DNA of 64,000 nt. It comes from Kribbella pratensis (GTDB lineage Bacteria > Actinomycetota > Actinomycetes > Propionibacteriales > Kribbellaceae). The stretch covers positions 248,001 through 312,000 of the forward strand of contig NZ_SODU01000003.1 of assembly GCF_004366075.1 (NCBI RefSeq). The letters are read 5' to 3'. Shown piece by piece: positions 1 to 64,000 of the stretch (positions are counted from its first letter, which is position 1; each line of letters begins with the position of its first letter). The notes under the pieces were generated by a model. That model did no database searches. It saw only the letters and a program-made list of their open reading frames with translations, and was not told where the DNA came from. The position numbers were made by a program, and so were the translations under genes.

Positions 1-121
1 CGCAGGCCGCCTCGAAGAGGTCCGCAACCGCGTCCTGGGCATGATCAACGACGACTGGACCACGTCAACCGGCCAGGTGCGCCTGAAGGCGCAGTACCTC
101 CTGGCAACGGCGGTGCGCTGA
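1..121 (+). CDS. C-terminal end of an unidentified protein (partial)
   Basis: An open frame enters from the left edge and ends at TGA 119-121, giving 39 C-terminal residues that finish in LLATAVR. The composition (charged helix, then a hydrophobic end) looks coding, but too little is left to recognise a family. The next 143 bases hold no convincing gene or terminator. Confidence 0.5.
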   Translation, partial: AGRLEEVRNRVLGMINDDWTTSTGQVRLKAQYLLATAVR

Positions 122-264
122 CTGGCAGGTTTTCGCCAGCGGCTAGTTGAAGCCAAAACCGTGTGGTCGGAGCGGTGGATTGGCAGGCTCTTCGGCGTCC
201 GAGCTCGGGGGCGGGCGGCCGGGGCTACAGCCACGGCCAGGACTACATGCCGTGGAGGCATCAC

Positions 265-3255
265 GTGAACCATCCGAACCTGCGTCGGCGCGCCGCACTG
301 CTTGCAGGGGCCGCGCTGATCACCACCGCCTTGGTGGCTCCACCGGGCTCCGCTGCACCAGGCACCGATGCGCCGTCCAGCAGCCGTTTCACCTTCGCGC
401 CTGGGCGGTACGTCGTAACACTGGCCGACAAGCCGCTCGCGACGTACCAGGGTGGCGTGACCGGACTCAAGGCCACCAAGCCGGCAGCTGGTCGCAAGGT
501 CGAGGTCAACAGCACGAGCGGGAAGGCGTACCGCGCCTATCTGACCGGCAAGCACGCAGAGGTTGCTGCGAAGGTCGGAGCACACGTCGACCAGGACTAC
601 TCGACCACACTGAACGGTTTCGCCGCTTCGCTGACCTCGAAGGAGGTCAACGAGCTCACCAAGACACCTGGTGTGATCGCCGTCGTACCGGACCAGCTGC
701 ACGTCGCCCTGGACGACCGCAACCCGACCGACTTCCTGAAGCTGTCCGGCCAGACCGGCGTATGGAACAAGCTCGGCGGTACGGCGACCGCGGGTCAGGG
801 TGTCGTCGTAGGTGTGGTCGACACGGGCATCTGGCCCGAGAGCGCGTCGCTGGCCGGCCCCAAGCTCGGTACCGAGCCGCCGACGGCTGCGGACCCGTAC
901 CGTCCTTACCTCTCTGGCTCGACGACTCTGATGCACAAGGCCGACGGCAGCACGTTCACCGGCAGCTGCGAGGCCGGCCAGGACTTCACCGCCGACCTGT
1001 GCAACACCAAGCTCATCAGTGCGAAGTACTTCGGTGACGGGTGGCTCAGCCTGGTCCCGCCGGAGCGCCGTGCCGACTACGAGTCGCCGCGCGACGGTGA
1101 GGGCCACGGGACGCACACCGCTACCACCGCGGCAGGTCGTGCGGACGTGGACGTCGTACTGGGCGGCCGCGATCTCGGTACGGTCACTGGTGTCGCACCG
1201 GCCGCCAAGATCGCTGTTTACAAGGCACTCTGGTCCGGCAAGACGACCCAGGACTCAGGTGGATTCACGTCCGACATCGTCGCTGCAATCGACCAGGCCG
1301 TCGCGGACGGCGTCGACGTCATCAACTACTCGGTCGGCTCGACCTTCGAGTCCCCGGCCACGGACCCGATCCAGCTGGCGTTCCTGTCCGCTGCGTCGGC
1401 TGGTGTCTTCGTCTCCGCAGCCGGTGGCAACTCCGGCCCGGACGCGTCGACGCTCGACAACACCTCCCCCTGGGTGACCACGGTTGGAGCGACCACCGTC
1501 GCGCCGTGGAACGGGACAGTCGTGCTGGGCAACGGCCAGAAGTACTCCGGTGTGAGCACGACGGTCACGTCGCCGACGGGCAGCAAGCCGCTCGTCAACG
1601 GAGCTGCGGTCAAGAAGGACGGCGTGAGCGACGAAGACGCACTCATCTGTCTCGCGAACACTCTCGACCCGGCCAAGACGGCCGGAAAGATCGTCGCCTG
1701 CGACCGCGGTATCAGTGCGCGGGTCGACAAGTCCGCCGAGGTCCAGCGCGCCGGCGGCGTCGGAATGGTGCTGCTGAACCTCTTCGACCAGGACGTGGTC
1801 GGCGACTCCCACGTCGTACCCACTGTGCACCTGAACGCCCCGGGCTCGCTGTCGGTGAAGTCCTACGCGATGCAGGCAGACGCGACCGCTGAACTGGTAC
1901 CGGGCAACCAGACGAGCACTACTACGCCGTACCCGCAGATGGCCGACTTCTCGTCGCGTGGACCGTCTCTGGCAAGCAACGGCAACCTGTTGAAGCCTGA
2001 CCTCGCCGCACCGGGTGTCAACGTGCTGGCCGCTGTCGCGCCACCTACCAACGGCGGACAGAACTACGCGTTCCTCTCGGGTACGTCGATGGCTGCACCG
2101 CACGTGGCGGGTCTGGCAGCTCTGTACCTGTCGAAGCACCCGGACTGGTCGCCCATGGCGGTCAAGTCGGCGCTGATGACGACTGCCGGCAACGTGCTGA
2201 CCTCTACTGGAGCCGTCAACACCAACCCGTTCGACGCCGGCGCCGGTGAGGTGCAGCCGTCGAAGATGCTGGACCCGGGCCTCGTCTACGACTCGAGCGA
2301 CACGGACTGGCTGGGCTACTTGGAGGGCACTGGCGTCAAGACCGGTACCGGCGTACCGGCCATCAACCCGAGTGACTACAACGCTCCGTCGATCGCGGTC
2401 GGCCGGTTGCTGGGCACGCAGACGATCACCCGGCGAGTGACCGCTGTGACTCCGGGCCTGTACCGAGCGACTGCTTCGGTGCCGGGCATGAAGGCCGTGG
2501 TCACGCCGTCAATCCTGCACTTCAGCAAGGCCGGTGAGACGAAGACCTTCACAGTGAAGCTCACTCTCGACACGGCTGACTCCGGCACCACCACCAACGG
2601 CTGGCTGACCTGGCAGGGCGCCGACAAGGCAGTCCGTAGCCCGATCGTCGTCGTACCGACGTCCGCGCTCGCTCCGACTGCAGTAACCGGCACCGGCGCT
2701 TCCGGCTCTACATCGTTCACAGCAACCGTCGGAAAGGCTGGTGTACCGATCCGGTCGTACGGCGTGGTGTCGGCACCTCTCGTTCCTGGCGCGGTGCCTG
2801 CTGGCGCGGCGGATGCCGACCTTCCCAACTACCCGGTGACAGCGACCTCCCAGACCAAGGCAGTGCAGTGGAACATCAAGACCGTGGACCCGGCCGGCAG
2901 CATCTGGCTGGTGCTGTACAAGGTCGTGAACGGTCAGATGCAGTTGCTGTCGTTCGTCGGTGACGGATCGAACCAGGCGTCCGCCAGCGTGCCCGCGCCC
3001 ACTCCTGGCGTGTGGGGTGTTCTGGCGATCACCCTGTCCAACCCGCCGGGTGCGAGCACGACGGAGTACACGATGCAGACGAACGTCGTGACCTCCTCGA
3101 CCGGCAGCTCGCTCAAGGTCACGCCGTCGGTGGCACCGGCCGCGTTCAAGCCGTTCCAGGTGACGGCCTCGTGGTCCGGCATCCCGACCGACAAGCGCTC
3201 CACCGGCTTCGTCGAGTTCCCGAACCGGGCCGGGACGGTGGTGACGATCAACTAG
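265..3255 (+). CDS. Secreted subtilisin-like serine protease (S8 family, PA-domain type)
   Basis: Secreted endopeptidase of 996 residues. The start is GTG 265 because GGAGG (254-258) sits six bases upstream and it gives a clean signal peptide (RRR, hydrophobic core, cleavage near APPGSAA); the frame is open further upstream. Order of parts: signal peptide, inhibitor-I9-like propeptide (from about residue 45), S8 catalytic domain with Asp186 in VVDTGIW, His281 in GHGTHT and Ser608 in SGTSMAAPH. A PA-domain-like insertion lies between His and Ser (about 430-510), and a beta-rich C-terminal region after 650 resembles the fibronectin-III-like tail of cucumisin-type proteases. It is monocistronic and ends at a hairpin terminator. 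The substrate is unknown; nutrient proteolysis is the simple guess. Confidence 0.93.
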   Translation: MNHPNLRRRAALLAGAALITTALVAPPGSAAPGTDAPSSSRFTFAPGRYVVTLADKPLATYQGGVTGLKATKPAAGRKVEVNSTSGKAYRAYLTGKHAEVAAKVGAHVDQDYSTTLNGFAASLTSKEVNELTKTPGVIAVVPDQLHVALDDRNPTDFLKLSGQTGVWNKLGGTATAGQGVVVGVVDTGIWPESASLAGPKLGTEPPTAADPYRPYLSGSTTLMHKADGSTFTGSCEAGQDFTADLCNTKLISAKYFGDGWLSLVPPERRADYESPRDGEGHGTHTATTAAGRADVDVVLGGRDLGTVTGVAPAAKIAVYKALWSGKTTQDSGGFTSDIVAAIDQAVADGVDVINYSVGSTFESPATDPIQLAFLSAASAGVFVSAAGGNSGPDASTLDNTSPWVTTVGATTVAPWNGTVVLGNGQKYSGVSTTVTSPTGSKPLVNGAAVKKDGVSDEDALICLANTLDPAKTAGKIVACDRGISARVDKSAEVQRAGGVGMVLLNLFDQDVVGDSHVVPTVHLNAPGSLSVKSYAMQADATAELVPGNQTSTTTPYPQMADFSSRGPSLASNGNLLKPDLAAPGVNVLAAVAPPTNGGQNYAFLSGTSMAAPHVAGLAALYLSKHPDWSPMAVKSALMTTAGNVLTSTGAVNTNPFDAGAGEVQPSKMLDPGLVYDSSDTDWLGYLEGTGVKTGTGVPAINPSDYNAPSIAVGRLLGTQTITRRVTAVTPGLYRATASVPGMKAVVTPSILHFSKAGETKTFTVKLTLDTADSGTTTNGWLTWQGADKAVRSPIVVVPTSALAPTAVTGTGASGSTSFTATVGKAGVPIRSYGVVSAPLVPGAVPAGAADADLPNYPVTATSQTKAVQWNIKTVDPAGSIWLVLYKVVNGQMQLLSFVGDGSNQASASVPAPTPGVWGVLAITLSNPPGASTTEYTMQTNVVTSSTGSSLKVTPSVAPAAFKPFQVTASWSGIPTDKRSTGFVEFPNRAGTVVTIN

Positions 3256-3256
3256 G

Positions 3257-3280
3257 CCCTGTCTGGTGATCCAGACAGGG
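3257..3280. terminator. Shared terminator hairpin between convergent genes
   Basis: CCCTGTCTGG (3257-3266) and CCAGACAGGG (3271-3280) form a perfect 10-bp stem with a TGAT loop. It lies directly after the protease stop and two bases before the end of the oppositely oriented LuxR gene. It has no strong T-tract, so it may act mainly as a 3'-end barrier for both genes. Confidence 0.75.
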
Positions 3281-3282
3281 AC

Positions 3283-4047
3283 TTAGATCCAGCGGCGGCG
3301 GGCGGCCTGGACGCCCGCCTGGAACCGGGTCTGCGCGCCGAGGGCATCCATCAGCGCGCGGACCCGGCGCTGGGTCGTCCGGGGACTGATCCGCAGCCGC
3401 CGGCTGATCATGTCGTCGGTGGCTCCGCCGGCCAGCAGCATCAGGATGTCGCGGTCCGGCGCCCGCAACTCCGCCACGTCGCCGTTGGCCTCCAGCTCCG
3501 GCATCGGTACGGCCAGTCCCCACAACATCTCGAACATCGCGATCAGCCCGTCGAGCAGACCGGACGACCTGATCAGCAGGTGGGACTCGGCGGGCGCCCG
3601 CTTCGTCAGTGCGACCAACGCCATGGTGTCGTCTCCGAGCACCATCTTCATCGGCATCTGCGGCAGCACCCGGCTCACCTCACCGGCTGCCCGCAGCTCC
3701 GGCAGCACCGCCATGACCTCCTCGGACTCGAACACCTCGAACCCGTAGATCGCCCGGTACACCAGCCCGTCCGCCAGCCGGTCCAGCTCGAGCTTCTGCT
3801 GCGACGCGGGCGGCGTCGAGTACGGCGGCCGATCCAGCGCCCGGACCTGCACCTGGCAACTGCGCTGCATCTCCTCGTACGTCCGCAGCAGTGTGTGCCC
3901 GTCCTCGATCAGCTCGACCTGGTTGCCCTCCAGAACCGGCTTCCCCCGAGCCTCCCGCAACTCGTCCGCCACTACCCGCAGCCGAGCCACCTGAGCATCC
4001 AGTTCGTCCAGCGGATCCACCACCGCACCGTCCGCCACCAGCACCAC
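3283..4047 (-). CDS. LuxR-type HTH transcriptional regulator
   Basis: Putative DNA-binding regulator of 254 residues. The C-terminal 65 residues match a LuxR/GerE helix-turn-helix: LRAPDRDILMLLAGGATDD, then ISRRLRISPRTTQRRVRAL. The middle (about 80-180) resembles the effector region of actinobacterial TrmB/LuxR hybrid regulators (FEVFESEEVMAVLP), and residues 10-50 look like a coiled coil. There is no receiver domain, so control by phosphorylation is unlikely. The start is one of two adjacent GTG codons at 4042-4047, so the N-terminus is uncertain by a few residues. It converges on the protease gene; regulation of that gene is not shown. Confidence 0.8.
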   Translation of the reverse strand: MVLVADGAVVDPLDELDAQVARLRVVADELREARGKPVLEGNQVELIEDGHTLLRTYEEMQRSCQVQVRALDRPPYSTPPASQQKLELDRLADGLVYRAIYGFEVFESEEVMAVLPELRAAGEVSRVLPQMPMKMVLGDDTMALVALTKRAPAESHLLIRSSGLLDGLIAMFEMLWGLAVPMPELEANGDVAELRAPDRDILMLLAGGATDDMISRRLRISPRTTQRRVRALMDALGAQTRFQAGVQAARRRWI

Positions 4048-4138
4048 CCCTCACCAACCCGACCCAAACCCCCTCACACTAAACCGCGTCAAGTAACTCC
4101 TGGCACCGATGTCTCACGCACGGCTAGGGAGACGCACC

Positions 4139-4486
4139 CTAGGGACCGCAGTCGAGGCAGGGCCACGGGCGGCCGCAGCGTGAGCAGAGGCCGTCAGGAG
4201 CCGGTGCCGGCAGCCAGACCGTCTTCTCCTGCGGCTCGGGAGGTGGTGCGGCCGGCCGGACCGGCGGCGGGTCGAGCCAGTGCAGCCGGGTGTCGCCGTC
4301 GGCGGCGTGAACCGCCAGCAGTGCCTCGATGTCGTCCCAGGTCGAGGTGCTCGCCCAGCGGCCGAGCCACCTGAGCGCGACGGCACCATCGGACCACTCC
4401 GCACCTTCCGCGAGCATCCGGGAACCAGGGGCGGCGATGGGCCGGACCAGACGGAAGAGGCGAGCCTGTCGCTTCAGCGTGTTCAC
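4139..4486 (-). CDS. Small protein with C-terminal CxxC pair, unknown function
   Basis: A 115-residue protein if GTG 4486 (VNTLKRQARLF) is used. The frame is open up to ATG 4624, but that extension would read through a perfect inverted repeat and looks non-coding. The central part (WSDGAVALRWLGRWASTSTWDDIEALLAVHAADG) is helical. A proline-rich linker leads to CSRCGRPWPCLDC, a likely small zinc knuckle. It is divergent from an XRE regulator and shares its upstream region, so that regulator may control it. I do not recognise the family; a pairing resembling abi/XRE-DUF397-like small-protein pairs is possible but not shown. Confidence 0.55.
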   Translation of the reverse strand: MNTLKRQARLFRLVRPIAAPGSRMLAEGAEWSDGAVALRWLGRWASTSTWDDIEALLAVHAADGDTRLHWLDPPPVRPAAPPPEPQEKTVWLPAPAPDGLCSRCGRPWPCLDCGP

Positions 4487-4524
4487 CTGCTCAGGGTCGC
4501 CCAGAACGCAGTGCGCACAACAGG

Positions 4525-4562
4525 TGTGGGCTGTGGGCTGTGGGAACAGCCCACAGCCCACA
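4525..4562. promoter_or_regulatory. Perfect 17-bp inverted repeat, candidate operator
   Basis: TGTGGGCTGTGGGCTGT (4525-4541) is followed by a GGGA loop and its exact reverse complement (4546-4562). Each arm contains two tandem GTGGGCT heptamers. It lies between the divergent small-protein gene (start 4486) and the XRE regulator (start 4653). It could be the regulator's own operator or a hairpin in the leader RNA. Confidence 0.6.
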
Positions 4563-4652
4563 TGCCCTTGTTTTCCACGGTTTTTGTCGGCGAGGGCTTG
4601 TAGCTTGTCCGGCACGCACCACATGAGCTCGAAGCGCGAACGGGGTGGTCCT

Positions 4653-5786
4653 GTGACCGAGACATCGATTGGGACATCGTTCGGCCCGTTGCTGCGGCAG
4701 TGCAGGCAGGCGGCCGGGCTGAGCCTGCGCCAACTCGCAGCACGGGTCGGGTACGACCACAGCTATCTGTCGCAGGTGGAGCGCGGGCAGCGGCCCGGCT
4801 CTGCGGACTTGGCCCGGCTCTGCGACCGGGAGCTCGGCACTGACGGCCGACTGGCTGCCACCTTCGAGCGAAGGCCCGCCCGCGCAGGTCAGCTCCGGCC
4901 GGAGGCCGACCCGTTGGAGACGGCGTGGCGAGGGCTGGTCGCGACGCTCGATGCCGGCGGACCGGTGCCCGACGACTACCGCAGTGTTCCACCGGCCTGC
5001 CTGCTACCGGAGCTGGTGAGGCAGCTGCACGGCGCTGATGGAGTAGAGGCAGCCGAGCTGAGCATGCTGATCGCCGAGACCCTCGCCAGGCTGGGTGAGC
5101 GAAGCACTGCCAGGCGCTGGTGGTGGGCCGCACGCGCGGCCGCGGACAGCGTCGGCGAGGGCCCGCTGCCGGCGCTGGTACGCGCCAAGGAAGCAATTAC
5201 CGGTCTGGCCGAGCGACGCCCGTTGGCAGAGCTGCTCGAGCTCGCGGACGAGTCGGTCGCGCTGGACCTGCAGGCGCCGGGCGCAGCAGGCTGCGTGCCG
5301 CGGACAGCGCGGGCTCTCGTCCTCGCCGAGCTCGGACACACCCAGGACGCGCACCGCGCATTGCAGGAGCTGATCGGTATCGGCGACGAGCTCCTGCGCA
5401 CCACCCCACAGGCCCAGCCGTACCAGTTGCACTGGGCCGAAGGACGGGTCTGCACCCTGCTGGGGTACGGCGTGCCCGGCTGTGTCCTGCTGGAGCGCGC
5501 CAGAGAGCTCTGCCCGGAGAGCTGGATCGGCGAGCGTGCACAACTCGACCTGTGCCTGGCCGAGTGCCTAGTGGTCGCGGGCGAGGTCGCGGCAGGCCTG
5601 GCCACGGCACTCCGGGTCCTCGTCGAGCTGCCGGACGAGTGGCACGACTCCTTGGTGTACGACGCTGCCGATCGAGTGCTGCGCGTCGTACAGGCAGAGC
5701 CCGGTGCAGCCGAGCTACGGCAGCTGCTGGCGCGATCGGCGTACCGGAGTGGTCGGAGTGTGGGCGGCGGGTCGAGCTGGAGGTGA
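4653..5786 (+). CDS. XRE-family regulator with helical-repeat C-terminal domain
   Basis: Regulator of 377 residues. The N-terminal HTH (about 8-65) reads LRQCRQAAGLSLRQLAARVG, followed by YDHSYLSQVERGQRPG, a typical XRE/Cro fold. The remaining 300 residues are Ala/Leu-rich helices with TPR-like character (LAELGHTQDAHRALQELIG, ERARELCPESWIGERAQL). GTG 4653 is chosen because GGGGTGG lies just upstream; ATG 4623 is in frame but has no ribosome binding site. The layout matches the many streptomycete-type XRE regulators that sense small molecules or pair with a small neighbouring protein. The 17-bp inverted repeat 90 bases upstream is the obvious candidate binding site. Confidence 0.82.
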   Translation: MTETSIGTSFGPLLRQCRQAAGLSLRQLAARVGYDHSYLSQVERGQRPGSADLARLCDRELGTDGRLAATFERRPARAGQLRPEADPLETAWRGLVATLDAGGPVPDDYRSVPPACLLPELVRQLHGADGVEAAELSMLIAETLARLGERSTARRWWWAARAAADSVGEGPLPALVRAKEAITGLAERRPLAELLELADESVALDLQAPGAAGCVPRTARALVLAELGHTQDAHRALQELIGIGDELLRTTPQAQPYQLHWAEGRVCTLLGYGVPGCVLLERARELCPESWIGERAQLDLCLAECLVVAGEVAAGLATALRVLVELPDEWHDSLVYDAADRVLRVVQAEPGAAELRQLLARSAYRSGRSVGGGSSWR

Positions 5787-5799
5787 GAGCAGGGGTAGC

Positions 5800-6945
5800 G
5801 TGCGGCGAGTGACAGGTGAACAGCGGGCAACGGTAGTGGCAGATGCGTGGGACTTCGCGGTCGAACTGCGCAGCGATCCGGCCGGTGCGGAGGCTCGGGC
5901 GGCCGTGCTTGCCGATCCGGCCTTCGGACAGTCGTTCACGGACCACATGGTCGTTGCGAACTGGTCGGTGGACCGCGGCTGGCACGACTCGAAGGTCACG
6001 GCGTACGCACCGCTGTCACTCAGCCCGGCGGCCGCTGTCTTCCACTACTCGCAGGAGATCTTCGAGGGCCTGAAGGCGTACCGGCACGCCGACGGCTCGG
6101 TGTGGGCCTTCCGGCCGGACCGGAACGCCGCTCGGTTCACCGCGAGTGCGGAGCGGCTTGCGCTGCCGCAGGTGCCGGAGGACGAGTTCGTAGCAGCCCT
6201 GCGTGCGCTGGTGACCGTTGACGAGGCGTGGGTGCCGTCGGCCGAGGACGGCGAGACCAGCCTGTATCTCCGCCCGTACATGATCGCCACCGAGGCCGCG
6301 CTGAGCGTCAGGCCCGCGCACGAGGTGCTGTTCGGCGTGATCGCCTCCCCCGCCGGCCCGTACTTCGACACCGGCCCCAAGCCGGTGTCCATCTGGCTCA
6401 CGACCTCCACCATCCGTGCGACGCCCGGTGGGACCGGAGCGGCCAAGTGCGGCGGCAACTACGCGTCCAGCCTCGCCGGCCTGGCCGAGGCGGTTGCGAA
6501 CGGGTGCGAACAGGTTGCGTTCGTCGATGCGGTCGAGCACAGGTGGCTCGAGGAGATCGGCAGCATGAACATGTTCTTCGTGTACGCCGACGGCCGGATC
6601 GCGACACCCGAGCTGAACGGCTCGATCCTCGAAGGCGTCACCCGCGCGTCCGTGCTCGAGCTCGCCGCCGACCTGGGCCACCCGGTCGAAGAGCGCCGCA
6701 TCTCCGCCGACGAATGCAAGGACGGCATCCGCTCCGGGGAGATCACCGAGGTCTTCGCCTCCGGCACCGCCGCCGTCATCACGCCCATCGGCCGCCTCGC
6801 CTGGCCCGACGGCGACCTCACCATCGGCGACCACACCGTCAACCACGGCGTGGGTCCGGTCACCGCCAAGATCCGCACCACCCTCCTCGACCTCCAGTAC
6901 GGCCGCACCCCCGACACCCGCGGCTGGCTCACCCGCCTGGCCTGA
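5800..6945 (+). CDS. ilvE: Branched-chain amino acid aminotransferase
   Basis: PLP enzyme (fold type IV, about 381 residues) that interconverts Leu/Ile/Val and their 2-keto acids using glutamate/2-oxoglutarate; cytosolic. The PLP lysine is Lys216 in GAAKCGGNYASSL. Other family marks are FHYSQEIFEGLKAY (substrate side), YLRPYMIATE, EEIGSMNMFFVY and SGTAAVITPIGRL. GTG 5800 has AGGGG four bases upstream; GTG 5809 is also possible. It starts 13 bases after the XRE gene stop, but with its own Shine-Dalgarno, and follows a regulator of unrelated type. Length and motifs are complete, so this is probably the housekeeping IlvE. Confidence 0.95.
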   Translation: MRRVTGEQRATVVADAWDFAVELRSDPAGAEARAAVLADPAFGQSFTDHMVVANWSVDRGWHDSKVTAYAPLSLSPAAAVFHYSQEIFEGLKAYRHADGSVWAFRPDRNAARFTASAERLALPQVPEDEFVAALRALVTVDEAWVPSAEDGETSLYLRPYMIATEAALSVRPAHEVLFGVIASPAGPYFDTGPKPVSIWLTTSTIRATPGGTGAAKCGGNYASSLAGLAEAVANGCEQVAFVDAVEHRWLEEIGSMNMFFVYADGRIATPELNGSILEGVTRASVLELAADLGHPVEERRISADECKDGIRSGEITEVFASGTAAVITPIGRLAWPDGDLTIGDHTVNHGVGPVTAKIRTTLLDLQYGRTPDTRGWLTRLA

Positions 6946-6980
6946 TGCCGTTTGTCCCCGGCGCCGGTTAGGTTGGCGTC

Positions 6981-7952
6981 ATGGCCCAGTCCAAGGCGAA
7001 GTCTCCGGCGATCGAGCTGGAGGTGGGTGAGCGAACCGTTCGGATCTCCAATCCGGAGCGGGTGTACTTTCCTGCGCGCGGGGAGACCAAGCTGGATCTG
7101 GTGAAGTACTACCTGTCCGTCGGAGACGGCATCGTCAACGCGCTGCGGGAGCGGCCGTGCATGTTGCACCGGTTCCCGGAGGGTGTCGCGGGCGAGAAGG
7201 TGCATCAGAAGCGGCTGCCGCACGGAGCGCCGCCGTGGATGGAGACCGTGCGGGTGAAGTTCCCGCGGTACAACCGGACCGCGGATGAGCTGTGCGTCAC
7301 CGAGGTCGCCCACGTCGCCTGGGCGGTGCAGATGTCGACGGTCGAGTTCCATCCGTGGAACTCGCGGCGCGCCGACACCGAGAAGCCCGACGAGTGGCGG
7401 ATCGACCTCGACCCGATGCCCGACTGCCCGTTCGATCGGGTACGTCGGGTCGCGCACACTGTCCACGAAGTGCTCGACGAGCTCGGCGCGGTCGGCTACC
7501 CGAAGACCTCCGGCGGATCGGGCATCCACATCTACGTCCGGGTCGAGCCGGCGTACGGCTTCTCCGACGTACGGCGGGCCGCGCTGGCGTTCGCACGTGA
7601 GGTGGAGCGGCGTGCGCCCGAGGACGTGACGACCACGTGGTGGCGCAAGGATCGCGACCCTCGATTGGTCTTCGTGGATTTCAACCAGAACGCCCGCGAC
7701 CACACGATCGCGGCCGCCTACTCGGTCCGCGGCAACCCGGAAGGCACGGTCTCGACCCCGATCCGCTGGGACGAGATCGACGACGTGAACCCGAAGGACT
7801 TCACGATCGCCACCGTCCCCGCCCGCTACGCCGAACTGGGCGATCTGCACGCGACCATCGACGACAACGTCTACTCGCTCGCCACGTTGATGGAGTGGGC
7901 CGAGCGAGACGAACGCGAAGGCGCCGAGGAACCACCTCCGCCCGAGGACTAG
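6981..7952 (+). CDS. LigD-type polymerase (primase-polymerase) domain protein
   Basis: Stand-alone polymerase domain of the LigD family (323 residues), an archaeo-eukaryotic-primase-like enzyme that fills gaps and adds ribonucleotides during non-homologous end joining. Key segments: N-terminal SNPERVYFP, CMLHRFPEGVAGEKVHQKR, the metal-binding DLDPMP in WRIDLDPMP, SGGSGIHIYVRV, and the second acidic motif VFVDFNQNARDHTI. No ligase, nuclease or Ku gene is adjacent, so it is one of the separate PolDom-type paralogues common in Actinobacteria. The ATG follows the ilvE stop by 35 bases. The C-terminal tail is acidic and proline-rich. Confidence 0.92.
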   Translation: MAQSKAKSPAIELEVGERTVRISNPERVYFPARGETKLDLVKYYLSVGDGIVNALRERPCMLHRFPEGVAGEKVHQKRLPHGAPPWMETVRVKFPRYNRTADELCVTEVAHVAWAVQMSTVEFHPWNSRRADTEKPDEWRIDLDPMPDCPFDRVRRVAHTVHEVLDELGAVGYPKTSGGSGIHIYVRVEPAYGFSDVRRAALAFAREVERRAPEDVTTTWWRKDRDPRLVFVDFNQNARDHTIAAAYSVRGNPEGTVSTPIRWDEIDDVNPKDFTIATVPARYAELGDLHATIDDNVYSLATLMEWAERDEREGAEEPPPPED

Positions 7953-8086
7953 CAGCTGGCGGACTGCCCGTTCGGTGTGCGGATCTGCGCCACTCATCAA
8001 GCTTCGCCTGAGGGCCGTTGTCACGCGTCGGCCTGCGGGCGAACACCCGATCGGACGACCTTGGTGAGTGGCTCAGGTCCGCATCT

Positions 8087-8163
8087 CCAGGCCATCACAA
8101 TCGCATCGAGCTGCCGGCTCCACGCTGGACGAGGCTGACGACCGCTCGATTGTGATGGCCTGG
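8087..8163. repeat. 17-bp perfect inverted repeat with 43-nt loop
   Basis: CCAGGCCATCACAATCG (8087-8103) and its exact reverse complement (8147-8163) flank a 43-base loop. The element sits between the convergent LigD-type and TetR genes, just beyond the TetR stop. It could be a bidirectional terminator with a long loop, or the remnant of a small mobile palindrome. Its half-site contains ATCACAAT, unlike the flanking GC-rich DNA. Confidence 0.65.
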
Positions 8164-8173
8164 GCGTCCGCCT

Positions 8174-8776
8174 CTACCCCGCCAGCCCGTGGTGCAGGAG
8201 GTTGGTGAGCGTGTCGATTGCGTCGTCGTCGGAGATGGTTCGGCCGTTGGACGGGTTGACGACGAGCCAGGTGTAGGCGAAGCCCTCCATCAGTGCGTTC
8301 ATGGCGGAGATCGTGACCAGCGGATCGGCGGGCGGGTTCGGCAGGTGTGCGAAGTGCTCGACCATGTGCTGGTCGTCGTCGGCCATGATCTGCTGCAGCC
8401 GCCGCCCCAGCTCCGGGTCCGCCATCGCGGCCTGCTTCACCGCGATCATCTCCGGCAGATGCGCCTGGTAGAACCGCCAGAACGCCGCCACATGCCAGCG
8501 GATCGCCGACCGTTTACTGAAGTCGGCGTCGTGCCCGGCGTCGTCGAAGACCGCCTCATCCGCTGCCGCGAGCATGTCGCGAAGCAGCGCCTCGAGCAGC
8601 TCTTCCTTGCTCGCGAAGTGGTTGTAGAACGATCCCGTCGCGCGGCCCGCGGCCGCGGTGATGTCGGTGATCTTCGTGTTCAGGTACCCGCGCTCGGCGA
8701 AGACGTCGCGCGCGGCCTGCTTCAGCGCCACCTCGGTCCCGGCCGCCCGCTGCCGGCGGCTCACCGTGTCCGTCAC
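8174..8776 (-). CDS. TetR-family transcriptional repressor
   Basis: A 200-residue TetR regulator with HTH at about 15-60 (AARDVFAERGYLNTKITDIT, then AAGRATGSFYNHFASKEELL). The C-terminal part is the ligand and dimer domain (WRFYQAHLPEMIAVKQAA). The GTG start is preceded by AAGGAGGT with four bases spacing. It is divergent from an FAD-dependent monooxygenase, with palindromes between them, so it very likely represses that gene and itself and is released by an aromatic substrate or drug (inference from arrangement). Confidence 0.9.
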   Translation of the reverse strand: MTDTVSRRQRAAGTEVALKQAARDVFAERGYLNTKITDITAAAGRATGSFYNHFASKEELLEALLRDMLAAADEAVFDDAGHDADFSKRSAIRWHVAAFWRFYQAHLPEMIAVKQAAMADPELGRRLQQIMADDDQHMVEHFAHLPNPPADPLVTISAMNALMEGFAYTWLVVNPSNGRTISDDDAIDTLTNLLHHGLAG

Positions 8777-8820
8777 GAGTACCTCCTTGACAGCGAACCC
8801 TAGTCCCGGACAAACTGAAT

Positions 8821-8844
8821 CTGAATTCAGTGAATCATGATTCA
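8821..8844. promoter_or_regulatory. Palindromic operator pair for the divergent TetR
   Basis: CTGAATTCAG (8821-8830) and TGAATCATGATTCA (8831-8844) are abutting perfect palindromes sharing the half-site TGAAT/ATTCA. A further CTGAAT half-site precedes them (8815-8820). They lie just before the monooxygenase Shine-Dalgarno and 45 bases from the TetR start, as expected for a TetR operator. Confidence 0.8.
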
Positions 8845-8859
8845 GCCAAGGAGACCACC

Positions 8860-10206
8860 ATGAACGTCCTGATCGCGGGTGCCGGACCGACCGGCTTGAC
8901 CCTCGGTATCGAGCTGGCCCGGCGCGGCATCGCGGTCCGAGTGATCGACAAGGCGACCGAGTTCTTCAACGGATCGCGCGGCGACGGCCTGCAGCCGCGG
9001 ACCCTCGAGGTGTTCGAGGACCTCGGCGTACTGGACGAGGTACTGCAGCAGGGCCGCCCGGTCCCGCTGATGAAGATCTATGTCGGCGGCCGGCTCGTCG
9101 ACGAGCGCCGGATGGCCGACCCGGTCGAGCCCACACCTGACATCCCGTATCCGAACGGCCACATGCTCAGCCAGTCCCGCACCGAGAAGATCCTGCGCGA
9201 CAAGCTCGCGGAGTACGGCGTGGATGTCGAACTGGCGACCGCGATCGTCGGCTTCACCCAGACCGCGGATGCGGTGACCGCCGAACTGTCGACCGGCGAG
9301 ACGCTGGCCGTCGACTACCTGGTCGGTGCTGACGGCGGGAGAAGTTTCGTCCGCAAGCACCTGGGCGTCCCCTTCGAAGGGACGACCGACGAGTCGATCC
9401 GCATGCTGCTCGGGGACGTCGCGGCCGACGGTCTCGACCACGAGGTGGGCTACTGGTTCGGCGCGGCGGACAATCCGATGTCGGGCATCGCGATGACTCC
9501 GCTGTCCGGCGGCGATCAGTTCCAGTTCGGCGCTCCACTCGACGGCGAGGACGCGGACACTTCGCTCGAAGCACTGCAGGAGCTGGTCGACAAGTTCGCC
9601 GGCCCGGGAACGGCGAAGCTCCGCGACCTGACCTGGTCGACAGTGTGGCGTCCGAACGTGCGGCTCGCCGCGAAATTCCGGGTCGGCCGTGTCTTCATCG
9701 CCGGCGATGCCGCCCACGTGCACCCGCCGACTGGTGGTCAGGGGCTGAACACCGGCGTCCAGGACGCTTACAACCTCGGCTGGAAGCTGGCCGACGGACG
9801 TAAAGAGATACTGGCGACGTACGAGACCGAACGCCGCACGAACGCCGCGCGGGTGCTCGGTATCAGTCAGGACCTGATGCAGAAGCACGTCGACGGCGAC
9901 GAGTCGGCTTTGGAGCGCGGCGAGAACACCCGCCAGCTGGACATCACGTACCGCGACCCGGCGGACGCCCGGCCCCTGGTCTCCGGGGACCGCGCCCCCG
10001 ACGCTCCACTCACAGATGCCGAGGGCAACAAAGTGCGTCTGTTCGAGCTCCTCCGCGGTCCGCACGAGACCCTGCTGCGGTTCGCCCCCGCCACGGCGTC
10101 GCCCCACCCGCACGCAGTCGACATCACCTCACCCGAAGCGTTCGCGATCTACCATGCGCAGCCGGGCGACGAGATCCTGATCCGCCCGGACGGCTACCTC
10201 GCTTAG
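8860..10206 (+). CDS. FAD-dependent aromatic monooxygenase (PheA/TfdB-like)
   Basis: Flavoprotein monooxygenase (448 residues) that would hydroxylate an aromatic or polyketide substrate with NAD(P)H and O2. The FAD-binding Rossmann motif GAGPTGLTLGIELARRG is at the N-terminus. The DG motif region is DGGRSFVRKHLGVPFEG, and the second FAD motif is GDAAHVHPPTGGQGLNTGVQDAYNLGWKLA. The C-terminal domain is shorter than in phenol hydroxylases. ATG 8860 has AAGGAG six bases upstream; an earlier in-frame GTG at 8830 would begin inside the operator. Controlled by the divergent TetR (inference). Drug inactivation, as in Rox-type rifampicin monooxygenases, is one possibility. Confidence 0.9.
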   Translation: MNVLIAGAGPTGLTLGIELARRGIAVRVIDKATEFFNGSRGDGLQPRTLEVFEDLGVLDEVLQQGRPVPLMKIYVGGRLVDERRMADPVEPTPDIPYPNGHMLSQSRTEKILRDKLAEYGVDVELATAIVGFTQTADAVTAELSTGETLAVDYLVGADGGRSFVRKHLGVPFEGTTDESIRMLLGDVAADGLDHEVGYWFGAADNPMSGIAMTPLSGGDQFQFGAPLDGEDADTSLEALQELVDKFAGPGTAKLRDLTWSTVWRPNVRLAAKFRVGRVFIAGDAAHVHPPTGGQGLNTGVQDAYNLGWKLADGRKEILATYETERRTNAARVLGISQDLMQKHVDGDESALERGENTRQLDITYRDPADARPLVSGDRAPDAPLTDAEGNKVRLFELLRGPHETLLRFAPATASPHPHAVDITSPEAFAIYHAQPGDEILIRPDGYLA

Positions 10207-10216
10207 GATCCTGGAC

Positions 10217-10846
10217 GTGCAGATCTTGGACTCAGCCGCCGCCTATGACCGTGCCGTCGAACTGGCGACGCGGGGGCGGCGGCAGATTCTGGGGATCACC
10301 GGGGCGCCGGCGGCGGGCAAGTCGACGTACGCCGAGCAACTCGCCGCGAAGCTGACTGCCGACGGACACAAGGTGGCGCTCGTACCGATGGACGGCTACC
10401 ACCTCGCCCAATCGGTTCTGGAAGCTGAAGGACTGGCCGATGTGAAAGGCGCGCCGCGCACCTTCGACGGCTACGGCTTCGTCGCGCTGCTCAAGCGGTT
10501 GAAGGAATCACCCGACGAGCAGATCTGGGCGCCGCGCTTCGACCGCAGCATCGAGGACTCGATCGCCGCGAGCATCGGCGTTGCGGCCGAGGTCACGCTC
10601 GTCCTGACGGAAGGCAACTACCTGCTGCTGGACGAGCCGCCCTGGTCGACGGTCCGCGATCTGCTCGACCAGTGCTGGTACGTCGAAGTACCAGAGGACC
10701 TGCGCCACGAACGGCTGGAAGCCCGGCACCGCCTCTTCGGGAGATCACCCGAGGAGGCACACGAACGCACCTACGGGTCGGACGAACGCAACGCGCAGCT
10801 GATCGCCGCCAGCGCCCCGGCGGCGGACGCGATCATCCACCCTTGA
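10217..10846 (+). CDS. P-loop nucleoside/sugar kinase-like protein
   Basis: Cytosolic kinase-fold protein of 209 residues in the PRK/uridine kinase/pantothenate kinase group. Walker A is GITGAPAAGKSTYAEQLA (about 27-45). VPMDGYHLA is the family's Asp-containing substrate strand, and TEGNYLLLDEPPW matches the third family motif. Members are annotated as nucleoside/nucleotide kinase or fructose kinase; the substrate cannot be told. The GTG start lies ten bases after the monooxygenase stop, so the two are probably cotranscribed. Its 3' end overlaps the convergent TetR gene by 14 bases. Confidence 0.85.
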   Translation: MQILDSAAAYDRAVELATRGRRQILGITGAPAAGKSTYAEQLAAKLTADGHKVALVPMDGYHLAQSVLEAEGLADVKGAPRTFDGYGFVALLKRLKESPDEQIWAPRFDRSIEDSIAASIGVAAEVTLVLTEGNYLLLDEPPWSTVRDLLDQCWYVEVPEDLRHERLEARHRLFGRSPEEAHERTYGSDERNAQLIAASAPAADAIIHP

Positions 10847-11585
10847 CGCCGACCCGGTCGATGAACGCGGCGACCCCGTCGAGGTAGATCTGCAGACCGA
10901 AAGCGAAGTCGGCGTCGCTGTCCTCCTCGAAGCTGGTGTCCATCGCGAAGACACCCGCGGCGATCACCTTCGCCACCGACGGGTACACCCGCGGATCCAC
11001 GACCCGCGCGAGTATCGCGCCGTACTGCTGGAAGGCCGCCGGATTCTCGTCGAAGCCCGCGGCGAGATCGAACGCGACCCGCACCTCTCCCTGGACGTAG
11101 GTGATCAGGCCCATCACCACCCCGACTTTCGCCTCCTCCGCCAACCCCGTGTCCTCGAGCGCGCTGAGTGCAAGGTCGAACCAGGCCAGGTTGTTCGGCC
11201 CCGCCGGCGGACCTGAGATCGGGACCTTCGCGTACCACCTGTGCTTACGGATCGCGGTCAGGACGCCGTTCGCCCAGAACGTCAGACCGGTGCGCCAGTC
11301 GACGCCATCGGGCAGCGGTTCGGGACGTTCGAGAGCGGCGTCGGACATGAGGACGAACAGGTCGTCCTTGCTCTTCACGTGCCGGTAGAGCGCCATCGTG
11401 GAATTGCCGAGCCGCTCCGCGACCCGCGCCATCGAGACGGCGCCGAGATCGCCGTCTTCGTCGGCGATCGCGATCGCCGCCGCGACGATGTCGTCGAGCG
11501 TCAGCGACGGTTTCGGCCCGCGCCGCGGCGTCTCCCGCAGCCGCCACATCAGCGCGACGTCGGCCGGCAGCTCGTTGTTCTCCAC
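10833..11585 (-). CDS. TetR-family repressor with TetR_C-type domain
   Basis: A 250-residue regulator. The HTH is at about 28-75 (LTLDDIVAAAIAIADEDG, VSMARVAERLGNSTMALYRHVKSKDDL). The long C-terminal domain (WRTGLTFWANGVLTAIRKHRW, GLITYVQGEVRVAFDLA) resembles the tetracycline-repressor class, which binds drugs. It is divergent from a DrrAB-like ABC transporter with overlapping palindromes in between, so it very probably represses the transporter and itself. The start is GTG 11585. Confidence 0.9.
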   Translation of the reverse strand: MENNELPADVALMWRLRETPRRGPKPSLTLDDIVAAAIAIADEDGDLGAVSMARVAERLGNSTMALYRHVKSKDDLFVLMSDAALERPEPLPDGVDWRTGLTFWANGVLTAIRKHRWYAKVPISGPPAGPNNLAWFDLALSALEDTGLAEEAKVGVVMGLITYVQGEVRVAFDLAAGFDENPAAFQQYGAILARVVDPRVYPSVAKVIAAGVFAMDTSFEEDSDADFAFGLQIYLDGVAAFIDRVGVKGG

Positions 11586-11612
11586 CGGGTCAGTTTAGGG
11601 CTTGCCGGCCCA

Positions 11613-11656
11613 TACTGCGTACCTGCTACGCTATTTAGCGTATTCGATACGCAGTA
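11613..11656. promoter_or_regulatory. Nested palindromic operators for the divergent TetR/ABC pair
   Basis: Outer arms TACTGCGTA (11613-11621) and TACGCAGTA (11648-11656) enclose TACGCTA-TT-TAGCGTA (11627-11642). This overlaps a third palindrome, GCGTAT-TCG-ATACGC (11638-11652). The cluster lies between the TetR start (11585) and the transporter Shine-Dalgarno (11657-11664). The nested sites suggest binding of two repressor dimers. Confidence 0.8.
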
Positions 11657-11667
11657 AGGAGGGGACG

Positions 11668-12567
11668 ATGATCGTCGAGGCGACCGGCTTGCGGAAGTCG
11701 TACGGCGCGACCGAAGTACTGACCGGGGTCGACCTGAGCGTCGCGGAGGGGTCGGTGCTCGCGTTGCTGGGCCCGAACGGCGCCGGCAAGACCACCACGG
11801 TGCGGATCCTGACCACGCTGACCCGCCCGGATTCCGGTACGGCGACCATCGCGGGGTACGACGTACTCCGCGAACCGGCGCAGGTCCGCGGCGTGATCAG
11901 CCTGACCGGGCAGTACGCCGCGGTCGACGAGAACCAGACCGGGCGGGAGAACCTGGTGATGGTCGGCCGGTTGATGCACCTCGGCCGGCGTACTGCGCAG
12001 CGGCGAACCGGTGAGCTGCTCGAGCAGTTCGGGCTCACCGACGCGATGGATCGGCGCGTGAAGACGTACTCCGGCGGCATGCGGCGCAAGCTCGACCTGG
12101 CGATGAGCCTGATCGCGCGACCGCGGGTGATCTTCCTGGACGAGCCGACGACGGGGCTCGATCCGGCCAGCCGTTCGGCCATGTGGGACGCGATCGTCGA
12201 GCTGGTTCGCGACGGTACGACGATCCTGCTCACCACGCAGTACCTGGAGGAAGCCGACCGGCTGGCCGACCGGATCGTGCTGCTCGACCGGGGACGCATC
12301 GTGGCCAGTGGTACTGCGGACGCGTTGAAGACCCAGATCGGTGGCGAACGGATCGAGCTGCGCTTCACCGACGAGGTGCAGCTGCTGAAAGCGGCCGGTG
12401 TACTGAGCGGTGTGGTCGACCAGCTGGTGCTGAACGTTCCGTCGGACGGTACGGCGGCGCACCTGCACCAGGTCCTCGACGTACTGCGTGACAACGGGCT
12501 GACGCCGGAGCGGGTCTCGTCCCACCGGCCCACGCTCGATGACGTGTTCCTAGCACTGACCGCCTGA
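11668..12567 (+). CDS. ABC transporter ATP-binding protein, DrrA-type
   Basis: Cytoplasmic ATPase of a drug or lipid exporter (299 residues). Walker A GPNGAGKTTTVRIL, Q-loop region TGQYAAVDENQTGRENL, signature YSGGMRRKLDLAMS, Walker B VIFLDEPTTGLDP, then TTQYLEEADRLAD with the switch region. The C-terminal 80 residues form the DrrA accessory domain. ATG 11668 is used because AAGGAGGGG lies just upstream; a frame opening at 11602 would run through the operator. It forms an operon with the permease ten bases downstream and is presumably induced when the divergent TetR binds its ligand. Confidence 0.94.
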   Translation: MIVEATGLRKSYGATEVLTGVDLSVAEGSVLALLGPNGAGKTTTVRILTTLTRPDSGTATIAGYDVLREPAQVRGVISLTGQYAAVDENQTGRENLVMVGRLMHLGRRTAQRRTGELLEQFGLTDAMDRRVKTYSGGMRRKLDLAMSLIARPRVIFLDEPTTGLDPASRSAMWDAIVELVRDGTTILLTTQYLEEADRLADRIVLLDRGRIVASGTADALKTQIGGERIELRFTDEVQLLKAAGVLSGVVDQLVLNVPSDGTAAHLHQVLDVLRDNGLTPERVSSHRPTLDDVFLALTA

Positions 12568-12577
12568 GAGGTTGCTG

Positions 12578-13351
12578 ATGTCACACCAGGGAGTCGTCGC
12601 CGCCTGCTCGGACGCGGTGACCATGATCGACCGCAGTGTGCGGCTGGCGCGGCGCAACGTCGACACGTTGTTCGTGTCGCTGCTGCTGCCGTTGCTGATG
12701 ATGGCGCTGTTCGTCTACGTGTTCGGCGGCGCGATCAACACGGGGACGGAGTACGTGAACTACGTCGTACCGGGGATCCTGCTGCTCACCACCGGGTACG
12801 GCGCCTCGTCGACGGCGATGGTGGTCGCTGACGACATGCACAGCGGGATGATCGACCGCCTGCGCTCGCTGCCCATCCACAGCCTCGCCGTACTGACCGG
12901 GCATGTGGTCGCAAGCGTCGCGCGCAACGCGACGTCGACGGCGATCGTCATCCTCGCCTCGCTCGCCATGGGGTTCCGCCCCGAGGGCGGGGCCGTCGAC
13001 TGGCTGGCAGCGATCGGTCTGCTGTTGCTGTACGTCGTCGCGCTGTCCTGGCTCGCAGCGGGGCTCGGTGTGATCGCGAAATCGGTGGAGTCGGCCAGCA
13101 CGCTCAGCTTCTTCATGCTGTTCCTGCCGTACCTGAGCAGCGCGTTCGTGCAGCCGGAGTCGATGCCGTCGTGGTTGCGGCCGATCAGCGAGCACCAGCC
13201 GATCACACCGGTGATCGAGACCGTCCGCAGCCTGCTGATCGGAACGCCGATGGAGAGCAACGGCCGGGTCGCACTCGCCTGGTGTTGTGGTCTACTCCTG
13301 TTCTCCGTCGTACTGGCGACTTCGCTGTATCGGAGACGGTCGAACCGCTGA
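12578..13351 (+). CDS. ABC-2 family permease, DrrB-type
   Basis: Membrane subunit (257 residues) of the exporter encoded with the upstream ATPase. Six hydrophobic segments are visible (LLLPLLMMALFVYVFGG, YVVPGILLLTTGYG, TAIVILASLAMGF, WLAAIGLLLLYVVAL, TLSFFMLFLPYLSSAFV, WCCGLLLFSVVLA). The family motif FLPYLSSAFVQPESMPSWLRPISEHQPITP precedes the last segment. ATG 12578 has GAGAGG upstream. It probably exports a hydrophobic drug-like compound. Confidence 0.93.
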   Translation: MSHQGVVAACSDAVTMIDRSVRLARRNVDTLFVSLLLPLLMMALFVYVFGGAINTGTEYVNYVVPGILLLTTGYGASSTAMVVADDMHSGMIDRLRSLPIHSLAVLTGHVVASVARNATSTAIVILASLAMGFRPEGGAVDWLAAIGLLLLYVVALSWLAAGLGVIAKSVESASTLSFFMLFLPYLSSAFVQPESMPSWLRPISEHQPITPVIETVRSLLIGTPMESNGRVALAWCCGLLLFSVVLATSLYRRRSNR

Positions 13352-13394
13352 ACGAGCTTCTGATGCCGTTCGGCGAAAACTGCTGAGCGTGACC

Positions 13395-13500
13395 CCTTGG
13401 TCGGGTTAACGTCAAGGTCCCCCCCAACGTGTGGTGGTCCCACTCCCCCCGGGACCCACACGGACGAGCGCCCCGGTCATCGATCGGGGCGCTTTGTTTT
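13395..13500 (+). ncRNA. 6C-type small RNA
   Basis: An actinobacterial 6C RNA is recognised by its features. There are two cytosine runs, CCCCCCC (13419-13425) and CCCCCC (13445-13450). The second sits in the loop of a hairpin with stem CGTGTG/CACACG (13428-13433 with 13457-13462) continued by GGTCCC/GGGACC. A strong intrinsic terminator follows. The 5' end is uncertain by about ten bases. Known 6C RNAs pair through their C-rich loops with G-rich mRNA sites. It lies between the DrrB-like gene and a small HTH-like gene. Confidence 0.8.
13467..13500 (+). terminator. Intrinsic terminator of the 6C-like RNA
   Basis: AGCGCCCCG (13467-13475) pairs with CGGGGCGCT (13485-13493) across a nine-base loop and is followed by TTGTTTT. 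It would also stop read-through from the DrrAB-like operon. Confidence 0.88.
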
Positions 13501-13584
13501 CCCGATTTTTTCTTTCGAGGTCGTGTCGAATCCGGCCCCTCTGGTCCGACGTATCAGTAAGAGCGACCAAAGGAGAGGGTCAGA

Positions 13585-13782
13585 ATGAACATCACCACCG
13601 ACGTCCGGAACATGATCGTCACCATGCTGGCCGAGGGGAGCCCGGTCTGGTACGTGGCAGGCATGGTCAAGATGAGCAACCACGACGTCTACCTGGTCGG
13701 CCGCGAGGCCGGCTACCCGGACAAGGCCAAACTGCGCCGAGCCGTCTGGGCCGCCCGGAACCGCGTACTGCAAGCCGCCTGA
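13585..13782 (+). CDS. Small HTH-like protein, unknown function
   Basis: A 65-residue protein with a strong ribosome binding site (GGAGAGGG eight bases before ATG). Residues 9-45 (MIVTMLAEGSPVWYVAGMV, KMSNHDVYLVGREAGYP) have the spacing of a resolvase/Hin-type helix-turn-helix; the tail is basic (KLRRAVWAARNRVLQ). It sits in its own unit, between the 6C terminator and a strong terminator of its own. DNA binding is inferred only from the HTH resemblance. Confidence 0.78.
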   Translation: MNITTDVRNMIVTMLAEGSPVWYVAGMVKMSNHDVYLVGREAGYPDKAKLRRAVWAARNRVLQAA

Positions 13783-13805
13783 CCCGAATCCGTTCAGGCC
13801 GCTCG

Positions 13806-13855
13806 AACCGCCGCCTGCCCCGTGCTACCGGGGCGGCCGGCGGTTTTGTCTGTTT
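13806..13855 (+). terminator. Strong intrinsic terminator after the small HTH-like gene
   Basis: AACCGCCG (13806-13813) pairs with CGGCGGTT (13838-13845). An inner stem CCCCG/CGGGG (13818-13833) closes a TGCTAC loop, and TTTTGTCTGTTT follows. Confidence 0.88.
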
Positions 13856-13866
13856 AGGGTGGATGC

Positions 13867-14841
13867 GTGGACGACGTCACTGTTGTGGACTATCACACGG
13901 CCGGGGAGCCGTTCCGGATCGTGACCTCGGTCGAGATCCCGGGAACCTCCGTGGCGGACCGCCGGGTCGTGGCGCAGTCGTCCGAGGCGATCGACGCCGT
14001 ACGGCGGTTGCTGGTGAACGAGCCGCGTGGTCATGCGGACATGTACGGCGGGTTCGTCGTACCGGGTGATGACGACGGCGCCGACTTCGGCGTGGTGTTC
14101 TGGCACAAGGACGGGTACTCGACCGCGTGCGGGCACGGGACGATCGCGCTCGCGACCTGGGCGGTCGAAAGCGGTCTGGTCCAGGTAGCTGCTGATGGCG
14201 AGACGGATGTTGTCATCGACGTACCGTCGGGCCGGGTGACCGCTCGGGTCAGTTGCGCCGGTGGTTCGGTGGTGAGCGTTGCCTTCCGCAACGTTTCGTC
14301 GTACGTGCTGAGCCGTGGCGTGCAGGTGCCGACGGCGCGCGGGGAGGTGTTGGCGGACATCAGCTACGGCGGGGCGTTCTACGCGTCCGTCCTCGCCTCG
14401 TCAGTCGGTCTGTCGGTGACGCCGGCGTGTTACGCGGACCTGATCGCGATCGGCCGCGAGATCAAGTGGGCCTTGGACGCGGTCGCCGTACATCCTCACG
14501 ATCCTCGCTTGAGCGGTCTCTACGGAACGATCCTGTACGACGATCTCGGGCCGGCGCACCAGCGCAACCTTGCGGTGTTCGCCGACGGTGAGGCCGACCG
14601 CTCCCCTTGCGGCTCAGGTACGTCGGCACGCCTGGCCCTGCTGCACAACGAAGGACACCTGCGCACGGGCGAGGTCCTGCGCCACGACTCCATCATCGGT
14701 ACGACGTTCCTCGGCCGTGTCGTCGAGGAGACCCCGGAGGGCGTCATCACCGAAATCACGGGCACCGCCTACCGGACCGGCACGGCGACGTTCACCCTGG
14801 ATCCACGCGACGCCCTCGGCACCGGGTTCACCCTTCGCTGA
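13867..14841 (+). CDS. Proline racemase-family enzyme (hydroxyproline epimerase type)
   Basis: Cofactor-independent racemase/epimerase of 324 residues. Both catalytic cysteines are present: Cys88 in TACGHGT and Cys248 in DRSPCGSGTSA. This fits two-base racemases/epimerases rather than the 3-hydroxyproline dehydratases, which carry Thr at the second site. Other family marks are DYHTAGEPFRI, NEPRGHADMYGGFVVP and GTTFLGRVVEE. The likely substrate is trans-4-hydroxy-L-proline or a related imino acid. The start is GTG 13867 with weak Shine-Dalgarno, soon after the previous terminator, so it may be near leaderless. No hydroxyproline catabolic genes lie nearby. Confidence 0.9.
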   Translation: MDDVTVVDYHTAGEPFRIVTSVEIPGTSVADRRVVAQSSEAIDAVRRLLVNEPRGHADMYGGFVVPGDDDGADFGVVFWHKDGYSTACGHGTIALATWAVESGLVQVAADGETDVVIDVPSGRVTARVSCAGGSVVSVAFRNVSSYVLSRGVQVPTARGEVLADISYGGAFYASVLASSVGLSVTPACYADLIAIGREIKWALDAVAVHPHDPRLSGLYGTILYDDLGPAHQRNLAVFADGEADRSPCGSGTSARLALLHNEGHLRTGEVLRHDSIIGTTFLGRVVEETPEGVITEITGTAYRTGTATFTLDPRDALGTGFTLR

Positions 14842-14889
14842 TCTCAGATTGCGACCGCCGTCGCTGCGGTGACGGTTAGGTTTGTCCTC

Positions 14890-15213
14890 ATGATCTTCAT
14901 CACCGCGAAGTTCCGCGTGAAGCCCGAGCACGCCGACAACTGGACGACCATCACCGCCGACTTCACCACCGCAACCCGCGAAGAACCCGGCTGCCTGTGG
15001 TTCGACTGGTCCCGCTCCGTCGACGACGTGAACGAGTACGTCCTCGTAGAAGCCTTCGCCGACGACGACGCCGCCACACACCACGTCACCTCCGACCACT
15101 TCAGGGCCGCCCAGCAACACCTCCCACCCCACCTGGTCGAAACCCCCCGCATCGTCAACTTCAAACTCCCCCAAAACACCTGGTCCGAACTCGGCGAACT
15201 CGCCGTCAAGTGA
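14890..15213 (+). CDS. Antibiotic biosynthesis monooxygenase (ABM) domain protein
   Basis: A 107-residue single ABM ferredoxin-like domain: FITAKFRVKPEHADNWTTI, EEPGCLWFDWSRSVDDVNEYVLVEAFADDDA, HVTSDHF. This is the YgiN-like quinol monooxygenase or haem-degrading-like fold, usually dimeric and cytosolic. The ATG is 48 bases after the racemase stop. The downstream phosphatase-fold gene overlaps it by four bases (GTGA), so the two are translationally coupled. Confidence 0.85.
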   Translation: MIFITAKFRVKPEHADNWTTITADFTTATREEPGCLWFDWSRSVDDVNEYVLVEAFADDDAATHHVTSDHFRAAQQHLPPHLVETPRIVNFKLPQNTWSELGELAVK

Positions 15214-15965
15214 CTCGTTTGACAGTCGCTTCCCTCAACACCCGCGGCGTCCCACTCTTCAGCTCCGACCTACGCTCCCGTTACACCGCGATCGCCAAGG
15301 CCTTCGAGACGTCCGACACAGACGTGGTCAACCTGCAGGAGGTGTTCACCTACTACCACCTGCGCCTATTGCGCACGTCGATGCCGTCGTACCGCGCCAG
15401 CTTCCGCCCGTCCGCAGCCGGCCCGGCAGGCGGCCTGGTGACGTTCTCGCGCCACCCCGTCACAGGCACCACCTACAAGCGTTTCCCGACTCCTCCGGTC
15501 GCTGAAATCAGAGCTTTGCCACGCATGACTCGCCTGACCGCATCGCTCCAGGGCATGCTGCGCACAGGCCTCCCGGGCATCACAATCCTCAACACCCACC
15601 TCTCGGCCAACCGCGACGGGGACTGGTCTCCAACAAGCCGCTACCACGGGCTCCAACAGACCCAGTTGACGACGCTGGCGCAGTACGCCGGAACCGTTGA
15701 AGAGCCGGCGGTCCTCACCGGCGACTTCAACATCGCCCGCGACAGCTCGCTGTACCGCGACTTCCTCGGCAGCTCCCGCCTGACCGACGCCTTCGGCGAC
15801 GACTGCCCACCGACCTTCCACCAGGCCTATCTCCCTCCGGACAGACCCCCGCACTGCATCGACTTCGTTCTACTCTCCGGTCCGAAGCTGACGGTCGAAT
15901 CCGCCCACCTCGACGACAGCTACCCCAGTGACCACCTCGGCCTGACCGTCCGTCTGCTGATCTAA
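15210..15965 (+). CDS. Endonuclease/exonuclease/phosphatase (EEP) family hydrolase
   Basis: A 251-residue metal-dependent phosphoesterase fold. Motifs in order: SLNTRG, VNLQEVF (metal Glu), ILNTHLSANRDG (catalytic His region), LTGDFNIARDS (Asp/Asn), SDHLGLTV (terminal Asp-His). It lacks a signal peptide. Possible substrates are nucleic acid, phosphoinositides or sphingomyelin-like lipids; sequence alone does not decide. GTG 15210 overlaps the ABM stop by four bases. Confidence 0.87.
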   Translation: MTRLTVASLNTRGVPLFSSDLRSRYTAIAKAFETSDTDVVNLQEVFTYYHLRLLRTSMPSYRASFRPSAAGPAGGLVTFSRHPVTGTTYKRFPTPPVAEIRALPRMTRLTASLQGMLRTGLPGITILNTHLSANRDGDWSPTSRYHGLQQTQLTTLAQYAGTVEEPAVLTGDFNIARDSSLYRDFLGSSRLTDAFGDDCPPTFHQAYLPPDRPPHCIDFVLLSGPKLTVESAHLDDSYPSDHLGLTVRLLI

Positions 15966-16019
15966 GAGGCGCGGGACGTCCGGAATATCCTGACGGCTCT
16001 CTCGCGAAGGGGCTTCAGG

Positions 16020-16805
16020 ATGAACGGACAGGTTGTCTGGGATGCCGCGGTGATCGGCTGGCGCCGGTTGGCGGAGCTGCCGTCGGCCGACAGGGTATTC
16101 ACCTGGGAACAGCACGGCGACGCCGACTGCTTCTGGTGGACCGGTCGGCCCGGCAAGATCGCGCATCAACTGTTCCTGAGTGCGCCGTCGAGCGAGGCAA
16201 TGACCCGGTCGATTCGCCTGGCCCTGGGCTCACCGACCCCTCAGGACGGCTGCGACCTCTCCCTCCGCGTCCTCGATCGCCCGGATCTCGCGGCGGCACT
16301 CGACGAGCTCCATCCGACGTCCACCAACACCGCGCCCTTGATGCTCTGCGATCTCGCCAACCGCCCGCCGTCATCACCCTCAGAGTTCACCACCGGAATC
16401 ATCAGCACTTCTGAGGAACGAGCCCGACTGCTCCGCATGGTCGGAGGCGTGTACGACGACCCAGACGGTCTCACCGGCTTCTTCCACGGCACGGGCGCCG
16501 CCGACATCGTCGGAGCCTTCGACGGCGACACCCTCGTGGCGTCAGCAACCGTCGTCACTGCCGGAGACACAGCCAACCTCTGGTCAGTCGCCACACCCCA
16601 AGAGGAACGCGGCCGGGGAGCAGCCTCAGCAGTAGTAGCAGCCGCCCTGGACCACGCAGCCGCCACGGGCTGTACCCAAGCAGGCCTCGGCACCTCAGAC
16701 GAGCTCGTCCCCTGGTACACCCGCTTCGGCTTCACCAAGGTCGCCCGCGAACGCACCGCAACCCTAAGCAATCCCGTGCGAGCCGAGCACGGGCCGACCG
16801 CCTAG
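16020..16805 (+). CDS. GNAT-family N-acetyltransferase
   Basis: A 261-residue acetyl-CoA-dependent acyltransferase; the GNAT fold occupies the C-terminal half. The cofactor-binding motif is TPQEERGRGAASAVVAAAL and the last strand is LGTSDELVPWYTRFGFTKV. The N-terminal half (WTGRPGKIAHQLFLS, GCDLSLRVLDRPD) is unlike classic GNATs and may determine the substrate. ATG 16020 follows GAAGGGG. Acceptor unknown. Confidence 0.82.
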   Translation: MNGQVVWDAAVIGWRRLAELPSADRVFTWEQHGDADCFWWTGRPGKIAHQLFLSAPSSEAMTRSIRLALGSPTPQDGCDLSLRVLDRPDLAAALDELHPTSTNTAPLMLCDLANRPPSSPSEFTTGIISTSEERARLLRMVGGVYDDPDGLTGFFHGTGAADIVGAFDGDTLVASATVVTAGDTANLWSVATPQEERGRGAASAVVAAALDHAAATGCTQAGLGTSDELVPWYTRFGFTKVARERTATLSNPVRAEHGPTA

Positions 16806-16826
16806 CTCACCGATCAACCTATCCGA

Positions 16827-16900
16827 GGGACTGGGGACACCCGCTGGGGCCTGCGAACAGGCTATGTCCTGTCCCCAGTCCCCGGCGCCTGTTCCCAGTT
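16827..16900. repeat. Palindromic extragenic repeat, copy A
   Basis: GGGACTGGGGACA (16827-16839) pairs with TGTCCCCAGTCCC (16870-16882) around a 30-base loop. A tail repeats the arm imperfectly (TGTTCCCAGT, ending 16899). An 18-base stretch at 16870-16887 is identical to copy B at 52599-52616. Confidence 0.7.
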
Positions 16901-16940
16901 AACGCCTCGCTCTTCGCCGCGCGGCTTCGCCGAACAGGGT

Positions 16941-16969
16941 TTGACACGGCGGGTAGCAGCTGTCACATT
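16941..16969 (+). promoter_or_regulatory. Candidate sigma-70-type promoter for the ABC exporter operon
   Basis: TTGACA (16941-16946) is a perfect -35 element, 17 bases before CACATT (16964-16969). If real, it overlaps the upstream-most possible start of the ABC exporter gene, which would then have to begin further downstream. Confidence 0.45.
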
Positions 16970-18818
16970 CCTGCAGTGCACCCAGGGTAACTATTCACGG
17001 CGTCGGCTGTTCCGGTCGCCGCGCGTGCTCGCGGTCGTCGTACTGGCTCGCGCATTCCCACGCTGGTTCGCCTTGCTGATCGGGTGCATCGTCCTCACCG
17101 CCATCTGGCCGGCGATCTTCGCGGCGCTGGTCGCACACCTGATCACAGTCCTTCCCGCTGCCGCCCGGTCAGGCCCGAACTCACCCGCGGCAGCCGACCT
17201 CGTTTCGGCACTCGCCGGCATCGCGCTTGTGCTGGCAGCTCAGGAGATAACGCGCGCCGCCTACGAGGTGGTGCGCTGGGCGCTGTACCGGCGGTATGAG
17301 GAACACCTGATCGGTCGCGTGATCCGGGCCGCTCTCGGCGCAGGCACCTTGGACATCTTCGAGCGGTCCGACCTGGCCGCCAAGACTGACCGTGCCGTGC
17401 GCATCGCGGGCCTCGAACCCGGGGACCTGGTCGACGGCTTGAGCATGAAGTGGCCCCTGCAAGCCCAGGGTCTCGCGGCCGCTGTGCTGGTGGCCACCGT
17501 CTCCACCCCGGCCGCCGCAATCCTGGGCCTGGTCTGGATCCTGGTCGGCAACAGGCTGCAGGCGAACATGCGTCGCTCCGACCAGTTCACCTGGGAAGAC
17601 GCCGTACACGCCGCGAGCTACACGCATCGGATCGGCTTGCGTCAGGAGTGGGCCAAAGAGGTCCGCATCTTCGGTCTCACCGGCTGGTTGTCGGATCGGT
17701 ACGGTTGCCAAACGGCTCGCATACTCGCGGAGCTGGCCAAGGCCCGCAAAGTCGGACAGCGCCCGCTGGCCGTGCTCCTAGCCCTCGTCGTTGTGGTCAA
17801 TGCCGCCGTCATCGCCCTGGCCACACGGTCAGACCTCGGCGTCGGCTCTGTCGTACTGCTGCTCCAAGGCATGCTCGGCATGAGCCTTCTCGCCGATCAG
17901 TGCGGTGACGATCTCATCGAGTACGGCGCTAGTCGCGTCCCGGTCGTTCTTGAGCTGGAACACCTCGTTTCCCACCACGCCACGACACACTCTGGCACTG
18001 CCAGGGCATCAGGACGTCCGACGGAGTCGATCGTGTTCGAGGAGGTGACCTTCGGATATCCCGAGTCCGGCAGAGTTATCTTCGATCGGCTGAACCTCGA
18101 GATCCGGGCGGGTACGTCGCTTGGCATCGTCGGCCTGAACGGAGCAGGCAAGACAACGTTGACCAAGCTACTCACGGGGCTCGAAGTACCGCAGAGTGGC
18201 CGGATCCTCATCGACGGAACCGATCTTCGCGAGCTCGATCAGGAATCGTGGCGGAAGTCCGTGGCAGCGATCTTCCAGGACTTCGTCCACTACGAGATGT
18301 CCGCGCGGGACAACATCGGTCTCGGCGCAGTCGAGCAGTTGGCACAGCCAACGATCGACGGGGAAATCGAGCGCTCCGCCGTACGAGCCGGCGCGGATGC
18401 CATCCTCGGCGCGCTCCCGCATGGTCTGGACACGACGCTTTCTCCCCGGCTCGAGAGTGGAGTCGACCTGTCGGGTGGACAGTGGCAGCGGATAGCCCTC
18501 GCCAGGTCACTCATGGCGGTTCAAGGTGGCGCGCGCATTCTCGTTCTCGACGAACCAACCGCGCAACTCGACGGACGCGCCGAGGCGGACATCTACGACA
18601 GGTTCCTCGATCTCACGTCCGGCTTGACCAGCGTCGTGATCAGCCATCGCTTCTCCACGATCCGCCGCTCCAGCCGGATCATCGTGCTTGACGGCGGACA
18701 GGTCACCGAAGACGGCAGTCATGAACAGCTCCTCGCGGCCGACGGAACCTACGCACGCATGTTCCGCAAGCAAGCGATGCGGTTCAGTTCCAACGCCGAG
18801 GAGGACATCGATGACTGA
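16941..18818 (+). CDS. ABC exporter half-transporter 1 (fused membrane and ATPase domains)
   Basis: A 625-residue exporter subunit as drawn. The membrane domain covers about 40-330 (first span FPRWFALLIGCIVLTAIWPAIF). The nucleotide-binding domain covers about 365-605: Walker A GLNGAGKTTLTKLL, Q-loop AIFQDFVHY, signature DLSGGQWQRIALARSLM, Walker B ILVLDEPTAQLD, H-loop VVISHRFST. The start is uncertain: TTG 16941 coincides with a perfect -35 box, and the next usable start is GTG 17025 (VLAVVVLARAF), without a Shine-Dalgarno. With the downstream gene it forms a heterodimeric exporter. This pair type often exports peptides, but no precursor peptide gene is visible nearby. Confidence 0.9.
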   Translation: MTRRVAAVTFLQCTQGNYSRRRLFRSPRVLAVVVLARAFPRWFALLIGCIVLTAIWPAIFAALVAHLITVLPAAARSGPNSPAAADLVSALAGIALVLAAQEITRAAYEVVRWALYRRYEEHLIGRVIRAALGAGTLDIFERSDLAAKTDRAVRIAGLEPGDLVDGLSMKWPLQAQGLAAAVLVATVSTPAAAILGLVWILVGNRLQANMRRSDQFTWEDAVHAASYTHRIGLRQEWAKEVRIFGLTGWLSDRYGCQTARILAELAKARKVGQRPLAVLLALVVVVNAAVIALATRSDLGVGSVVLLLQGMLGMSLLADQCGDDLIEYGASRVPVVLELEHLVSHHATTHSGTARASGRPTESIVFEEVTFGYPESGRVIFDRLNLEIRAGTSLGIVGLNGAGKTTLTKLLTGLEVPQSGRILIDGTDLRELDQESWRKSVAAIFQDFVHYEMSARDNIGLGAVEQLAQPTIDGEIERSAVRAGADAILGALPHGLDTTLSPRLESGVDLSGGQWQRIALARSLMAVQGGARILVLDEPTAQLDGRAEADIYDRFLDLTSGLTSVVISHRFSTIRRSSRIIVLDGGQVTEDGSHEQLLAADGTYARMFRKQAMRFSSNAEEDIDD

Positions 18819-20607
18819 GAACTCCCGTCGTACCAGCCGCCGGCGCGTCATCACAACGATGCTGCGCCTAGCTTGGCAAGCAGATCGCGCAGCGGCGGTG
18901 CTCGCGTTCGTCCTGGCCGGGCTTGGGGCGATCACGCAGTCGTTCTACGGTCTGTGGCTGAAGTTCATCGTGGATGGCATCCACACCGGCAGTCCACTTC
19001 CCCTGGGGGTCGGCGCTGTCGGAGGCGTCGTCTCGATTGCCGCCAGTGTCGCTGTGGCCTACGGCGGACAGCGTGCCCAGTCTCGGCTCCGCGATCACAC
19101 ACGGTACCTGATGAACGCGCAGATCCTCAACCTGGTCAGCGCCGCGCCAACGCTGGAACTCCACGAGAACCCCCACCACCTGAACGAGCTGCATGCGTTC
19201 CAACGAGAAGGCCATCAGCTCAGTCAGGTCCTGCCGAGGATGGTCGAACTCTGCGCCGTCACCGTGCAGATCGTCACGACCGCGGTCCTCATGGTGCTTG
19301 TCGATCCACTCCTCCTCGCTCTGCCGTTGTTCGCAGTGCCGTCGCTGCTCGTCAGCTTCAAGACAAGCCGCATCTTCCGCGACAGTGGCCGGCGCGCAGC
19401 CGAACCCGCCCGGCTTGCTGAGCATCTCGTCGAGCTGACGGCCACGCCCGGCGGCGCGAAGGAGGTCCGCCTGTTCAGGTTGCAAGCGGAGATGCTGCGC
19501 AGGTTTCAGCGGGCCCACCACCAGATTCGACGCCTTCATGGACGAGCCCAGCTCCAGGCCGCCGGCTGGAGTCTCGCCGGACGACTGGTCTTCATCGCCG
19601 GATACATCGCTTCCATCGCTCTTGTGGTGCGGCAAGTCACCATTGGCGAGGCAACCATCGGCGAAGCCGCGCTGATCGCGGTGCTGGCCGGTCAGGTGCT
19701 AGGGCTGGTCAGCGGTTCCAGTGAGGTCCTACAGCTCACAATCCGAAGTCTGGTCGCCGCCGACCGTTTCGTCCGCCTGCAGGACCTCTTCGGCCACGCG
19801 GCTCGGGGCCATCGTCCTGTGCCGCAGCGGCTTGAGCACGGCATCTCGCTGCGCAACGTTTCCTACCAGTACGACGGCGCAGCGCAGCCTGCCCTCGAGG
19901 AGATTGATGTGGACCTGCCCGCCGGCTCGACAATCGCCATCGTCGGCGAGAACGGCGCCGGCAAGTCGACTCTGGTCAAACTCCTTGCGGGCCTCTACAG
20001 CCCGACCAACGGCAGCATCACCATCGACGGGGAGGATCTAGGCTCGGTCGAACTCACCCGATGGCAGCACAGAGTCTCTGCTGCGTTCCAAGATCACGCC
20101 CGCTTCGAGTTTCTGGTGCGCGAAACCGTTGCGCTCGGAGACATCGAAAACGCTGACACCGACCTGTTGGTCCTTGATGCGCTCGAACGCGCCGCAGCCA
20201 CCGACGTACTGTCCGCCCTGCCCCGCGGGCTCGACACACAGCTCGGCTCAGGCTGGCCGGCCGGGGTCGACTTGTCCGGAGGCCAATGGCAGAAGCTCGC
20301 CATCGCCAGAGCAATGATGCGCCCAGCTCCTGCCTTACTGCTCCTCGACGAGCCCTCAGCAGCCCTGGACCCCGAAACCGAGCACCGCCTCTTCGAAGCG
20401 TGGACCCAGGCTGCACATCATCTCCGAGAGCGCGCCGGCTCCATTACTGTCCTGGTCTCCCACAGATTCTCCACAGTGCGCATGGCCGACAGCATCATCG
20501 TTCTCCAGCGCGGGACGATCGCAGAACACGGCTCCCACGAAGAACTGCTCCACAAGAACGGCCTCTACGCCGAACTCTTCAACCTCCAAGCCTCCGCCTA
20601 CCGCTGA
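18811..20607 (+). CDS. ABC exporter half-transporter 2
   Basis: A 598-residue partner of the upstream half-transporter. ATG 18811 overlaps the upstream 3' end by eight bases and follows GAGGAGG. The membrane domain covers about 25-320 (AVLAFVLAGLGAITQSFYGLWLKFI, LVFIAGYIASIALVV). The ATPase domain has Walker A GENGAGKSTLVKLLAG, AAFQDHARFEF, signature DLSGGQWQKLAIARAMM, Walker B LLLLDEPSAALDPE and VLVSHRFST. Both subunits keep the catalytic Glu, so neither ATP site is obviously degenerate. Confidence 0.93.
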   Translation: MTENSRRTSRRRVITTMLRLAWQADRAAAVLAFVLAGLGAITQSFYGLWLKFIVDGIHTGSPLPLGVGAVGGVVSIAASVAVAYGGQRAQSRLRDHTRYLMNAQILNLVSAAPTLELHENPHHLNELHAFQREGHQLSQVLPRMVELCAVTVQIVTTAVLMVLVDPLLLALPLFAVPSLLVSFKTSRIFRDSGRRAAEPARLAEHLVELTATPGGAKEVRLFRLQAEMLRRFQRAHHQIRRLHGRAQLQAAGWSLAGRLVFIAGYIASIALVVRQVTIGEATIGEAALIAVLAGQVLGLVSGSSEVLQLTIRSLVAADRFVRLQDLFGHAARGHRPVPQRLEHGISLRNVSYQYDGAAQPALEEIDVDLPAGSTIAIVGENGAGKSTLVKLLAGLYSPTNGSITIDGEDLGSVELTRWQHRVSAAFQDHARFEFLVRETVALGDIENADTDLLVLDALERAAATDVLSALPRGLDTQLGSGWPAGVDLSGGQWQKLAIARAMMRPAPALLLLDEPSAALDPETEHRLFEAWTQAAHHLRERAGSITVLVSHRFSTVRMADSIIVLQRGTIAEHGSHEELLHKNGLYAELFNLQASAYR

Positions 20608-20685
20608 GCCGTATAGCTGAGACGCCGCAGTCCTCGGTCAGTGCCTCGGGGTCGATCGCGCTACGCGTCAGCAGCACCGCGGCCG

Positions 20686-21393
20686 CTAATTCTGGTCTTC
20701 GACCTGCTGCAGGCGGCGAACGAACTGGCTGGTGATCCAGCCGGGCGCAGTGATTGCGGTGCCGACGACAACTGCCCAGGCACCGGCGGACAGGGCTTGC
20801 GTTGCTTGGAAGGGAGTGCGGTATCGACCTTCGGCGACAACCGGGATCTGCACGCGCCTGGCCAGTTCACCGACCAGGGTCAGGTCTGGGGCTTCCACCT
20901 GTGGGCTGTCCGGTGTGTAGCCGGACAGGGTTGTGGAGACCACGTCGGCGCCGAGCGCTTCGGCCGCTTCACCCTCCGCGAGCGTCGACACGTCGGCCAT
21001 CACCAGAGCTCCGGCCTCATGGATTGCCTCGATGCTGCGGATCAGTGGGTTGCCGTCCGGACGAGGTCGCGCCGTCCCGTCCAGCGCGACGATGGTTGCC
21101 CCGGCGGCCACGACCTCCTGGGCGTGCTGCACAGTCGGCGTGATGTAGACGTCGCTGGGCTCGAGGTCGACCTTCCAGAGCCCGATGATCGGTACGTCGA
21201 CCAGCGGGCGGACAGCGCGGATGTCGGCCGGCCCCTCCAGCCGGAGTCCGACCGCACCACCCTGCACCGTACTCGCCGACATGGCGGCGATGACCCGGGA
21301 GTCGCGCAACGGATCCGAGCCCCGTGCCTGGCAGGAGACAACCAGTCCACCCCGGATCCGCTCCAGCACGTCGTTGACGGCGTTGATCGTCAT
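20686..21393 (-). CDS. nanE: N-acetylmannosamine-6-phosphate 2-epimerase
   Basis: TIM-barrel enzyme (235 residues) converting ManNAc-6-phosphate to GlcNAc-6-phosphate in sialic acid or amino-sugar catabolism. Diagnostic segments: GGLVVSCQARGSDPLRD, IIGLWKVDLE (catalytic Lys region), YITPTVQHAQEVVAAGATIVALDGTARPRPDG, MADVSTLAEGEAAEALGADVVSTTLSGYT and VVAEGRYRTP. The ATG overlaps the stop of the upstream ROK kinase remnant (ATGA), so it was once translationally coupled to a ManNAc kinase. With that gene broken, nanE may need another promoter; none is obvious. Confidence 0.93.
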   Translation of the reverse strand: MTINAVNDVLERIRGGLVVSCQARGSDPLRDSRVIAAMSASTVQGGAVGLRLEGPADIRAVRPLVDVPIIGLWKVDLEPSDVYITPTVQHAQEVVAAGATIVALDGTARPRPDGNPLIRSIEAIHEAGALVMADVSTLAEGEAAEALGADVVSTTLSGYTPDSPQVEAPDLTLVGELARRVQIPVVAEGRYRTPFQATQALSAGAWAVVVGTAITAPGWITSQFVRRLQQVEDQN

Positions 21394-21608
21394 CCTGCTC
21401 CGATCGCATCGAGGGGCGCGGCAAGGAGGGCGGCTGCACCGAGCACGCCGGCCAGCGAACCCAGCCGGCCGCGCAGGACCTCGACCTGCCCGCCCGGGCC
21501 AGGCAGACAATGGCGGCGGATCGCCTGCTCGACCTGTCGCCGGCACGGCTCCCCGAGCTCGGCGACGCCTCCGTTTATACCGCGGTCGCCCAGATCGGCG
21601 CGAATGAC
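21390..21608 (-). pseudogene. C-terminal remnant of a ROK-family sugar kinase (ManNAc kinase-like)
   Basis: The reading frame ending at 21390 encodes GINGGVAELGEPC, then LPGPGGQVEVLRGRLGSLAGVLGAAALLA. This matches the last 55-65 residues of ROK kinases (conserved glycine strand, VEV strand, and the AG-LGAA end). The ATP and substrate domains, about 230 residues, are missing; upstream comes directly the tRNA terminator. The ATGA junction with nanE is retained. Truncation by deletion at the tRNA locus is the simplest reading. Confidence 0.7.
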
Positions 21609-21646
21609 GAAGGCCCTCTGACCAGTTTCCTGATCAGAGGGCCTTC
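21609..21646 (-). terminator. Terminator hairpin after the initiator tRNA
   Basis: GAAGGCCCTCTGA (21609-21621) and its exact complement TCAGAGGGCCTTC (21634-21646) form a 13-bp stem, extendable by CAG/CTG towards the loop. On the minus strand it follows the tRNA by five bases; the following T-tract is weak. Confidence 0.82.
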
Positions 21647-21651
21647 CCAAG

Positions 21652-21725
21652 TAGCGGGGGCAGGATTTGAACCTGCGACCTCTGGGTTATGAGCCCAGCG
21701 AGCTACCGAGCTGCTCCACCCCGCG
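21652..21725 (-). tRNA. Initiator tRNA-fMet (CAU)
   Basis: On the minus strand the 74-nt sequence starts CGCGGGG and folds into a full cloverleaf. The anticodon CAU is at 21689-21691. It is the initiator because of the three consecutive G:C pairs in the anticodon stem (GGGCTCATAACCC) and the unpaired first base (C1 opposite T72). The T-arm is GCAGG-TTCAAAT-CCTGC. The 3' CCA is not encoded. Confidence 0.97.
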
Positions 21726-21829
21726 TCGTTGTGTCTTTAGTTTAGAGGATCTGGGCCGAGCAACCAAATCGGTTCCCGGTGCGCCGAAAACCCGTGTCTG
21801 CCGGCGGCTCGGCGGCGTACCGTCCGAGT

Positions 21830-22795
21830 ATGTCCCGACACGTCGTTCGTCCGTTCGAGGAGACGGATCTGCCGGCCGCGGCGGGTCTGCTCGCTGAGCG
21901 GCATCAGGCGCATCGCAAGCGTCACCCATTGCTTCCCGCTGACTACGAGGACGAGCAACTGGCGCTGGTCGAAGTGACGGCCGCCTGGGAGACCGAGGGT
22001 GCGTCCGGCGCGGTGATGGTCGAAGGCGGCGAGATCACCGGCTATCTGCTCGCTGCTCCGAAGCAGTCACCTGTCTGGGGTCCGAACATCTGGGTCGAGG
22101 CCGCCGGTCACGCCGTACGTGAGCCAGAACACATTCGCGACCTGTACGGCGCAGCTGCTGCGAAGTGGGTCGACGACGGCCGCATCGCGCACTACGTCCT
22201 GGTGCCCGACGACCCCGCGCTGATCGACGCCTGGTTCCGGCTCGCGTTCGGTTCGCAGCATGCGCACGCCGTACGACCTGTGCCTGACTCGCCCCTCTCG
22301 CCGCCCTCGGATCTGGTCGTACGCCGTGCCGTGCGTGCGGACATCCCTGTACTCGCGGAACTCGACCTGGAACTGCCCTGGCATCAGGGGTTGTCGCCGG
22401 TGTTCTCGTCCGGCGAGCTGCCGACTCTGGAGGAAGCGGTCGCGGACTGGGAGGAATCGATCGACGATCACGACTACGCGACCTTCGTTGCCTCGTACAA
22501 CGGTGAGGTCATCGGCTCGTCGGTCGGCTGCTCGCTGGACAAGTCGAGTGCGCACAGTGGGCTCGCGAAACCGGACAACGCCGGTTTCCTCGGGTTCGCG
22601 GCCGTGCTGCCGTCGGCTCGTGGACTCGGCGCGGGGCGGGCGCTGGGTGAGGCCGTGCTGCAGTGGTCGGCGGAGACCGGGTACTCGTCGGTCGTGACCG
22701 ACTGGCGAGTGACGAACCTGTTGTCGTCGCGGGCGTGGCCGCGGCTCGGGTTCCGGCAGACGTTCCACCGGTTGCATCGGCTGATCGGGCACTGA
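21830..22795 (+). CDS. Tandem-GNAT N-acetyltransferase
   Basis: A 321-residue protein made of two GNAT-like halves. The first (about 1-150: VVRPFEETDLPAAAGLLAERHQAHRKRHP) lacks a clear cofactor loop. The second (about 160-320) has AAVLPSARGLGAGRALGEAVLQWSAETGY, a good acetyl-CoA pyrophosphate loop, and ends RAWPRLGFRQTFHRLHRLIGH. This is the mycothiol-synthase-like tandem layout but lacks the features needed to call MshD. ATG 21830 is used. Substrate unknown. Confidence 0.85.
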   Translation: MSRHVVRPFEETDLPAAAGLLAERHQAHRKRHPLLPADYEDEQLALVEVTAAWETEGASGAVMVEGGEITGYLLAAPKQSPVWGPNIWVEAAGHAVREPEHIRDLYGAAAAKWVDDGRIAHYVLVPDDPALIDAWFRLAFGSQHAHAVRPVPDSPLSPPSDLVVRRAVRADIPVLAELDLELPWHQGLSPVFSSGELPTLEEAVADWEESIDDHDYATFVASYNGEVIGSSVGCSLDKSSAHSGLAKPDNAGFLGFAAVLPSARGLGAGRALGEAVLQWSAETGYSSVVTDWRVTNLLSSRAWPRLGFRQTFHRLHRLIGH

Positions 22796-22914
22796 CCGCG
22801 AGGTTGTCCACAGATCCGAACTCGCCGGTTCAGCCGAGGGACGATCACTGCACCTTCTTGGTCACGAAGGGCGTCTCGCAGCAGGCGGGGCGCCGCCGTT
22901 TCCAGGAGGCAGCC

Positions 22915-23499
22915 ATGTCGCGTTCATCGCTTCGTTCCCGAGCCGTGCCGTCCGCCCGCCGTATCGTGATCGGAGGCGCGGTCTTCCTGGCCGCACTCGG
23001 GCTCTCGACGACAGTCCCTGCCTCAGCAACAGTTTTCACCCCGTCGTCGACGTACTCCGCGGATCATCCATCGACCGAGCAGAAGGCTGGCACCTTGGAC
23101 GGCTTCGTGATCGAGAACCTTCCCGACGGCCTCGGCACGCCGAGCGACTTCGAGTACGAGTGGGAGGACGTGTCCTTCCACAGCCGGGTCTGGGAGACCG
23201 GACCGGATCCGGAGGGAGCGTTCAAGGTCGATCTGACCGTGAAGACCCTCCGCGGCGAGAAACTCACCGATCTCGAGGCAGTGAAGGACTTCCTGGTCGA
23301 GTACGAGGAGAAGGAGCCGGGCGACTGGCAGCTCGAACCGGTCAAGGTCGGCGGGTACGACGGCCTGTTCGCCGGCAACGAGGTCTTCTACTTCATCGAG
23401 CCTGGCGTCGCGGCCGAGGTCACGATCGACCACGAGCGCTTCACCGACGAGGACGTGCTCGATACAGCGGCCGGGTTCCACCCGGAGCCGACGACCTGA
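22915..23499 (+). CDS. Secreted protein of unknown function
   Basis: A 194-residue protein with a good ribosome binding site (AGGAGG, five bases before ATG) and a signal peptide (RRIVIGGAVFLAALGLSTTVPASATVF, cleavage after ASA). The mature part is acidic and beta-rich (FVIENLPDGLGTPSDFEYEWEDVSFHSRVWETG, EPVKVGGYDGLFAGNEVFYFIEPGVAAEVTI). The wording resembles actinobacterial lipoprotein-like or sensor domains, but there is no lipobox. Function not recognised. Confidence 0.85.
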   Translation: MSRSSLRSRAVPSARRIVIGGAVFLAALGLSTTVPASATVFTPSSTYSADHPSTEQKAGTLDGFVIENLPDGLGTPSDFEYEWEDVSFHSRVWETGPDPEGAFKVDLTVKTLRGEKLTDLEAVKDFLVEYEEKEPGDWQLEPVKVGGYDGLFAGNEVFYFIEPGVAAEVTIDHERFTDEDVLDTAAGFHPEPTT

Positions 23500-23544
23500 T
23501 GCCGTAGGCAACCAGCCGCGCGAGCGGGCGGGCGAAACGAACGA

Positions 23545-23578
23545 GGCGGCGACGCCGACTGATGTCGGTGTCGCCGCC
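23545..23578. terminator. Bidirectional terminator hairpin
   Basis: GGCGGCGACGCCGAC (23545-23559) pairs with GTCGGTGTCGCCGCC (23564-23578) through a TGAT loop with one G-T mismatch. It separates the convergent secreted-protein and UPF0182 genes. Confidence 0.8.
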
Positions 23579-23597
23579 CCGGAACCAGCCTGCGGGC

Positions 23598-26588
23598 TCA
23601 GCCTGCCGGTGAGGTCGGTGGACTTGTCGGTGTCGTCGACGCCGGTGGGTTCGACGGATTCGCGGACGGCGTCGCCGATGGTGTCGGGGCAGGCGTCTCT
23701 GCTGCACCGGCGGCGGCACGGTCGAGCGCGGCCTTCATCTGGTTGAGGTTCGTCTGGTAGCCGGCGAGGTCGCCGTTCTTGAGGGCTGTCTGCGCCCGGG
23801 TCCATGCGGCCTGTGCGTCGGCGATGGCCTGCTTGACCGTCTGGTTCGGCTGCTGCGTAGTGGGCGGTTTCTGCGTTCCTGGAGGTAGCTCACCGGTGTC
23901 GACGCTGGTCTTGAAGACCTTCGTGAGGGCTTCCTGCAGCGTCCCGCCGTAGGCGACGCCGTCGCCGAAGGACACCAGGACGTACCGCAGGACGGGATAA
24001 CTACCCTGCCCGCTGGTCCGGACGGAGTAGACCGGCTGGACGTAGAGCAGACCACCGCCGAGCGGCAGCGTCAGCAGGTTGCCGTACTGCGCTCTTGCTC
24101 CGCTGTTCGGCTGGTTGATCGGCAGCAACGCCTGTCTGATGCCTTCGTCGGTCTGGAACTTGTTGTAGACCTGCCCCGGACCAGGTATCTGCAGGTTCCC
24201 CGGCAATCGCAGGACGCGGAACTTGCCGTAGTCCGGCGAGGTGGCCTCGGCATCGACGGCCACGAACGCCGTCAGGTTCTCCCGTTCGCCGTTCGGTACG
24301 TACACCGACGTCAGCGAGAACTTCGGCTCGGTCTGATCGGGCATCCGCAACGAGAGATAGAAGGGAGGCTGGCTGATATGCGTCGCCGAGTCGCCACCGG
24401 AGGAGACCGCGGTCGGGTCGTCCGGCACCCGCCACAGGTCGCTGTTCTGGTACCAGGTGCCGGCGTCCTGGACGTGGTACTTCGCGAGCAGATCGCGCTG
24501 CACCTTGAACATGTCCTCGGGGTAGCGCAGGTGCGACATCAGGGCCGGCGAGATGTCCGAGCGCGGCTTGACCGTGCCGGGGAATGCCTTCATCCAGGTC
24601 TTCAGCACCGGGTCCTTCTCGTCCCAGGCATACAGCTCGACGGATCCGTCATAGGCGTTGACGACAGCTTTGACCGAGTTGCGGATGTAGTTGATCTTCT
24701 CGCTCGGCTGCTGTGCGATCGTCCCGCGGCCGGTGGTGGTATCCCTGGTGCTCACGTCCAGGTCGACCTTCTCGGAGTACGGATAGTTGTCCGAAGTGGT
24801 GTAGCCGTCGACGATCCAGACCACCTGGCCGTCGACGATCGCCGGGTACGGGTCACCGTCCGGCGTCAGCCACGGGGCCGCCTTCTCGACCCGCTCGCGC
24901 GGGGTCCGGTCGTAGAGGATCTTCGACTCCGGGTTCACCCGGCTGGAGAGCAGGATGTTCGCGTCCCGGAACTTTGTTGCATACAGCAACCGGTTGCCGA
25001 ACGAGCCGATCGGGACGCCGCCCTTGCCCTCATAGGTGTTCAGCGTCGGGTCGCCGCCTTTCTGTCCTTCCGGCGTGTCGAGCTCGACCTTCTGGCCCCC
25101 CGCGGGGGCGCCGACGATCGAGTAGTCCGGCGACTGCTCGCCGAAGTAGATCCGCGGCTCGTACTTGCCGAGATCGCCGGTCGGTGGCAGGTCCTTCTCG
25201 GTCCACACCGGAGTACCGCCCTGCGACTGATTCCCGTTCGCGGCCACGACTCCGTAGCCGTGGGTGTAGACGGTGTGGTCGTTGTTCCAGTTGCGCTGCC
25301 CGGCCGGCAGACGGTCGACCTGGACCTCGCGGACCGCGAGGACCGTGTCGTTGACCTTGCCCTTGATGTTGTACCGGTCGACGTCGAGATCGGTCGGGAA
25401 CGAGTAGAAGCCACGGACCTGCTGGAGCTGCTCGAAGGTCGGGCCGATCACGGTCGGGTCGATCAGCCGGATACCCGGCAGGACCTCGGCATCGGCCGTC
25501 AGCTCCTCCGGCTTCGCTGTGGTTTTCGCGTTGTACTCGGTGACAGCGGTGTCCTCGAGTCCGTACGCCTGGCGGGTGGCGTCGATGTTCTTCTTGATGT
25601 ACGGCGCTTCCTTCACCGGCTCGCTCGGTCGCACCCGCAACTGCTGGAGAGCGGCCGGCCAGAGCGCACCGAGGAGGATCGCCGACAGGATCAGCACGAC
25701 TGTTCCCACGCCGGGAAGCAGCCAGGTCCGGCGGACCACGTTGGCGAAGAACAAGATCGCACACAGGACCGCGATAACGGCCAGGATCTCCTTGCTCGGC
25801 AGGACGGCGTGGTCGCCGGTGTAGGAGACACCCGTGAACAGCTTGGCGTCCGAGGTCGTGAGACCGAACCGGTCCAGCCAGTAGCTGAAGGCCTTGAGCA
25901 GAACAAGCAGGCCGAGCAGCACCGAGAACTGCACCTGCGCCGCACCGGAGGCCTTCTGTCCCTTGGCGGACGGGCGGAAGCCGCCGTACAGGTAATGCGT
26001 GATGATCGCGGCGACCAGCGACAGCAGGACGATCGAGTAGCCGAAGCCGAGCAGCACGCGCAGCCACGGGTAGTCGAAGACGAAGAACGCGATGTCCTTG
26101 TTGAAGTGCTTGTCGGTGACGCCGAAGGGGGTCCGGTTCCGCCAGGCCAGGAAGACCTTCCACTCCCCCGACGCTGCGGAGCCGCCGAAGACCAGCATCA
26201 GGGTCGCGACGACGCCGACCGCGATCTTCCCGTGCTGCTGCAGCAGATCGCCGTACCGCTCGAAACCGGGGCTGGGCGACGGAGCGAGCGCTACCCGGGG
26301 ACGGGTGCGGAAGGCGACGACGATGTTCGCGACGACCGCGGCCGCCATCAGCAGACCGACGATCACGAACAGCAGCACGCGGGTGCCGAGCACGGTGCTG
26401 AACACCGAGCCGAGGTCGACCGATCGGTACCAGAGCCGCTGGGTCCAGACGTCGGTGAAGACGCTGAACAGGATGAGCAGGACGATCAGCGTCGCGATCG
26501 TCGGCAGCAGAGCGCGCGGGCGGCCACCTGTTCGCCGGGTCCTGCGGGCCGGCGGCTCTTCCGGCATGTCATAGACGCCGTCGCTCAT
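23598..26588 (-). CDS. UPF0182-family large membrane protein
   Basis: A 996-residue conserved actinobacterial membrane protein of unknown function. Seven membrane spans occupy about residues 25-330 (LLPTIATLIVLLILFSVF, LFVIVGLLMAAAVVANIVV, LLGFGYSIVLLSLVAAII). A large extracytoplasmic part follows (about 340-900), with family signatures such as YGLEDTAVTEYNA, RFYSFPTDLDVDRY-like FYSFPTDLDVDRYNI, and YPSEKINYIRNSVKA-like EKINYIRNSVKAVVNAYDG. A Pro/Thr/Ser-rich C-terminal tail ends it. ATG 26588 follows GGAGAAG and overlaps the PPA1309-like stop (ATGA). In Mycobacterium the orthologue (Rv3193c) also lies beside the PDZ/Lon-like gene. Confidence 0.93.
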   Translation of the reverse strand: MSDGVYDMPEEPPARRTRRTGGRPRALLPTIATLIVLLILFSVFTDVWTQRLWYRSVDLGSVFSTVLGTRVLLFVIVGLLMAAAVVANIVVAFRTRPRVALAPSPSPGFERYGDLLQQHGKIAVGVVATLMLVFGGSAASGEWKVFLAWRNRTPFGVTDKHFNKDIAFFVFDYPWLRVLLGFGYSIVLLSLVAAIITHYLYGGFRPSAKGQKASGAAQVQFSVLLGLLVLLKAFSYWLDRFGLTTSDAKLFTGVSYTGDHAVLPSKEILAVIAVLCAILFFANVVRRTWLLPGVGTVVLILSAILLGALWPAALQQLRVRPSEPVKEAPYIKKNIDATRQAYGLEDTAVTEYNAKTTAKPEELTADAEVLPGIRLIDPTVIGPTFEQLQQVRGFYSFPTDLDVDRYNIKGKVNDTVLAVREVQVDRLPAGQRNWNNDHTVYTHGYGVVAANGNQSQGGTPVWTEKDLPPTGDLGKYEPRIYFGEQSPDYSIVGAPAGGQKVELDTPEGQKGGDPTLNTYEGKGGVPIGSFGNRLLYATKFRDANILLSSRVNPESKILYDRTPRERVEKAAPWLTPDGDPYPAIVDGQVVWIVDGYTTSDNYPYSEKVDLDVSTRDTTTGRGTIAQQPSEKINYIRNSVKAVVNAYDGSVELYAWDEKDPVLKTWMKAFPGTVKPRSDISPALMSHLRYPEDMFKVQRDLLAKYHVQDAGTWYQNSDLWRVPDDPTAVSSGGDSATHISQPPFYLSLRMPDQTEPKFSLTSVYVPNGERENLTAFVAVDAEATSPDYGKFRVLRLPGNLQIPGPGQVYNKFQTDEGIRQALLPINQPNSGARAQYGNLLTLPLGGGLLYVQPVYSVRTSGQGSYPVLRYVLVSFGDGVAYGGTLQEALTKVFKTSVDTGELPPGTQKPPTTQQPNQTVKQAIADAQAAWTRAQTALKNGDLAGYQTNLNQMKAALDRAAAGAAETPAPTPSATPSANPSNPPASTTPTSPPTSPAG

Positions 26589-27202
26589 GGTCGCTTCTCC
26601 TCGTCGTCGCTCATGCCGTCGACCCCAGGACCCTCGCCCGACCGGATGCCGGCCGAAGGTTCGAATGTCAAAGACAGTACTTCGCACAGCGTGGGGACCA
26701 AGTCGACACCGGTGAGCACTGCACTGTCCTCGTCGTGGGCGCGCAACCGGACGGCGCCGAACCGGGTTCCTTCCCGGAGCACCGCTGCGACCATCCGGAC
26801 CTCGTGCCGGCGCGGATCGCTGCCGGCCAGCCGGGCCAGCTCGGCGTCCGACTCGACGCTGGACAGGCCGGACTCGGCCGCCGCGGGCAGCACGATCCGC
26901 TCGATCGCCAGTGCGCATCCGGCGACGCCGTCCGGCCATTCGATCCGGCCCAGCGTGTCGGCGAGATGGTCGTCCTCGACACCGCCCGGCAGTTCGCCCT
27001 GGGCGACCGGGGTCAGCGGTTGCGATGCGTCCTCGGCGCCGAGTTCGGCGGCAAGGTTCGGTTCGGCGCGGAGCAGATCCGCCGTCGGAACCAGCGCGAA
27101 CAACTGCGCGGGCTGGTCCCAGCCCGCGCTGCTCACGTGCTTCTCGATCTCGACCACCGCGCGGCTGAGCGCGTCCGGTGGCAGCGTGCCTACGGAATCC
27201 AT
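26585..27202 (-). CDS. PPA1309-family protein, unknown function
   Basis: A 205-residue cytosolic protein. Recognisable family stretches: LSRAVVEIEKHVSSAGWDQPAQLFALV, EWPDGVAGCALAIERIVLP, RRHEVRMVAAVLREGTRFGAVRLRAHD and TGVDLVPTLCEVLSLTFEP. ATG 27202 is chosen (MDSVGTLPPDAL); the longer frame would reach towards the upstream protease gene. Its stop is coupled to the UPF0182 start. No function is known; constant linkage to UPF0182 suggests a shared cell-envelope role (inference). Confidence 0.85.
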   Translation of the reverse strand: MDSVGTLPPDALSRAVVEIEKHVSSAGWDQPAQLFALVPTADLLRAEPNLAAELGAEDASQPLTPVAQGELPGGVEDDHLADTLGRIEWPDGVAGCALAIERIVLPAAAESGLSSVESDAELARLAGSDPRRHEVRMVAAVLREGTRFGAVRLRAHDEDSAVLTGVDLVPTLCEVLSLTFEPSAGIRSGEGPGVDGMSDDEEKRP

Positions 27203-27245
27203 GCCGGCAGATCTTCCCTTCGGCTCACCGGTACGTACTTGTCGC

Positions 27246-28283
27246 TCATTGGCTGCACGACGGGACATCTCCCTTGCCGTCCGAGACCGCCTGCAGGGCG
27301 CTGATGGCGTCGGTCAGCGTGCTGATCTTCACCAGCTGGATGCCCTTCACGTCCGCGTGCAGTGCGGCCGCGCAGTTCGGCGCCGGGACCAGGAACACCG
27401 TCGCGCCGTCGTTCCTGGCGCCGGCGATCTTCTGCTGGATACCGCCGATCGCACCGACCTGGCCGAGCGCGTCGATCGTCCCGGTTCCGGCGACGTGCTT
27501 CCCGTTCAGCAGCGCGCCCGGGGTCAGCTTGTCGTAGATGGCCAGCGCGAACGCGGTGCCCGCACTGGGGCCGCCGATGTCCTGACCGAGGTTGACCGTC
27601 ACCTTGACCTGCGAGTCGACGCCGATCGTGATCCCCACCATCGGCCGGGTCTCGTCACCGGGCGTCGCGGCAGTCTTCAGCTGGACGGTCTGTTCGGCGG
27701 TGCCGCGGCGGATCAGGAACACGACGTTGTCGCCGACCTTGTGCCTACGGACGAACTCGCCGACCTGCGGGACCTGCGTCACCGTCTTGCCGTCGACGGC
27801 CAGCACGATGTCGCCCGGCTTCAGCTTGCCCTGCGCCGGCGAGTTGTCGGCGACTGTCGAGACCTTCGTGTGGAACGGAACCTTCGCCGCCTGGAGCGCG
27901 GCGGCGACCGCGCTGTCCTGCGAGCCGGTCATCTCCGCGGTGTTCTGCTGCTCGACCTCGTCGGCACTCTGGTCCGGCGGATAGATGATGTCGCGCGGGA
28001 ACAGGTCGTGGTGCGGGTCGAGCCAGTTCCGCATCGCCTGCGGCAGGGTCAGCTGCCGGTCGGGCGAGGTCACGGAGACGGTCGTGAGGTCGAGCTGGCC
28101 CGTGGTCGGGAACGTCTCGTGGCCGGTGATCTCGACAACCGGCTTGTTCTTCGCCGATCCCAGGGTGTCCTTGACCGGCCCGGGGCTGAACGAGACGAAC
28201 GGCACCGGGAACGCCGTGACCAGCCCCAGCGAGACGACAAGCACGACGATCGAGGTGACCAATGTGGCGGTACGACGTGTCAC
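27246..28283 (-). CDS. PDZ domain-containing Lon-like (S16) membrane-anchored protease
   Basis: A 345-residue YlbL-type protease with an N-terminal membrane anchor (VTSIVVLVVSLGLVTAFPVPF). A PDZ domain covers about 130-205 (STVADNSPAQGKLKPGDIVLAVDGKTV). The Lon proteolytic domain covers about 215-340, with the catalytic Ser in DIGGPSAGTAFALA and Lys in GGIQQKIAGARNDG. It lacks an ATPase domain. The GTG start overlaps the stop of the small membrane protein upstream (GTGA). Probably acts outside the membrane on envelope proteins. Confidence 0.94.
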   Translation of the reverse strand: MTRRTATLVTSIVVLVVSLGLVTAFPVPFVSFSPGPVKDTLGSAKNKPVVEITGHETFPTTGQLDLTTVSVTSPDRQLTLPQAMRNWLDPHHDLFPRDIIYPPDQSADEVEQQNTAEMTGSQDSAVAAALQAAKVPFHTKVSTVADNSPAQGKLKPGDIVLAVDGKTVTQVPQVGEFVRRHKVGDNVVFLIRRGTAEQTVQLKTAATPGDETRPMVGITIGVDSQVKVTVNLGQDIGGPSAGTAFALAIYDKLTPGALLNGKHVAGTGTIDALGQVGAIGGIQQKIAGARNDGATVFLVPAPNCAAALHADVKGIQLVKISTLTDAISALQAVSDGKGDVPSCSQ

Positions 28284-28552
28284 GAACCCTGCCCTGCGAT
28301 CTTGGAGCCGGAGCTACGGATCTCGGAAGAGACCGGCTGATGGTTACGACGACCGAGGCCACGGCGACGTTCCGGAGTGGCCCGTGGGCCTGGCGCGGCG
28401 AGCGCGGCGTTGAAGCGGCGGAAGTCCTCGACCGAGGCGAAGGCGCCCCCGGACCGGCGGCGCTCACGGCTGCGCCACCCGCGCCACGCCGCCCAGCACA
28501 TCGCCAGCAGCGTGGCGACCAGCGGGAACGCCAGCCACGCCAAAACCTTCAT
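28280..28552 (-). CDS. Small membrane-anchored protein
   Basis: A 90-residue protein with one N-terminal membrane segment (VLAWLAFPLVATLLAMCWAAW) followed by a basic stretch (RGWRSRERRRSG) and SVEDFRRFNAALA. The rest is Arg/Pro-rich and probably disordered. Its stop overlaps the protease start, so the two are translationally coupled. A regulatory partner of the protease is possible but not shown. Confidence 0.72.
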   Translation of the reverse strand: MKVLAWLAFPLVATLLAMCWAAWRGWRSRERRRSGGAFASVEDFRRFNAALAAPGPRATPERRRGLGRRNHQPVSSEIRSSGSKIAGQGS

Positions 28553-28582
28553 CCGGCCACCTTCATGCGCCCAGCGTACGGG

Positions 28583-29008
28583 TCAGTGAGCGCCGACCCA
28601 CTCGCTGCCACCGTCGGTGAAGAGCTGGTGTTTCCAAATCGGGACCTCGGCCTTGAGGTCGTCGATCAACTGCCGGCACGCGGTGAACGCCACATCCCGG
28701 TGCGACGCCGCCACCGCCACGATCACCGCGGCGTCACCGATCACCAGGTCCCCGGTCCGGTGCACAGCGGCCAGGGCGGTCACCGCGGGGTCGTCACAAA
28801 TACGCTGCGCAACCTTTCGCAGGTGCTCCAGCGCGTCCGGATGCGCCTCGTAGCTCAAGCGGTCGACCGGCTTGTCCTGGTCGTGGTTGCGCACAGTGCC
28901 GATGAAAAGCGCAGTTCCGCCCGCCGTCGGGTCCGCGACAGCCGCCAGTACCTCGTCGCTGGACAACGCAGTGCCGCGAATGTCCAGCAGTCTGATCGCG
29001 TCGCTCAT
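28583..29008 (-). CDS. moaE: Molybdopterin synthase catalytic subunit
   Basis: A 141-residue MoaE, which transfers sulfur from MoaD thiocarboxylate to precursor Z in molybdenum cofactor synthesis. Conserved features: FIGTVRNHDQDKPVDRLSYEAHPDAL, AAVHRTGDLVIGDAAVIVAVAASHRDVAFTACRQLIDDLK, and Lys126 in VPIWKHQLFTDG. No other moa gene is in the window; a molybdoenzyme gene lies at 48 kb. Downstream spacing to the small membrane gene is 30 bases, so one transcript with it is likely. Confidence 0.95.
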   Translation of the reverse strand: MSDAIRLLDIRGTALSSDEVLAAVADPTAGGTALFIGTVRNHDQDKPVDRLSYEAHPDALEHLRKVAQRICDDPAVTALAAVHRTGDLVIGDAAVIVAVAASHRDVAFTACRQLIDDLKAEVPIWKHQLFTDGGSEWVGAH

Positions 29009-29045
29009 CCGTTCCTCATTCCGGCCAGGTCCCCACGCTCACACC

Positions 29046-29090
29046 ACAGCGTTGCATCCCACAGCATTGCATCCCCCACCATTCCATCCC
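29046..29090. repeat. Three tandem 15-bp repeats upstream of moaE
   Basis: ACAGCGTTGCATCCC (29046-29060), ACAGCATTGCATCCC (29061-29075) and CCACCATTCCATCCC (29076-29090) follow each other exactly in 15-base steps. They occupy the 337-base divergent gap between moaE and the DUF2342 gene; the rest of the gap (29091-29345) is C-rich with no gene seen. Confidence 0.65.
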
Positions 29091-29345
29091 CCGCACCGCA
29101 ATTCTCCCTCCCACCCTCCCTCTCCAGCACATCCCCTCCCTTTCCGCGTCCCGGGGTACCGGGCTGCGGTGCGTGGTACGGCGTACACCGGGAGAGACTG
29201 TTGCCTTCCTCACCTACCTCCCGGGACCGGAGCTCGGCTCTGTCTGGGGCGAACAGGGACGGTTGTGCGTTCACCCAGCGAGGAACTGATGGACGGAACC
29301 AGTACGTTGGAGTTGTACGCCCCACCCGCACAGGAAGGCCCTCCG

Positions 29346-30656
29346 ATGAGCGACGAACCGGACAACCCGGACAACCCGTTCAAGGGAACGCCGTTCGAGG
29401 CCATGTTCCAGCAGTTCTCCGGTGCGGCCGGCGCGGGCGGCGCCCCGGACCTGAACGCGATCTTCGCCCAGGTCCAGCAGATGCTGAGCGGGTCCACCGA
29501 CGGCAAGCCGGTGAACTGGGACCTGGCCAAGGACATCGCCCGCAAGACCGTCTCCACCGCCGGCGACCGGTCGATGACGTCCACCGACAGCGATCGGGTC
29601 GCGGACGCGGTCCGCCTCGCCGAGCACTGGCTGGACGACGCGACCACCCTCCCCGAGGTGTCCGCGACCTCCGCGGCCTGGAGCCGCGCCGAGTGGGTCG
29701 AGAACACGCTCCCGGTCTGGCAGACGATCGTCGATCCGGTCGCGGAGCACGTCGCGGGCGCGATGGGCAACGCGCTGCCCGCCGAGGCGCAGCAGTTCGC
29801 CGGTCCGATGGCGGGGATGCTGCGGCAGTTGGGCGGTTCGGTCTTCGGGGCTCAGGTCGGACAGGGGCTCGGTGAGCTTGCCGGCGAGGTCGTCAGCTCG
29901 TCCGACATCGGGCTTCCGCTGGGTCCGACCGGCCAGGCGATCCTGCTGCCGGACAACGTGGCGAAGTTCGCCGACGGCCTCGGGCTGACCGACGAGGACG
30001 TCCGGTTGTACCTCGCGTTGCGTGAGGTCGCGCACCAGCGGCTGTACGCCGGGGTGCCGTGGCTGCGCCAGCATCTGCTGGCTGCGGTCGCCGACTACGC
30101 GGCCGGGATCGAGGTCGACACCGGGAAGATCGAGCGGGCAATGGCCGACATCGACCCGCAAAACCCGGAAGCCATGCAGGAGGCGCTCGCCGGCGGCTTG
30201 TTCGAGCCCGAGGACTCGGCGCAGCAGAAGGCGGCGCTCGTCCGGCTCGAGACCACGCTGGCCCTGGTCGAGGGCTGGGTCGATGACGTCGTACGGGAGG
30301 CGACGAAGGACCGGATGCCCGCTGCGGTGCAGCTCGCCGAGACGGTACGGCGTCGTCGTGCTGCCGGTGGTCCCGCCGAGCAGACGTTCGCGACCCTCGT
30401 CGGTCTCCAGTTGCGGCCGCGCCGCCTGCGTGACGCCGCGAACCTGTGGGCCGCCGTCCGCGACGCCCGCGGTGTCGACGGCCGGGACAGCCTGTGGTCC
30501 CACCCGGATCTGATGCCGAGCACCAGCGACCTGGACGACCCGATCGGCTTCGCGCAGCACGCCGGCGAACTCTCGGACATCGACATCAGCGACTTCCTCA
30601 ACGAAGAGACGTCCGAGAAGCCCGAGGACGACGACGGCGACAACCCCACCAAATAA
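29346..30656 (+). CDS. DUF2342 family zinc-metalloprotease-like protein
   Basis: A 436-residue cytosolic protein of the actinobacterial DUF2342 family, labelled zinc-dependent metalloprotease or F420-associated hydrolase. The acidic N-terminus has FKGTPFEAMFQQFSG. The zincin-like helix reads ALREVAHQRLYAGVPWLRQHL, with Arg in place of the first His of HExxH, as is common in this family, so activity is unproven. Further family blocks: EALAGGLFEPEDSAQQKAALVRLETTLALVEGWVDDV and GLQLRPRRLRDAANLWAAV. ATG 29346 is preceded by AGGAAGG; ATG 29289 with GAGGA is an alternative adding 19 residues. Orthologues sit next to the UPF0182/PDZ block in mycobacteria (Rv3195). Confidence 0.9.
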   Translation: MSDEPDNPDNPFKGTPFEAMFQQFSGAAGAGGAPDLNAIFAQVQQMLSGSTDGKPVNWDLAKDIARKTVSTAGDRSMTSTDSDRVADAVRLAEHWLDDATTLPEVSATSAAWSRAEWVENTLPVWQTIVDPVAEHVAGAMGNALPAEAQQFAGPMAGMLRQLGGSVFGAQVGQGLGELAGEVVSSSDIGLPLGPTGQAILLPDNVAKFADGLGLTDEDVRLYLALREVAHQRLYAGVPWLRQHLLAAVADYAAGIEVDTGKIERAMADIDPQNPEAMQEALAGGLFEPEDSAQQKAALVRLETTLALVEGWVDDVVREATKDRMPAAVQLAETVRRRRAAGGPAEQTFATLVGLQLRPRRLRDAANLWAAVRDARGVDGRDSLWSHPDLMPSTSDLDDPIGFAQHAGELSDIDISDFLNEETSEKPEDDDGDNPTK

Positions 30657-30726
30657 GGACGACGACCCCCCCCGGAGCAGGCGGCGACAACCCAACCCAG
30701 TAGCCGTCGCCGGACCTCACCTGAGT

Positions 30727-30923
30727 GTGGTCGTCCTACCCCCGCCTCTGGGTCGTCGTCCTACCCCCGCCTCGGGCCGTCGTCCTACCCCCCGGCTCCG
30801 GGTGGTCGTCGTACCCTCGCCTCGGGGTGGTCGTCCTACCCCGCCTCGGGGTGGTCGTCCTACCCCCGCCTCGGGGTGGTCGTCCTACCCCCCGACTGGG
30901 GTGGTCGTCGTACCCCGCCTGGG
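30727..30923. repeat. Eight-copy 25-bp tandem repeat (minisatellite)
   Basis: Eight consecutive units start at 30727, 30752, 30777, 30802, 30827, 30851, 30876 and 30901. Each unit is GTGGTCGTCCTAC followed by CCCCGCCTCGGG with small variations (length 24-25, last unit shorter). Most unit junctions can form ACCCCG-CCT-CGGGGT hairpins. The array fills the gap between the DUF2342 gene and a NUDIX gene; no coding frame persists because the unit length is not a multiple of three. Confidence 0.9.
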
Positions 30924-30955
30924 AGTGATTGGGTCGGGGTGGGGAGACTTGCGGA

Positions 30956-31498
30956 ATGCTTCATGGGGATGCGGTTGAGGTCTTGGAGCGGTGGCGTGCG
31001 CCCGATGCGGAGCAGGAGGAGCTGCGGGCGCACTACCTGCGGCACCTGGCGACGCATCCGGACGGGATGTGGCGGAGCTGCCGACCGGAGCATGTGACGG
31101 CCAGCGCGCTGGTCGTCGACAGCACGGGTCAGAACACCTTGCTGACCTTGCACAAGACAGTCGGCCGATGGCTCCAACTCGGCGGCCACTGCGAGCTTGG
31201 CGACACCACGCTGAGCGGCGCTGCCCTACGCGAAGCGACCGAGGAGTCCGGGCTCCCGGGGCTGACGGTGAGCCGTGAACCGCTCCAGCTCTCCCGGCAT
31301 CTACTGCAGGCCGGCGGCTGCGCGGGTGCGTACCACCTCGACGTGCAGTTCCTGGTCACCGCGACAACGACGGAGTACGTCGTCAGCGACGAGTCGGACG
31401 ACTTGGCGTGGTTCCCGCTGAACGCCCTTCCGGTTGACACCGACACCAGCGTCCAGAGCCTCGCAACCCGAGCCAACCACCAGATCCCGCAGACCTGA
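30956..31498 (+). CDS. NUDIX hydrolase
   Basis: A 180-residue pyrophosphohydrolase. The NUDIX helix is clear (GGHCELGDTTLSGAALREATEESGL, with the REATEESG core), though spacing in front of it is slightly atypical, as in several actinobacterial members. N-terminal MWRSCRPEHVTASALVVD and the strand VGRWLQLGG belong to the same subgroup. ATG 30956 starts just 33 bases after the tandem repeat array with GGGGAGA upstream, so the array lies in its promoter or leader. Substrate unknown. Confidence 0.88.
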   Translation: MLHGDAVEVLERWRAPDAEQEELRAHYLRHLATHPDGMWRSCRPEHVTASALVVDSTGQNTLLTLHKTVGRWLQLGGHCELGDTTLSGAALREATEESGLPGLTVSREPLQLSRHLLQAGGCAGAYHLDVQFLVTATTTEYVVSDESDDLAWFPLNALPVDTDTSVQSLATRANHQIPQT

Positions 31499-31599
31499 CC
31501 GCCCGAGGAACACAGGCGTGTGGGCCGACTCAAGTCAGCCGGCCCACCTCCCCACAGCAGGGCACTCCCCACCTCAGCCCCGCAACAACCACCTGTACG

Positions 31600-31950
31600 T
31601 CCCCGTTGTACTGCCCCCGTGATCGCCTGCTGGTAAAGCGGTTTCAGGCACCCCCGTGCCTTCCCCTGGTTGTACTGCGATCCCCGCGATCGTGCGTCCC
31701 CCATGATCCCCGTAGGTACAGCACTCCCCGTGATACCGCGTCCCCGTGATACAGCGTCCCCGTGTCCCCGTGGTGCTGCCGGTGTGCGCAGTCCCCCGAC
31801 TGCGGCACGCCGTTGTGGTGCGATCCCCGTTGTATGGCAGGCCCGAACCGCATCCCCCCGGTGCGGTCGGGTCGTCGTCGGGTGCCGCCCCTGAACGGCA
31901 TCGGCGATCACTTGGGCTTCCCCGTATTGCCTGCGTTCCCCGTTGCATGG
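31600..31950. repeat. Degenerate repeats of a TCCCCGT-centred 15-16-mer in a gene-free region
   Basis: The 482-base stretch 31499-31980 has no convincing gene. It contains about ten variants of TCCCCGT plus TGTACTGC-like ends: 31600 TCCCCGTTGTACTGC, 31707 TCCCCGTAGGTACAGC, 31725 TCCCCGTGATACCGC, 31741 TCCCCGTGATACAGC, 31765 TCCCCGTGGTGCTGC, 31824 TCCCCGTTGTATGGC, 31920 and 31937. Copies at 31725-31780 are in 16-base tandem register; others are dispersed. Confidence 0.75.
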
Positions 31951-31980
31951 TGAACGAGCGGGCGGGGAGAAGGTGACGGC

Positions 31981-32604
31981 TCAGGAGTGACGAAGTATGG
32001 ATCTCGTGGCGTCCCAGCCTTCGAGGCCGGGATCCAGTCGCGCTAGGTCAGCGTTCGATCGCAGACGGTGCCAGCCAGGGCCGATCGCCACGGCGTGACG
32101 GCGGGGTTTGCGGGCCTCGAGGAGTTCGAGTGGAGTGTCGAACGTCGGGGCGAGTTCGACGAGCCAGTCGGCGACGGGGAGCTTCACGCCGATGGCCGCC
32201 AGCGAGCCGTCCTCGGCGGGCGTGACGGCGATGTCGGCGTTGCTCAAGGCGCGGAACAGCTTGCCGATGAGCAGCCCGGGAAGGTCCGGTACGTCGTGCG
32301 ACACCGCGACCACTGCTGCGGCCGGGCCGGCGAGTTCCACCGCATGCAGGACGGGCCGATCGTGATCGACGGCGTACGTCGGTGTGCCGGGCCAGGTCAG
32401 TGCTCGCACCTCGGCCACAGCGTTCTCGTTACCGGCGACTGCGACCGCGACGTCGACCCGGTCGAGCGCGGCGATCACTTCGTACGTGTCCTCGGCCATC
32501 GCCAACCGCCACGCCTCGGAGTCCCTGCCCGGCGGAGCCCAGGTCCCAGCGGCCGGCACGACAACCACCACCACCCGACGATCTGCCCCGTCCGAAGCGG
32601 TCAT
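31981..32604 (-). CDS. GT-A/DUF2064-like nucleotidyltransferase-fold protein
   Basis: A 207-residue protein that looks like a sugar-nucleotide or cofactor nucleotidyltransferase of the DUF2064 group. [16 protein letters not shown] is the first strand, [13 protein letters not shown] the second. [42 protein letters not shown] matches the Asp-Pro-Leu and PA-DGG-GL pattern. The usual KxP and metal-binding details are altered, so activity is uncertain. ATG 32604 overlaps the HxlR stop (ATGA), so the two are coupled. Confidence 0.7.
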
Positions 32605-33005
32605 GCTGGGGTGCTCGCGTCGTAGGTGCTGCGGGCGGCGGCTACTTCGGGCATGTGGGCTTCGGCCCACGACTTGATGGCGGAGATGAGTGGCATCAGG
32701 GTGCGGCCCAGTGGTGTGAGGTCGTAATCGACGCGGACAGGGACGGACGGCGTGACCGAGCGGGTCAGGAGGCCGTCGCGTTCCAGGGAGCGGAGGGTCT
32801 GCGTCAGCATCTTCTGGCTGACGCCGGCGATGCGGCGCGACAGGTCCGAGTAGCGCTGCGGGCCGTCCGCGAGGGCGGTCAGTACGAGCGTCACCCACTT
32901 GTCGCTGATGCGGTCGAGGAGTTGCCGCGCAGGACAGGTCGCCAGGAACGCGTCGTACTCGCGCGCTGCCTCTTCGCGGAGCTGTGCTGCGGTGCGGGTC
33001 GGCAT
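32601..33005 (-). CDS. HxlR-family transcriptional regulator
   Basis: A 134-residue winged-helix regulator: [59 protein letters not shown] is the HxlR DNA-binding core, with wing [17 protein letters not shown]. Cys24 before the core is typical of redox or electrophile sensors of this family. ATG 33005 follows GGAGA. Divergent from a quinone-oxidoreductase-like gene with an operator-like palindrome between, so it probably represses that gene. Confidence 0.92.
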
Positions 33006-33025
33006 GGCTCTCCTCGACGTACGGA

Positions 33026-33043
33026 ACGCACTCCGAAGTGCGT
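33026..33043. promoter_or_regulatory. Palindromic operator for HxlR
   Basis: ACGCACT (33026-33032) and AGTGCGT (33037-33043) are perfect inverted 7-mers separated by CCGA. They lie 21 bases upstream of the HxlR start and 66 bases before the divergent oxidoreductase gene. Confidence 0.75.
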
Positions 33044-33108
33044 ACTTCCCAGGAGAGAGTAGCTCTCCGAGAGTGGTGCAGTCCCAGACACCACGAGGAG
33101 AGAACGAT

Positions 33109-34071
33109 ATGCGCGCACTAGTAGCCCGCCGGCTGGACGGGCCGGATGCGATCGAACTGATCGAGACCGACGTACCTGAGCCGGCCGCGGGGCAGGTACG
33201 GATCAAGGTGGCCGCCGCCGCGGTCAATCCCGTCGATCTGGCGGTCAGTGCCGGGATGCCGGTGGAGTTCGGCCTGACTGCCGCGAGGCAACAGTTCGGC
33301 CTCGGCTGGGACGTCGCCGGCACCGTGGACGCCGTCGGGCCGACCCAGAACGATGGCCGGAAAACCACGCGCGGAGGCCGGCTTCGCATCGGGGACGCGG
33401 CGGTCGGAGTTGCGGACCTGCTCGGGCGCGATCTCAAGACTCATGCGGAGTACGTAGTCCTGGACGAGGAAGCCGCGACGTCGGTGCCGAGGAAACTCGC
33501 CTTGACCGAGGCCGCGACCTTCGGGCTCAACGGCCTGACAGCGCTGCAGGCGATCAAGGCGCTCGAGCCTGAGCCAGGTCAGACGCTGTTGGTCACCGGA
33601 GCCGCAGGAGGAGTGGGCGGGTACGCAGTAGAAATTGCGAAGTACCTCGGCCTGACCGTCATCGCTGCCGCCAGCGCGCACGACGAGGAACTGGTGCGGC
33701 TGATGGGCGCGGAACACTTCGTGGACCGGTCGCAGGACCTAGCTACAGCGGTACGGCGGATAGCGCCGGGCGGCGTCGACGCCCTGGTGGACGCAGCGGT
33801 CGTCGGTGTCGGCGCCCAGGAGGCTGTGCGCAACGGCGGCCGCCATGTGCACCTACAAGGAGGACCGCGCCCACCACACCTCCGAGGGATCAGCGTGAAG
33901 CAGCTCTTCGTGCAAGCGAATCGGAGTGACTTGGAGGAACTGGTGCGACTGGTCGACGCAGGACCGCTCTCGACTCGCGTCGCGGACGTTCACCCGCTCA
34001 CGGAGGCCGCGGCCGCCTACAAGCGCCTGGCTGGGGGCGGTGTGCGCGGCAGGCTGGTGCTGGTGCCCTAA
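33109..34071 (+). CDS. Zinc-independent quinone oxidoreductase (MDR family)
   Basis: NADPH-dependent oxidoreductase (320 residues) of the medium-chain dehydrogenase superfamily. GroES-like N-terminal domain: [28 protein letters not shown]. Cofactor domain: [22 protein letters not shown], the AAGGVG NADP motif. Zinc ligands are missing, which points to quinone or enone reduction. ATG 33109 follows GAGGAGAGA. HxlR with a conserved cysteine opposite suggests induction by quinones or electrophiles (inference). It overlaps the convergent response regulator by four bases. Confidence 0.92.
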
Positions 34072-34733
34072 GCGGTAGCGCTCAGCTCGGACTTGATCAG
34101 ACCGAGGCGCAGCCCGGCCATGATCGCGTTGGCCCGGTTCGTCGCTCCGAGCTTGTCGTAGAGGCGGGACACGTACGTCTTGGCCGTCGACAGACTGACA
34201 AACATCGAGGCCGCGATCGCCGGCACCGAGTGCCCACTGGCCAGCAACGACAGGACTTCCTGCTCCCGCGGGCTGAGCGCAAGAGTGGTGACCGGCCGCG
34301 GGGCAACCTGCCCGCGTCGGGCGAGAGCCGATGCGAGACCGGTCGCGGTGAAGGACGCGGCCGCCACCGCAGCGTGCCGGATCGCCCCGAGCACTTCCGC
34401 GTTCGGGGCGGTCTTGCCCACGAACGCGGACACCCCGGTCTCCAGGGCCCGGAACAGGACGTCGTCCTCGTCGTGCGACGTGAGTACGACGATGCCCAGT
34501 GCCGGATGCCGGTCACGCAACTCACGGGCGAGCCGAAGGCCGTCAGCATCCGGCAGCACCACGTCGAGGATAACTACATCAGGGAGCGCGGCCGCGATCT
34601 GGGCCGGCGCCTCTGCGGCGAGGCCGCACTCACCGACGATGCTGATCTCGGAGTCGGCGCTGACCAGCCGGATCAGTCCGTACCTGGTCAATGTGTGGCC
34701 GTCGATGACTACGACCGTGATCGGCTTGCCCAT
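34068..34733 (-). CDS. NarL/FixJ-type response regulator (orphan)
   Basis: A 221-residue two-component regulator. The receiver domain covers 1-120 with the phosphoacceptor Asp57 (VVILDVVLPD), the Thr/Ser switch in VVLTSHDED and Lys in FVGKTAP. The LuxR-type HTH covers about 150-210: LALSPREQEVLSLLASGHSVPAIAASMFVSLSTAKTYVSRLYDKL. No histidine kinase lies next to it. It is last in direction after the type IV pilus genes (158 bases beyond the prepilin peptidase) and could control them, or be a separate unit. Confidence 0.93.
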   Translation of the reverse strand: MGKPITVVVIDGHTLTRYGLIRLVSADSEISIVGECGLAAEAPAQIAAALPDVVILDVVLPDADGLRLARELRDRHPALGIVVLTSHDEDDVLFRALETGVSAFVGKTAPNAEVLGAIRHAAVAAASFTATGLASALARRGQVAPRPVTTLALSPREQEVLSLLASGHSVPAIAASMFVSLSTAKTYVSRLYDKLGATNRANAIMAGLRLGLIKSELSATA

Positions 34734-34843
34734 GATGTATGCCCCCGTTGACTCCCCAGCACAGCGTGACGAGTATCACCTGCTGTAACTATGATCGGGC
34801 ACGCTCAACGGATTGTTACGCACTTCAAACGGGTGCTTTTAAT

Positions 34844-34859
34844 CTAAACGACCTAAACG
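34844..34859. promoter_or_regulatory. Direct repeat in the response-regulator promoter region
   Basis: Two copies of CTAAACG (34844-34850 and 34853-34859) lie nine bases apart in the unusually A/T-rich gap upstream of the response regulator and directly after pilD. They could be a response-regulator binding site; no clear -35/-10 pair was recognised. Confidence 0.35.
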
Positions 34860-34891
34860 CTCCGTAACCAAGTGGCGGAGGCCAGGCAGCA

Positions 34892-35662
34892 TCAGGCGAG
34901 GAGCGCCTCGTACCACGCGGACAGCGGGCCCGCGGCGAAGACGGCGAGCAGGACGCCGGCAATCATGAACGGCCCGAACGGAAGCGCGGTCTTCCGGCCA
35001 CCGCGCCCAATCCCCATCACCACAAGGCCGACGGCCGCACCGAGCACGAAGGCCGCGAGGGCACCGACCAGCAACGCCTGCCATGAGAGGTACGCCAGTA
35101 CGGCGCCGACGAGGCCGGAGAGCTTGACGTCACCCCAGCCCATCCCCGCCGGGTACGCCACCGCCAGGAGCAGGTAGAACCCGAACAGCGCCGCCCCGCC
35201 GATCACAGCCCGTATCAGCGCCCGCCCGTCGTGGTCCCACGCGGTGGCGCCGACGAGCAGCGCCAGCAGAATCGGGTACGACGGCGCCACGATCGCGTTC
35301 GGTAACCGTCGTACGTCGAGATCTATCAGCGCGAGCGCCACACCGGCTCCGGTGAACCAGAGGTACGCCGGAAGCGCGGCAACCGTGTCGAGTCGCAGGG
35401 CGATCGCGCTGAACAGGAGGCCGGTCGCGAGCTCGACGAGCGGATACCGCACGCTGATCGGCAACCGGCAGTCCGCGCATCTCCCCCGCAACATGATCCA
35501 CCCGATCACGGGCACGTTGTGCCTGGGACGCACGAGACTGCCACACCGCGGGCAGTGCGACGGCGGATTCACCACCGACTCGCCTCGCGGCACCCGGTAG
35601 ATCACCACGTTCAGGAACGACCCGACGGCCAGTCCGAGCAGCCCGGCGAACAGCGCGATCAT
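34892..35662 (-). CDS. pilD: Type IV prepilin peptidase
   Basis: A 256-residue A24-family membrane aspartyl peptidase that removes leader peptides from prepilins and N-methylates the new terminus. The cytoplasmic loop carries two CxxC pairs (Cys37/Cys40 in HCPRCG; Cys62/Cys65 in RCADCR). The catalytic Asp motifs are LALIDLDVRRLPN and GMGWGDVKL. Eight hydrophobic segments. ATG 35662 overlaps the PilX-like stop (ATGA); a TTG 15 bases further up is less likely. It serves the prepilins encoded in the same operon. Confidence 0.95.
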   Translation of the reverse strand: MIALFAGLLGLAVGSFLNVVIYRVPRGESVVNPPSHCPRCGSLVRPRHNVPVIGWIMLRGRCADCRLPISVRYPLVELATGLLFSAIALRLDTVAALPAYLWFTGAGVALALIDLDVRRLPNAIVAPSYPILLALLVGATAWDHDGRALIRAVIGGAALFGFYLLLAVAYPAGMGWGDVKLSGLVGAVLAYLSWQALLVGALAAFVLGAAVGLVVMGIGRGGRKTALPFGPFMIAGVLLAVFAAGPLSAWYEALLA

Positions 35663-37788
35663 CCCGGCCTCGACCAACTGAGCACAGTCACCTGCCGATG
35701 CCCTGGACTGGGGGCCATCGGATTACTGTCCACAAGGGCCACCTTCGATCGCAGCACCGGCGCCCCACCGGTCGAACACGGTCCCGCACCGGAGCAGATG
35801 TACGCCGACAAGTACAAGCTGAAGACAAACCCGGGCGAGTCGTCAGGCACTTCGATCACCACACCGCCATAGGAGAAGCTGCCGGTCTCCTTGATCCACA
35901 ACGACCTGGAGACGACCCCGAACCGGAACACCTGTTCAGCCGCGTTGTTGAGCGTGATGTCCAATGCGGCCTTCGGCGTGTACGTCGTTCCCTGAACGTA
36001 GAACTGGTTGCCGGATTGGTTCGGTGTCGACACCAGGGCACAGCTCGTACTGCCGGTTCCGGTGTACGGCCCGGTGCGGACACATCCGCTGCCGGCCCGG
36101 AAAGCCGGCGGCGTGAACTTCAGCTCCAACTGCAGCGCGTCGATGTCCAGCAGATCGGTTTTGGCCGGGTTGGCGAGGTTCGGCGTCATGGTGATCGTCG
36201 CGCCGCTGAAAGTCCCCTTGTAAATGGCATCTGCGATCGCGCCGGTGCGAGCAGCGTCGAGCGGGATCAGGTCCGTGCGGAAGGCTCCGCTGTTCGCCGG
36301 GATCGTGATCGAATCACCGACGGTCAGATTCGAAGGCTTGACCTTCAGCGTGACATCGAACTTCTCCGTCGAGGCCGGATCGCTGTGCCGATGAACGACC
36401 TTGACCGCTGCGGACTGCAGGACCGATCCGGCCGGCACCGCGCTCGGCGGGACGAAGCCGTCGACAGTCATGACCGTCGAGTCGTTCTTGCTCGTGCTCT
36501 TCCAGGTGGCGAACCCAGTGTTGTCGATGGCGGACAAGCTCGACGGGGTCGCCGTGACGCCGAATCCGCCCGCCCTGCTCACGGCGTCGAGCTTGAGTGC
36601 GCTTGCGTCGGCCCACGCCGTCGGCGTCTCCGATCCCGACGACAACCCGTACAGAGCCACCGGCGCTGCGTTGGAGTCGTACGTCCCGCAGAGCTCGGCC
36701 TGTGCGGCCCTGACGGCCAGTTGGCTCTCGCCGCCGAAGATGAACTGCACACCGATCGCGTTGCCGTTGTTGATCGGGTTGTCGCACGACCCCGGGATGG
36801 TCGGTCGCACGGGCGGGGTGGAGATGATCGCGCCTGCGGAATTGACCGGCGTACCGGCGACCAGGTAACCGTTGTCGACGGTCCAGACGTCGCCACCGTT
36901 GGAGTTCAGCAACGGGTTGGCGTTGTCGCCGCTGTTGTGGAAGTCGAAGTAGTACACGCCGGTTGCCGCCGGCTTGCCGCTCCCGTCGTACACCGGCGGG
37001 AACCAGAACGTACTGCCCTTGCACGAGCTGCTGGAGCTCATCATGTCGGACAGGCCCTTGGCGTCGTCGTAGTACCCGGGCTCGAAGCGGATCACCGAGT
37101 TCGGCGTCGTACAGCTCGGAAGTGTCCGGTGCGGCAAGCCTGCTATCGACGCCGCCGGCAGATAACCCGGGTCGTCCCCGAGCGGATTGCTCGCTCCGCC
37201 GATGTTGCAGTCCGCCGCCGGAACGGCCTGGATCGTGCCCGCGCAGCTACCACGCGCCCAGGCGTTGGCGTTGGTGTTCAGCGCTCCGTTCACCACGTTG
37301 ATGTTGGAGTTGGAGAACACGTTGCCGTGAACCCGGAAGGTGGAACCGGTCGGCTGCTGGATGTTCAGTCCGTCCTCTCCGGAGATCTTGCCCAGGGTGA
37401 GGATGGCATTGCCGGGCCGGTTGCACTGCGAGAGCGACGGGCACTGGATGAGCACCTTCTTCGGGTCGGCCGTGCAGGTGACCGCGGCTGAGCTCGATCC
37501 GTAGAAGCTACTCAGCTGAAGAGTGTCGCTCGCGCCGAAGCAGTGTTGGCCGGCGTTGTGGTTGTAGGTGCTGTTGCGGAGGTTGTTGATCGCGGCCTGC
37601 ATTGCGCCGTCGGCGTTATAGGTGTCGGCGACCTGGTCGCGCAGGCCGACGGTGGTGCGCACGCTGGTGTCCGAGAGGTTGAGCAGCGCGGTCAGGCTGA
37701 GCGCGACCACAGTGATCACGATCAGCGCCAGGACGAGCGCAGCGCCTTCGTCGCCGCGAGCGCGGGCGCGCGCGATGCGATCTCTCAT
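35659..37788 (-). CDS. Giant PilX-like minor pilin / pilus-tip protein
   Basis: A 709-residue protein. The N-terminus (RGDEGAALVLALIVITVVALSLTALLNLSDTSVRTT) is a PilX-type pilin helix with possible cleavage at EG|AAL. The rest is exported. About 120-260 reads like short beta-helix turns (GEDGLNIQQPTGSTFRVHGNVFSNSNINVVNGAL). A second beta-sandwich domain covers about 430-560, and many Cys could form disulfides. Typical PilX proteins are about 200 residues, so this is an unusually large one that could display an adhesin at the pilus tip (inference). Coupled by ATGA on both sides. Confidence 0.85.
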   Translation of the reverse strand: MRDRIARARARGDEGAALVLALIVITVVALSLTALLNLSDTSVRTTVGLRDQVADTYNADGAMQAAINNLRNSTYNHNAGQHCFGASDTLQLSSFYGSSSAAVTCTADPKKVLIQCPSLSQCNRPGNAILTLGKISGEDGLNIQQPTGSTFRVHGNVFSNSNINVVNGALNTNANAWARGSCAGTIQAVPAADCNIGGASNPLGDDPGYLPAASIAGLPHRTLPSCTTPNSVIRFEPGYYDDAKGLSDMMSSSSSCKGSTFWFPPVYDGSGKPAATGVYYFDFHNSGDNANPLLNSNGGDVWTVDNGYLVAGTPVNSAGAIISTPPVRPTIPGSCDNPINNGNAIGVQFIFGGESQLAVRAAQAELCGTYDSNAAPVALYGLSSGSETPTAWADASALKLDAVSRAGGFGVTATPSSLSAIDNTGFATWKSTSKNDSTVMTVDGFVPPSAVPAGSVLQSAAVKVVHRHSDPASTEKFDVTLKVKPSNLTVGDSITIPANSGAFRTDLIPLDAARTGAIADAIYKGTFSGATITMTPNLANPAKTDLLDIDALQLELKFTPPAFRAGSGCVRTGPYTGTGSTSCALVSTPNQSGNQFYVQGTTYTPKAALDITLNNAAEQVFRFGVVSRSLWIKETGSFSYGGVVIEVPDDSPGFVFSLYLSAYICSGAGPCSTGGAPVLRSKVALVDSNPMAPSPGHRQVTVLSWSRPG

Positions 37789-38417
37789 TGCTGCCTCCGC
37801 TGACCGTTGAGGGTGATCGGGTAGTCGCCGACGGATGCCCGCGTGACCCGGAACGTCACCTTCACCTGGTCCGGTACGTCGGTGCTCTCGCAGTCACTCG
37901 AACAGGTCACAGCGAGACTCCCGGGCTTTACGTTGTGCGCGAGGACGACGTCTGTCCCGGTGATCGCGGGACCAAGGCACTTGATCCGGTGCAACTCACT
38001 CACGGCACCGACCGGTTTCAGGTAGTACGCGACGACATTGGTGGCGGCGTCCTGCATCGATACCGCTGGATTCCATGCGTCCGAGAGCAACCGCAGTGCG
38101 GCGGTCGTCGAGCCGCAGGTGTATCCGCCGGCGTTGTACGCCGCGTTCAGCTGCACCGATTGCCTGAACGGCACCGAGTCTCCGTTGATCGCGGCCCAGT
38201 CCCGCAGGCCGAGCTCGGCGACGTCACGAGCGAAGTACGACGAACTGATCTGGGCGTCGTGCGACAGTTCCAGCCGGTCGGAGGTGTCGGTGGTGTTCCG
38301 GAGGGCACCGATGACGACGTTGGCCAACGGCACCGTGATGATTGCGAGGATCGCCACCGCGAGCATCAGTTCGACCAGGGTGAATCCGGCCTCGGTGCGG
38401 GTTCTGCGGGTCAGCAT
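37785..38417 (-). CDS. Prepilin, PilW-like minor pilin
   Basis: A 210-residue minor pilin. Prepilin signal RTEAG|FTLVELMLAVAILAIITVPLANVVIGAL with cleavage after Gly11 and Glu5 of the mature chain. The mature domain contains pairs of cysteines (YTCGSTT, IKCLGP, TCSSDCES) likely to form disulfides. ATG 38417 follows GGAGACG and overlaps the upstream gene by seven bases. Confidence 0.9.
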   Translation of the reverse strand: MLTRRTRTEAGFTLVELMLAVAILAIITVPLANVVIGALRNTTDTSDRLELSHDAQISSSYFARDVAELGLRDWAAINGDSVPFRQSVQLNAAYNAGGYTCGSTTAALRLLSDAWNPAVSMQDAATNVVAYYLKPVGAVSELHRIKCLGPAITGTDVVLAHNVKPGSLAVTCSSDCESTDVPDQVKVTFRVTRASVGDYPITLNGQRRQQ

Positions 38418-38860
38418 GACGTCTCCAGTCCGCACGGCTTCCGCAGTACGACGTCCACGCGCTCGGTGGCCCGACCGTCGTCACTGGCCACCTGGACCGT
38501 GAGTTGCTGAAGCCCGAGATCCGTGGTGCAGCTCGACTGCCATGCGCTGCCGGACCAGTACCGCATCGAGCCGGTCACGACCGTCGGGGTGAATCCCGCC
38601 GGAGTGGTGAAGCCGGAGTGCGATTGGTACCAGGAGCTCGTCCCGCAAGCCTGGTAGTTGCCTGTAGCAACCGCAGATTGGATCGCCTCGGCGTAGTCAC
38701 GGACCGCGGTGCCTGCGGTCGATTGTTTGCGATGGACATCGGAGACCAGCACGCTGGTCACCAGGCCGGCCATGATGGCGACCACCGCGATGCCCATGAT
38801 CGCGACCGCGATCAGGACCTCCAGCAGCGATTCGCCCTGCTCTCCGCGGGGGCTGGTCAT
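38411..38860 (-). CDS. Prepilin, PilV-like minor pilin
   Basis: A 149-residue minor pilin with leader TSPRGEQG|ESLLEVLIAVAIMGIAVVAIMAGLV. The first mature residue is Glu rather than Phe, and the Glu of LLEV is kept. The mature part has four Cys (QACG, SSCTT, KPCG, ETSC). The ATG overlaps the PilC stop (ATGA). Likely part of the pilus-initiating minor pilin complex. Confidence 0.88.
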   Translation of the reverse strand: MTSPRGEQGESLLEVLIAVAIMGIAVVAIMAGLVTSVLVSDVHRKQSTAGTAVRDYAEAIQSAVATGNYQACGTSSWYQSHSGFTTPAGFTPTVVTGSMRYWSGSAWQSSCTTDLGLQQLTVQVASDDGRATERVDVVLRKPCGLETSC

Positions 38861-40062
38861 GTCTGGACCTGGCGGAAGATGCCGTACATCGCCGAGACCA
38901 GCGCGACCGCGACGAAGCCCACGATGAGGCCCATGACAACGATCACGAGCGGCTCGAACAGGCCGATCAGCTTCTTCAGCTTGTAATCGAGCTCGCCCTC
39001 GTAGTACTCGGCGGTGACTTCCAACTGGGTGTCCAGCGTTCCGGTGTCTTCGCCGACCCGCATCATCTGGGCCGCCGTCCTGGGAAAGAGCTTGGTCGCG
39101 GCCAGGGGCCGGGCCAGACCCTCTCCTTCCAGGAGGGCCTCACTCGCTATGCCGAGGGAGCGCCGGAAGACAAGATTCGGGAGAGAGCCGGTGGCCACCC
39201 GGAGGGCCTCGGGCAGCTGCACTCCGGCGCCCACCATCGACGCCAGGATGCGGCAGAACCGTTCGACGAGTGCGAACTGGATCGTGTTGCCCAGCACAGG
39301 CAGAGCGAGGAACAGCTTGTCCCGCGCATAACGGCCGCCGTGGGTCTGCACCACGCCGAGGATCAGCAGGGCGAAGAGTGCGACGCCACCGCCGACAGCC
39401 CACCACCATGCGGTGAAGAAGTCTGTTATCGCGAGCAGCATCCGGGTCGGCAGGGGCAGTGTTGCATGCAGGCTGTCGAAGAAGTCCTTGAAGCGGGGCA
39501 GGACGAACGCGGCCAGTACGACCACCGTGACCATCGACATCACGGCGACGATCGACGGGTAGATCATGGCCTGCTTGACCTTGCGACGGGCCTCGAGGTC
39601 GCGTTCCAGGTACTTCGCCAGTTGCCCGAGCACCGTGTCCAGCTGACCGCTCAGCTCCGCGGAGCGGAGGATGCCGCGGTAGTACTCAGGGAAGATCTTG
39701 GGATGGCGGTCGAAGCAGTCCGACAGCTTCTCGCCGCCGCGCAGCCCGTGCTCGACCTCGGCCATCATGCGGCGTACGGACGCGTTGTCGGCCTCCTCGC
39801 CGAGCGAGTGCACGGCGTCGATCAACGGCAAGCCGGCCCTGATGAACGCGCCCAGCTGGCGGGACAGGTGCATGACCTCCTCGCGCTTCACCCGGCGCGG
39901 GGTGATCTCCAGCTGCAGGAGGCTGCGCTTCTCGGTGACCCGGATGTCGCGCAGCTCGCGCTCGTAGAGAGCGAGCTCCGCATCCTCACGGCTCTCCGCC
40001 TTGGCGGTGCCCTTCGCGACCTGGCCGTCCGGCGCGATCGCGACGTACGCGAATCTGGTCAT
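38857..40062 (-). CDS. pilC: Type IV pilus inner-membrane platform protein
   Basis: A 401-residue GspF/PilC platform protein with two T2SSF domains: about 67-190 (LSRQLGAFIRAGLPLIDAVHSLGEEADN, RSAELSGQLDTVLGQLAKYLERD) and 270-395 (FCRILASMVGAGVQLPEALRVATG, MRVGEDTGTLDTQLEVTAEYYEGEL). Membrane spans are at about 170-190, 220-240 and 375-395. It couples the PilB/PilT motors to pilin insertion or removal. It starts three bases after the pilB stop. Confidence 0.95.
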   Translation of the reverse strand: MTRFAYVAIAPDGQVAKGTAKAESREDAELALYERELRDIRVTEKRSLLQLEITPRRVKREEVMHLSRQLGAFIRAGLPLIDAVHSLGEEADNASVRRMMAEVEHGLRGGEKLSDCFDRHPKIFPEYYRGILRSAELSGQLDTVLGQLAKYLERDLEARRKVKQAMIYPSIVAVMSMVTVVVLAAFVLPRFKDFFDSLHATLPLPTRMLLAITDFFTAWWWAVGGGVALFALLILGVVQTHGGRYARDKLFLALPVLGNTIQFALVERFCRILASMVGAGVQLPEALRVATGSLPNLVFRRSLGIASEALLEGEGLARPLAATKLFPRTAAQMMRVGEDTGTLDTQLEVTAEYYEGELDYKLKKLIGLFEPLVIVVMGLIVGFVAVALVSAMYGIFRQVQT

Positions 40063-40065
40063 CGG

Positions 40066-41700
40066 TCAGCTCCCGACCATGTAGATGGAACGCATGACCT
40101 CGCCGACGGTGGTGATGCCCTGCTCGACCAGCCGGACGCCTTCCTCGGTGAGGGTTCTCATGCCCTCGTACCGCGCCACCTTGCGGATCTCGTCGTGCGA
40201 GGCACGGTCGACGACCAGCTCACGGATCGCGTCCGATACCGGCATCAGCTCGTACACACCGGTCCGCTCCAGGAAACCCGTCTGGGCGCAGAAGTTGCAG
40301 CCCGCGCCGTGCAGGAAGCCGTCTGCCGGACTCGCGCCACCTGCACTGGCAAGGAACGCGAGCTCCTCGGCCTTCGGTTCGTAGTACTCGCGGCAGTTCG
40401 TGCAGACCCGTCGTACTAGACGCTGGGAGACCACAGCCGTCACCGAGGATGCGATGAGGAAGGTCTCGATCCCCATGTCCAGCAGTCGGTGCAACGCGGT
40501 CGCGGCGTCGGTCGCGTGCAGCGACGAGAGCACGAAGTGGCCGGTGAGCGCGGACTGTACGGCGATCCGCGCGGTCTCCACGTCGCGAACCTCGCCGACC
40601 AGGATCACGTCGGGGTCCTGCCGCAGGATCGATCGCAGACCGCCGGCGAACGTGATGCCGGCCGCCTCGTTGATCTGGATCTGGTTGATCGAGTCGAAGG
40701 TGTACTCCACCGGGTCCTCGATCGTCATGATGTTGCGCTCAGGGCTGTTGATCTCACCCAGCGATCCGTAGAGCGTCGTGGTCTTGCCGCTGCCGGTCGG
40801 TCCGGCGCAGATGACCATGCCGTACGGCGCTCTGAGCAGGCCCGAGTACGTCGCGGCCATCTGGTCCGGCATCCCGAGCTGCTCGAGCCGGAACAACGGC
40901 CGGCTCTTGTCCAGCAAGCGGAGTACCACCTTCTCGCCGCCGACCACCGATGTCGTGGAGACCCGGATGTCGACCGGCCGCCCCTCGACGTCCATGCTGA
41001 TCTGGCCGTCCTGCGGACGTCGACGCTCGACGATGTTGAGGTCGGCCAGGATCTTGATCCGGCTGACCACCGCCGGGCCGATCGACCCTGGCAGCTCGAG
41101 TACGTCGTGCAGCGCACCGTCGATGCGGTAGCGGACGCGGACGCGGTCGCCGTGCGGCTCGATGTGTACGTCGGACGCCCGGTCACGCAACGCCTGGGTG
41201 ATCACCAGCTGGACGACCTGCACGACGGGCGCGTCGTCACTGGCCCCGGGTGCATCCTCGCGGAAATCCTTGCGAACCGCGTCGCGAGCCTCGAAGACCT
41301 TGACCCGGTCGTCGATACCGGTCAGCGCGCGGTACGCCGTACCGATCGCATGCAGGACGTCGCTCGGCGCCGCGAGCTTGACGATCACCCGCCGGCCGAG
41401 TGCGGATTGCAGATCCTCGACGACCGACGGGTCTGCCACGGCGACCGTGACGACGTCGTCGCGGACCTCGAGCGGTACGGCGACCAGACTGCGTGCCGTG
41501 TGCTCGTCGATCAGGGCTGCGGCGGTCGGGTCAGGGCTGGCTGTGCGCAGGTCGACCAGTTCCAGGTTGTACTGCTCGGCGAGGTGACGAGCCCTGGTCC
41601 GTTCGATGTGCAGGTCTTGTTCGGTCGCGGCGGGGAGAACCTCGGGCCGCAGGTTCGGCGCGGCGTGCCGGGCTTCGGGGGCGGCTTTGCGGAGCTTCAT
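40066..41700 (-). CDS. pilB: Type IV pilus extension ATPase
   Basis: A 544-residue GspE/PilB hexameric ATPase that drives pilus assembly. The N-terminal MshEN domain (about 25-135) is followed by the motor domain: Walker A GPTGSGKTTTLYGSL (about residue 300), Asp box ERNIMTIEDPVEYTF, Walker B ILVGEVRDVETA and His box LHATDAATALHRLLDMG. The C-terminal zinc site has CTNCREYYEP and GCNFCAQTGFLERTGVYEL. The ATG overlaps the pilT stop by four bases. Confidence 0.96.
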   Translation of the reverse strand: MKLRKAAPEARHAAPNLRPEVLPAATEQDLHIERTRARHLAEQYNLELVDLRTASPDPTAAALIDEHTARSLVAVPLEVRDDVVTVAVADPSVVEDLQSALGRRVIVKLAAPSDVLHAIGTAYRALTGIDDRVKVFEARDAVRKDFREDAPGASDDAPVVQVVQLVITQALRDRASDVHIEPHGDRVRVRYRIDGALHDVLELPGSIGPAVVSRIKILADLNIVERRRPQDGQISMDVEGRPVDIRVSTTSVVGGEKVVLRLLDKSRPLFRLEQLGMPDQMAATYSGLLRAPYGMVICAGPTGSGKTTTLYGSLGEINSPERNIMTIEDPVEYTFDSINQIQINEAAGITFAGGLRSILRQDPDVILVGEVRDVETARIAVQSALTGHFVLSSLHATDAATALHRLLDMGIETFLIASSVTAVVSQRLVRRVCTNCREYYEPKAEELAFLASAGGASPADGFLHGAGCNFCAQTGFLERTGVYELMPVSDAIRELVVDRASHDEIRKVARYEGMRTLTEEGVRLVEQGITTVGEVMRSIYMVGS

Positions 41701-42791
41701 GCCGGCACCCCCGCCCGCAGCCGCGGCCGCGCCTCGACGTCCTTCGGGTAGAGGCTGCGCGCGACGGCGTCGTCGTACGTGATGACGCCGTTCTGCACGA
41801 GCGTCGACAGGGACTGTTCGAGGGTCAGCATCCCGTCGCGCTGACCGGTGACGACCGAGTTGCGCAGCTGGTGCGTCTTGCCTTCCTTGATCAGGTTGCG
41901 TACGGCGGCGTCGGCGACCATCACCTCGTACGCCGCGATCAGGCCACCGCCGATCCGTGGAATCAGCCGTTGGTACACGACTCCGGTCAGCGCGGCTGCG
42001 AGCTGGACTCGCACTTGGGCCTGCTGCTCGGCCGGGAAGACGTCGATGATGCGGGCGAGCGACTGCGCGGTGTCGTTGGTGTGCAGGGTCGCGAAGACCA
42101 GGTGGCCGGTCTCCGCGATGGTCAGGGCGAAGCGGATCGAGTCGAGGTCGCGCATCTCGCCGACCAGCAGTACGTCGGGGTCCTCGCGCAGCGCCGAACG
42201 CAGCGCGTCCGAGAAGCTCGCGGTGTCGCTGCCGACCTCGCGCTGGTTGACCGCGGAGAGCTTGTGGTCGTGGACGTACTCGATCGGGTCCTCGACGGTG
42301 ATGATGTGGCAGGCGCGGTCGGTGTTGATCTGGCCGATCATCGCGGCCAGGGTCGTGGACTTGCCGGAGCCGGTTGGGCCGGTGACCAGGACGAGGCCCT
42401 GGTGCTTACGTGCGAAGTCGTAGAGGACGGGCGGCAGGCCGAGTTCGTCCATGGTCGGGATCTGGCGCGGGATCATCCGGAGCGCGACCGCCGTGTCACC
42501 GCGCTGGGTGAAGGCGTTGCCGCGGATGCGGGCCTCGTCGCGCCAGGAGAACGAGAAGTCGTGTTCGTGCTTGGTGTTCCAGAGTGCAGCTTGCTCGGCG
42601 GTCAGGACTTCGCCGAGAAGGACGTCGGTGTCGTCGCGGGTGAGTGGATCCAAGCCGTTGACGGAGTACAGGCGTCCGTGGACGCGGAGCTGTGGTGGCA
42701 TGCCCGCAGTCAGCAGGAGGTCGGTGCCGCCGGCGTTCCAGAGCTCTTCGAGCAGCAGGTCGACCCGGCTGCCACGAGCAAGACTGATCAT
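41697..42791 (-). CDS. pilT: Type IV pilus retraction ATPase
   Basis: A 364-residue PilT-type ATPase: Walker A VTGPTGSGKSTTLAAMIGQIN (about residue 140), Asp box HIITVEDPIEYVH, Walker B LLVGEMRDLDSI and His box FATLHTNDTAQSLARIIDVFP. The C-terminal region has RLIPRIGGGLIAAYEVMVAD, close to the PilT family AIRNLIRE motif as AVRNLIKEGK. Its presence implies retractile pili, with twitching or DNA uptake possible. 84 bases separate it from the upstream pilin gene. Confidence 0.95.
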   Translation of the reverse strand: MISLARGSRVDLLLEELWNAGGTDLLLTAGMPPQLRVHGRLYSVNGLDPLTRDDTDVLLGEVLTAEQAALWNTKHEHDFSFSWRDEARIRGNAFTQRGDTAVALRMIPRQIPTMDELGLPPVLYDFARKHQGLVLVTGPTGSGKSTTLAAMIGQINTDRACHIITVEDPIEYVHDHKLSAVNQREVGSDTASFSDALRSALREDPDVLLVGEMRDLDSIRFALTIAETGHLVFATLHTNDTAQSLARIIDVFPAEQQAQVRVQLAAALTGVVYQRLIPRIGGGLIAAYEVMVADAAVRNLIKEGKTHQLRNSVVTGQRDGMLTLEQSLSTLVQNGVITYDDAVARSLYPKDVEARPRLRAGVPA

Positions 42792-42875
42792 GGTGCTTCT
42801 CCAGGTAGTTGGTGTACGGCGTGGAACCGGCGGGGAAGGGCCTTGGCGAACCCCTCCCCACCGGAGTTCAGATGG

Positions 42876-43232
42876 TCAGCAGGCGCCGCCGCCAACCAGC
42901 ACGCCACTGACGCTTCCGTCAGTGTTCGTGTAAGTGATCGTGTAGTTCGTCGCCGACGGAACTTCCTTCAGGAAGCCCTTCGGGGTCGCGGTGACCAGCA
43001 GACCGTTGATGTCGGTCGCGTACTTGGCGTACTGGGCGAAGTACGCCTCGGACGCCACCTCGACGTTCTTCACATCGGCCTTGCAGGCCGACTTCTTGCC
43101 GGTGTCGGTAATGCCGCCGACGGCGAAGACGACCACGCCGGCCAGGATGCCGAGGATGATGATGACCATCAGGAGTTCGATCAGGGTGAAGCCGGATTCG
43201 TTCTTGCGGGCTTCGCGGATTCGGTTGAGCAT
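42876..43232 (-). CDS. pilA: Major type IV pilin candidate
   Basis: A 118-residue prepilin: leader LNRIREARKNESG|FTLIELLMVIIILGILAGVVVFAVG with cleavage after Gly14, Glu5 conserved. The mature domain is short, with one Cys after the helix (KKSACKADVKNVEVASEAYFAQYAKY) and a C-terminal Cys, allowing one disulfide. The compact size resembles Gram-positive type IV pilins. It stands first among the structural genes, with short non-coding gaps on both sides, consistent with strong, partly separate expression. Confidence 0.92.
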   Translation of the reverse strand: MLNRIREARKNESGFTLIELLMVIIILGILAGVVVFAVGGITDTGKKSACKADVKNVEVASEAYFAQYAKYATDINGLLVTATPKGFLKEVPSATNYTITYTNTDGSVSGVLVGGGAC

Positions 43233-43280
43233 GATGTGATTCGCTTTCTGTGCAAAGGATTTGATGGATGTGAGGCGGTG

Positions 43281-44042
43281 CTACGCGGAGGGCGGATCGC
43301 GGCTGCACCTCCCATCACTCGCGACCAGGACGTCGGCGAACTCGCGCACGGCCTGGCTGACGGGGTGGTCCGGGTAGCCGACGGTGATGGGCTCGCCCCG
43401 GTTGATGGAGGCGGGTACGTCGGTCCAGTTGGGGAGCTGGACCGTGATCGGAGTCCTGACCAGCTGGTCCACGTCGGCCGCGGTCAGATCGGCCCGACGG
43501 TCCGACCGGTTGACCACGACCGACCGAGCGCTCGCGTCGTACAGGAGGTCGAGGACGTCGAGCGTCAGCCGCAGGTTCTTCAGCGACGGCCGCTCCGACG
43601 TCGCGACCAGCACCTGGTGGTCGGCCGCGTCCAGCGCCGCGAGTACGGACGCGTTGAACTGCGCCGGCGTGTCGACGACCACATAGTCGTACGCATCACG
43701 CAGTACGGGCAGGAGTTCGTCGATGAGGGTTTGCGGGATCTGCATCGCGTTGCCAGGACCTGTCGGAGCCAGCAGGCAGTCCAGGCCCGGGCGGAACGGC
43801 GTCATCAGCCCAACCGCTTGTTCGCTGGTCAGGCGTCCTGCCCACGGCAAGGCGTCGCACAGGCTGCGCGCCGGACGCAGGCCGAGGATGCAGGCGACGT
43901 CGCCGAACTGCAGGTCCAGATCAACCAGGCAGACGCGGCGGGTGCCCAGGGAGCTCAAGGCGACCGCAAGGTTCGTGGCGACAGTGGTCTTGCCACTGCC
44001 GTCCTTGGCCGCGAAGACCGTAATGATCCGCCCGTCTGACAT
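43281..44042 (-). CDS. MinD/CpaE-like ATPase of the pilus locus
   Basis: A 253-residue ParA/MinD-superfamily ATPase with deviant Walker A FAAKDGSGKTTVATNLA, then VCLVDLDLQFGDVACIL and YVVVDTPAQFNASVL (switch II). It lacks the receiver-like N-terminal domain of classic CpaE. CpaE-type ATPases belong to Tad pili; here the neighbours are PilB/PilT-type, so it may position this type IV pilus machine. First gene of the presumed operon, 48 bases before the pilin. The 149 bases upstream hold no gene and no promoter I can name. GGCTCGCCCC-side C-terminus RCSRDPPSA looks unusual. Confidence 0.88.
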   Translation of the reverse strand: MSDGRIITVFAAKDGSGKTTVATNLAVALSSLGTRRVCLVDLDLQFGDVACILGLRPARSLCDALPWAGRLTSEQAVGLMTPFRPGLDCLLAPTGPGNAMQIPQTLIDELLPVLRDAYDYVVVDTPAQFNASVLAALDAADHQVLVATSERPSLKNLRLTLDVLDLLYDASARSVVVNRSDRRADLTAADVDQLVRTPITVQLPNWTDVPASINRGEPITVGYPDHPVSQAVREFADVLVASDGRCSRDPPSA

Positions 44043-44191
44043 CCCGACCCCCTGACGCCACCCTGTGTCACCGCATTGCGCGTTGACCTCGCCTAAAGAG
44101 TGGCGGTGCAGCGGATTTCGTCACAGCGGGTGAACGGATGACAGGCCACATCGTTCGGATGACGTGGTGTCAGCCGAACGGCTGACAGGGA

Positions 44192-45958
44192 TCAGCCGAG
44201 GGCGGTGTGGAGGCGGAGGGCTACTTGGACGTCGAGGGCGCGGTCTGGAGACTGCCAGCCATCGCCTAGTAGGGCGGTGATGCGGTCGAGTCGTTGCTGC
44301 ACTGTGTTGGGGTGGATGTGGAGTGAGGTGGCGGCTCGGGTTGGGCTCTGGCCGGCGGCGAAGTACGCCTGCAGTGTGCCGATGAGGTCGGTGCCTCGCT
44401 GGGTGTCGTAGTCGAGGACCTTGCCGAGCACATGGTGTACGTGGGTGCGTACGTCGACCTCGGAGGCTCCGACCAGGCCTGCCACGCCGAGGTCGTCAGG
44501 CGTCGCGGATTCGCTGGTGCGGCCCAGGCGGAGCATCGTGGTGACCAGGCGAGACGCCTGTCGGTGTGCCTCGACCAAGGGCTCTCCCCAGGTCGCGGGG
44601 CCGGTGACAGCGATTGTCACGCCGGTGCGCTTGGCCAGCTCGGACAGGTCGCGTGCTGTGGACGTGGCGCTCGTACGAGCAAACAGCAACACCAGGTCCC
44701 CGCCGTACGGACCAGACAGCACCAGTCTGTCTTCCAGCGGTGCGGACAGCCGAGCACGTACGGCGGTGTGGTCGCCACGGCACACTGCGACGACCAGGCG
44801 ATCGTGACTGTGGTTGGGAGCGAGCAACCGGAGTCGATCGGTCAGAGCGCGCGGATCGGCGCTTCCGCTCAGTACGTCGGCCAACAGGTCTGCCTGTGCT
44901 CGTTGGGATTGCTCAGCGGCCTGTCGACGGAACAGCAGGACCAGTGCCGTGACAACGGCTGCGCGCTCGACGATGCGCTGGTCTGCGCCGGACAGGTCGT
45001 CGGCGCCGCCAATGACCAGCGCACCGAGCCGTTCGCGCTTCGCGGTCGCTGCCACGACCCAGCAGTCACCGATGCGAGTCAATCGACCGGACTCGGACTC
45101 CTGCCACGGCACCGGCGTACCGGGGACGTGTCCGGCCGCTGCCAGCTCGTTGCCGCTGGCATCGACCAGTACGACCCACATGTCGAGCAGCTCGGCCAGT
45201 GCGGCGGCGATGGCGTCCACATCCCCGCCTGACAACACGATCTCCGCAAAACGGTCGTGCGCGGCGGCTGCGTGCTCGACGCCCGCGTGTGCAGCAGACA
45301 GCTGGTCCAGTGCCGCAGCGGTCTCCGCCGCGGCACGTACCTGCACCAGGGTCACAGCGGCCAGTGTGGCCAGTGAACCGAGCAGCGACACCTCGTCACG
45401 GCTGAACGGGCGTCGTGTCCGGTTGGACGCGAACAACACACCGACGAACGCTCCGTCGACCACCAACGGTGTACCGCAGATCGCTACCAGCCCCTCCTCG
45501 CCGACTGCGTCGTCGATCGGCGTGGTGTGCCGAAAGCGGTGGTCAGAGGGGTAGTCCGCGGTCCAGTACGGCTTGTAGGTCTCGGCGACCAGTCCGCCGA
45601 GTCCCGCCCCGAGCGGCAACCGCAACTGCTGGAACGCGGCCGAGACGGAGCCGTCGGTGGCCCGCATGTACGTGTCGCCACGGGTCTCGTCGTACAGGGT
45701 CAGGTAGGCGACGTCCGTGCCGACGAGTGTGCGGGCGCGGTGGACGATGGTGTGCAGGACGCCGCCAGGGTCGCGGGCGGACGCCAGCTCCCGCGCCACG
45801 TCGACCAGTGCGGACAGCTCGGCCTCACGCTTCTTGCTGGCGTCCATGCCCGCCCGGATCCGCAGGGCGAGGTCGCGTGCCACCGCGTCCTCGCCCGCCG
45901 CCCGGGCCAGCTCGCTCCCGGACGCATCCTCGGCCAGCAGCCGCAGAAGCTCCTCCAT
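44192..45958 (-). CDS. GAF-containing PucR-family transcriptional regulator
   Basis: A 588-residue regulator. A GAF domain covers about 55-210 (LHTIVHRARTLVGTDVAYLTLYDETRGDTYMRATDGSV). A middle sensory region (about 240-345) and a GGDEF-like/PucR linker follow. The C-terminal PucR HTH is at about 520-585 (DLIGTLQAYFAAGQSPTRAATSLHIHPNTVQQRLDRITALLG). It is last in the hydroxybutyrate operon, four bases after the MFS gene, so it probably senses an intermediate and controls the operon. Confidence 0.92.
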   Translation of the reverse strand: MEELLRLLAEDASGSELARAAGEDAVARDLALRIRAGMDASKKREAELSALVDVARELASARDPGGVLHTIVHRARTLVGTDVAYLTLYDETRGDTYMRATDGSVSAAFQQLRLPLGAGLGGLVAETYKPYWTADYPSDHRFRHTTPIDDAVGEEGLVAICGTPLVVDGAFVGVLFASNRTRRPFSRDEVSLLGSLATLAAVTLVQVRAAAETAAALDQLSAAHAGVEHAAAAHDRFAEIVLSGGDVDAIAAALAELLDMWVVLVDASGNELAAAGHVPGTPVPWQESESGRLTRIGDCWVVAATAKRERLGALVIGGADDLSGADQRIVERAAVVTALVLLFRRQAAEQSQRAQADLLADVLSGSADPRALTDRLRLLAPNHSHDRLVVAVCRGDHTAVRARLSAPLEDRLVLSGPYGGDLVLLFARTSATSTARDLSELAKRTGVTIAVTGPATWGEPLVEAHRQASRLVTTMLRLGRTSESATPDDLGVAGLVGASEVDVRTHVHHVLGKVLDYDTQRGTDLIGTLQAYFAAGQSPTRAATSLHIHPNTVQQRLDRITALLGDGWQSPDRALDVQVALRLHTALG

Positions 45959-45962
45959 GGTT

Positions 45963-47270
45963 CTACAGAGTAGTGAGGTCCCGACGATGTGTTTCGGAGT
46001 ACGACGTCACTGCGACGATGGAGATGACCGCACAGGCCGCGACGTACACAGCGATTGCGTAGCCGGAGTCGTACGCCTTCAGCAGTGCGACCGCGATGAA
46101 CGGCGCCAGGCCGCCCGCGACGATCGATGCGAGCTGGTAGCCGACCGACACACCGGAGTACCGCACCCGTGTCCCGAACAACTCGGTGAAGAACGACGCC
46201 TGCGGTCCGTACATGGCACCGTGCAGCACCAGACCGACTGTCACAGCGAGCGTCGCGAGGGCGAAGTTGCGAGTGTCCACCAGCGCGATGAACAGGAACG
46301 CCCAGATGCCGACACCGACCGCGCCGATGAGGTACACCGGCTTGCGGCCGATGCGATCCGACAGCGCGCCCCAGAGCGGAATGGCGAAGAAGTGCACGGC
46401 CGCGGCGATCAGTACGGCGTTCAGGGCGAACGACTTGCCCATGCCGAGGTGTTCCTTCGCGTACGTCGCGATCACGATGGTGAAGATGTAGTAGCTGACG
46501 TTCTCCGCCATCCGCGCACCCATCGCGGTCAGCACCTCACGTGGGTACCGGGTGATCACCTCGAGAATCGGCAGCCTTTCCGCCGGCTCCTCCTGCGAGC
46601 GAGCGCGCGCCTCCTGGAAGACAGGTGACTCCTCGATGCGCAGCCGCACCCACAGCCCCACCAGCACGAGGACCGCGGACAAGAGGAACGGGATGCGCCA
46701 GCCCCACGAGTCGAAGGCCGCATCCGTCTGGAACGCAGCCAACCCGGCCAGTACGCCGTTTGCGATCAGCTGACCCGCCGGCGCACCCGCCTGCGGCCAG
46801 GACGCCCAGAAGCCACGCCGTGCCGGATCACCATGCTCCGACACGATCAGCACCGCGCCTCCCCATTCACCACCCAGCGCGAACCCCTGGATGAGCCGGA
46901 GCACCGTCAGCAAGATGGGGGCGAGCGCACCGACCTGTGCGTACGTCGGCAGCAGACCGATCGCGAACGTGGCAATGCCCATCATGAGCAGCGACAACAC
47001 CAGCAACTGCTTGCGGCCCAGCCGGTCACCGAAGTGCCCGAACACCACACCGCCGATCGGACGGGCGAAGAAGCCGACCGCGAACGTGGCGAAGCTCAGC
47101 AGCGTTCCGGTGAGCTCCTCGCCTTTCGGGAAGAACAGGTCGCCGAACACCACCGATGCGGCGACCCCGTACAGGAAGAAGTCGTACCACTCGACCGTCG
47201 TACCGACGAGACTCGCGCCGACCACCCGCACGATCGACGAACGGGTGCGCACTGGTTCTGTAGCTGTCAT
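45963..47270 (-). CDS. MHS-family MFS transporter, probable carboxylate symporter
   Basis: A 435-residue, 12-span metabolite:H+ symporter. Family marks: GTTVEWYDFFLYGVAASVVFG, ARPIGGVVFGHFGDRLGRKQLLV, RLIQGFALGGEWGGAVLIVSEH and LSDRIGRKPVY. Relatives carry citrate, shikimate, proline/betaine or small carboxylates. Its position between a 3-hydroxybutyrate dehydrogenase and a PucR regulator suggests 3-hydroxybutyrate uptake (inference). Confidence 0.92.
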   Translation of the reverse strand: MTATEPVRTRSSIVRVVGASLVGTTVEWYDFFLYGVAASVVFGDLFFPKGEELTGTLLSFATFAVGFFARPIGGVVFGHFGDRLGRKQLLVLSLLMMGIATFAIGLLPTYAQVGALAPILLTVLRLIQGFALGGEWGGAVLIVSEHGDPARRGFWASWPQAGAPAGQLIANGVLAGLAAFQTDAAFDSWGWRIPFLLSAVLVLVGLWVRLRIEESPVFQEARARSQEEPAERLPILEVITRYPREVLTAMGARMAENVSYYIFTIVIATYAKEHLGMGKSFALNAVLIAAAVHFFAIPLWGALSDRIGRKPVYLIGAVGVGIWAFLFIALVDTRNFALATLAVTVGLVLHGAMYGPQASFFTELFGTRVRYSGVSVGYQLASIVAGGLAPFIAVALLKAYDSGYAIAVYVAACAVISIVAVTSYSETHRRDLTTL

Positions 47271-47286
47271 TGGGCGGGCTCCTGAG

Positions 47287-48024
47287 TTAATGGGCGGTCC
47301 AGCCGCCGTCGAGTACGAACGAGCTCCCCGTGATGGAGGCGGACGCCGGGCCGCACAGCATGGCTACCAGCTCTGCCACTTCGTCCGGCTCGATCAGCCG
47401 CTTCACAGCGACCGGCTCGAGCAGGACCTTGTCCAGCACCTCTGACTCGGACAGGCCGTGTGTCGCGGCCTGGTCCGCCAGTTGCGCGGTGACCAGCGGC
47501 GTCCGGACGTACGCCGGGTTCACACAGTTGCTGGTCACACCGTGCGCAGCACCTTCCAGAGCGACGACCTTGCTGAGTCCCTCCAGTCCGTGCTTCGCAG
47601 CGACGTACGCCGCCTTGAACGGACTGGCACGCAGCCCGTGGACCGAGCTGATGTTCACCACCCGCCCCCAGCCGGCGCCGTACATGTGTGGGAGCGTCTG
47701 CCGGATCAGCCGGAACGGCGCCTCCAGCATCAGCCGCAGGATGTAGCTGAACCGCTCCGGAGGGAACTGCTCGACCGGTGCGACCTGCTGTACGCCGGCA
47801 TTGTTCACCAGGATGTCCACGTCCGTCGGGAGGTCGGCCAGCCGCTCCAGGTCGGACAGGTCGGCCACGACTGTCTCAACGCCGTCCAGCGCGCCGAGCG
47901 TCTCCAGACCGGCCTCGTCGAAGTCGACGGCCACCACGTGGACGCCGTCCGCGGCGAGGCGCTGGGCGCACGCGGCGCCGATACCGGATGCGGCGCCGGT
48001 GACGAGGGCTCGACGGGTCTCCAT
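47287..48024 (-). CDS. 3-hydroxybutyrate dehydrogenase (short-chain dehydrogenase)
   Basis: NAD-dependent SDR of 245 residues: TGAASGIGAACAQRLA cofactor motif, NNAGVQ, catalytic Ser in VNISSVHGLRAS, YxxxK as YVAAKHGLEGL, and the family stretch NCVNPAYVRTPLV plus GSSFVLDGGWTAH. SVHGLRASPFKAAYVAAKHG is characteristic of BdhA-type enzymes, which oxidise (R)-3-hydroxybutyrate to acetoacetate. ATG 48024 is chosen over in-frame upstream starts. First gene of the operon with the MHS transporter and PucR regulator. Confidence 0.88.
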   Translation of the reverse strand: METRRALVTGAASGIGAACAQRLAADGVHVVAVDFDEAGLETLGALDGVETVVADLSDLERLADLPTDVDILVNNAGVQQVAPVEQFPPERFSYILRLMLEAPFRLIRQTLPHMYGAGWGRVVNISSVHGLRASPFKAAYVAAKHGLEGLSKVVALEGAAHGVTSNCVNPAYVRTPLVTAQLADQAATHGLSESEVLDKVLLEPVAVKRLIEPDEVAELVAMLCGPASASITGSSFVLDGGWTAH

Positions 48025-48170
48025 GGCCGATGACTGTAGAAATCCGGACCCCGGCGCACTATGGGATGCGGTCACACAACCCGGCGCAGCCGCATAGCCC
48101 GGCGAGCCACTCATCCACAACCTTGACTATCAGGGCAGCGCGGCACGATAGCTGGACCTATTGTTGAAAC

Positions 48171-50423
48171 ATGGTCGATATCGAACAGCCGAAGCAGAAG
48201 GCCGCCGGCGTGCCCGCCGTGCTGTCGTCGTTCAAGTTCGGTCTCCGCGAGATGGGGCCGGTGCGCACCGGCCGCGCCTTCCTGAAGATGAACCAGGACC
48301 GCGGGTTCGACTGCCCCTCCTGCGCCTGGCCGGACCCGGAGCACAAGCACACCGCCGAATTCTGTGAGAACGGCGCCAAGGCGGTGGCCTGGGAGGCGAC
48401 CCGCAAACGGGTGCCGCGGGAGTTCTTCGCCTCGCATTCGGTCGCGGAGATGGACCGGATCTCGGAGTTCGACCTCGGCAAGCTCGGCCGGATCACCGAA
48501 CCGATGCTGCTGCGGGCCGGCGCCACCCACTACGAGCCGGTCGGCTGGGACGAGGCGTTCCAGGTCGTCGCCCGGCACCTGAAGGCCCTCGCCGACCCCA
48601 ACGACGCCGTCTTCTACACCTCCGGCCGGACCAGCAACGAGGCCGCATTCCTGTACCAGCTGTTCGTCCGCGCCTACGGCACCAACAACCTCCCCGACTG
48701 CTCGAACATGTGCCACGAGTCGTCCGGTACGGCGCTGTTGCGGGTGATCGGCAGCGGCAAGGGCGCGGTCACGCTGGAGATGCTCGAAGAGTCCGAGCTG
48801 ATCGTCGTCGTCGGGCAGAACCCGGGCACCAACGCGCCGCGGATGCTCACCCACCTCGAGACCGCCAAGCGCAACGGCGCCTCGATCGTCGCGGTGAACC
48901 CGCTGCCCGAGCCCGGCCTGATGACCTTCATGAACCCGCAGAAGCCGCGCGGTCTGGTCGGCAAGGGCACGCAGCTCGCCGACCAGCACCTGCGGATCCG
49001 GATCGGCGGCGACCAGGCCCTGTTCCTTGCCCTCGGCCACCTTCTGCTCGAGGCCGAGGCGGCGAAGCCGGGCACCGTGCTGGACAAGTCGTTCATCGAG
49101 TCGCACACCAGTGGCTTCGAGCTGTACGCCAAGCACAACGCCGAGCTCGACTGGCCCGCGGTCGAGCAGGCCACCGGGCTGCGGCGGGCCGAGATCGAGG
49201 AGCTGGCGCAGCGCTTCATCCGGTCCAAGGCGACCGTGGTGTGCTGGGCGATGGGGCTGACACAGCACCGCGAGGCGGTCGCGACGATCACCGAGATCGT
49301 CAACGTGCTGCTCCTGCAGGGCAACATCGGCAAGCCGGGCGCGGGCCCGTGCCCGGTGCGCGGCCACTCGAACGTCCAGGGCGACCGCAGTATGGGGATC
49401 TGGGAGAAGATGCCGGACGCCTTCCTGGACCGGCTCGATCACGAGTTCTCGTTCACCTCCCCGCGTGAGCACGGCATCGACGCCGCCGCGACCGTGAAGC
49501 GGCTGCGCGACGGCGACGTACGGGTGTTCTTCGCGATGGGTGGCAACTTCGCGTCCGCGACTCCGGACACCGAGGTCGTGCATCGCGGGCTCCGGCAGTG
49601 CGACCTGACCGTGCACGTCTCCACCAAGCTGAACCGGTCGCACACCGTCACCGGCCGCGAGGCGCTGATCCTGCCGACACTCGGCCGGACCGACCACGAC
49701 CACACCGCCGCGGGTCCGCAGTCGGTGTCCGTCGAGGACTCGCAAGGCGCCGTACACCTGTCGAAGGGCAACCTCGTCCCGCCGGCACCGGAGCTGAAGT
49801 CCGAGATCGGGATCGTGTGCGGGCTGGCGCAGGCCGTCGTACCGGATGTCGGGCAGATTCCGTGGGCCGACTTCGCCGATGACTACAGCCTGATCCGGCA
49901 GCGGATCGCGCGGGTCGCGGACGGATACGAGAACTATGAGCAGCGGCTGCGGGACGGTGACGGCAGATTCCTGCTGGCGCACGCGGCGCGGGACAAGCGC
50001 GTGTTCAAGACGTCCGACGCGCGAGCGCAGTTCACCGCGAACGAGCTGACCTGGTTGCCGACGGAGCCTGGCCGGCTGCTGCTGCAGACGTTGCGCAGCC
50101 ACGACCAGTTCAACACCACGATCTACGGCCTCGAGGACCGGTACCGCGGCATCAACGGAACGCGCGAGGTCGTCTTCGTGCATCCGGACGACCTGGCCGA
50201 GCTCGGCCTGCAGGACGGCGGGTACGTCGACATTGTGAGCGAGTTCCAGGGCGTTGAAAGGCGGGCCTCGTACTTCCGGCTGGTCTCGTACCCGACGGCC
50301 CGTGGCTGTGTGGCGGCGTACTACCCCGAGACCAACGTCCTGATGTCGGCCGACGACCTCGCAAAGGGCAGCAACACCCCAGTCGCCAAGGGCCTCACAG
50401 TCAGGCTCGAGCCGCGTAGCTGA
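48171..50423 (+). CDS. FdhF/YdeP-type molybdopterin oxidoreductase
   Basis: A 750-residue bis-MGD oxidoreductase alpha-subunit-like protein of the YdeP group. N-terminal GFDCPSCAWPDPEHKHTAEFCENGAKAVAWE, then GRTSNEAAFLYQLFVRAYGTNNLPDCSNMCHESSG (Cys as likely Mo ligand region), GPCPVRGHSNVQGDRSMGIWEKMP and a C-terminal MopB domain ending YYPETNVLM. It may oxidise formate or serve an acid-stress role, as for YdeP. No electron-transfer partner or FdhD lies next to it. The ATG has no Shine-Dalgarno; TTGACT (48123-48128) upstream is a possible -35 with a weak -10. Confidence 0.92.
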   Translation: MVDIEQPKQKAAGVPAVLSSFKFGLREMGPVRTGRAFLKMNQDRGFDCPSCAWPDPEHKHTAEFCENGAKAVAWEATRKRVPREFFASHSVAEMDRISEFDLGKLGRITEPMLLRAGATHYEPVGWDEAFQVVARHLKALADPNDAVFYTSGRTSNEAAFLYQLFVRAYGTNNLPDCSNMCHESSGTALLRVIGSGKGAVTLEMLEESELIVVVGQNPGTNAPRMLTHLETAKRNGASIVAVNPLPEPGLMTFMNPQKPRGLVGKGTQLADQHLRIRIGGDQALFLALGHLLLEAEAAKPGTVLDKSFIESHTSGFELYAKHNAELDWPAVEQATGLRRAEIEELAQRFIRSKATVVCWAMGLTQHREAVATITEIVNVLLLQGNIGKPGAGPCPVRGHSNVQGDRSMGIWEKMPDAFLDRLDHEFSFTSPREHGIDAAATVKRLRDGDVRVFFAMGGNFASATPDTEVVHRGLRQCDLTVHVSTKLNRSHTVTGREALILPTLGRTDHDHTAAGPQSVSVEDSQGAVHLSKGNLVPPAPELKSEIGIVCGLAQAVVPDVGQIPWADFADDYSLIRQRIARVADGYENYEQRLRDGDGRFLLAHAARDKRVFKTSDARAQFTANELTWLPTEPGRLLLQTLRSHDQFNTTIYGLEDRYRGINGTREVVFVHPDDLAELGLQDGGYVDIVSEFQGVERRASYFRLVSYPTARGCVAAYYPETNVLMSADDLAKGSNTPVAKGLTVRLEPRS

Positions 50424-50428
50424 GGGCG

Positions 50429-50692
50429 TCAGCCCAACCAGGAGCCGATACCGTCCCATGCGTACTCGAGTTCACGGGCGGCGCCAGGATCCGGCAGCCG
50501 GGATGCGACCTGGGCGAGCGCTGCACGCATCCCCTGGACCCCGCCGTGGGTGTCCAGCTGACCGCCGAGCTCGCGGGCACGGGCCTCACCGGGGCCACCG
50601 TCGAGGTACTTCCCGGCCTTGCCGATCTCCGTCAGTTCCTGAATGACGGCCTCCACGTCCAGGTCACCCGTCGGTTGCGATGCCTCGGTCAC
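50429..50692 (-). CDS. Small conserved-looking protein, unknown function
   Basis: An 87-residue protein beginning at GTG 50692 (GGAGG is four bases upstream; ATG 50695 is too close). It is acidic and helical: VEAVIQELTEIGKAGKYLDGGPGEARARELGGQLDTHGGVQGMRAALAQVASRL. No family recognised. It follows the MFS gene by 36 bases in the same direction and converges on the molybdoenzyme gene, whose stop is five bases away. Confidence 0.7.
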   Translation of the reverse strand: MTEASQPTGDLDVEAVIQELTEIGKAGKYLDGGPGEARARELGGQLDTHGGVQGMRAALAQVASRLPDPGAARELEYAWDGIGSWLG

Positions 50693-50728
50693 CATTCCTC
50701 CGATCCGGATCGAGCTGCCAAGCATCCG

Positions 50729-51898
50729 TCAAGCGGCAACGGAGCGCAACCTCCGCCTGACCCACGGTTGAAGAGCTGCGAGCACGACGGCGACGCCGGC
50801 GGTCGTGAGCCAGAGACCTGCTGGGCCTGCGGCCTTGAGGAGTTGGGTGACGGTGATTGGCGCGATCGTGGTGGCGATGCCCCAGCTCAGGCCGAAGACC
50901 GCGAGGTAGCGGCCTCGCGCCTCGTCGGGCGCGAGGCCGGACGCCTGAGTGAGGTAGCGGGTCAGCAGGAACAGTTCGCCGAGGCTCCACAGGACCGACG
51001 CGAGCAGGAACACGCTGAGGTTGTGAGCGACCGCGCTGACCACCAGACCGGCAGCGACGAGTAGGTAGCCGATCGCGATGGCCTCGAAGTCGTCAAGGTG
51101 CTGCACGCGGAGCACACGTTGGGCGACGATCAGGGTGATCGCGGACACGGCGAGGATGATGCCGGTGCCCGACTTCGGGAGTCCTTGCTCGAGCAGCGTC
51201 AGCGGTACGCCGATGACGAGCTGCATGTAGATCGTCGCGAACACCGTGCCGCCCGCGAGGAGCAGTAGCAGTCGCCGGTCTCGCCAGACTGCCGCGGGGC
51301 GATCCGTCGGGCGTTCCCGGCGTACGTCGGCCGGAAGCGCAAGCGCGACCAGTGCGGCGCAGGACAGACACGTGATCGCGTCGGCGACGAAGAGCCAGCG
51401 GAGATCGACATGGCTGATCGCAGCCGCGAGCAGGCCGGCCAGGACACCCGCCGCGGCAAGTGCGGCGCTGTAAAGACCGTACGCCGCCGGGCGATCGTCC
51501 GGCTCGGTGACGTCGGCGATCATCGCTTGGCTGGGCGGCTCGTAGATCTCGAACACGAGGCCGAGCAGGATCGTCGCGAGTACGGCGGACCACAACGAGT
51601 GGCTGAGCGCGATCCACAACTGGGCGATCGCACAACCTGCCAGACCGAGCACGATCGTACGGCGGCGACCGAGGCGATCGGCCAACTGACCGCCGAGCAG
51701 CCGGGACGGGATCGTCGCGGCACCGAAGACCGCGAGGATCAGGCCGACCTGTCCGAGCGAAGCCTTGAACTCGACCGCGAGCACCACGCCGAGGAACGGA
51801 AGCGTGAACGCGCCGATCCGATTCACGGCGCGCGCGATGACCAGAGTCCACACCGCCCTGGAGAGCCCGCGCGCCGTCGTGGTGGAAACAGCACTCAT
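50729..51898 (-). CDS. MFS transporter
   Basis: A 389-residue, 12-span major facilitator: ARAVNRIGAFTLPFLGVVLAVEF first span, QLADRLGRRRTIVLGLAG (loop 2-3 signature), EIYEPPSQAMIADVTEPDDRPAAYGLYSAALAAAGVLAG. This resembles actinobacterial drug exporters of the DHA1 type. ATG 51898 follows GGAGT. Divergent from a CGNR zinc-finger gene with about 60 bases between them. Confidence 0.9.
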   Translation of the reverse strand: MSAVSTTTARGLSRAVWTLVIARAVNRIGAFTLPFLGVVLAVEFKASLGQVGLILAVFGAATIPSRLLGGQLADRLGRRRTIVLGLAGCAIAQLWIALSHSLWSAVLATILLGLVFEIYEPPSQAMIADVTEPDDRPAAYGLYSAALAAAGVLAGLLAAAISHVDLRWLFVADAITCLSCAALVALALPADVRRERPTDRPAAVWRDRRLLLLLAGGTVFATIYMQLVIGVPLTLLEQGLPKSGTGIILAVSAITLIVAQRVLRVQHLDDFEAIAIGYLLVAAGLVVSAVAHNLSVFLLASVLWSLGELFLLTRYLTQASGLAPDEARGRYLAVFGLSWGIATTIAPITVTQLLKAAGPAGLWLTTAGVAVVLAALQPWVRRRLRSVAA

Positions 51899-51960
51899 CA
51901 CAACTCCATGACTGTCTAAACGGATATGATCGGTCACGCGAGAGCCTACGGAGAGGGACC

Positions 51961-52554
51961 ATGACCGGTCAAGTGTCTTTTGATAGTCACGCGCGGAGTG
52001 TGCTGGCAGCATCGGTCGAGTACGTGAACCGGCTGACCCCCGGGTACGTCGGCGGCGTCGCGTACGCCGCGCCCGCCGACGACCCCGAGTCCGTCACCTC
52101 GGCGGTCGCCGACGCGCTGACCGCGATCGGCCATCCGCCGAAGTCGGTTCCGGTGGACGACGCACGGCGCCTCGTGGCATTGGCTCGACGCATGCGCATC
52201 GTCTTCGAGTCCGCAGCCGCCGACGACCTCGACGCCGCCGCGGCGGAGATCAACCAACTCCTCCTCGACACCAACGCGCGCCCCCAGCTCGACCGCGGCC
52301 GCGACCGCCCCTGGAGCCTCCACTTCCACGGCCCCGACGAGCAACTCGCGAACGGCTGGGCAGCCGGCTGCGCCGCAGGCCTCGCCCTGGCCGTCGGCAG
52401 CGACCTGGCCGGCCGCCTAGGCGTCTGCGCAGCCCCCCAATGCGACCGCGTCTTCGTAGACGTATCGAAGAACGGCCAACGCCGCTTCTGCTCCCCCCAA
52501 TGCCAAAGCCGAGTAAAAGCCGCCGCCCACCGAGCCCGCCAGGCCACCACCTAA
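51961..52554 (+). CDS. CGNR zinc-finger (ABATE-like) regulator
   Basis: A 197-residue protein. The N-terminal ABATE-like domain (SVEYVNRLTPGY, DDARRLVALARRMRIVFE, INQLLLDTNARPQL) is followed by a C-terminal CGNR zinc finger: CAAPQCDRVFVDVSKNGQRRFCSPQCQSRVKAAAHR, with four zinc Cys. Such proteins are stress-linked transcription factors in Actinobacteria. ATG follows GGAGAGGGACC. Divergent MFS pump is the likely target (inference). Confidence 0.9.
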   Translation: MTGQVSFDSHARSVLAASVEYVNRLTPGYVGGVAYAAPADDPESVTSAVADALTAIGHPPKSVPVDDARRLVALARRMRIVFESAAADDLDAAAAEINQLLLDTNARPQLDRGRDRPWSLHFHGPDEQLANGWAAGCAAGLALAVGSDLAGRLGVCAAPQCDRVFVDVSKNGQRRFCSPQCQSRVKAAAHRARQATT

Positions 52555-52558
52555 CCGA

Positions 52559-52630
52559 ACTGGGGATAGGCAATGGCTACCTGGGACAGGCCATTACGTG
52601 TCCCCAGTCCCCGGCGGGTATCCCGAGTCC
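52559..52630. repeat. Palindromic extragenic repeat, copy B
   Basis: ACTGGGGA (52559-52566) pairs with TCCCCAGT (52601-52608); the middle contains CCTGGGACAGG. It shares the order of blocks with copy A at 16827-16900, including 18 identical bases at 52599-52616. It lies directly after the CGNR gene. Confidence 0.7.
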
Positions 52631-52675
52631 AAGCCGAGTCAGCGCGTCTCCAGCTCCAGCACTCGCCGAGAAGAG

Positions 52676-53254
52676 TCAGCGGCGGGTGACGGTCGGGCTG
52701 GTCGGGTCCTCGTTGTTCACGATCAGTTGCGCGCGTTCGGCCGGGCGGACCTGGTCGACGTACAGCTGCTCGCCCGGGATGTACCTGGTGCGGTAGCGCT
52801 CCTCGGCGGCCGCCAACGAGTCCATCCATGCCGCATCACGGGCGGCACCACGGCGGAGTACCGTCTCGAAGCTGACGGCGACGTAGATGCGCAGATCCCA
52901 GAACGTGTCCAGCTCCGATCGTTGCAGGAAAGCACCGTCAGCAACCAGGATCGCGTCCTTCGCAGCTGTCTGAACTGGCGAGTCGAGCACAGTCCGGGCA
53001 GAGCTATCACGAAGGCCGGCTGTGTATCGCCGATCCCCACCTGGCCCCAGCGGCCGCAGCAGCTTCTCGCGGATCGCGTCGTAGTCGTACATCTCGAAGT
53101 AGTAGCTCTCCGCCGAATCAATCGGGTACGCCGTCCGCAGCTCAGGCGCCCGCTTGAAGTAGTCGAGCCCGGCCCGAACCACCTCCCGCCCACTCCGCCC
53201 CCGCAGCACCTCCGCCAACTCATCAGCCAGCGTCGTCTTCCCATCGGAACGGTC
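52676..53254 (-). pseudogene. 5'-truncated uridine-kinase-like P-loop kinase
   Basis: From 53254 the frame reads DRSDGKTTLADELAEVL, then LDYFKRAPELRTAYPIDSAESYYFEMYDYDAIREKLL and ILVADGAFLQRSELDTFWDLRIYVAVSFETVLRRGAARD, all typical of uridine kinase-like proteins. The N-terminal strand and the first Gly of the P-loop (GxxxxGKT) are missing: homology begins exactly at the stop codon of the upstream gene. No good start exists in this frame; it continues open to GTG 53341 but with the other gene's sequence. Either broken or translated as an overlapping extension. Confidence 0.65.
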
Positions 53255-53558
53255 AGTCGCCGAGGAAGCGCAGTTCCGCCCCCGTGCCGCGGCCGCCTGC
53301 TTCGCACAGCTCGGTGAGCCTTTCCAGGAACGGGCGAACACTCTCCGGAGCGTGGGACATGAACCGCCGGACGTCGGCCGCCAGCGCGCCTAGCTCCTCG
53401 CGCTCGAACAACACGTCCCCGTAGGCGTCCACCCGGCCGAGCATCGGAAACTCGGCTTCCCTGTCGTCAGCTGCGAGGGCGGCCTCGATGTCGTCCCACC
53501 ACTGCTCAGCCCCATCGACCACGCGGCAGTCGATCCACAACTCGATCCTGACAGCCAT
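53253..53558 (-). CDS. Hypothetical 101-residue protein
   Basis: Acidic protein: RIELWIDCRVVDGAEQWWDDIEAALAADDREAEFPMLGRVDAYGDVLFEREELGALAADVRRFMSHAPESVRPFLERLTELCEAG. Predicted helix with strands; similar small proteins occur beside transport genes in Actinobacteria, but I cannot name the family. ATG 53558 has AGGAGG ten bases upstream. Its stop coincides with the start of kinase homology downstream. Confidence 0.72.
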   Translation of the reverse strand: MAVRIELWIDCRVVDGAEQWWDDIEAALAADDREAEFPMLGRVDAYGDVLFEREELGALAADVRRFMSHAPESVRPFLERLTELCEAGGRGTGAELRFLGD

Positions 53559-53650
53559 CGCGATCAACCTCCTTCTCCAGCCAGGTCGCCCAGAACGTCC
53601 AGCAGTTGACCGCGGCGTTCGGTGCTCAGGGGAGACATTAGACGTACAGA

Positions 53651-53687
53651 CGCGGCCCACCCGGATTCAGAATCCAGGTGGGCCGCG
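53651..53687 (-). terminator. Strong terminator after the MMPL gene
   Basis: CGCGGCCCACC (53651-53661) pairs with GGTGGGCCGCG (53677-53687), continued by GGATT/AATCC around a CAG loop. On the minus strand it comes 16 bases after the MMPL stop and is followed by TCTGTACGTCT. Confidence 0.85.
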
Positions 53688-53703
53688 GCGGTCCGATCGG
53701 CCG

Positions 53704-55899
53704 TCAGCCGACCGGGGTCAGTTCGCGTTCTTCTTCTGGGGTTGGGGTGGCGTGCTTGGCGGTGTTGCCGCGGAGCCACCTGGGGGCCCACCAGTTGGCG
53801 TCGCCGAGGAGGGTCATGATGCTGGGGAGGACGACGGCGCGGATGATCGTTGCGTCGATCAGGATTGCGACCGCCAGGCCGACGCCCAGCTGCTTCATGT
53901 CCAGCGTGCTCAGGGTCGCGAAGACCGCGAACACGCCGATCATCACGGCCGCCGCGCTGGTCACCACGCCGGCCGAGCCGGTGATGCCTTCGGCCACCGC
54001 CTGCTTCGTCGGTACGCCGCGCAGTACTGCCTCGCGGATCCGGCTGACCACGAAGACGTGGTAGTCCATCGACAACCCGAACAGCACCACGAAGAGGAAC
54101 AGCGGCAGCCAGCTGACCACTGCGCCGTTCGACCGGAAGTCCAGCAGTCCTTCGGCCCACGTGTTCTGGAAGACCGCGGTGACGACGCCGTACGCCGCGC
54201 CCGCGCTCAGCAGGTTGAGCCCGATCGCCGTGATCGCGACGACCACCGACCGGAACGTCACCATCATCACGATCATCGTCAGCAGCAGCACGAACCCGAT
54301 CACCAGCGGCAGCTTGTCCCGCGTGTGTGCCGCGTAGTCCACGTCCGCGGCCACGAACCCACCGACCGCGTACTCGACTCCCGGCACCTTGCCGACCGTC
54401 TCCGGCATCAGTTCCTTGCGCAGCTTGGTCAGCGAGTCCCGCGCCTGGTCGCTACCGCCCTCGTACGGCGTGGCGACCTCGAGCGTCGCGACCGTGCCGT
54501 CCTTGGAGAACCGCGGTTCCTCGAGACCGTCCGACGCGAAGAGGTTGTCGCCCTTGGTCTTCTGCATCAGCTCGGCCAACGCGGCCTTCACCGCAGGCTG
54601 CTGGTTCGCAGGCGCCCGTACGGCGACCTCGTGGCTGGTACCCGTACTCGGGAAGGCCGCGGTCAGCCGGTCGTACGCCTTCATCACCGCGGTGTCACGC
54701 GGCAGATCCTCGGTGCCCGGGAACTTCAGCGTCATCCCCAGCGCCGGCGACGCGACCGCGAGCAGTGCGGTGACGGCGACCAGCAAAGTGGCGACCGGGT
54801 GCTTCAGGGCCGGCTTGAGGACCGTCGGCCAGAACCGCGGCTCCTTGTTACCGGACGTCAGCCGCCAGACGAGCGGGATCCGCGGCTTGTCCACCCAGCG
54901 CCCGAGCTTCGCCAGTACAGCGGGAAGCACGGTGAGCGAACCGACGACAGCCACCGCGACCACGAGGATCGAACCGACCGCGAAGGACGAGAAGACGGCA
55001 TCGCGAGCGAGGAACAGTCCCGCCATCGAGATGATGACCGCCGTACCGGACACGACGACTGCGTGGCCCGAGGTCGCCGCGGCGATCTCGACCGCGTCGA
55101 CGTGACCGCGGCCCTTGGCGCGCTCCTCACGTTCGCGGCGTAGGTAGAAGAGCGAGTAGTCGACGCCGACCGCCATACCGATCAGCAGGATCACGCTGTT
55201 GACCGCGTCCACAGCCGGCACCAACTGCGAAGCCGCAGCAGACAGGCCGATCGCGGCAGCCACCGCGGACAGCGCGAGCACCAGCGGGACGGACGCGGCG
55301 ATCAGCGCACCGAAGGCGATCAAGAGGATCGCGAGCGTCACCGGCAGGCTGAACATCTCCGCCCGTTTGAAGTCCTTGCCCAGCGTCTCGTTGAGCGCCT
55401 TGCCGATCGACAGTCCACCGACCTCTTCGATCCGCAGGTCCGGGTACTGCTGCTGGACCTTGGCGGTCGTGTCGAGCAACGGCTGGACCCTGGCGTCGTC
55501 GTCCGAGCCCTCCGGAACAGCCTTCATCGTCACCCGGACGATCACCGCGTCGTTCTTCGGCGACGGCATCGGCTGACCGACCTCCGCGACCCCACCGAGG
55601 GCGCGCATCTGCTGGATCACCACTGCCGCGGCCTTGTTCGCCGCCGTGTGGTCGAGCTGTCCGGACGGCGCCGTGATCAGCACGCTCTCGACGTCCGGGT
55701 CGTCGAAGTTGCCGGACTTGACGATGTTGTCCGCCCGGGTCACCTCACCGATGTCACCCTCGTTCTTCGACTCCTTCGTCCCGGTCACCTGCCCGAGCGC
55801 GAAACAGGCGATCACGACGACAACCCACATCGCGATCGCCCGCCACGGATGGGTGGCGCTCCAGCGCGCTGCCCGGACCGTGATCTGTCCCCTGGCCAT
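53704..55899 (-). CDS. MMPL-family (RND-like) membrane transporter
   Basis: A 731-residue MMPL exporter with 12 spans in two repeats. First span WRAIAMWVVVVIACFALGQVTGT; TM4-5 region VNSVILLIGMAVGVDYSLFYLRREREERAKG (the GxxxDY proton-relay motif). The second repeat has LFLFVVLFGLSMDYHVFVVSRIREAVLRG with the matching GLSMDYH motif. Large extracellular loops lie after TM1 and TM7. Such proteins export lipids or drugs. ATG 55899 (MARGQITVRAARWSATHP) is used. No regulator is adjacent. Confidence 0.94.
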   Translation of the reverse strand: MARGQITVRAARWSATHPWRAIAMWVVVVIACFALGQVTGTKESKNEGDIGEVTRADNIVKSGNFDDPDVESVLITAPSGQLDHTAANKAAAVVIQQMRALGGVAEVGQPMPSPKNDAVIVRVTMKAVPEGSDDDARVQPLLDTTAKVQQQYPDLRIEEVGGLSIGKALNETLGKDFKRAEMFSLPVTLAILLIAFGALIAASVPLVLALSAVAAAIGLSAAASQLVPAVDAVNSVILLIGMAVGVDYSLFYLRREREERAKGRGHVDAVEIAAATSGHAVVVSGTAVIISMAGLFLARDAVFSSFAVGSILVVAVAVVGSLTVLPAVLAKLGRWVDKPRIPLVWRLTSGNKEPRFWPTVLKPALKHPVATLLVAVTALLAVASPALGMTLKFPGTEDLPRDTAVMKAYDRLTAAFPSTGTSHEVAVRAPANQQPAVKAALAELMQKTKGDNLFASDGLEEPRFSKDGTVATLEVATPYEGGSDQARDSLTKLRKELMPETVGKVPGVEYAVGGFVAADVDYAAHTRDKLPLVIGFVLLLTMIVMMVTFRSVVVAITAIGLNLLSAGAAYGVVTAVFQNTWAEGLLDFRSNGAVVSWLPLFLFVVLFGLSMDYHVFVVSRIREAVLRGVPTKQAVAEGITGSAGVVTSAAAVMIGVFAVFATLSTLDMKQLGVGLAVAILIDATIIRAVVLPSIMTLLGDANWWAPRWLRGNTAKHATPTPEEERELTPVG

Positions 55900-55983
55900 A
55901 CGTTCCCTGCCCCTCTGCGCACCCACCGGCGCCCCACCCAGCGCTCCTTGGCGTGGCGCTGGCTACGGGAAGAAGCCTGGCTG

Positions 55984-56000
55984 CCGCGACCCGGTCGCGG
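55984..56000 (-). terminator. Short hairpin upstream of MMPL, possible terminator of the peptidase gene
   Basis: CCGCGAC (55984-55990) pairs with GTCGCGG (55994-56000) through CCG. It lies in the 187-base gap between the YgjP-like peptidase stop and the MMPL start; no T-tract follows. Confidence 0.35.
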
Positions 56001-56086
56001 CCATGCAGGAAGCCCCCCAGGTCACCCTGAGGCAAACCCCACCCCACCCTTTCCCGTACGCCGTACGCACCCCGGGTGATCGGACC

Positions 56087-56623
56087 TCAGAAGTCTTCGA
56101 GGTCGAGCGACGAGGCCGCGGAGACGCCCTCGAGGTAGCCCTCGGCGCGCTCGGCTTTCGGGTAGCGGTGGACGAGGGCCCAGAAGGCGGCGTTGTGGGC
56201 CGGCTCGATCAGGTGGGAGAGCTCGTGGACCAGGACGTAGTCGACGACCCAGGCCGGCATCGACTGCAGACGGGTCGACAACCGGATCGATCGATCCGCC
56301 GGAGTGCACGATCCCCACCGTCTGTTTTGGTTCGAAACCCACCTCACCGACGCAGGTTCGGGCACTTCCGGGAGGTGGCGACACGCGAGTTCGTGTGCTC
56401 TGGCCAACAATTTTTCGTCCGACACGCGCGATCGGCTGCGCTGCTTCTCGAGTCGCGCCAGCATGGTCTCGACCCAGCGCGCCTCCTCGGCGGCGGACAG
56501 CCGGTCGGGCATCAGCACGACCACCCGGTCGCCGTCCCGGTACGCGCTGACCGTGCGCTTGCGGCGCTTGCTGCGACGGATGTCCACGTGAGGCGGGATC
56601 GGGCGCAGTGGAGAGTCGGCCAT
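56087..56623 (-). CDS. YgjP-like (SprT/M48-type) metallopeptidase
   Basis: A 178-residue DUF45-family protein: RRSKRRKRTVSAYRDGDRVVVLMPDRLSAAEE, SVRWVSNQNRRWGSCTPADRSIRLSTRL (the NRWGS-type motif), zinc site YVLVHELSHLIEPAHNAAFWALVHRYPKAE with HELSH and a third ligand downstream. Probable zinc peptidase or HNH-linked accessory protein; cytosolic. Monocistronic; its upstream region carries the DnaA-box-like cluster. Confidence 0.92.
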   Translation of the reverse strand: MADSPLRPIPPHVDIRRSKRRKRTVSAYRDGDRVVVLMPDRLSAAEEARWVETMLARLEKQRSRSRVSDEKLLARAHELACRHLPEVPEPASVRWVSNQNRRWGSCTPADRSIRLSTRLQSMPAWVVDYVLVHELSHLIEPAHNAAFWALVHRYPKAERAEGYLEGVSAASSLDLEDF

Positions 56624-56661
56624 GGCTCAAAAATGTACCCCCCGAATCCGACAACTTTCTT

Positions 56662-56816
56662 CGGTCCACATCCTGTGCATCGACGTTTCCGCAGGTCAGA
56701 CGCCAGATCTTGAACCTGCCGACCCTGGTTGTTCACATCCTGTTCCCCCGCCCGTCCACAGTGTCCGGCGGCGCGTCCCACAGGTTGCTCACAGAGTTAT
56801 CCACAGGGGTGGACAA
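56662..56816. other. Cluster of DnaA-box-like sequences in non-coding DNA
   Basis: Six nonamers resembling the actinobacterial DnaA box TTGTCCACA: 56662 CGGTCCACA, 56729 TTGTTCACA, 56752 CCGTCCACA, 56785 TTGCTCACA, 56797 TTATCCACA (perfect consensus), and 56808-56816 on the other strand (TTGTCCACC). The last two form an inverted pair. The 523-base gap 56624-57146 has no gene; dnaA and dnaN are absent, so this is not oriC. Confidence 0.6.
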
Positions 56817-56859
56817 CCCGGGCTTGCCACCGCCGCCGGTACCTCCTAGCGTCATCGGC

Positions 56860-56938
56860 AACAGGCTCCCGGACCGCTACCGGGGCCGCTCGGAGGGGAA
56901 GCCGAGTGGTCGCGGAGGCGGATCACCGGGAGCCTGTT
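56860..56938. repeat. 13-bp inverted repeat with 53-nt loop
   Basis: AACAGGCTCCCGG (56860-56872) and CCGGGAGCCTGTT (56926-56938) are exact complements. The loop contains a smaller CTCGG/CCGAG stem. Function unknown; it lies between the DnaA-box cluster and the DUF5679 leader. Confidence 0.6.
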
Positions 56939-57027
56939 CCGCGTCGGCGAAAGTTTCGGTAAGGGCTTTCCTCGGGGGAATCACGCGGCACGCGGACCGG
57001 CAGGTGCGCTTGAGCCTGCGCCAGGAG

Positions 57028-57118
57028 GCCGTAGGGTGAATCCCGACTGGGCCGAACGGCCTACGGCAGGACGGTCTGCCGTTAGCATCCAACGACTGCC
57101 CGGGGCGAGACCCCGGGC
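57028..57118 (+). promoter_or_regulatory. Structured 5' leader of the DUF5679 gene
   Basis: Three successive stems: GCCGTAGG (57028-57035) with CCTACGGC (57060-57067); ACGGCA (57064-57069) with TGCCGT (57077-57082), which overlaps and competes with the first; and GCCCGGGG (57098-57105) with CCCCGGGC (57111-57118). Mutually exclusive pairing is possible, but no known riboswitch was recognised. Confidence 0.5.
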
Positions 57119-57146
57119 TGGAATTCAGAGCAAGGAGAGGGCCCTC

Positions 57147-57305
57147 ATGGCAGAGACCTGGAGCGGCGAGTTTTACTGCGTCAAGTGCAAGGCCAAGCGC
57201 ACCGCCGACGGCGAGGTCAAGGTCAACGACAAGGGCACGCGCATGGCCAAGGCCAAGTGCCCCGAGTGCGGTACGAACCTGAACCGGATCCTCGGCAAGG
57301 CCTGA
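57147..57305 (+). CDS. DUF5679 zinc-ribbon small protein
   Basis: A 52-residue protein with a strong Shine-Dalgarno (AAGGAGAGG). FYCVKCKAKRTADGEV and KCPECGTNLNRILGK give a CxxC-CxxC zinc ribbon with basic C-terminus, resembling small ribosome- or DNA-associated actinobacterial proteins. It has its own structured leader and terminator, so it is a separate unit. Related genes commonly neighbour AarF in Actinobacteria. Confidence 0.9.
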   Translation: MAETWSGEFYCVKCKAKRTADGEVKVNDKGTRMAKAKCPECGTNLNRILGKA

Positions 57306-57325
57306 CGCACCAGCACCAAGTCGTA

Positions 57326-57366
57326 GAGGCGGTGTCCGGCACGTTGCGCGTGCCGGGCACCGCCTC
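57326..57366 (+). terminator. Intrinsic-type terminator after the DUF5679 gene
   Basis: GAGGCGGTGTCCGGCACG (57326-57343) pairs with CGTGCCGGGCACCGCCTC (57349-57366) across TTGCG: 18 pairs with a single T-G. A T-containing tail follows (TCGTCGT). Confidence 0.85.
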
Positions 57367-57470
57367 TCGTCGTACCCGGGCAGGCGGCACACAGCGACCC
57401 ACAGCGACCCACGGCGACACACTTGGGCCCCACCGCAGCCGGGGCTTGGGTGACCGGACAGAATGGGAAC

Positions 57471-58784
57471 GTGTCGGACCTTCCTCGTAAGGCGCTGAGC
57501 CGGACCGCGAAACTTGCCAGCCTGCCGCTCGGTGCCGCCGGGCGGGCGACTGTCGGCCTGGGCAAGCGCATCGGCGGCGCGCCCGCGGAGGCCGTGTACG
57601 CCGAGTTCCAGCGCCGTACGGCGGACCAGTTGTTCGCCGTCCTGGGTGAGCTCAAGGGCGGCGCGATGAAGTTCGGGCAGATGCTCAGCCTGATGGAGTC
57701 CGCGATGCCGGAGGAGCTCGCGGCGCCGTACCGGGCGACCCTGACCAAGCTGCAGGACTCCGCCCCGCCGATGCCGGCCTCGACCGTGGACACGATCCTC
57801 AGCCGTGAGCTCGGCAAGCGCTGGCGGGACCGGTTCGAGGAGTTCGGCGACGTGCCCGCGGCCGCGGCGTCGATCGGCCAGGTGCACCGCGGACGGCTGA
57901 AGGACGGCCGTGAGGTCGCGGTCAAGCTGCAGTACCCGGGCGCCGCCGAAGCGCTCCGCTCGGACCTGCGTCAGCTCGGCCGGGTCGCGCGGACCATCGG
58001 CTCGTTGGTCCCTGGCCTGGAGGTGAAGCCGCTCATCGCCGAGCTCCAGGAGCGGATCGGCGAGGAGCTCGACTACGACCGCGAGGCGCAGGCCCAGCAG
58101 CAGTACGCCGACGCGTTCAAGGACCACCCGGAGTTCGTGGTCCCGCGGGTGATCAAGCACTCCCCCGCGGCGATCGTGTCCGAGTGGATCGAGGGCCGGC
58201 CGCTGTCGTCGTACATCACCGACGGCACCAAACAGGAGCGGGACGCGATCGGGCTGAAGTACGTCCGGTTCATGTTCAGCGGCCCGAAGTACGCCGGTCT
58301 GCTGCACTCCGACCCGCACCCGGGCAACTTCCGGGTGATGCCGGACGGGCGGCTCGGCGTGGTCGACTTCGGCCTCTGCGCGCGGCTCCCGGACGGCCTG
58401 CCGCCGGCGATCGGGCGGCTGCTGCGGATCTCGCTGAAGGGCGACGGCCTGGCGGTCCGGGACGGGCTCAAGGCCGAGGGCTTCATCAAGCCGCGGATGG
58501 ATATCGACCCGGATCAACTGATGGACTACCTCGCGCCGTTCGCGGAGCCGGCCCGGGAAGACAGCTTCCAGTTCAGCCGTGACTGGATGCGTGCGCAGGC
58601 GAACCGGACCAGCGACTTCCGGTCCCCCAACGCGTCCCTCGCCCTCCGCCTCAACATGCCGCCGTCGTACCTGCTGATCCACCGCGTCTGGATCGGCGGC
58701 ATGGCCGTCCTGTCCCAGCTCGAGGCCGAGGCCCCGTTCCGCTCGGTCCTGGAGGAGCTCCTGCCCGGCTTCAACGACGACTGA
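57471..58784 (+). CDS. AarF/ABC1-family kinase-like protein
   Basis: A 437-residue UbiB/COQ8-type atypical kinase. KxGQ motif MKFGQMLSLMESAMPEELAAPYRATLTKLQDSAPP; Ala-rich nucleotide loop AAAASIGQVHRG; Lys in EVAVKLQYPG; catalytic GLLHSDPHPGNF; VVDFGLCARLP (DFG). Probable ATPase or kinase acting in isoprenoid-quinone or lipid metabolism at the membrane. GTG 57471 is chosen (MSDLPRKALS). It overlaps the convergent MFS gene by 14 bases. In mycobacteria the equivalent (Rv3197) lies beside whiB7. Confidence 0.94.
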   Translation: MSDLPRKALSRTAKLASLPLGAAGRATVGLGKRIGGAPAEAVYAEFQRRTADQLFAVLGELKGGAMKFGQMLSLMESAMPEELAAPYRATLTKLQDSAPPMPASTVDTILSRELGKRWRDRFEEFGDVPAAAASIGQVHRGRLKDGREVAVKLQYPGAAEALRSDLRQLGRVARTIGSLVPGLEVKPLIAELQERIGEELDYDREAQAQQQYADAFKDHPEFVVPRVIKHSPAAIVSEWIEGRPLSSYITDGTKQERDAIGLKYVRFMFSGPKYAGLLHSDPHPGNFRVMPDGRLGVVDFGLCARLPDGLPPAIGRLLRISLKGDGLAVRDGLKAEGFIKPRMDIDPDQLMDYLAPFAEPAREDSFQFSRDWMRAQANRTSDFRSPNASLALRLNMPPSYLLIHRVWIGGMAVLSQLEAEAPFRSVLEELLPGFNDD

Positions 58785-60243
58785 GCGCGGGCAGCGCGCG
58801 GAGGGTGACCGCCAGCAGGATCGCCATCCCGGCCAGGGCGACGGCAGTGATCCCGGCAGCCACGTGCAGTCCGGAGGTGAAGGCGTCCCGGGCCTGATCG
58901 AGTACGTCGGCCGACGCGCCCTGGCTGACCGCCTCTCCCAGCGAGTTGCCGCTACGACCGTCCGTCCGGCTGCGGTAGACCGCGGTGACCACGCTGCCGA
59001 GGACGGCGATGCCGAGGGAGTACCCGAACTCGTTGCCGGTCTGGGTCAGCGCACCGGCCGAGCCGGCCTTCTCCGGCGGAACCGAGCCGATGACCAGGTT
59101 CGTCCCCAGGATGACCAGCGCGCCCGGCCCGAGGCACTGCACCGCGAAGGCGACGACCAGCACCGTGGTGGAGGTGGTCAGGCTGACCACAGCCATACCG
59201 GCCACCGTGAACGCGACACCGGCCGGGATCAGGATGCCCGGGCGGATCCGCTGCGCCAGCCGCGGCGCGAGCTGGAAGCCGATCGTCGACGTGATCATGC
59301 CCGGGACCAGCGCCAGGCCGGCGTCGAGCGGGCTCATCCCCTTGACCAGCTGGAAGTACTGCGCGACCAAGACCATCACGCCGCCGGACAGCATCGAGTA
59401 CGCCGTCATGCTGCCGAGCGTCACGCTGAACGTCCGCTGTGCGAACAGCCGCACGTCGACCAGCGGGTCGTCCAGCCGCCGCTGACGCCGTACGAAGATC
59501 CAGCCGAACGTGCAGCCGATCAGCAGGGCCCCGATCGACTGGGCACCGGCGCCGTGCGAGGCGAGGTGCTTCAGCCCGTGGATCGCCGGCAGGATCGCCG
59601 CCAGCGACAGCACGACACTCGGTACGTCGATCCGCCCGGCCTTCTCGTTCCGGTACTCCGGGAGGATGAACGGCCCGACCGCGAGCAGAACCACCATCGC
59701 CGGGACGCCGATCAGGAAGGCGGAGCCCCACCAGAAGTGGTTGAGCAGCACTCCGCCGACGATCGGTCCGACGATTGCACCGACGGTGAAGCAGCCGCCC
59801 CAGACGCCGAGCGCGGTGGCCCGCTGCCGCTCGTCCGGGAACAGCGTGGAAATCAGCGACAACGTGCACGGCGCGATCGCTGCTCCGGCGATGCCCAGCA
59901 CCGCGCGGGCGCCGATGAGCATGCCGGGGCTGACCGAGTACGCCGCCACGATCGAGGCGAGGCCGAACACGGCAGCGGCGATGAGCAGCAACCGACGGCG
60001 ACCGAGGCGGTCACCAAGGCTGCCCATCGTGATCATCAGGCCGGCCACCATGAACCCGTACACGTCGAGGATCCACAGCTGCTGGCTACTGGTGGCGCCG
60101 AGCGCGTCGGTGACGGCCGGCACGGCCAGCAGCATCACGAACAGGTCCAGGGACACGAGCAGGGACGCGAGGCACAGCACGCCGAGCGCGATCCACTGCC
60201 GCTTGCCGGTGGACACGGGGTCCGCCACGAGGCTGAGGGTCAT
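58771..60243 (-). CDS. DHA2-family MFS drug transporter (14-span, EmrB/QacA-type)
   Basis: A 490-residue multidrug:H+ antiporter. LDLFVMLLAVPAVTDALGATSSQQLWILDVYGFMVAGLMITMGSLGDRLGRRRLLLIAA is the typical TM1-3 signature. GARAVLGIAGAAIAPCTLSLISTLF (motif C region), GGCFTVGAIVGPIVGGVLLNHFWWGSAFLIGVPAMV and a 14-span hydropathy follow. Start ATG 60243. No regulator is next to it; the gap to the divergent DUF899 gene (95 bases) contains no clear operator. Drug pumps near whiB7 are often part of its regulon, but no site is claimed here. Confidence 0.93.
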   Translation of the reverse strand: MTLSLVADPVSTGKRQWIALGVLCLASLLVSLDLFVMLLAVPAVTDALGATSSQQLWILDVYGFMVAGLMITMGSLGDRLGRRRLLLIAAAVFGLASIVAAYSVSPGMLIGARAVLGIAGAAIAPCTLSLISTLFPDERQRATALGVWGGCFTVGAIVGPIVGGVLLNHFWWGSAFLIGVPAMVVLLAVGPFILPEYRNEKAGRIDVPSVVLSLAAILPAIHGLKHLASHGAGAQSIGALLIGCTFGWIFVRRQRRLDDPLVDVRLFAQRTFSVTLGSMTAYSMLSGGVMVLVAQYFQLVKGMSPLDAGLALVPGMITSTIGFQLAPRLAQRIRPGILIPAGVAFTVAGMAVVSLTTSTTVLVVAFAVQCLGPGALVILGTNLVIGSVPPEKAGSAGALTQTGNEFGYSLGIAVLGSVVTAVYRSRTDGRSGNSLGEAVSQGASADVLDQARDAFTSGLHVAAGITAVALAGMAILLAVTLRALPALSRR

Positions 60244-60338
60244 GATCCGGGTCCTTTCACAGAAGTGTTGTCACTCACTGCGTCGGACGGCATATTGCGA
60301 GATCGACAGCGGGGTACTGAATCTTCCAGGAGGTCGGG

Positions 60339-61130
60339 ATGACAACGATGGACAACCTGCCTGAGGTCGTGTCGCCGGAAGAGTGGCTCACGGCACGTCT
60401 GGAGCTGCTGAGGCTGGAGAAGGAGGTGACGCGCGCACGCGACCGCCTGAATGCCGAGCGCCGGCGGCTGCCGATGGTCCGGATGGACAAGCCCTACGTC
60501 TTCGAAGGCCCGGACGGTGAGGTCGGGCTGCTGGACCTGTTCGGCGGACGGGACCAGCTGGTGATGCACCACTTCATGTTCGGCCCGGACTGGGACGAGG
60601 GCTGTCCGAGTTGCTCGTCCGCCGCCGACGAGATCGGCAACCTCCGCCAGTTGTACGTACGCAACACGTCACTGGTCGCCGTGTCGCGGGCGCCGTACCC
60701 GAAGATCGCCGCGTTCAAGGAGCGGCTGGGGTGGACGTTTCCCTGGTACTCGTCGTACGCGAGCGACTTCAACTACGACTTCCATGCCACGCTCGACGAC
60801 CGGGTCGCGCCGGTGCTGCTGCATTTCCGCACTCAGGAGCAGCTGGCGAACGAGAAGGGGACGCCGTGGTCGGACGGCCCCTGGACCCCTGACATGAACG
60901 GCGAGGAGCTGCCGGGTATCAGCGCGTTCGTCCGGGTCGGCGACGAGGTGTTCCACACGTACTCGACCTTCGGCCGGGGCATCGAGGACTTTCACAACTG
61001 CTACCGGTACCTCGACCTCACCGTCCTCGGCCGACAGGAGGCCTGGGAGGAGCCGAAGGGGCGGGCCGAGCCGCTCGGTCTCCACGTCGGCGGACCCGCG
61101 ATGCGCGTCCCCGACCGGTACGACGTGTGA
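60339..61130 (+). CDS. DUF899 thioredoxin-like protein
   Basis: A 263-residue cytosolic protein of the DUF899 family (thioredoxin fold): VVSPEEWLTARLELLRLEKEVTRARDRLNAERRRLPMVRMDKPYVFEGPDGEVGLLDLFGGRDQLVMHHFMFGPDWDEGCPSCSSAADEI has the CPSC redox-like site. Then WTFPWYSSYASDFNYDFHATLD and VFHTYSTFGRGIEDFHNCYRYLDLTVLGRQEAWEEPKGR. ATG 60339 is preceded by AGGAGG. Its redox role is inferred from the fold. Confidence 0.93.
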   Translation: MTTMDNLPEVVSPEEWLTARLELLRLEKEVTRARDRLNAERRRLPMVRMDKPYVFEGPDGEVGLLDLFGGRDQLVMHHFMFGPDWDEGCPSCSSAADEIGNLRQLYVRNTSLVAVSRAPYPKIAAFKERLGWTFPWYSSYASDFNYDFHATLDDRVAPVLLHFRTQEQLANEKGTPWSDGPWTPDMNGEELPGISAFVRVGDEVFHTYSTFGRGIEDFHNCYRYLDLTVLGRQEAWEEPKGRAEPLGLHVGGPAMRVPDRYDV

Positions 61131-61131
61131 A

Positions 61132-61305
61132 TCACCAGTAGACCGAGTCGAGCTTTCCCTCGATGCTGCGGACGTTCTCCCGGGCACACCGGTCGCAGTA
61201 CAGCAGCTTGCGACCGTCCTCGATCGAGGTCATCCAGGTCAGCGGCACGTCCTCAGACGGCGCCTGCTGACCACACAACGCACAGGTAGCTTTCGTCACG
61301 GGCAT
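61132..61305 (-). CDS. Small zinc-finger-like protein
   Basis: A 57-residue protein with two CxxC pairs: TCALCGQQAPS and LYCDRCARENVRSIEGKLDSVYW, spaced as in a zinc ribbon. ATG 61305 has GGAGG nine bases upstream. It is one base away from the convergent DUF899 stop. Family not recognised; similar short treble-clef proteins are common in Actinobacteria. Confidence 0.75.
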   Translation of the reverse strand: MPVTKATCALCGQQAPSEDVPLTWMTSIEDGRKLLYCDRCARENVRSIEGKLDSVYW

Positions 61306-61351
61306 CAGTTTGCACCTCCGCCTCACCGGTACCCCGACCGGGTTGACTTGC

Positions 61352-62140
61352 TCAGTCCCCGAGGAACCGTCGTACGGCGGCGTTGAACGCGTCAGGTGCC
61401 TCGAGGTTGTTGTAGTGACCCACGCCGGGCAACAGCACGAGCTCCGCACCCGGTATGGCCGCGTGCAGTGTCCGCGCGACGGTTCCGATCGGCGCACGCT
61501 GGTCACACTCACCCCACAACAGCAGCGTGGGTACCTCGATCGTGGGCATCACCGCGCTCAGATCCGCCTCGGCGAACGCTGTCAGCATCGGCAGCATCCC
61601 CGCTGGACGGCTCTCGGCCATCATCGTCCGATTCAGCTCCAGGACCTCGGCCGGCACCGGACCGGCGAAGAAGCTCGGCAGGTACCCGTCGATCCAGTCC
61701 CCCGGCGGTCGTTCAGCCTCCGCGCGCGCCCGCCGTACTCGCGCCTCGACCTCTGCTGCCGGCAACGAGCCCTTCCAACCGGCATAGGCCCCTGCCAGGA
61801 CCAGTGACCGCACCAGCTTCGGGTGGCGCTGCCAGACAGCAATGGCCAGGCCGCCGCCCCAGGACAGACCGCACAGATGCGCGGGGCCGATGTCCAGGGC
61901 TGCGACGAGCTCGGCCAGCTCATCGGCGTAGTCGGACATCGTCATCGGGCCCGCGGGGTCCTCCGATCCGCCGCAGCCCGGTGCATCCCAGGCGATCAGG
62001 TCGAAGCTGTCGGCGAGCCCCGTCAGCTGGGGGCGCCACGCCCGGCCGTCGCTCCAGCCGCCGTGCAGCAGTACGAGCGGCTCCCCGGAGCCGGCTCGGT
62101 AGTAGGCGATCCGCCGGCCGGCGATCTCGACGAGCTCCAT
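61352..62140 (-). CDS. Alpha/beta hydrolase
   Basis: A 262-residue alpha/beta-fold hydrolase: oxyanion strand VLLHGGWSDGRAW, nucleophile Ser in LCGLSWGGGLAIAVW, acid Asp near LLWGECDQRAP and His in LLPGVGHYNNLEAPD. A helical cap lies at about 120-190. No signal peptide. Substrate unknown: ester or lactone hydrolase. Divergent NUDIX gene starts 50 bases away. Confidence 0.9.
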   Translation of the reverse strand: MELVEIAGRRIAYYRAGSGEPLVLLHGGWSDGRAWRPQLTGLADSFDLIAWDAPGCGGSEDPAGPMTMSDYADELAELVAALDIGPAHLCGLSWGGGLAIAVWQRHPKLVRSLVLAGAYAGWKGSLPAAEVEARVRRARAEAERPPGDWIDGYLPSFFAGPVPAEVLELNRTMMAESRPAGMLPMLTAFAEADLSAVMPTIEVPTLLLWGECDQRAPIGTVARTLHAAIPGAELVLLPGVGHYNNLEAPDAFNAAVRRFLGD

Positions 62141-62189
62141 GGTCGGAGCCTCCCCGACCGGGCCCCGTGCCCGGCCTATGCTCCTCAGC

Positions 62190-62717
62190 ATGCGCTGGGT
62201 GATCCATGGTGAGGAAGAGGCCTGGTCCAATCCGTGGCTGAGCGTACGGCGGTTGGACGTCGAGCAGCCTGACGGTGAGCGGTTCGACTACCACGCGGTG
62301 CGCCTGAAGCACATCGCCGCTGCGGTCGTCACCCGGGACGACTGCGTGCTGCTGATGTGGCGGCACCGGTTCCTGACCGACACCTGGGCGTGGGAGATCC
62401 CCATGGGGATCATCGAGGCCGATGAGAGTCCGGAGGTTGCCGCGGCGCGGGAGCTCGAGGAAGAGACCGGGTGGCGGGCGGACGGGCTCACCGAGCTCAT
62501 CCGCTCGGAGCCGGCCGCCGGGATCATGGACTCGCTGCATTTCGTGTACCGAGCGACGAGTGCGCAGTGCGCCGGGCCGCCGACCGAGCTAAACGAGTCG
62601 GACCGGATCGAGTGGATCCCGCTCGCTGACATCCCCGGAATGATCGCCCGACACGAGATCGTCAGCGGCATCACCCTGCTCGGCCTGCAGCAGTTACTGC
62701 TCTCCGAACGTGGCTGA
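62190..62717 (+). CDS. NUDIX hydrolase, ADP-ribose pyrophosphatase-like
   Basis: A 175-residue enzyme with a full Nudix box: GIIEADESPEVAAARELEEETGW, matching Gx5Ex7REUxEExGU. N-terminal SNPWLSVRRLDVEQPDGERFDYHAVRLKHIAAAVVTRDDCVLLMWRHRFLTDTWAWEIPMG resembles ADP-ribose or GDP-mannose pyrophosphatases. ATG 62190. Its stop codon lies inside the terminator stem that follows. Confidence 0.92.
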   Translation: MRWVIHGEEEAWSNPWLSVRRLDVEQPDGERFDYHAVRLKHIAAAVVTRDDCVLLMWRHRFLTDTWAWEIPMGIIEADESPEVAAARELEEETGWRADGLTELIRSEPAAGIMDSLHFVYRATSAQCAGPPTELNESDRIEWIPLADIPGMIARHEIVSGITLLGLQQLLLSERG

Positions 62718-62749
62718 GGGGCGACACCCCCTTTGGGTGCCGCCCCTCA
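62713..62749. terminator. Bidirectional terminator between NUDIX and the small whiB7-linked gene
   Basis: CTGAGGGGCG plus CACCC (62713-62728) pairs with GGGTG plus CGCCCCTCAG (62734-62749) with one mismatch and a CCTTT loop. The NUDIX stop (62715-62717) is within the left arm. Confidence 0.85.
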
Positions 62750-62783
62750 GTGATTCAGCTGGTCAGGCTGTGGTTCTGGTGGA

Positions 62784-62969
62784 TCAGACGAGGCGGGCGA
62801 GTGCGAGGCGCGCGCGTGCGCTGGCCCTCTCAGCTCGCCGGCCTGCCCGCTCGGCCTGCTTCTGCGCCTTCTCGATCTGGTGAGCGAGGCGGAAGCGCCG
62901 GTTCTGCTCTGCGTCCTTCAGCAAGCTACGACAGTGCGCGCGGGCGAGATCTTCATGAAGTAAATGCAT
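62784..62969 (-). CDS. Small basic helical protein downstream of whiB7
   Basis: A 61-residue protein from ATG 62969, preceded by AGGAG with seven bases spacing: HLLHEDLARAHCRSLLKDAEQNRRFRLAHQIEKAQKQAERAGRRAERASARARLALARLV. It is a single highly charged amphipathic helix. A GTG at 63002 would add 11 residues. It follows whiB7 by 63 bases on the same strand and ends at a terminator, so it is probably cotranscribed with whiB7. Function unknown. Confidence 0.72.
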   Translation of the reverse strand: MHLLHEDLARAHCRSLLKDAEQNRRFRLAHQIEKAQKQAERAGRRAERASARARLALARLV

Positions 62970-63032
62970 TTCGGTGCTCCTGGTGAAAGTCTGAGTGGTC
63001 ACGTTGACTCGATTCGGATGGGTTGTAGTCGT

Positions 63033-63320
63033 TCAGGCGGCGGTTACGGTGTCACTCTTGCGGGGACGCCCACGGGGCCGCTTGCGCGGAACCACCACAC
63101 CTTGGACGAACAGCTCGCCACCCCACACTCCCCACGGCTCGGAACGCTCGAGCGCTCCGGCCAGGCACTCGGCCTTCAGCGGGCAGGTCGTGCAGAGAGA
63201 CTTCGCGTACTCGACATCCGCCGGTGATTCGGCGAAGAAGAGTTCTGGCGCGTAGGACCGACAGGGCAGGTCCTGCGACGTTGCGACCTCGGTGAAGACA
63301 TCGAGGAAGCTCACGCTCAT
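63033..63320 (-). CDS. whiB7: WhiB7-type [4Fe-4S] transcriptional activator of intrinsic drug resistance
   Basis: A 95-residue Wbl protein with iron-sulfur Cys at 20, 43, 46 and 52 (C-X22-C-X2-C-X5-C), the turn EPWGVWGGE at 61-69 and a C-terminal AT-hook RKRPRGRPRK (79-88). This combination identifies WhiB7, which binds the primary sigma factor and activates drug-resistance genes at promoters with AT-rich DNA next to -35. ATG 63320 has GGAGG eight bases upstream. The leader upstream carries an ORF, an intrinsic terminator and a fitting promoter (see these entries), arguing for attenuation plus autoactivation. Confidence 0.96.
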   Translation of the reverse strand: MSVSFLDVFTEVATSQDLPCRSYAPELFFAESPADVEYAKSLCTTCPLKAECLAGALERSEPWGVWGGELFVQGVVVPRKRPRGRPRKSDTVTAA

Positions 63321-63410
63321 TCCGGTCACCTCCCAGTGACTTTTGGTTGCTGATCTCTTGTCGTCGGTGACGGCTGCCGGTTTGACGGCCGCCAAATCTT
63401 GGGGACAAAC

Positions 63411-63446
63411 AAAAGGGCCGCGGGACCCTAGGTGGGTTCCGCGGCC
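63411..63446 (-). terminator. Attenuator terminator in the whiB7 leader
   Basis: On the minus strand GGCCGCGG-A-ACCC pairs with GGGT-C-CCGCGGCC (63446 down to 63416, one A-C mismatch, loop ACCTA) and is followed at once by CTTTTGTTTG. It sits between the leader ORF stop (63471) and the whiB7 start (63320), the place of the known attenuator in whiB7/wblC leaders. Confidence 0.88.
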
Positions 63447-63470
63447 TGGAGGTGCCGGCTCTGACGTCTG

Positions 63471-63668
63471 TCAGACCGGTGGACTCCATGCTCGAGAACC
63501 CGAACCGCCGTACTTCACATCGCCGACAGCTCCGCCCTTGAACTGGGCAGCGCCGGAGGCCATGAGCACAACGGTCGCGACGTGCAGGCGCGGCGAGGCA
63601 CCCTGAATCGGGGCGCACGGCAGCGCGGCAGCGTCGCTGAACGGCTTCTTGACCGTGTTGGTGATCAT
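63471..63668 (-). CDS. Leader ORF upstream of whiB7
   Basis: A 65-codon ORF (MITNTVKKPFSDAAALPC..., ending AWSPPV) with a good Shine-Dalgarno, GAGGAGG ten bases before ATG. Its stop is 24 bases before the attenuator stem. A translated upstream ORF is what ribosome-stalling attenuation needs: stalled ribosomes would change leader folding and permit read-through into whiB7. The peptide itself has no recognised domain and might have its own role. Confidence 0.65.
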   Translation of the reverse strand: MITNTVKKPFSDAAALPCAPIQGASPRLHVATVVLMASGAAQFKGGAVGDVKYGGSGSRAWSPPV

Positions 63669-63763
63669 TTCCAGGGCACCTCCTCTCGTTGTGGCGAAGC
63701 GGGCGGTTAGCTCGATCGCTATGGTGGTTTGAAGTTTTCGGCCAGGCTTCGACCGCAGAAAGA

Positions 63764-63802
63764 ACAGTACGCCGTCCGCGCCGGAGCCCGCAAACTATTT
63801 AT
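63764..63802 (-). promoter_or_regulatory. Candidate whiB7 promoter with AT-rich WhiB7-binding block
   Basis: On the minus strand TTGCGG (63793-63788) and TACTGT (63769-63764) form -35 and -10 elements with an 18-base spacer. The A/T-only block AATAAATAG-like stretch at 63794-63802 abuts the -35, as in WhiB7-activated promoters. It would give a leader of about 435 bases. The rest of the right edge (63803-64000) has no convincing gene. Confidence 0.55.
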
Positions 63803-63883
63803 TGCCAGTTCGCGAAGTTGGCCGGAAGTTGCCGCTCCGACGGCACGATCTCATTGCCGACGCAGCGATCAGGGGGTCTTCCG

Positions 63884-63917
63884 GCACGCTCCGGGACGCC
63901 ATCCGCACGCTCCGGGA
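63884..63917. repeat. 13-bp direct repeat at 21-bp period upstream of the whiB7 promoter
   Basis: GCACGCTCCGGGA occurs at 63884-63896 and 63905-63917, exactly two helical turns apart, about 90-125 bases upstream of the proposed -35. It may be an activator site or chance. Confidence 0.45.
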
Positions 63918-64000
63918 TCGTTGCCTCTGTCACCTAACTGCCACGTCTGCCAGGAGCAGAACGCGGCACGTCCTCCAGGATGCGCCGCGAATCTCGTGCC

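Follow-up and report, generated by a model that had tools for sequence, protein, structure and literature searches.

A PilT-bearing type IV pilus locus without PilM, PilN and PilO in Kribbella pratensis, headed by an ATPase gene of Tad origin

Introduction

The proteins PilM, PilN and PilO are held to be both essential and diagnostic for type IVa pili (T4aP), those of monoderms included. They are essential in Streptococcus sanguinis and feature in descriptions of monoderm T4aP, the actinobacterial pili that were studied being of the Tad type (PMC6916266). The Com pili of Firmicutes have no PilM/N/O and no replacement for them, and assembly by the ATPase and the platform alone has been argued for these pili (PMC10191384), suggesting that PilM/N/O may have no more than a machine-stabilising role. 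Many actinobacterial systems were left as 'generic' by the largest survey (PMC6668835).

Here, we analyse a pilus locus of Kribbella pratensis found in the window, that is, the whole stretch of 64,000 nucleotides under study. The first-pass annotation had suggested that its ATPase might replace PilM/N/O, which would be an undescribed arrangement for a monoderm pilus, and no description of such a locus, nor of a PilT-bearing lineage devoid of PilM/N/O, was found in the literature searched, most subscription journals lying outside that coverage. Similarly, no experiment demonstrating pili in Kribbella was found in this literature.

Results

Nine pilus genes of the 8.39-Mb genome, all on the minus strand, occupy positions 34892-44042 of the window in the order MinD-like ATPase, pilA, pilT, pilB, pilC, the minor pilins V, W and X, and pilD. 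The first-pass annotation had proposed a nine-gene retractile-pilus locus here, and all nine genes were recovered with Pfam or NCBIfam support. The first gene of the operon (43281..44042) codes for a 253-aa ATPase of the MinD/ParA superfamily (Pfam AAA_31/CbiA). It is followed by a pilA-like major pilin gene (42876..43232), recognised by N_methyl and the class III signal GFTLIELLMV, and by the retraction ATPase gene pilT (41697..42791), whose product scores 448 bits against TIGR01420 (cut-off 319). Both GPTGSGKS and AVRNLIKE are unbroken in PilT, the latter closely resembling the PilT retraction motif AIRNLIRE. The pilB/gspE-type extension ATPase (40066..41700), identified by NCBIfam matches and by its clade in the PilB tree, has unbroken Walker A and two CxxC motifs, and the pilC/gspF-type platform protein (38857..40062) was assigned from T2SSF and the PilC tree. 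The top NCBIfam matches of PilB, PilC and the pilin are GspE (541 bits), GspF (316 bits) and GspG (47 bits), all under cut-off. The extension ATPase and the platform also score 255 bits against ComGA (cut-off 300) and 126 against ComGB (cut-off 240), respectively.

The minor pilins V (GspI/PilV-like, 38411..38860) and W (GspJ/PilW-like, 37785..38417, with an alternative start at 38435) carry N_methyl and have weak matches, to gspI/pilV for the former and of the GspH/I/J type for the latter. Minor pilin X (35659..37788) is a large GspK/PilX-like protein of 709 aa, a putative tip protein conserved across families, with a weak GspK match confined to residues 14-76. The prepilin peptidase gene pilD (34892..35662) closes the locus; its product matches A24_N_bact and Peptidase_A24, and its two CxxC, GWGDVK and DLDVRRLPN motifs are unbroken. 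ATGA overlaps are found at four junctions (pilT/pilB, pilC/V, W/X and X/pilD), V and W overlap by 7 nt, and 3 nt separate pilB from pilC; the wider gaps are those of minD/pilA (48 nt) and pilA/pilT (84 nt). A NarL/LuxR-type response regulator gene (34068..34733, minus strand) adjoins the locus, as it does the MinD-less and Tad versions.

The absence of PilM/N/O, noted initially for the window alone, holds for the whole genome in profile searches. No PF11104 (PilM) match above noise was obtained genome-wide with a model that gives actinobacterial PilM proteins 54-135 bits. For PilN, the best genome-wide values were E 0.05 with PF05137 and E 0.004 with a profile of our own, both noise, and PilO, which was searched with our own profile, gave no match in the genome. 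The sole PilM-profile match here is weak and corresponds to MreB (486 bits, TIGR00904); a weak signal of this kind is seen in almost every genome, the MreB identity being established for the K. pratensis one. A merely local absence can thus be dismissed by the whole-genome search, and hidden copies by two Pfam models and three own-built profiles. PilN and PilO could escape profiles through fast divergence; PilM diverges more slowly, and every gene of the locus has been assigned.

Our three profiles were built from canonical loci of the same order and run on 67 PilT-bearing genomes, which are all those found in the order. PilM, PilN and PilO were detected together in the same 26 of the 67 genomes, and these are exactly the ones with another PilT lineage (26/26), about 40-55% identical to the PilT of the window. 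None of the three was present in the 41 genomes carrying only the window's own lineage, defined by about 71% identity or more (0/41, Fisher p 4e-19).

The gene order pilA-pilT-pilB-pilC-V-W-X-(pilD) recurs in Nocardioides, Pimelobacter, Amycolatopsis, Lentzea, Kutzneria, Labedaea, Actinokineospora, Actinoplanes and relatives, while the more distant members in Kineosporia and Acidimicrobiia keep PilB and PilC in other arrangements. No PilM/N/O gene lies within reach of any of these loci. When PilM alone was searched in the whole genomes of 18 named strains with the locus, it was missing from 14; the four positive genomes belong to Actinoplanes and Kineosporia, where PilM is part of a separate canonical pilBTC-A-D-MNO locus. 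Among the records screened, one named Streptomyces sp. SID13031 (L143) agrees with a Kribbella genome (G027) in gene content and is probably misnamed, and two contigs labelled Bifidobacterium breve (L158 and L167) are MAG contigs whose label is probably wrong, L158 having an Acidimicrobiia-like pilus locus.

In the PilB tree the lineage forms one clade (100/100), apart from the canonical actinobacterial PilB (100/98), and a quick version of the PilC tree concurs with a single clade (support 100). Against type II secretion, T4aP and T4bP sequences, the backbone of both trees is unresolved and the branches are long, the trees having been built without Com (ComM) sequences. Kribbella PilB groups with Pseudonocardiaceae and Micromonosporaceae (96/90), rather than with the Nocardioidaceae that belong to its order, a placement suggestive of horizontal transfer.

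Within the genus, 23 loci are patchily distributed over 20 of 38 genomes. PilT accompanies the extension ATPase and the platform in all 23. The combination seen at first pass recurs only in part: PilM/N/O are missing from every Kribbella locus, and the MinD-like ATPase is found in just 9 of the 23, the other 14 having neither. The two kinds of locus mostly lie at or beside the same chromosomal site. A MinD-like ATPase is likewise missing from the loci of this clade found in Nocardioides, Amycolatopsis, Lentzea and Actinoplanes. The gene directly ahead of pilA differs among these, being a GGDEF-like protein gene in Lentzea and, in Amycolatopsis and Actinoplanes, genes for small proteins that look secreted (L106, L115, L147; L103, L107, L110). 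Since 14 of the 23 Kribbella loci and the loci of four other genera have neither the ATPase nor PilM/N/O, the absence of the latter is the older and wider feature and the ATPase the later, optional one; the ATPase thus appears to have joined the locus after PilM/N/O had been lost or were lacking.

With 76.6 bits, the ATPase falls below the cut-off of the MinD equivalog model (212.9). It had been described as an ATPase of the CpaE kind, and this stands for the ATPase domain, which the tree puts in the CpaE clade. The receiver-like N-terminal domain of CpaE/TadZ is absent: the ATPase domain begins at residue 5 of the 253 aa, whereas the Tad relatives have 373-400 aa with the domain starting at about 134. 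Its relatives are CpaE proteins of full length, encoded in Tad loci. All pilA-linked ATPases (Kribbella, Actinokineospora, Labedaea, Kutzneria) lie on one side of a branch supported at 94/95, slightly under the threshold applied, and are nested among Tad CpaE; there was probably a single recruitment, common to Kribbella and Pseudonocardiaceae. The N-terminal domain was lost in the Kribbella and Actinokineospora copies, while a longer one is retained in Labedaea and Kutzneria. The pN/pS of the ATPase is near the values of the minor pilins and below 1, and no membrane-targeting helix or partner is visible for it.

As proposed at first pass, neither CpaF nor Flp is encoded in the locus; CpaF-type ATPases do exist elsewhere in the genome, which has three Tad-type loci (L054, L055, L056); a CpaE homologue of the Ssd type is present in one of them (330 bits, TIGR03815). 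In two other genomes of the genus (G035 and G026; L168 and L171), a Tad locus stands where the pilus locus would be, between PucR-type and LuxR-type regulators, and pilus systems thus appear to be exchanged at this chromosomal slot. Moreover, CpaE-type ATPases are associated with type IV pili in a second case (L073:15302-17236): a further genome of the order has a canonical locus in which a protein of 645 aa, its ATPase domain being CpaE-like, is encoded beside the pilin genes. In G027 (L052:5585-8593), a whole ATPase gene survives ahead of a locus of the MinD-less type, its own pilus genes being deleted with a remnant of the pilA start still visible.

Upstream of the ATPase gene, alignment revealed a promoter-like block, GTTCACCCGCTGTGAC (44120..44135, minus strand), present once per pilus locus and seen also in the pilA promoter of MinD-less loci, and a palindrome, TGTCAGCCGTTCGGCTGACA (44168..44187, minus strand), a possible regulator site seen in the sequence and the alignment. 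The block CGTTCACCCGCTGTGACG and the palindromes are common to both kinds of Kribbella locus, upstream of the ATPase gene or, if this is missing, of pilA, so the ATPase gene sits between the promoter and pilA. Towards its 3' end, the ATPase gene contains a 23-nt element, GGGAGGTGCAGCCGCGAYCCGCC (43291..43313, minus strand), near-invariant in all nine intact loci, with synonymous positions mostly fixed too. It was not found elsewhere in the 38 genomes, shows two changes in G027, a genome with pilA lost, and is possibly a control element for pilA. No Rfam match indicating a riboswitch was obtained ahead of pilA in the MinD-less loci.

Finally, the PilB proteins of the lineage differ in their N-terminal region. 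The ATPase of type II secretion uses its N-terminal domain to bind the PilM homologue; in Thermus, PilMN stimulation of PilF depends on the last GSPII domain, whereas binding does not (PMC6325625). The catalytic domain is preceded by 180-210 residues in Nocardioides, Lentzea and Actinoplanes, 150 in the window type and 113 in Amycolatopsis; several MinD-less Kribbella PilB have only 43-46 or 6, their start being fixed by the ATGA overlap with pilT. ComGA of the Com pilus has a comparably short N-terminus, judged by how long its NCBIfam model is (267). PilB thus appears eroded in the region where PilM would act.

Discussion

We consider it likely that the locus encodes a minimal, Com-like, PilT-retractile type IV pilus that belongs to a distinct lineage in actinomycetes and works without PilM/N/O, with the ATPase as a non-core, optional add-on regulating position or number. 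On the gene content, PilB and PilC would polymerise the GspG-like major pilin without any PilM/N/O complex, the three minor pilins would prime assembly, PilD would process the pilins and PilT would retract the pilus. In the Kribbella/Pseudonocardiaceae lineage, a CpaE gene of a Tad locus would have been taken up next to the promoter, its product would then have shed the N-terminal domain, and the gene would later have been lost from many Kribbella loci. CpaE/TadZ sets where or how many Tad pili are built and, by analogy, the recruited ATPase would most likely set the place or number of the pili.

A published evolutionary scenario reportedly has a PilT-bearing, PilMNO-lacking stage preceding the split of Com pili and T4aP. 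The lineage might then never have had PilM/N/O and represent this stage surviving in actinomycetes, building and retracting surface pili with only PilB, PilC, PilT, PilD and pilins, which we regard as rather unlikely.

The first-pass annotation had suggested that the ATPase might replace PilM/N/O as a positioning or alignment factor. The gene is indeed the first of the operon, under a conserved promoter block, and is retained by nine genomes of Kribbella and by three Pseudonocardiaceae; whether TadZ, a CpaE relative, could substitute for PilMNO in Tad pili has also been asked in a review (PMC6916266). However, the majority of the clade's loci have neither the ATPase nor PilM/N/O, and a Tad-derived ATPase younger than their loss or absence makes such a substitution, as an assembly or alignment factor where the gene is present, decidedly improbable.

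The Gsp-type best matches of PilB, PilC and the pilin would fit a secretion-like pseudopilus with PilT rather than a surface pilus, but PilT, with its unbroken retraction motif, stands beside the extension ATPase and the platform in every Kribbella locus and no partner of the GspL/M or PilM/N/O type exists, so we hold this reading to be very improbable. That the locus is decaying and non-functional in the window strain deserves hardly any credence: its P-loop reads KDGSGKTT where every other Kribbella copy in the alignment has KGGCGKTT, and the locus is patchy in the genus, yet all nine frames are open and dN/dS against the nearest relative is 0.06-0.08 for PilT, PilB and PilC and 0.16 for the ATPase.

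A widespread pilus clade that has PilT and lacks PilM/N/O makes it directly testable whether retraction needs PilM/N/O. Similarly, the closely related versions at one site, with and without the CpaE-type ATPase, would allow its role to be tested in a pilus that does not need it; if the gene was recruited only once, the Kribbella loci without it amount to natural deletions.

Comparison with known systems

Among the core components that define T4aP, the locus has PilB, PilC, a class III major pilin, a prepilin peptidase and PilT, and lacks PilM/N/O. With the T4aP of monoderms (S. sanguinis and the canonical actinobacterial loci) it shares PilB, PilC, PilT, PilD, class III pilins and I/J/K-like minor pilins, but the window genome has no PilM/N/O, and its PilB and PilC belong to separate clades. 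Type II secretion systems give the best family scores for PilB, PilC and the pilin, but the locus has PilT and no secretin, GspL or GspM. The MinD-like ATPase nests among CpaE (TadZ) of Tad/Flp pili, whereas CpaF, Flp and TadB/TadC are missing from the locus. Like the Com pilus of Firmicutes (ComM), the locus encodes an ATPase, a platform, pilins and a peptidase as its core and lacks PilM/N/O, any replacement for them and any other membrane sub-complex, but it carries PilT, which Com does not.
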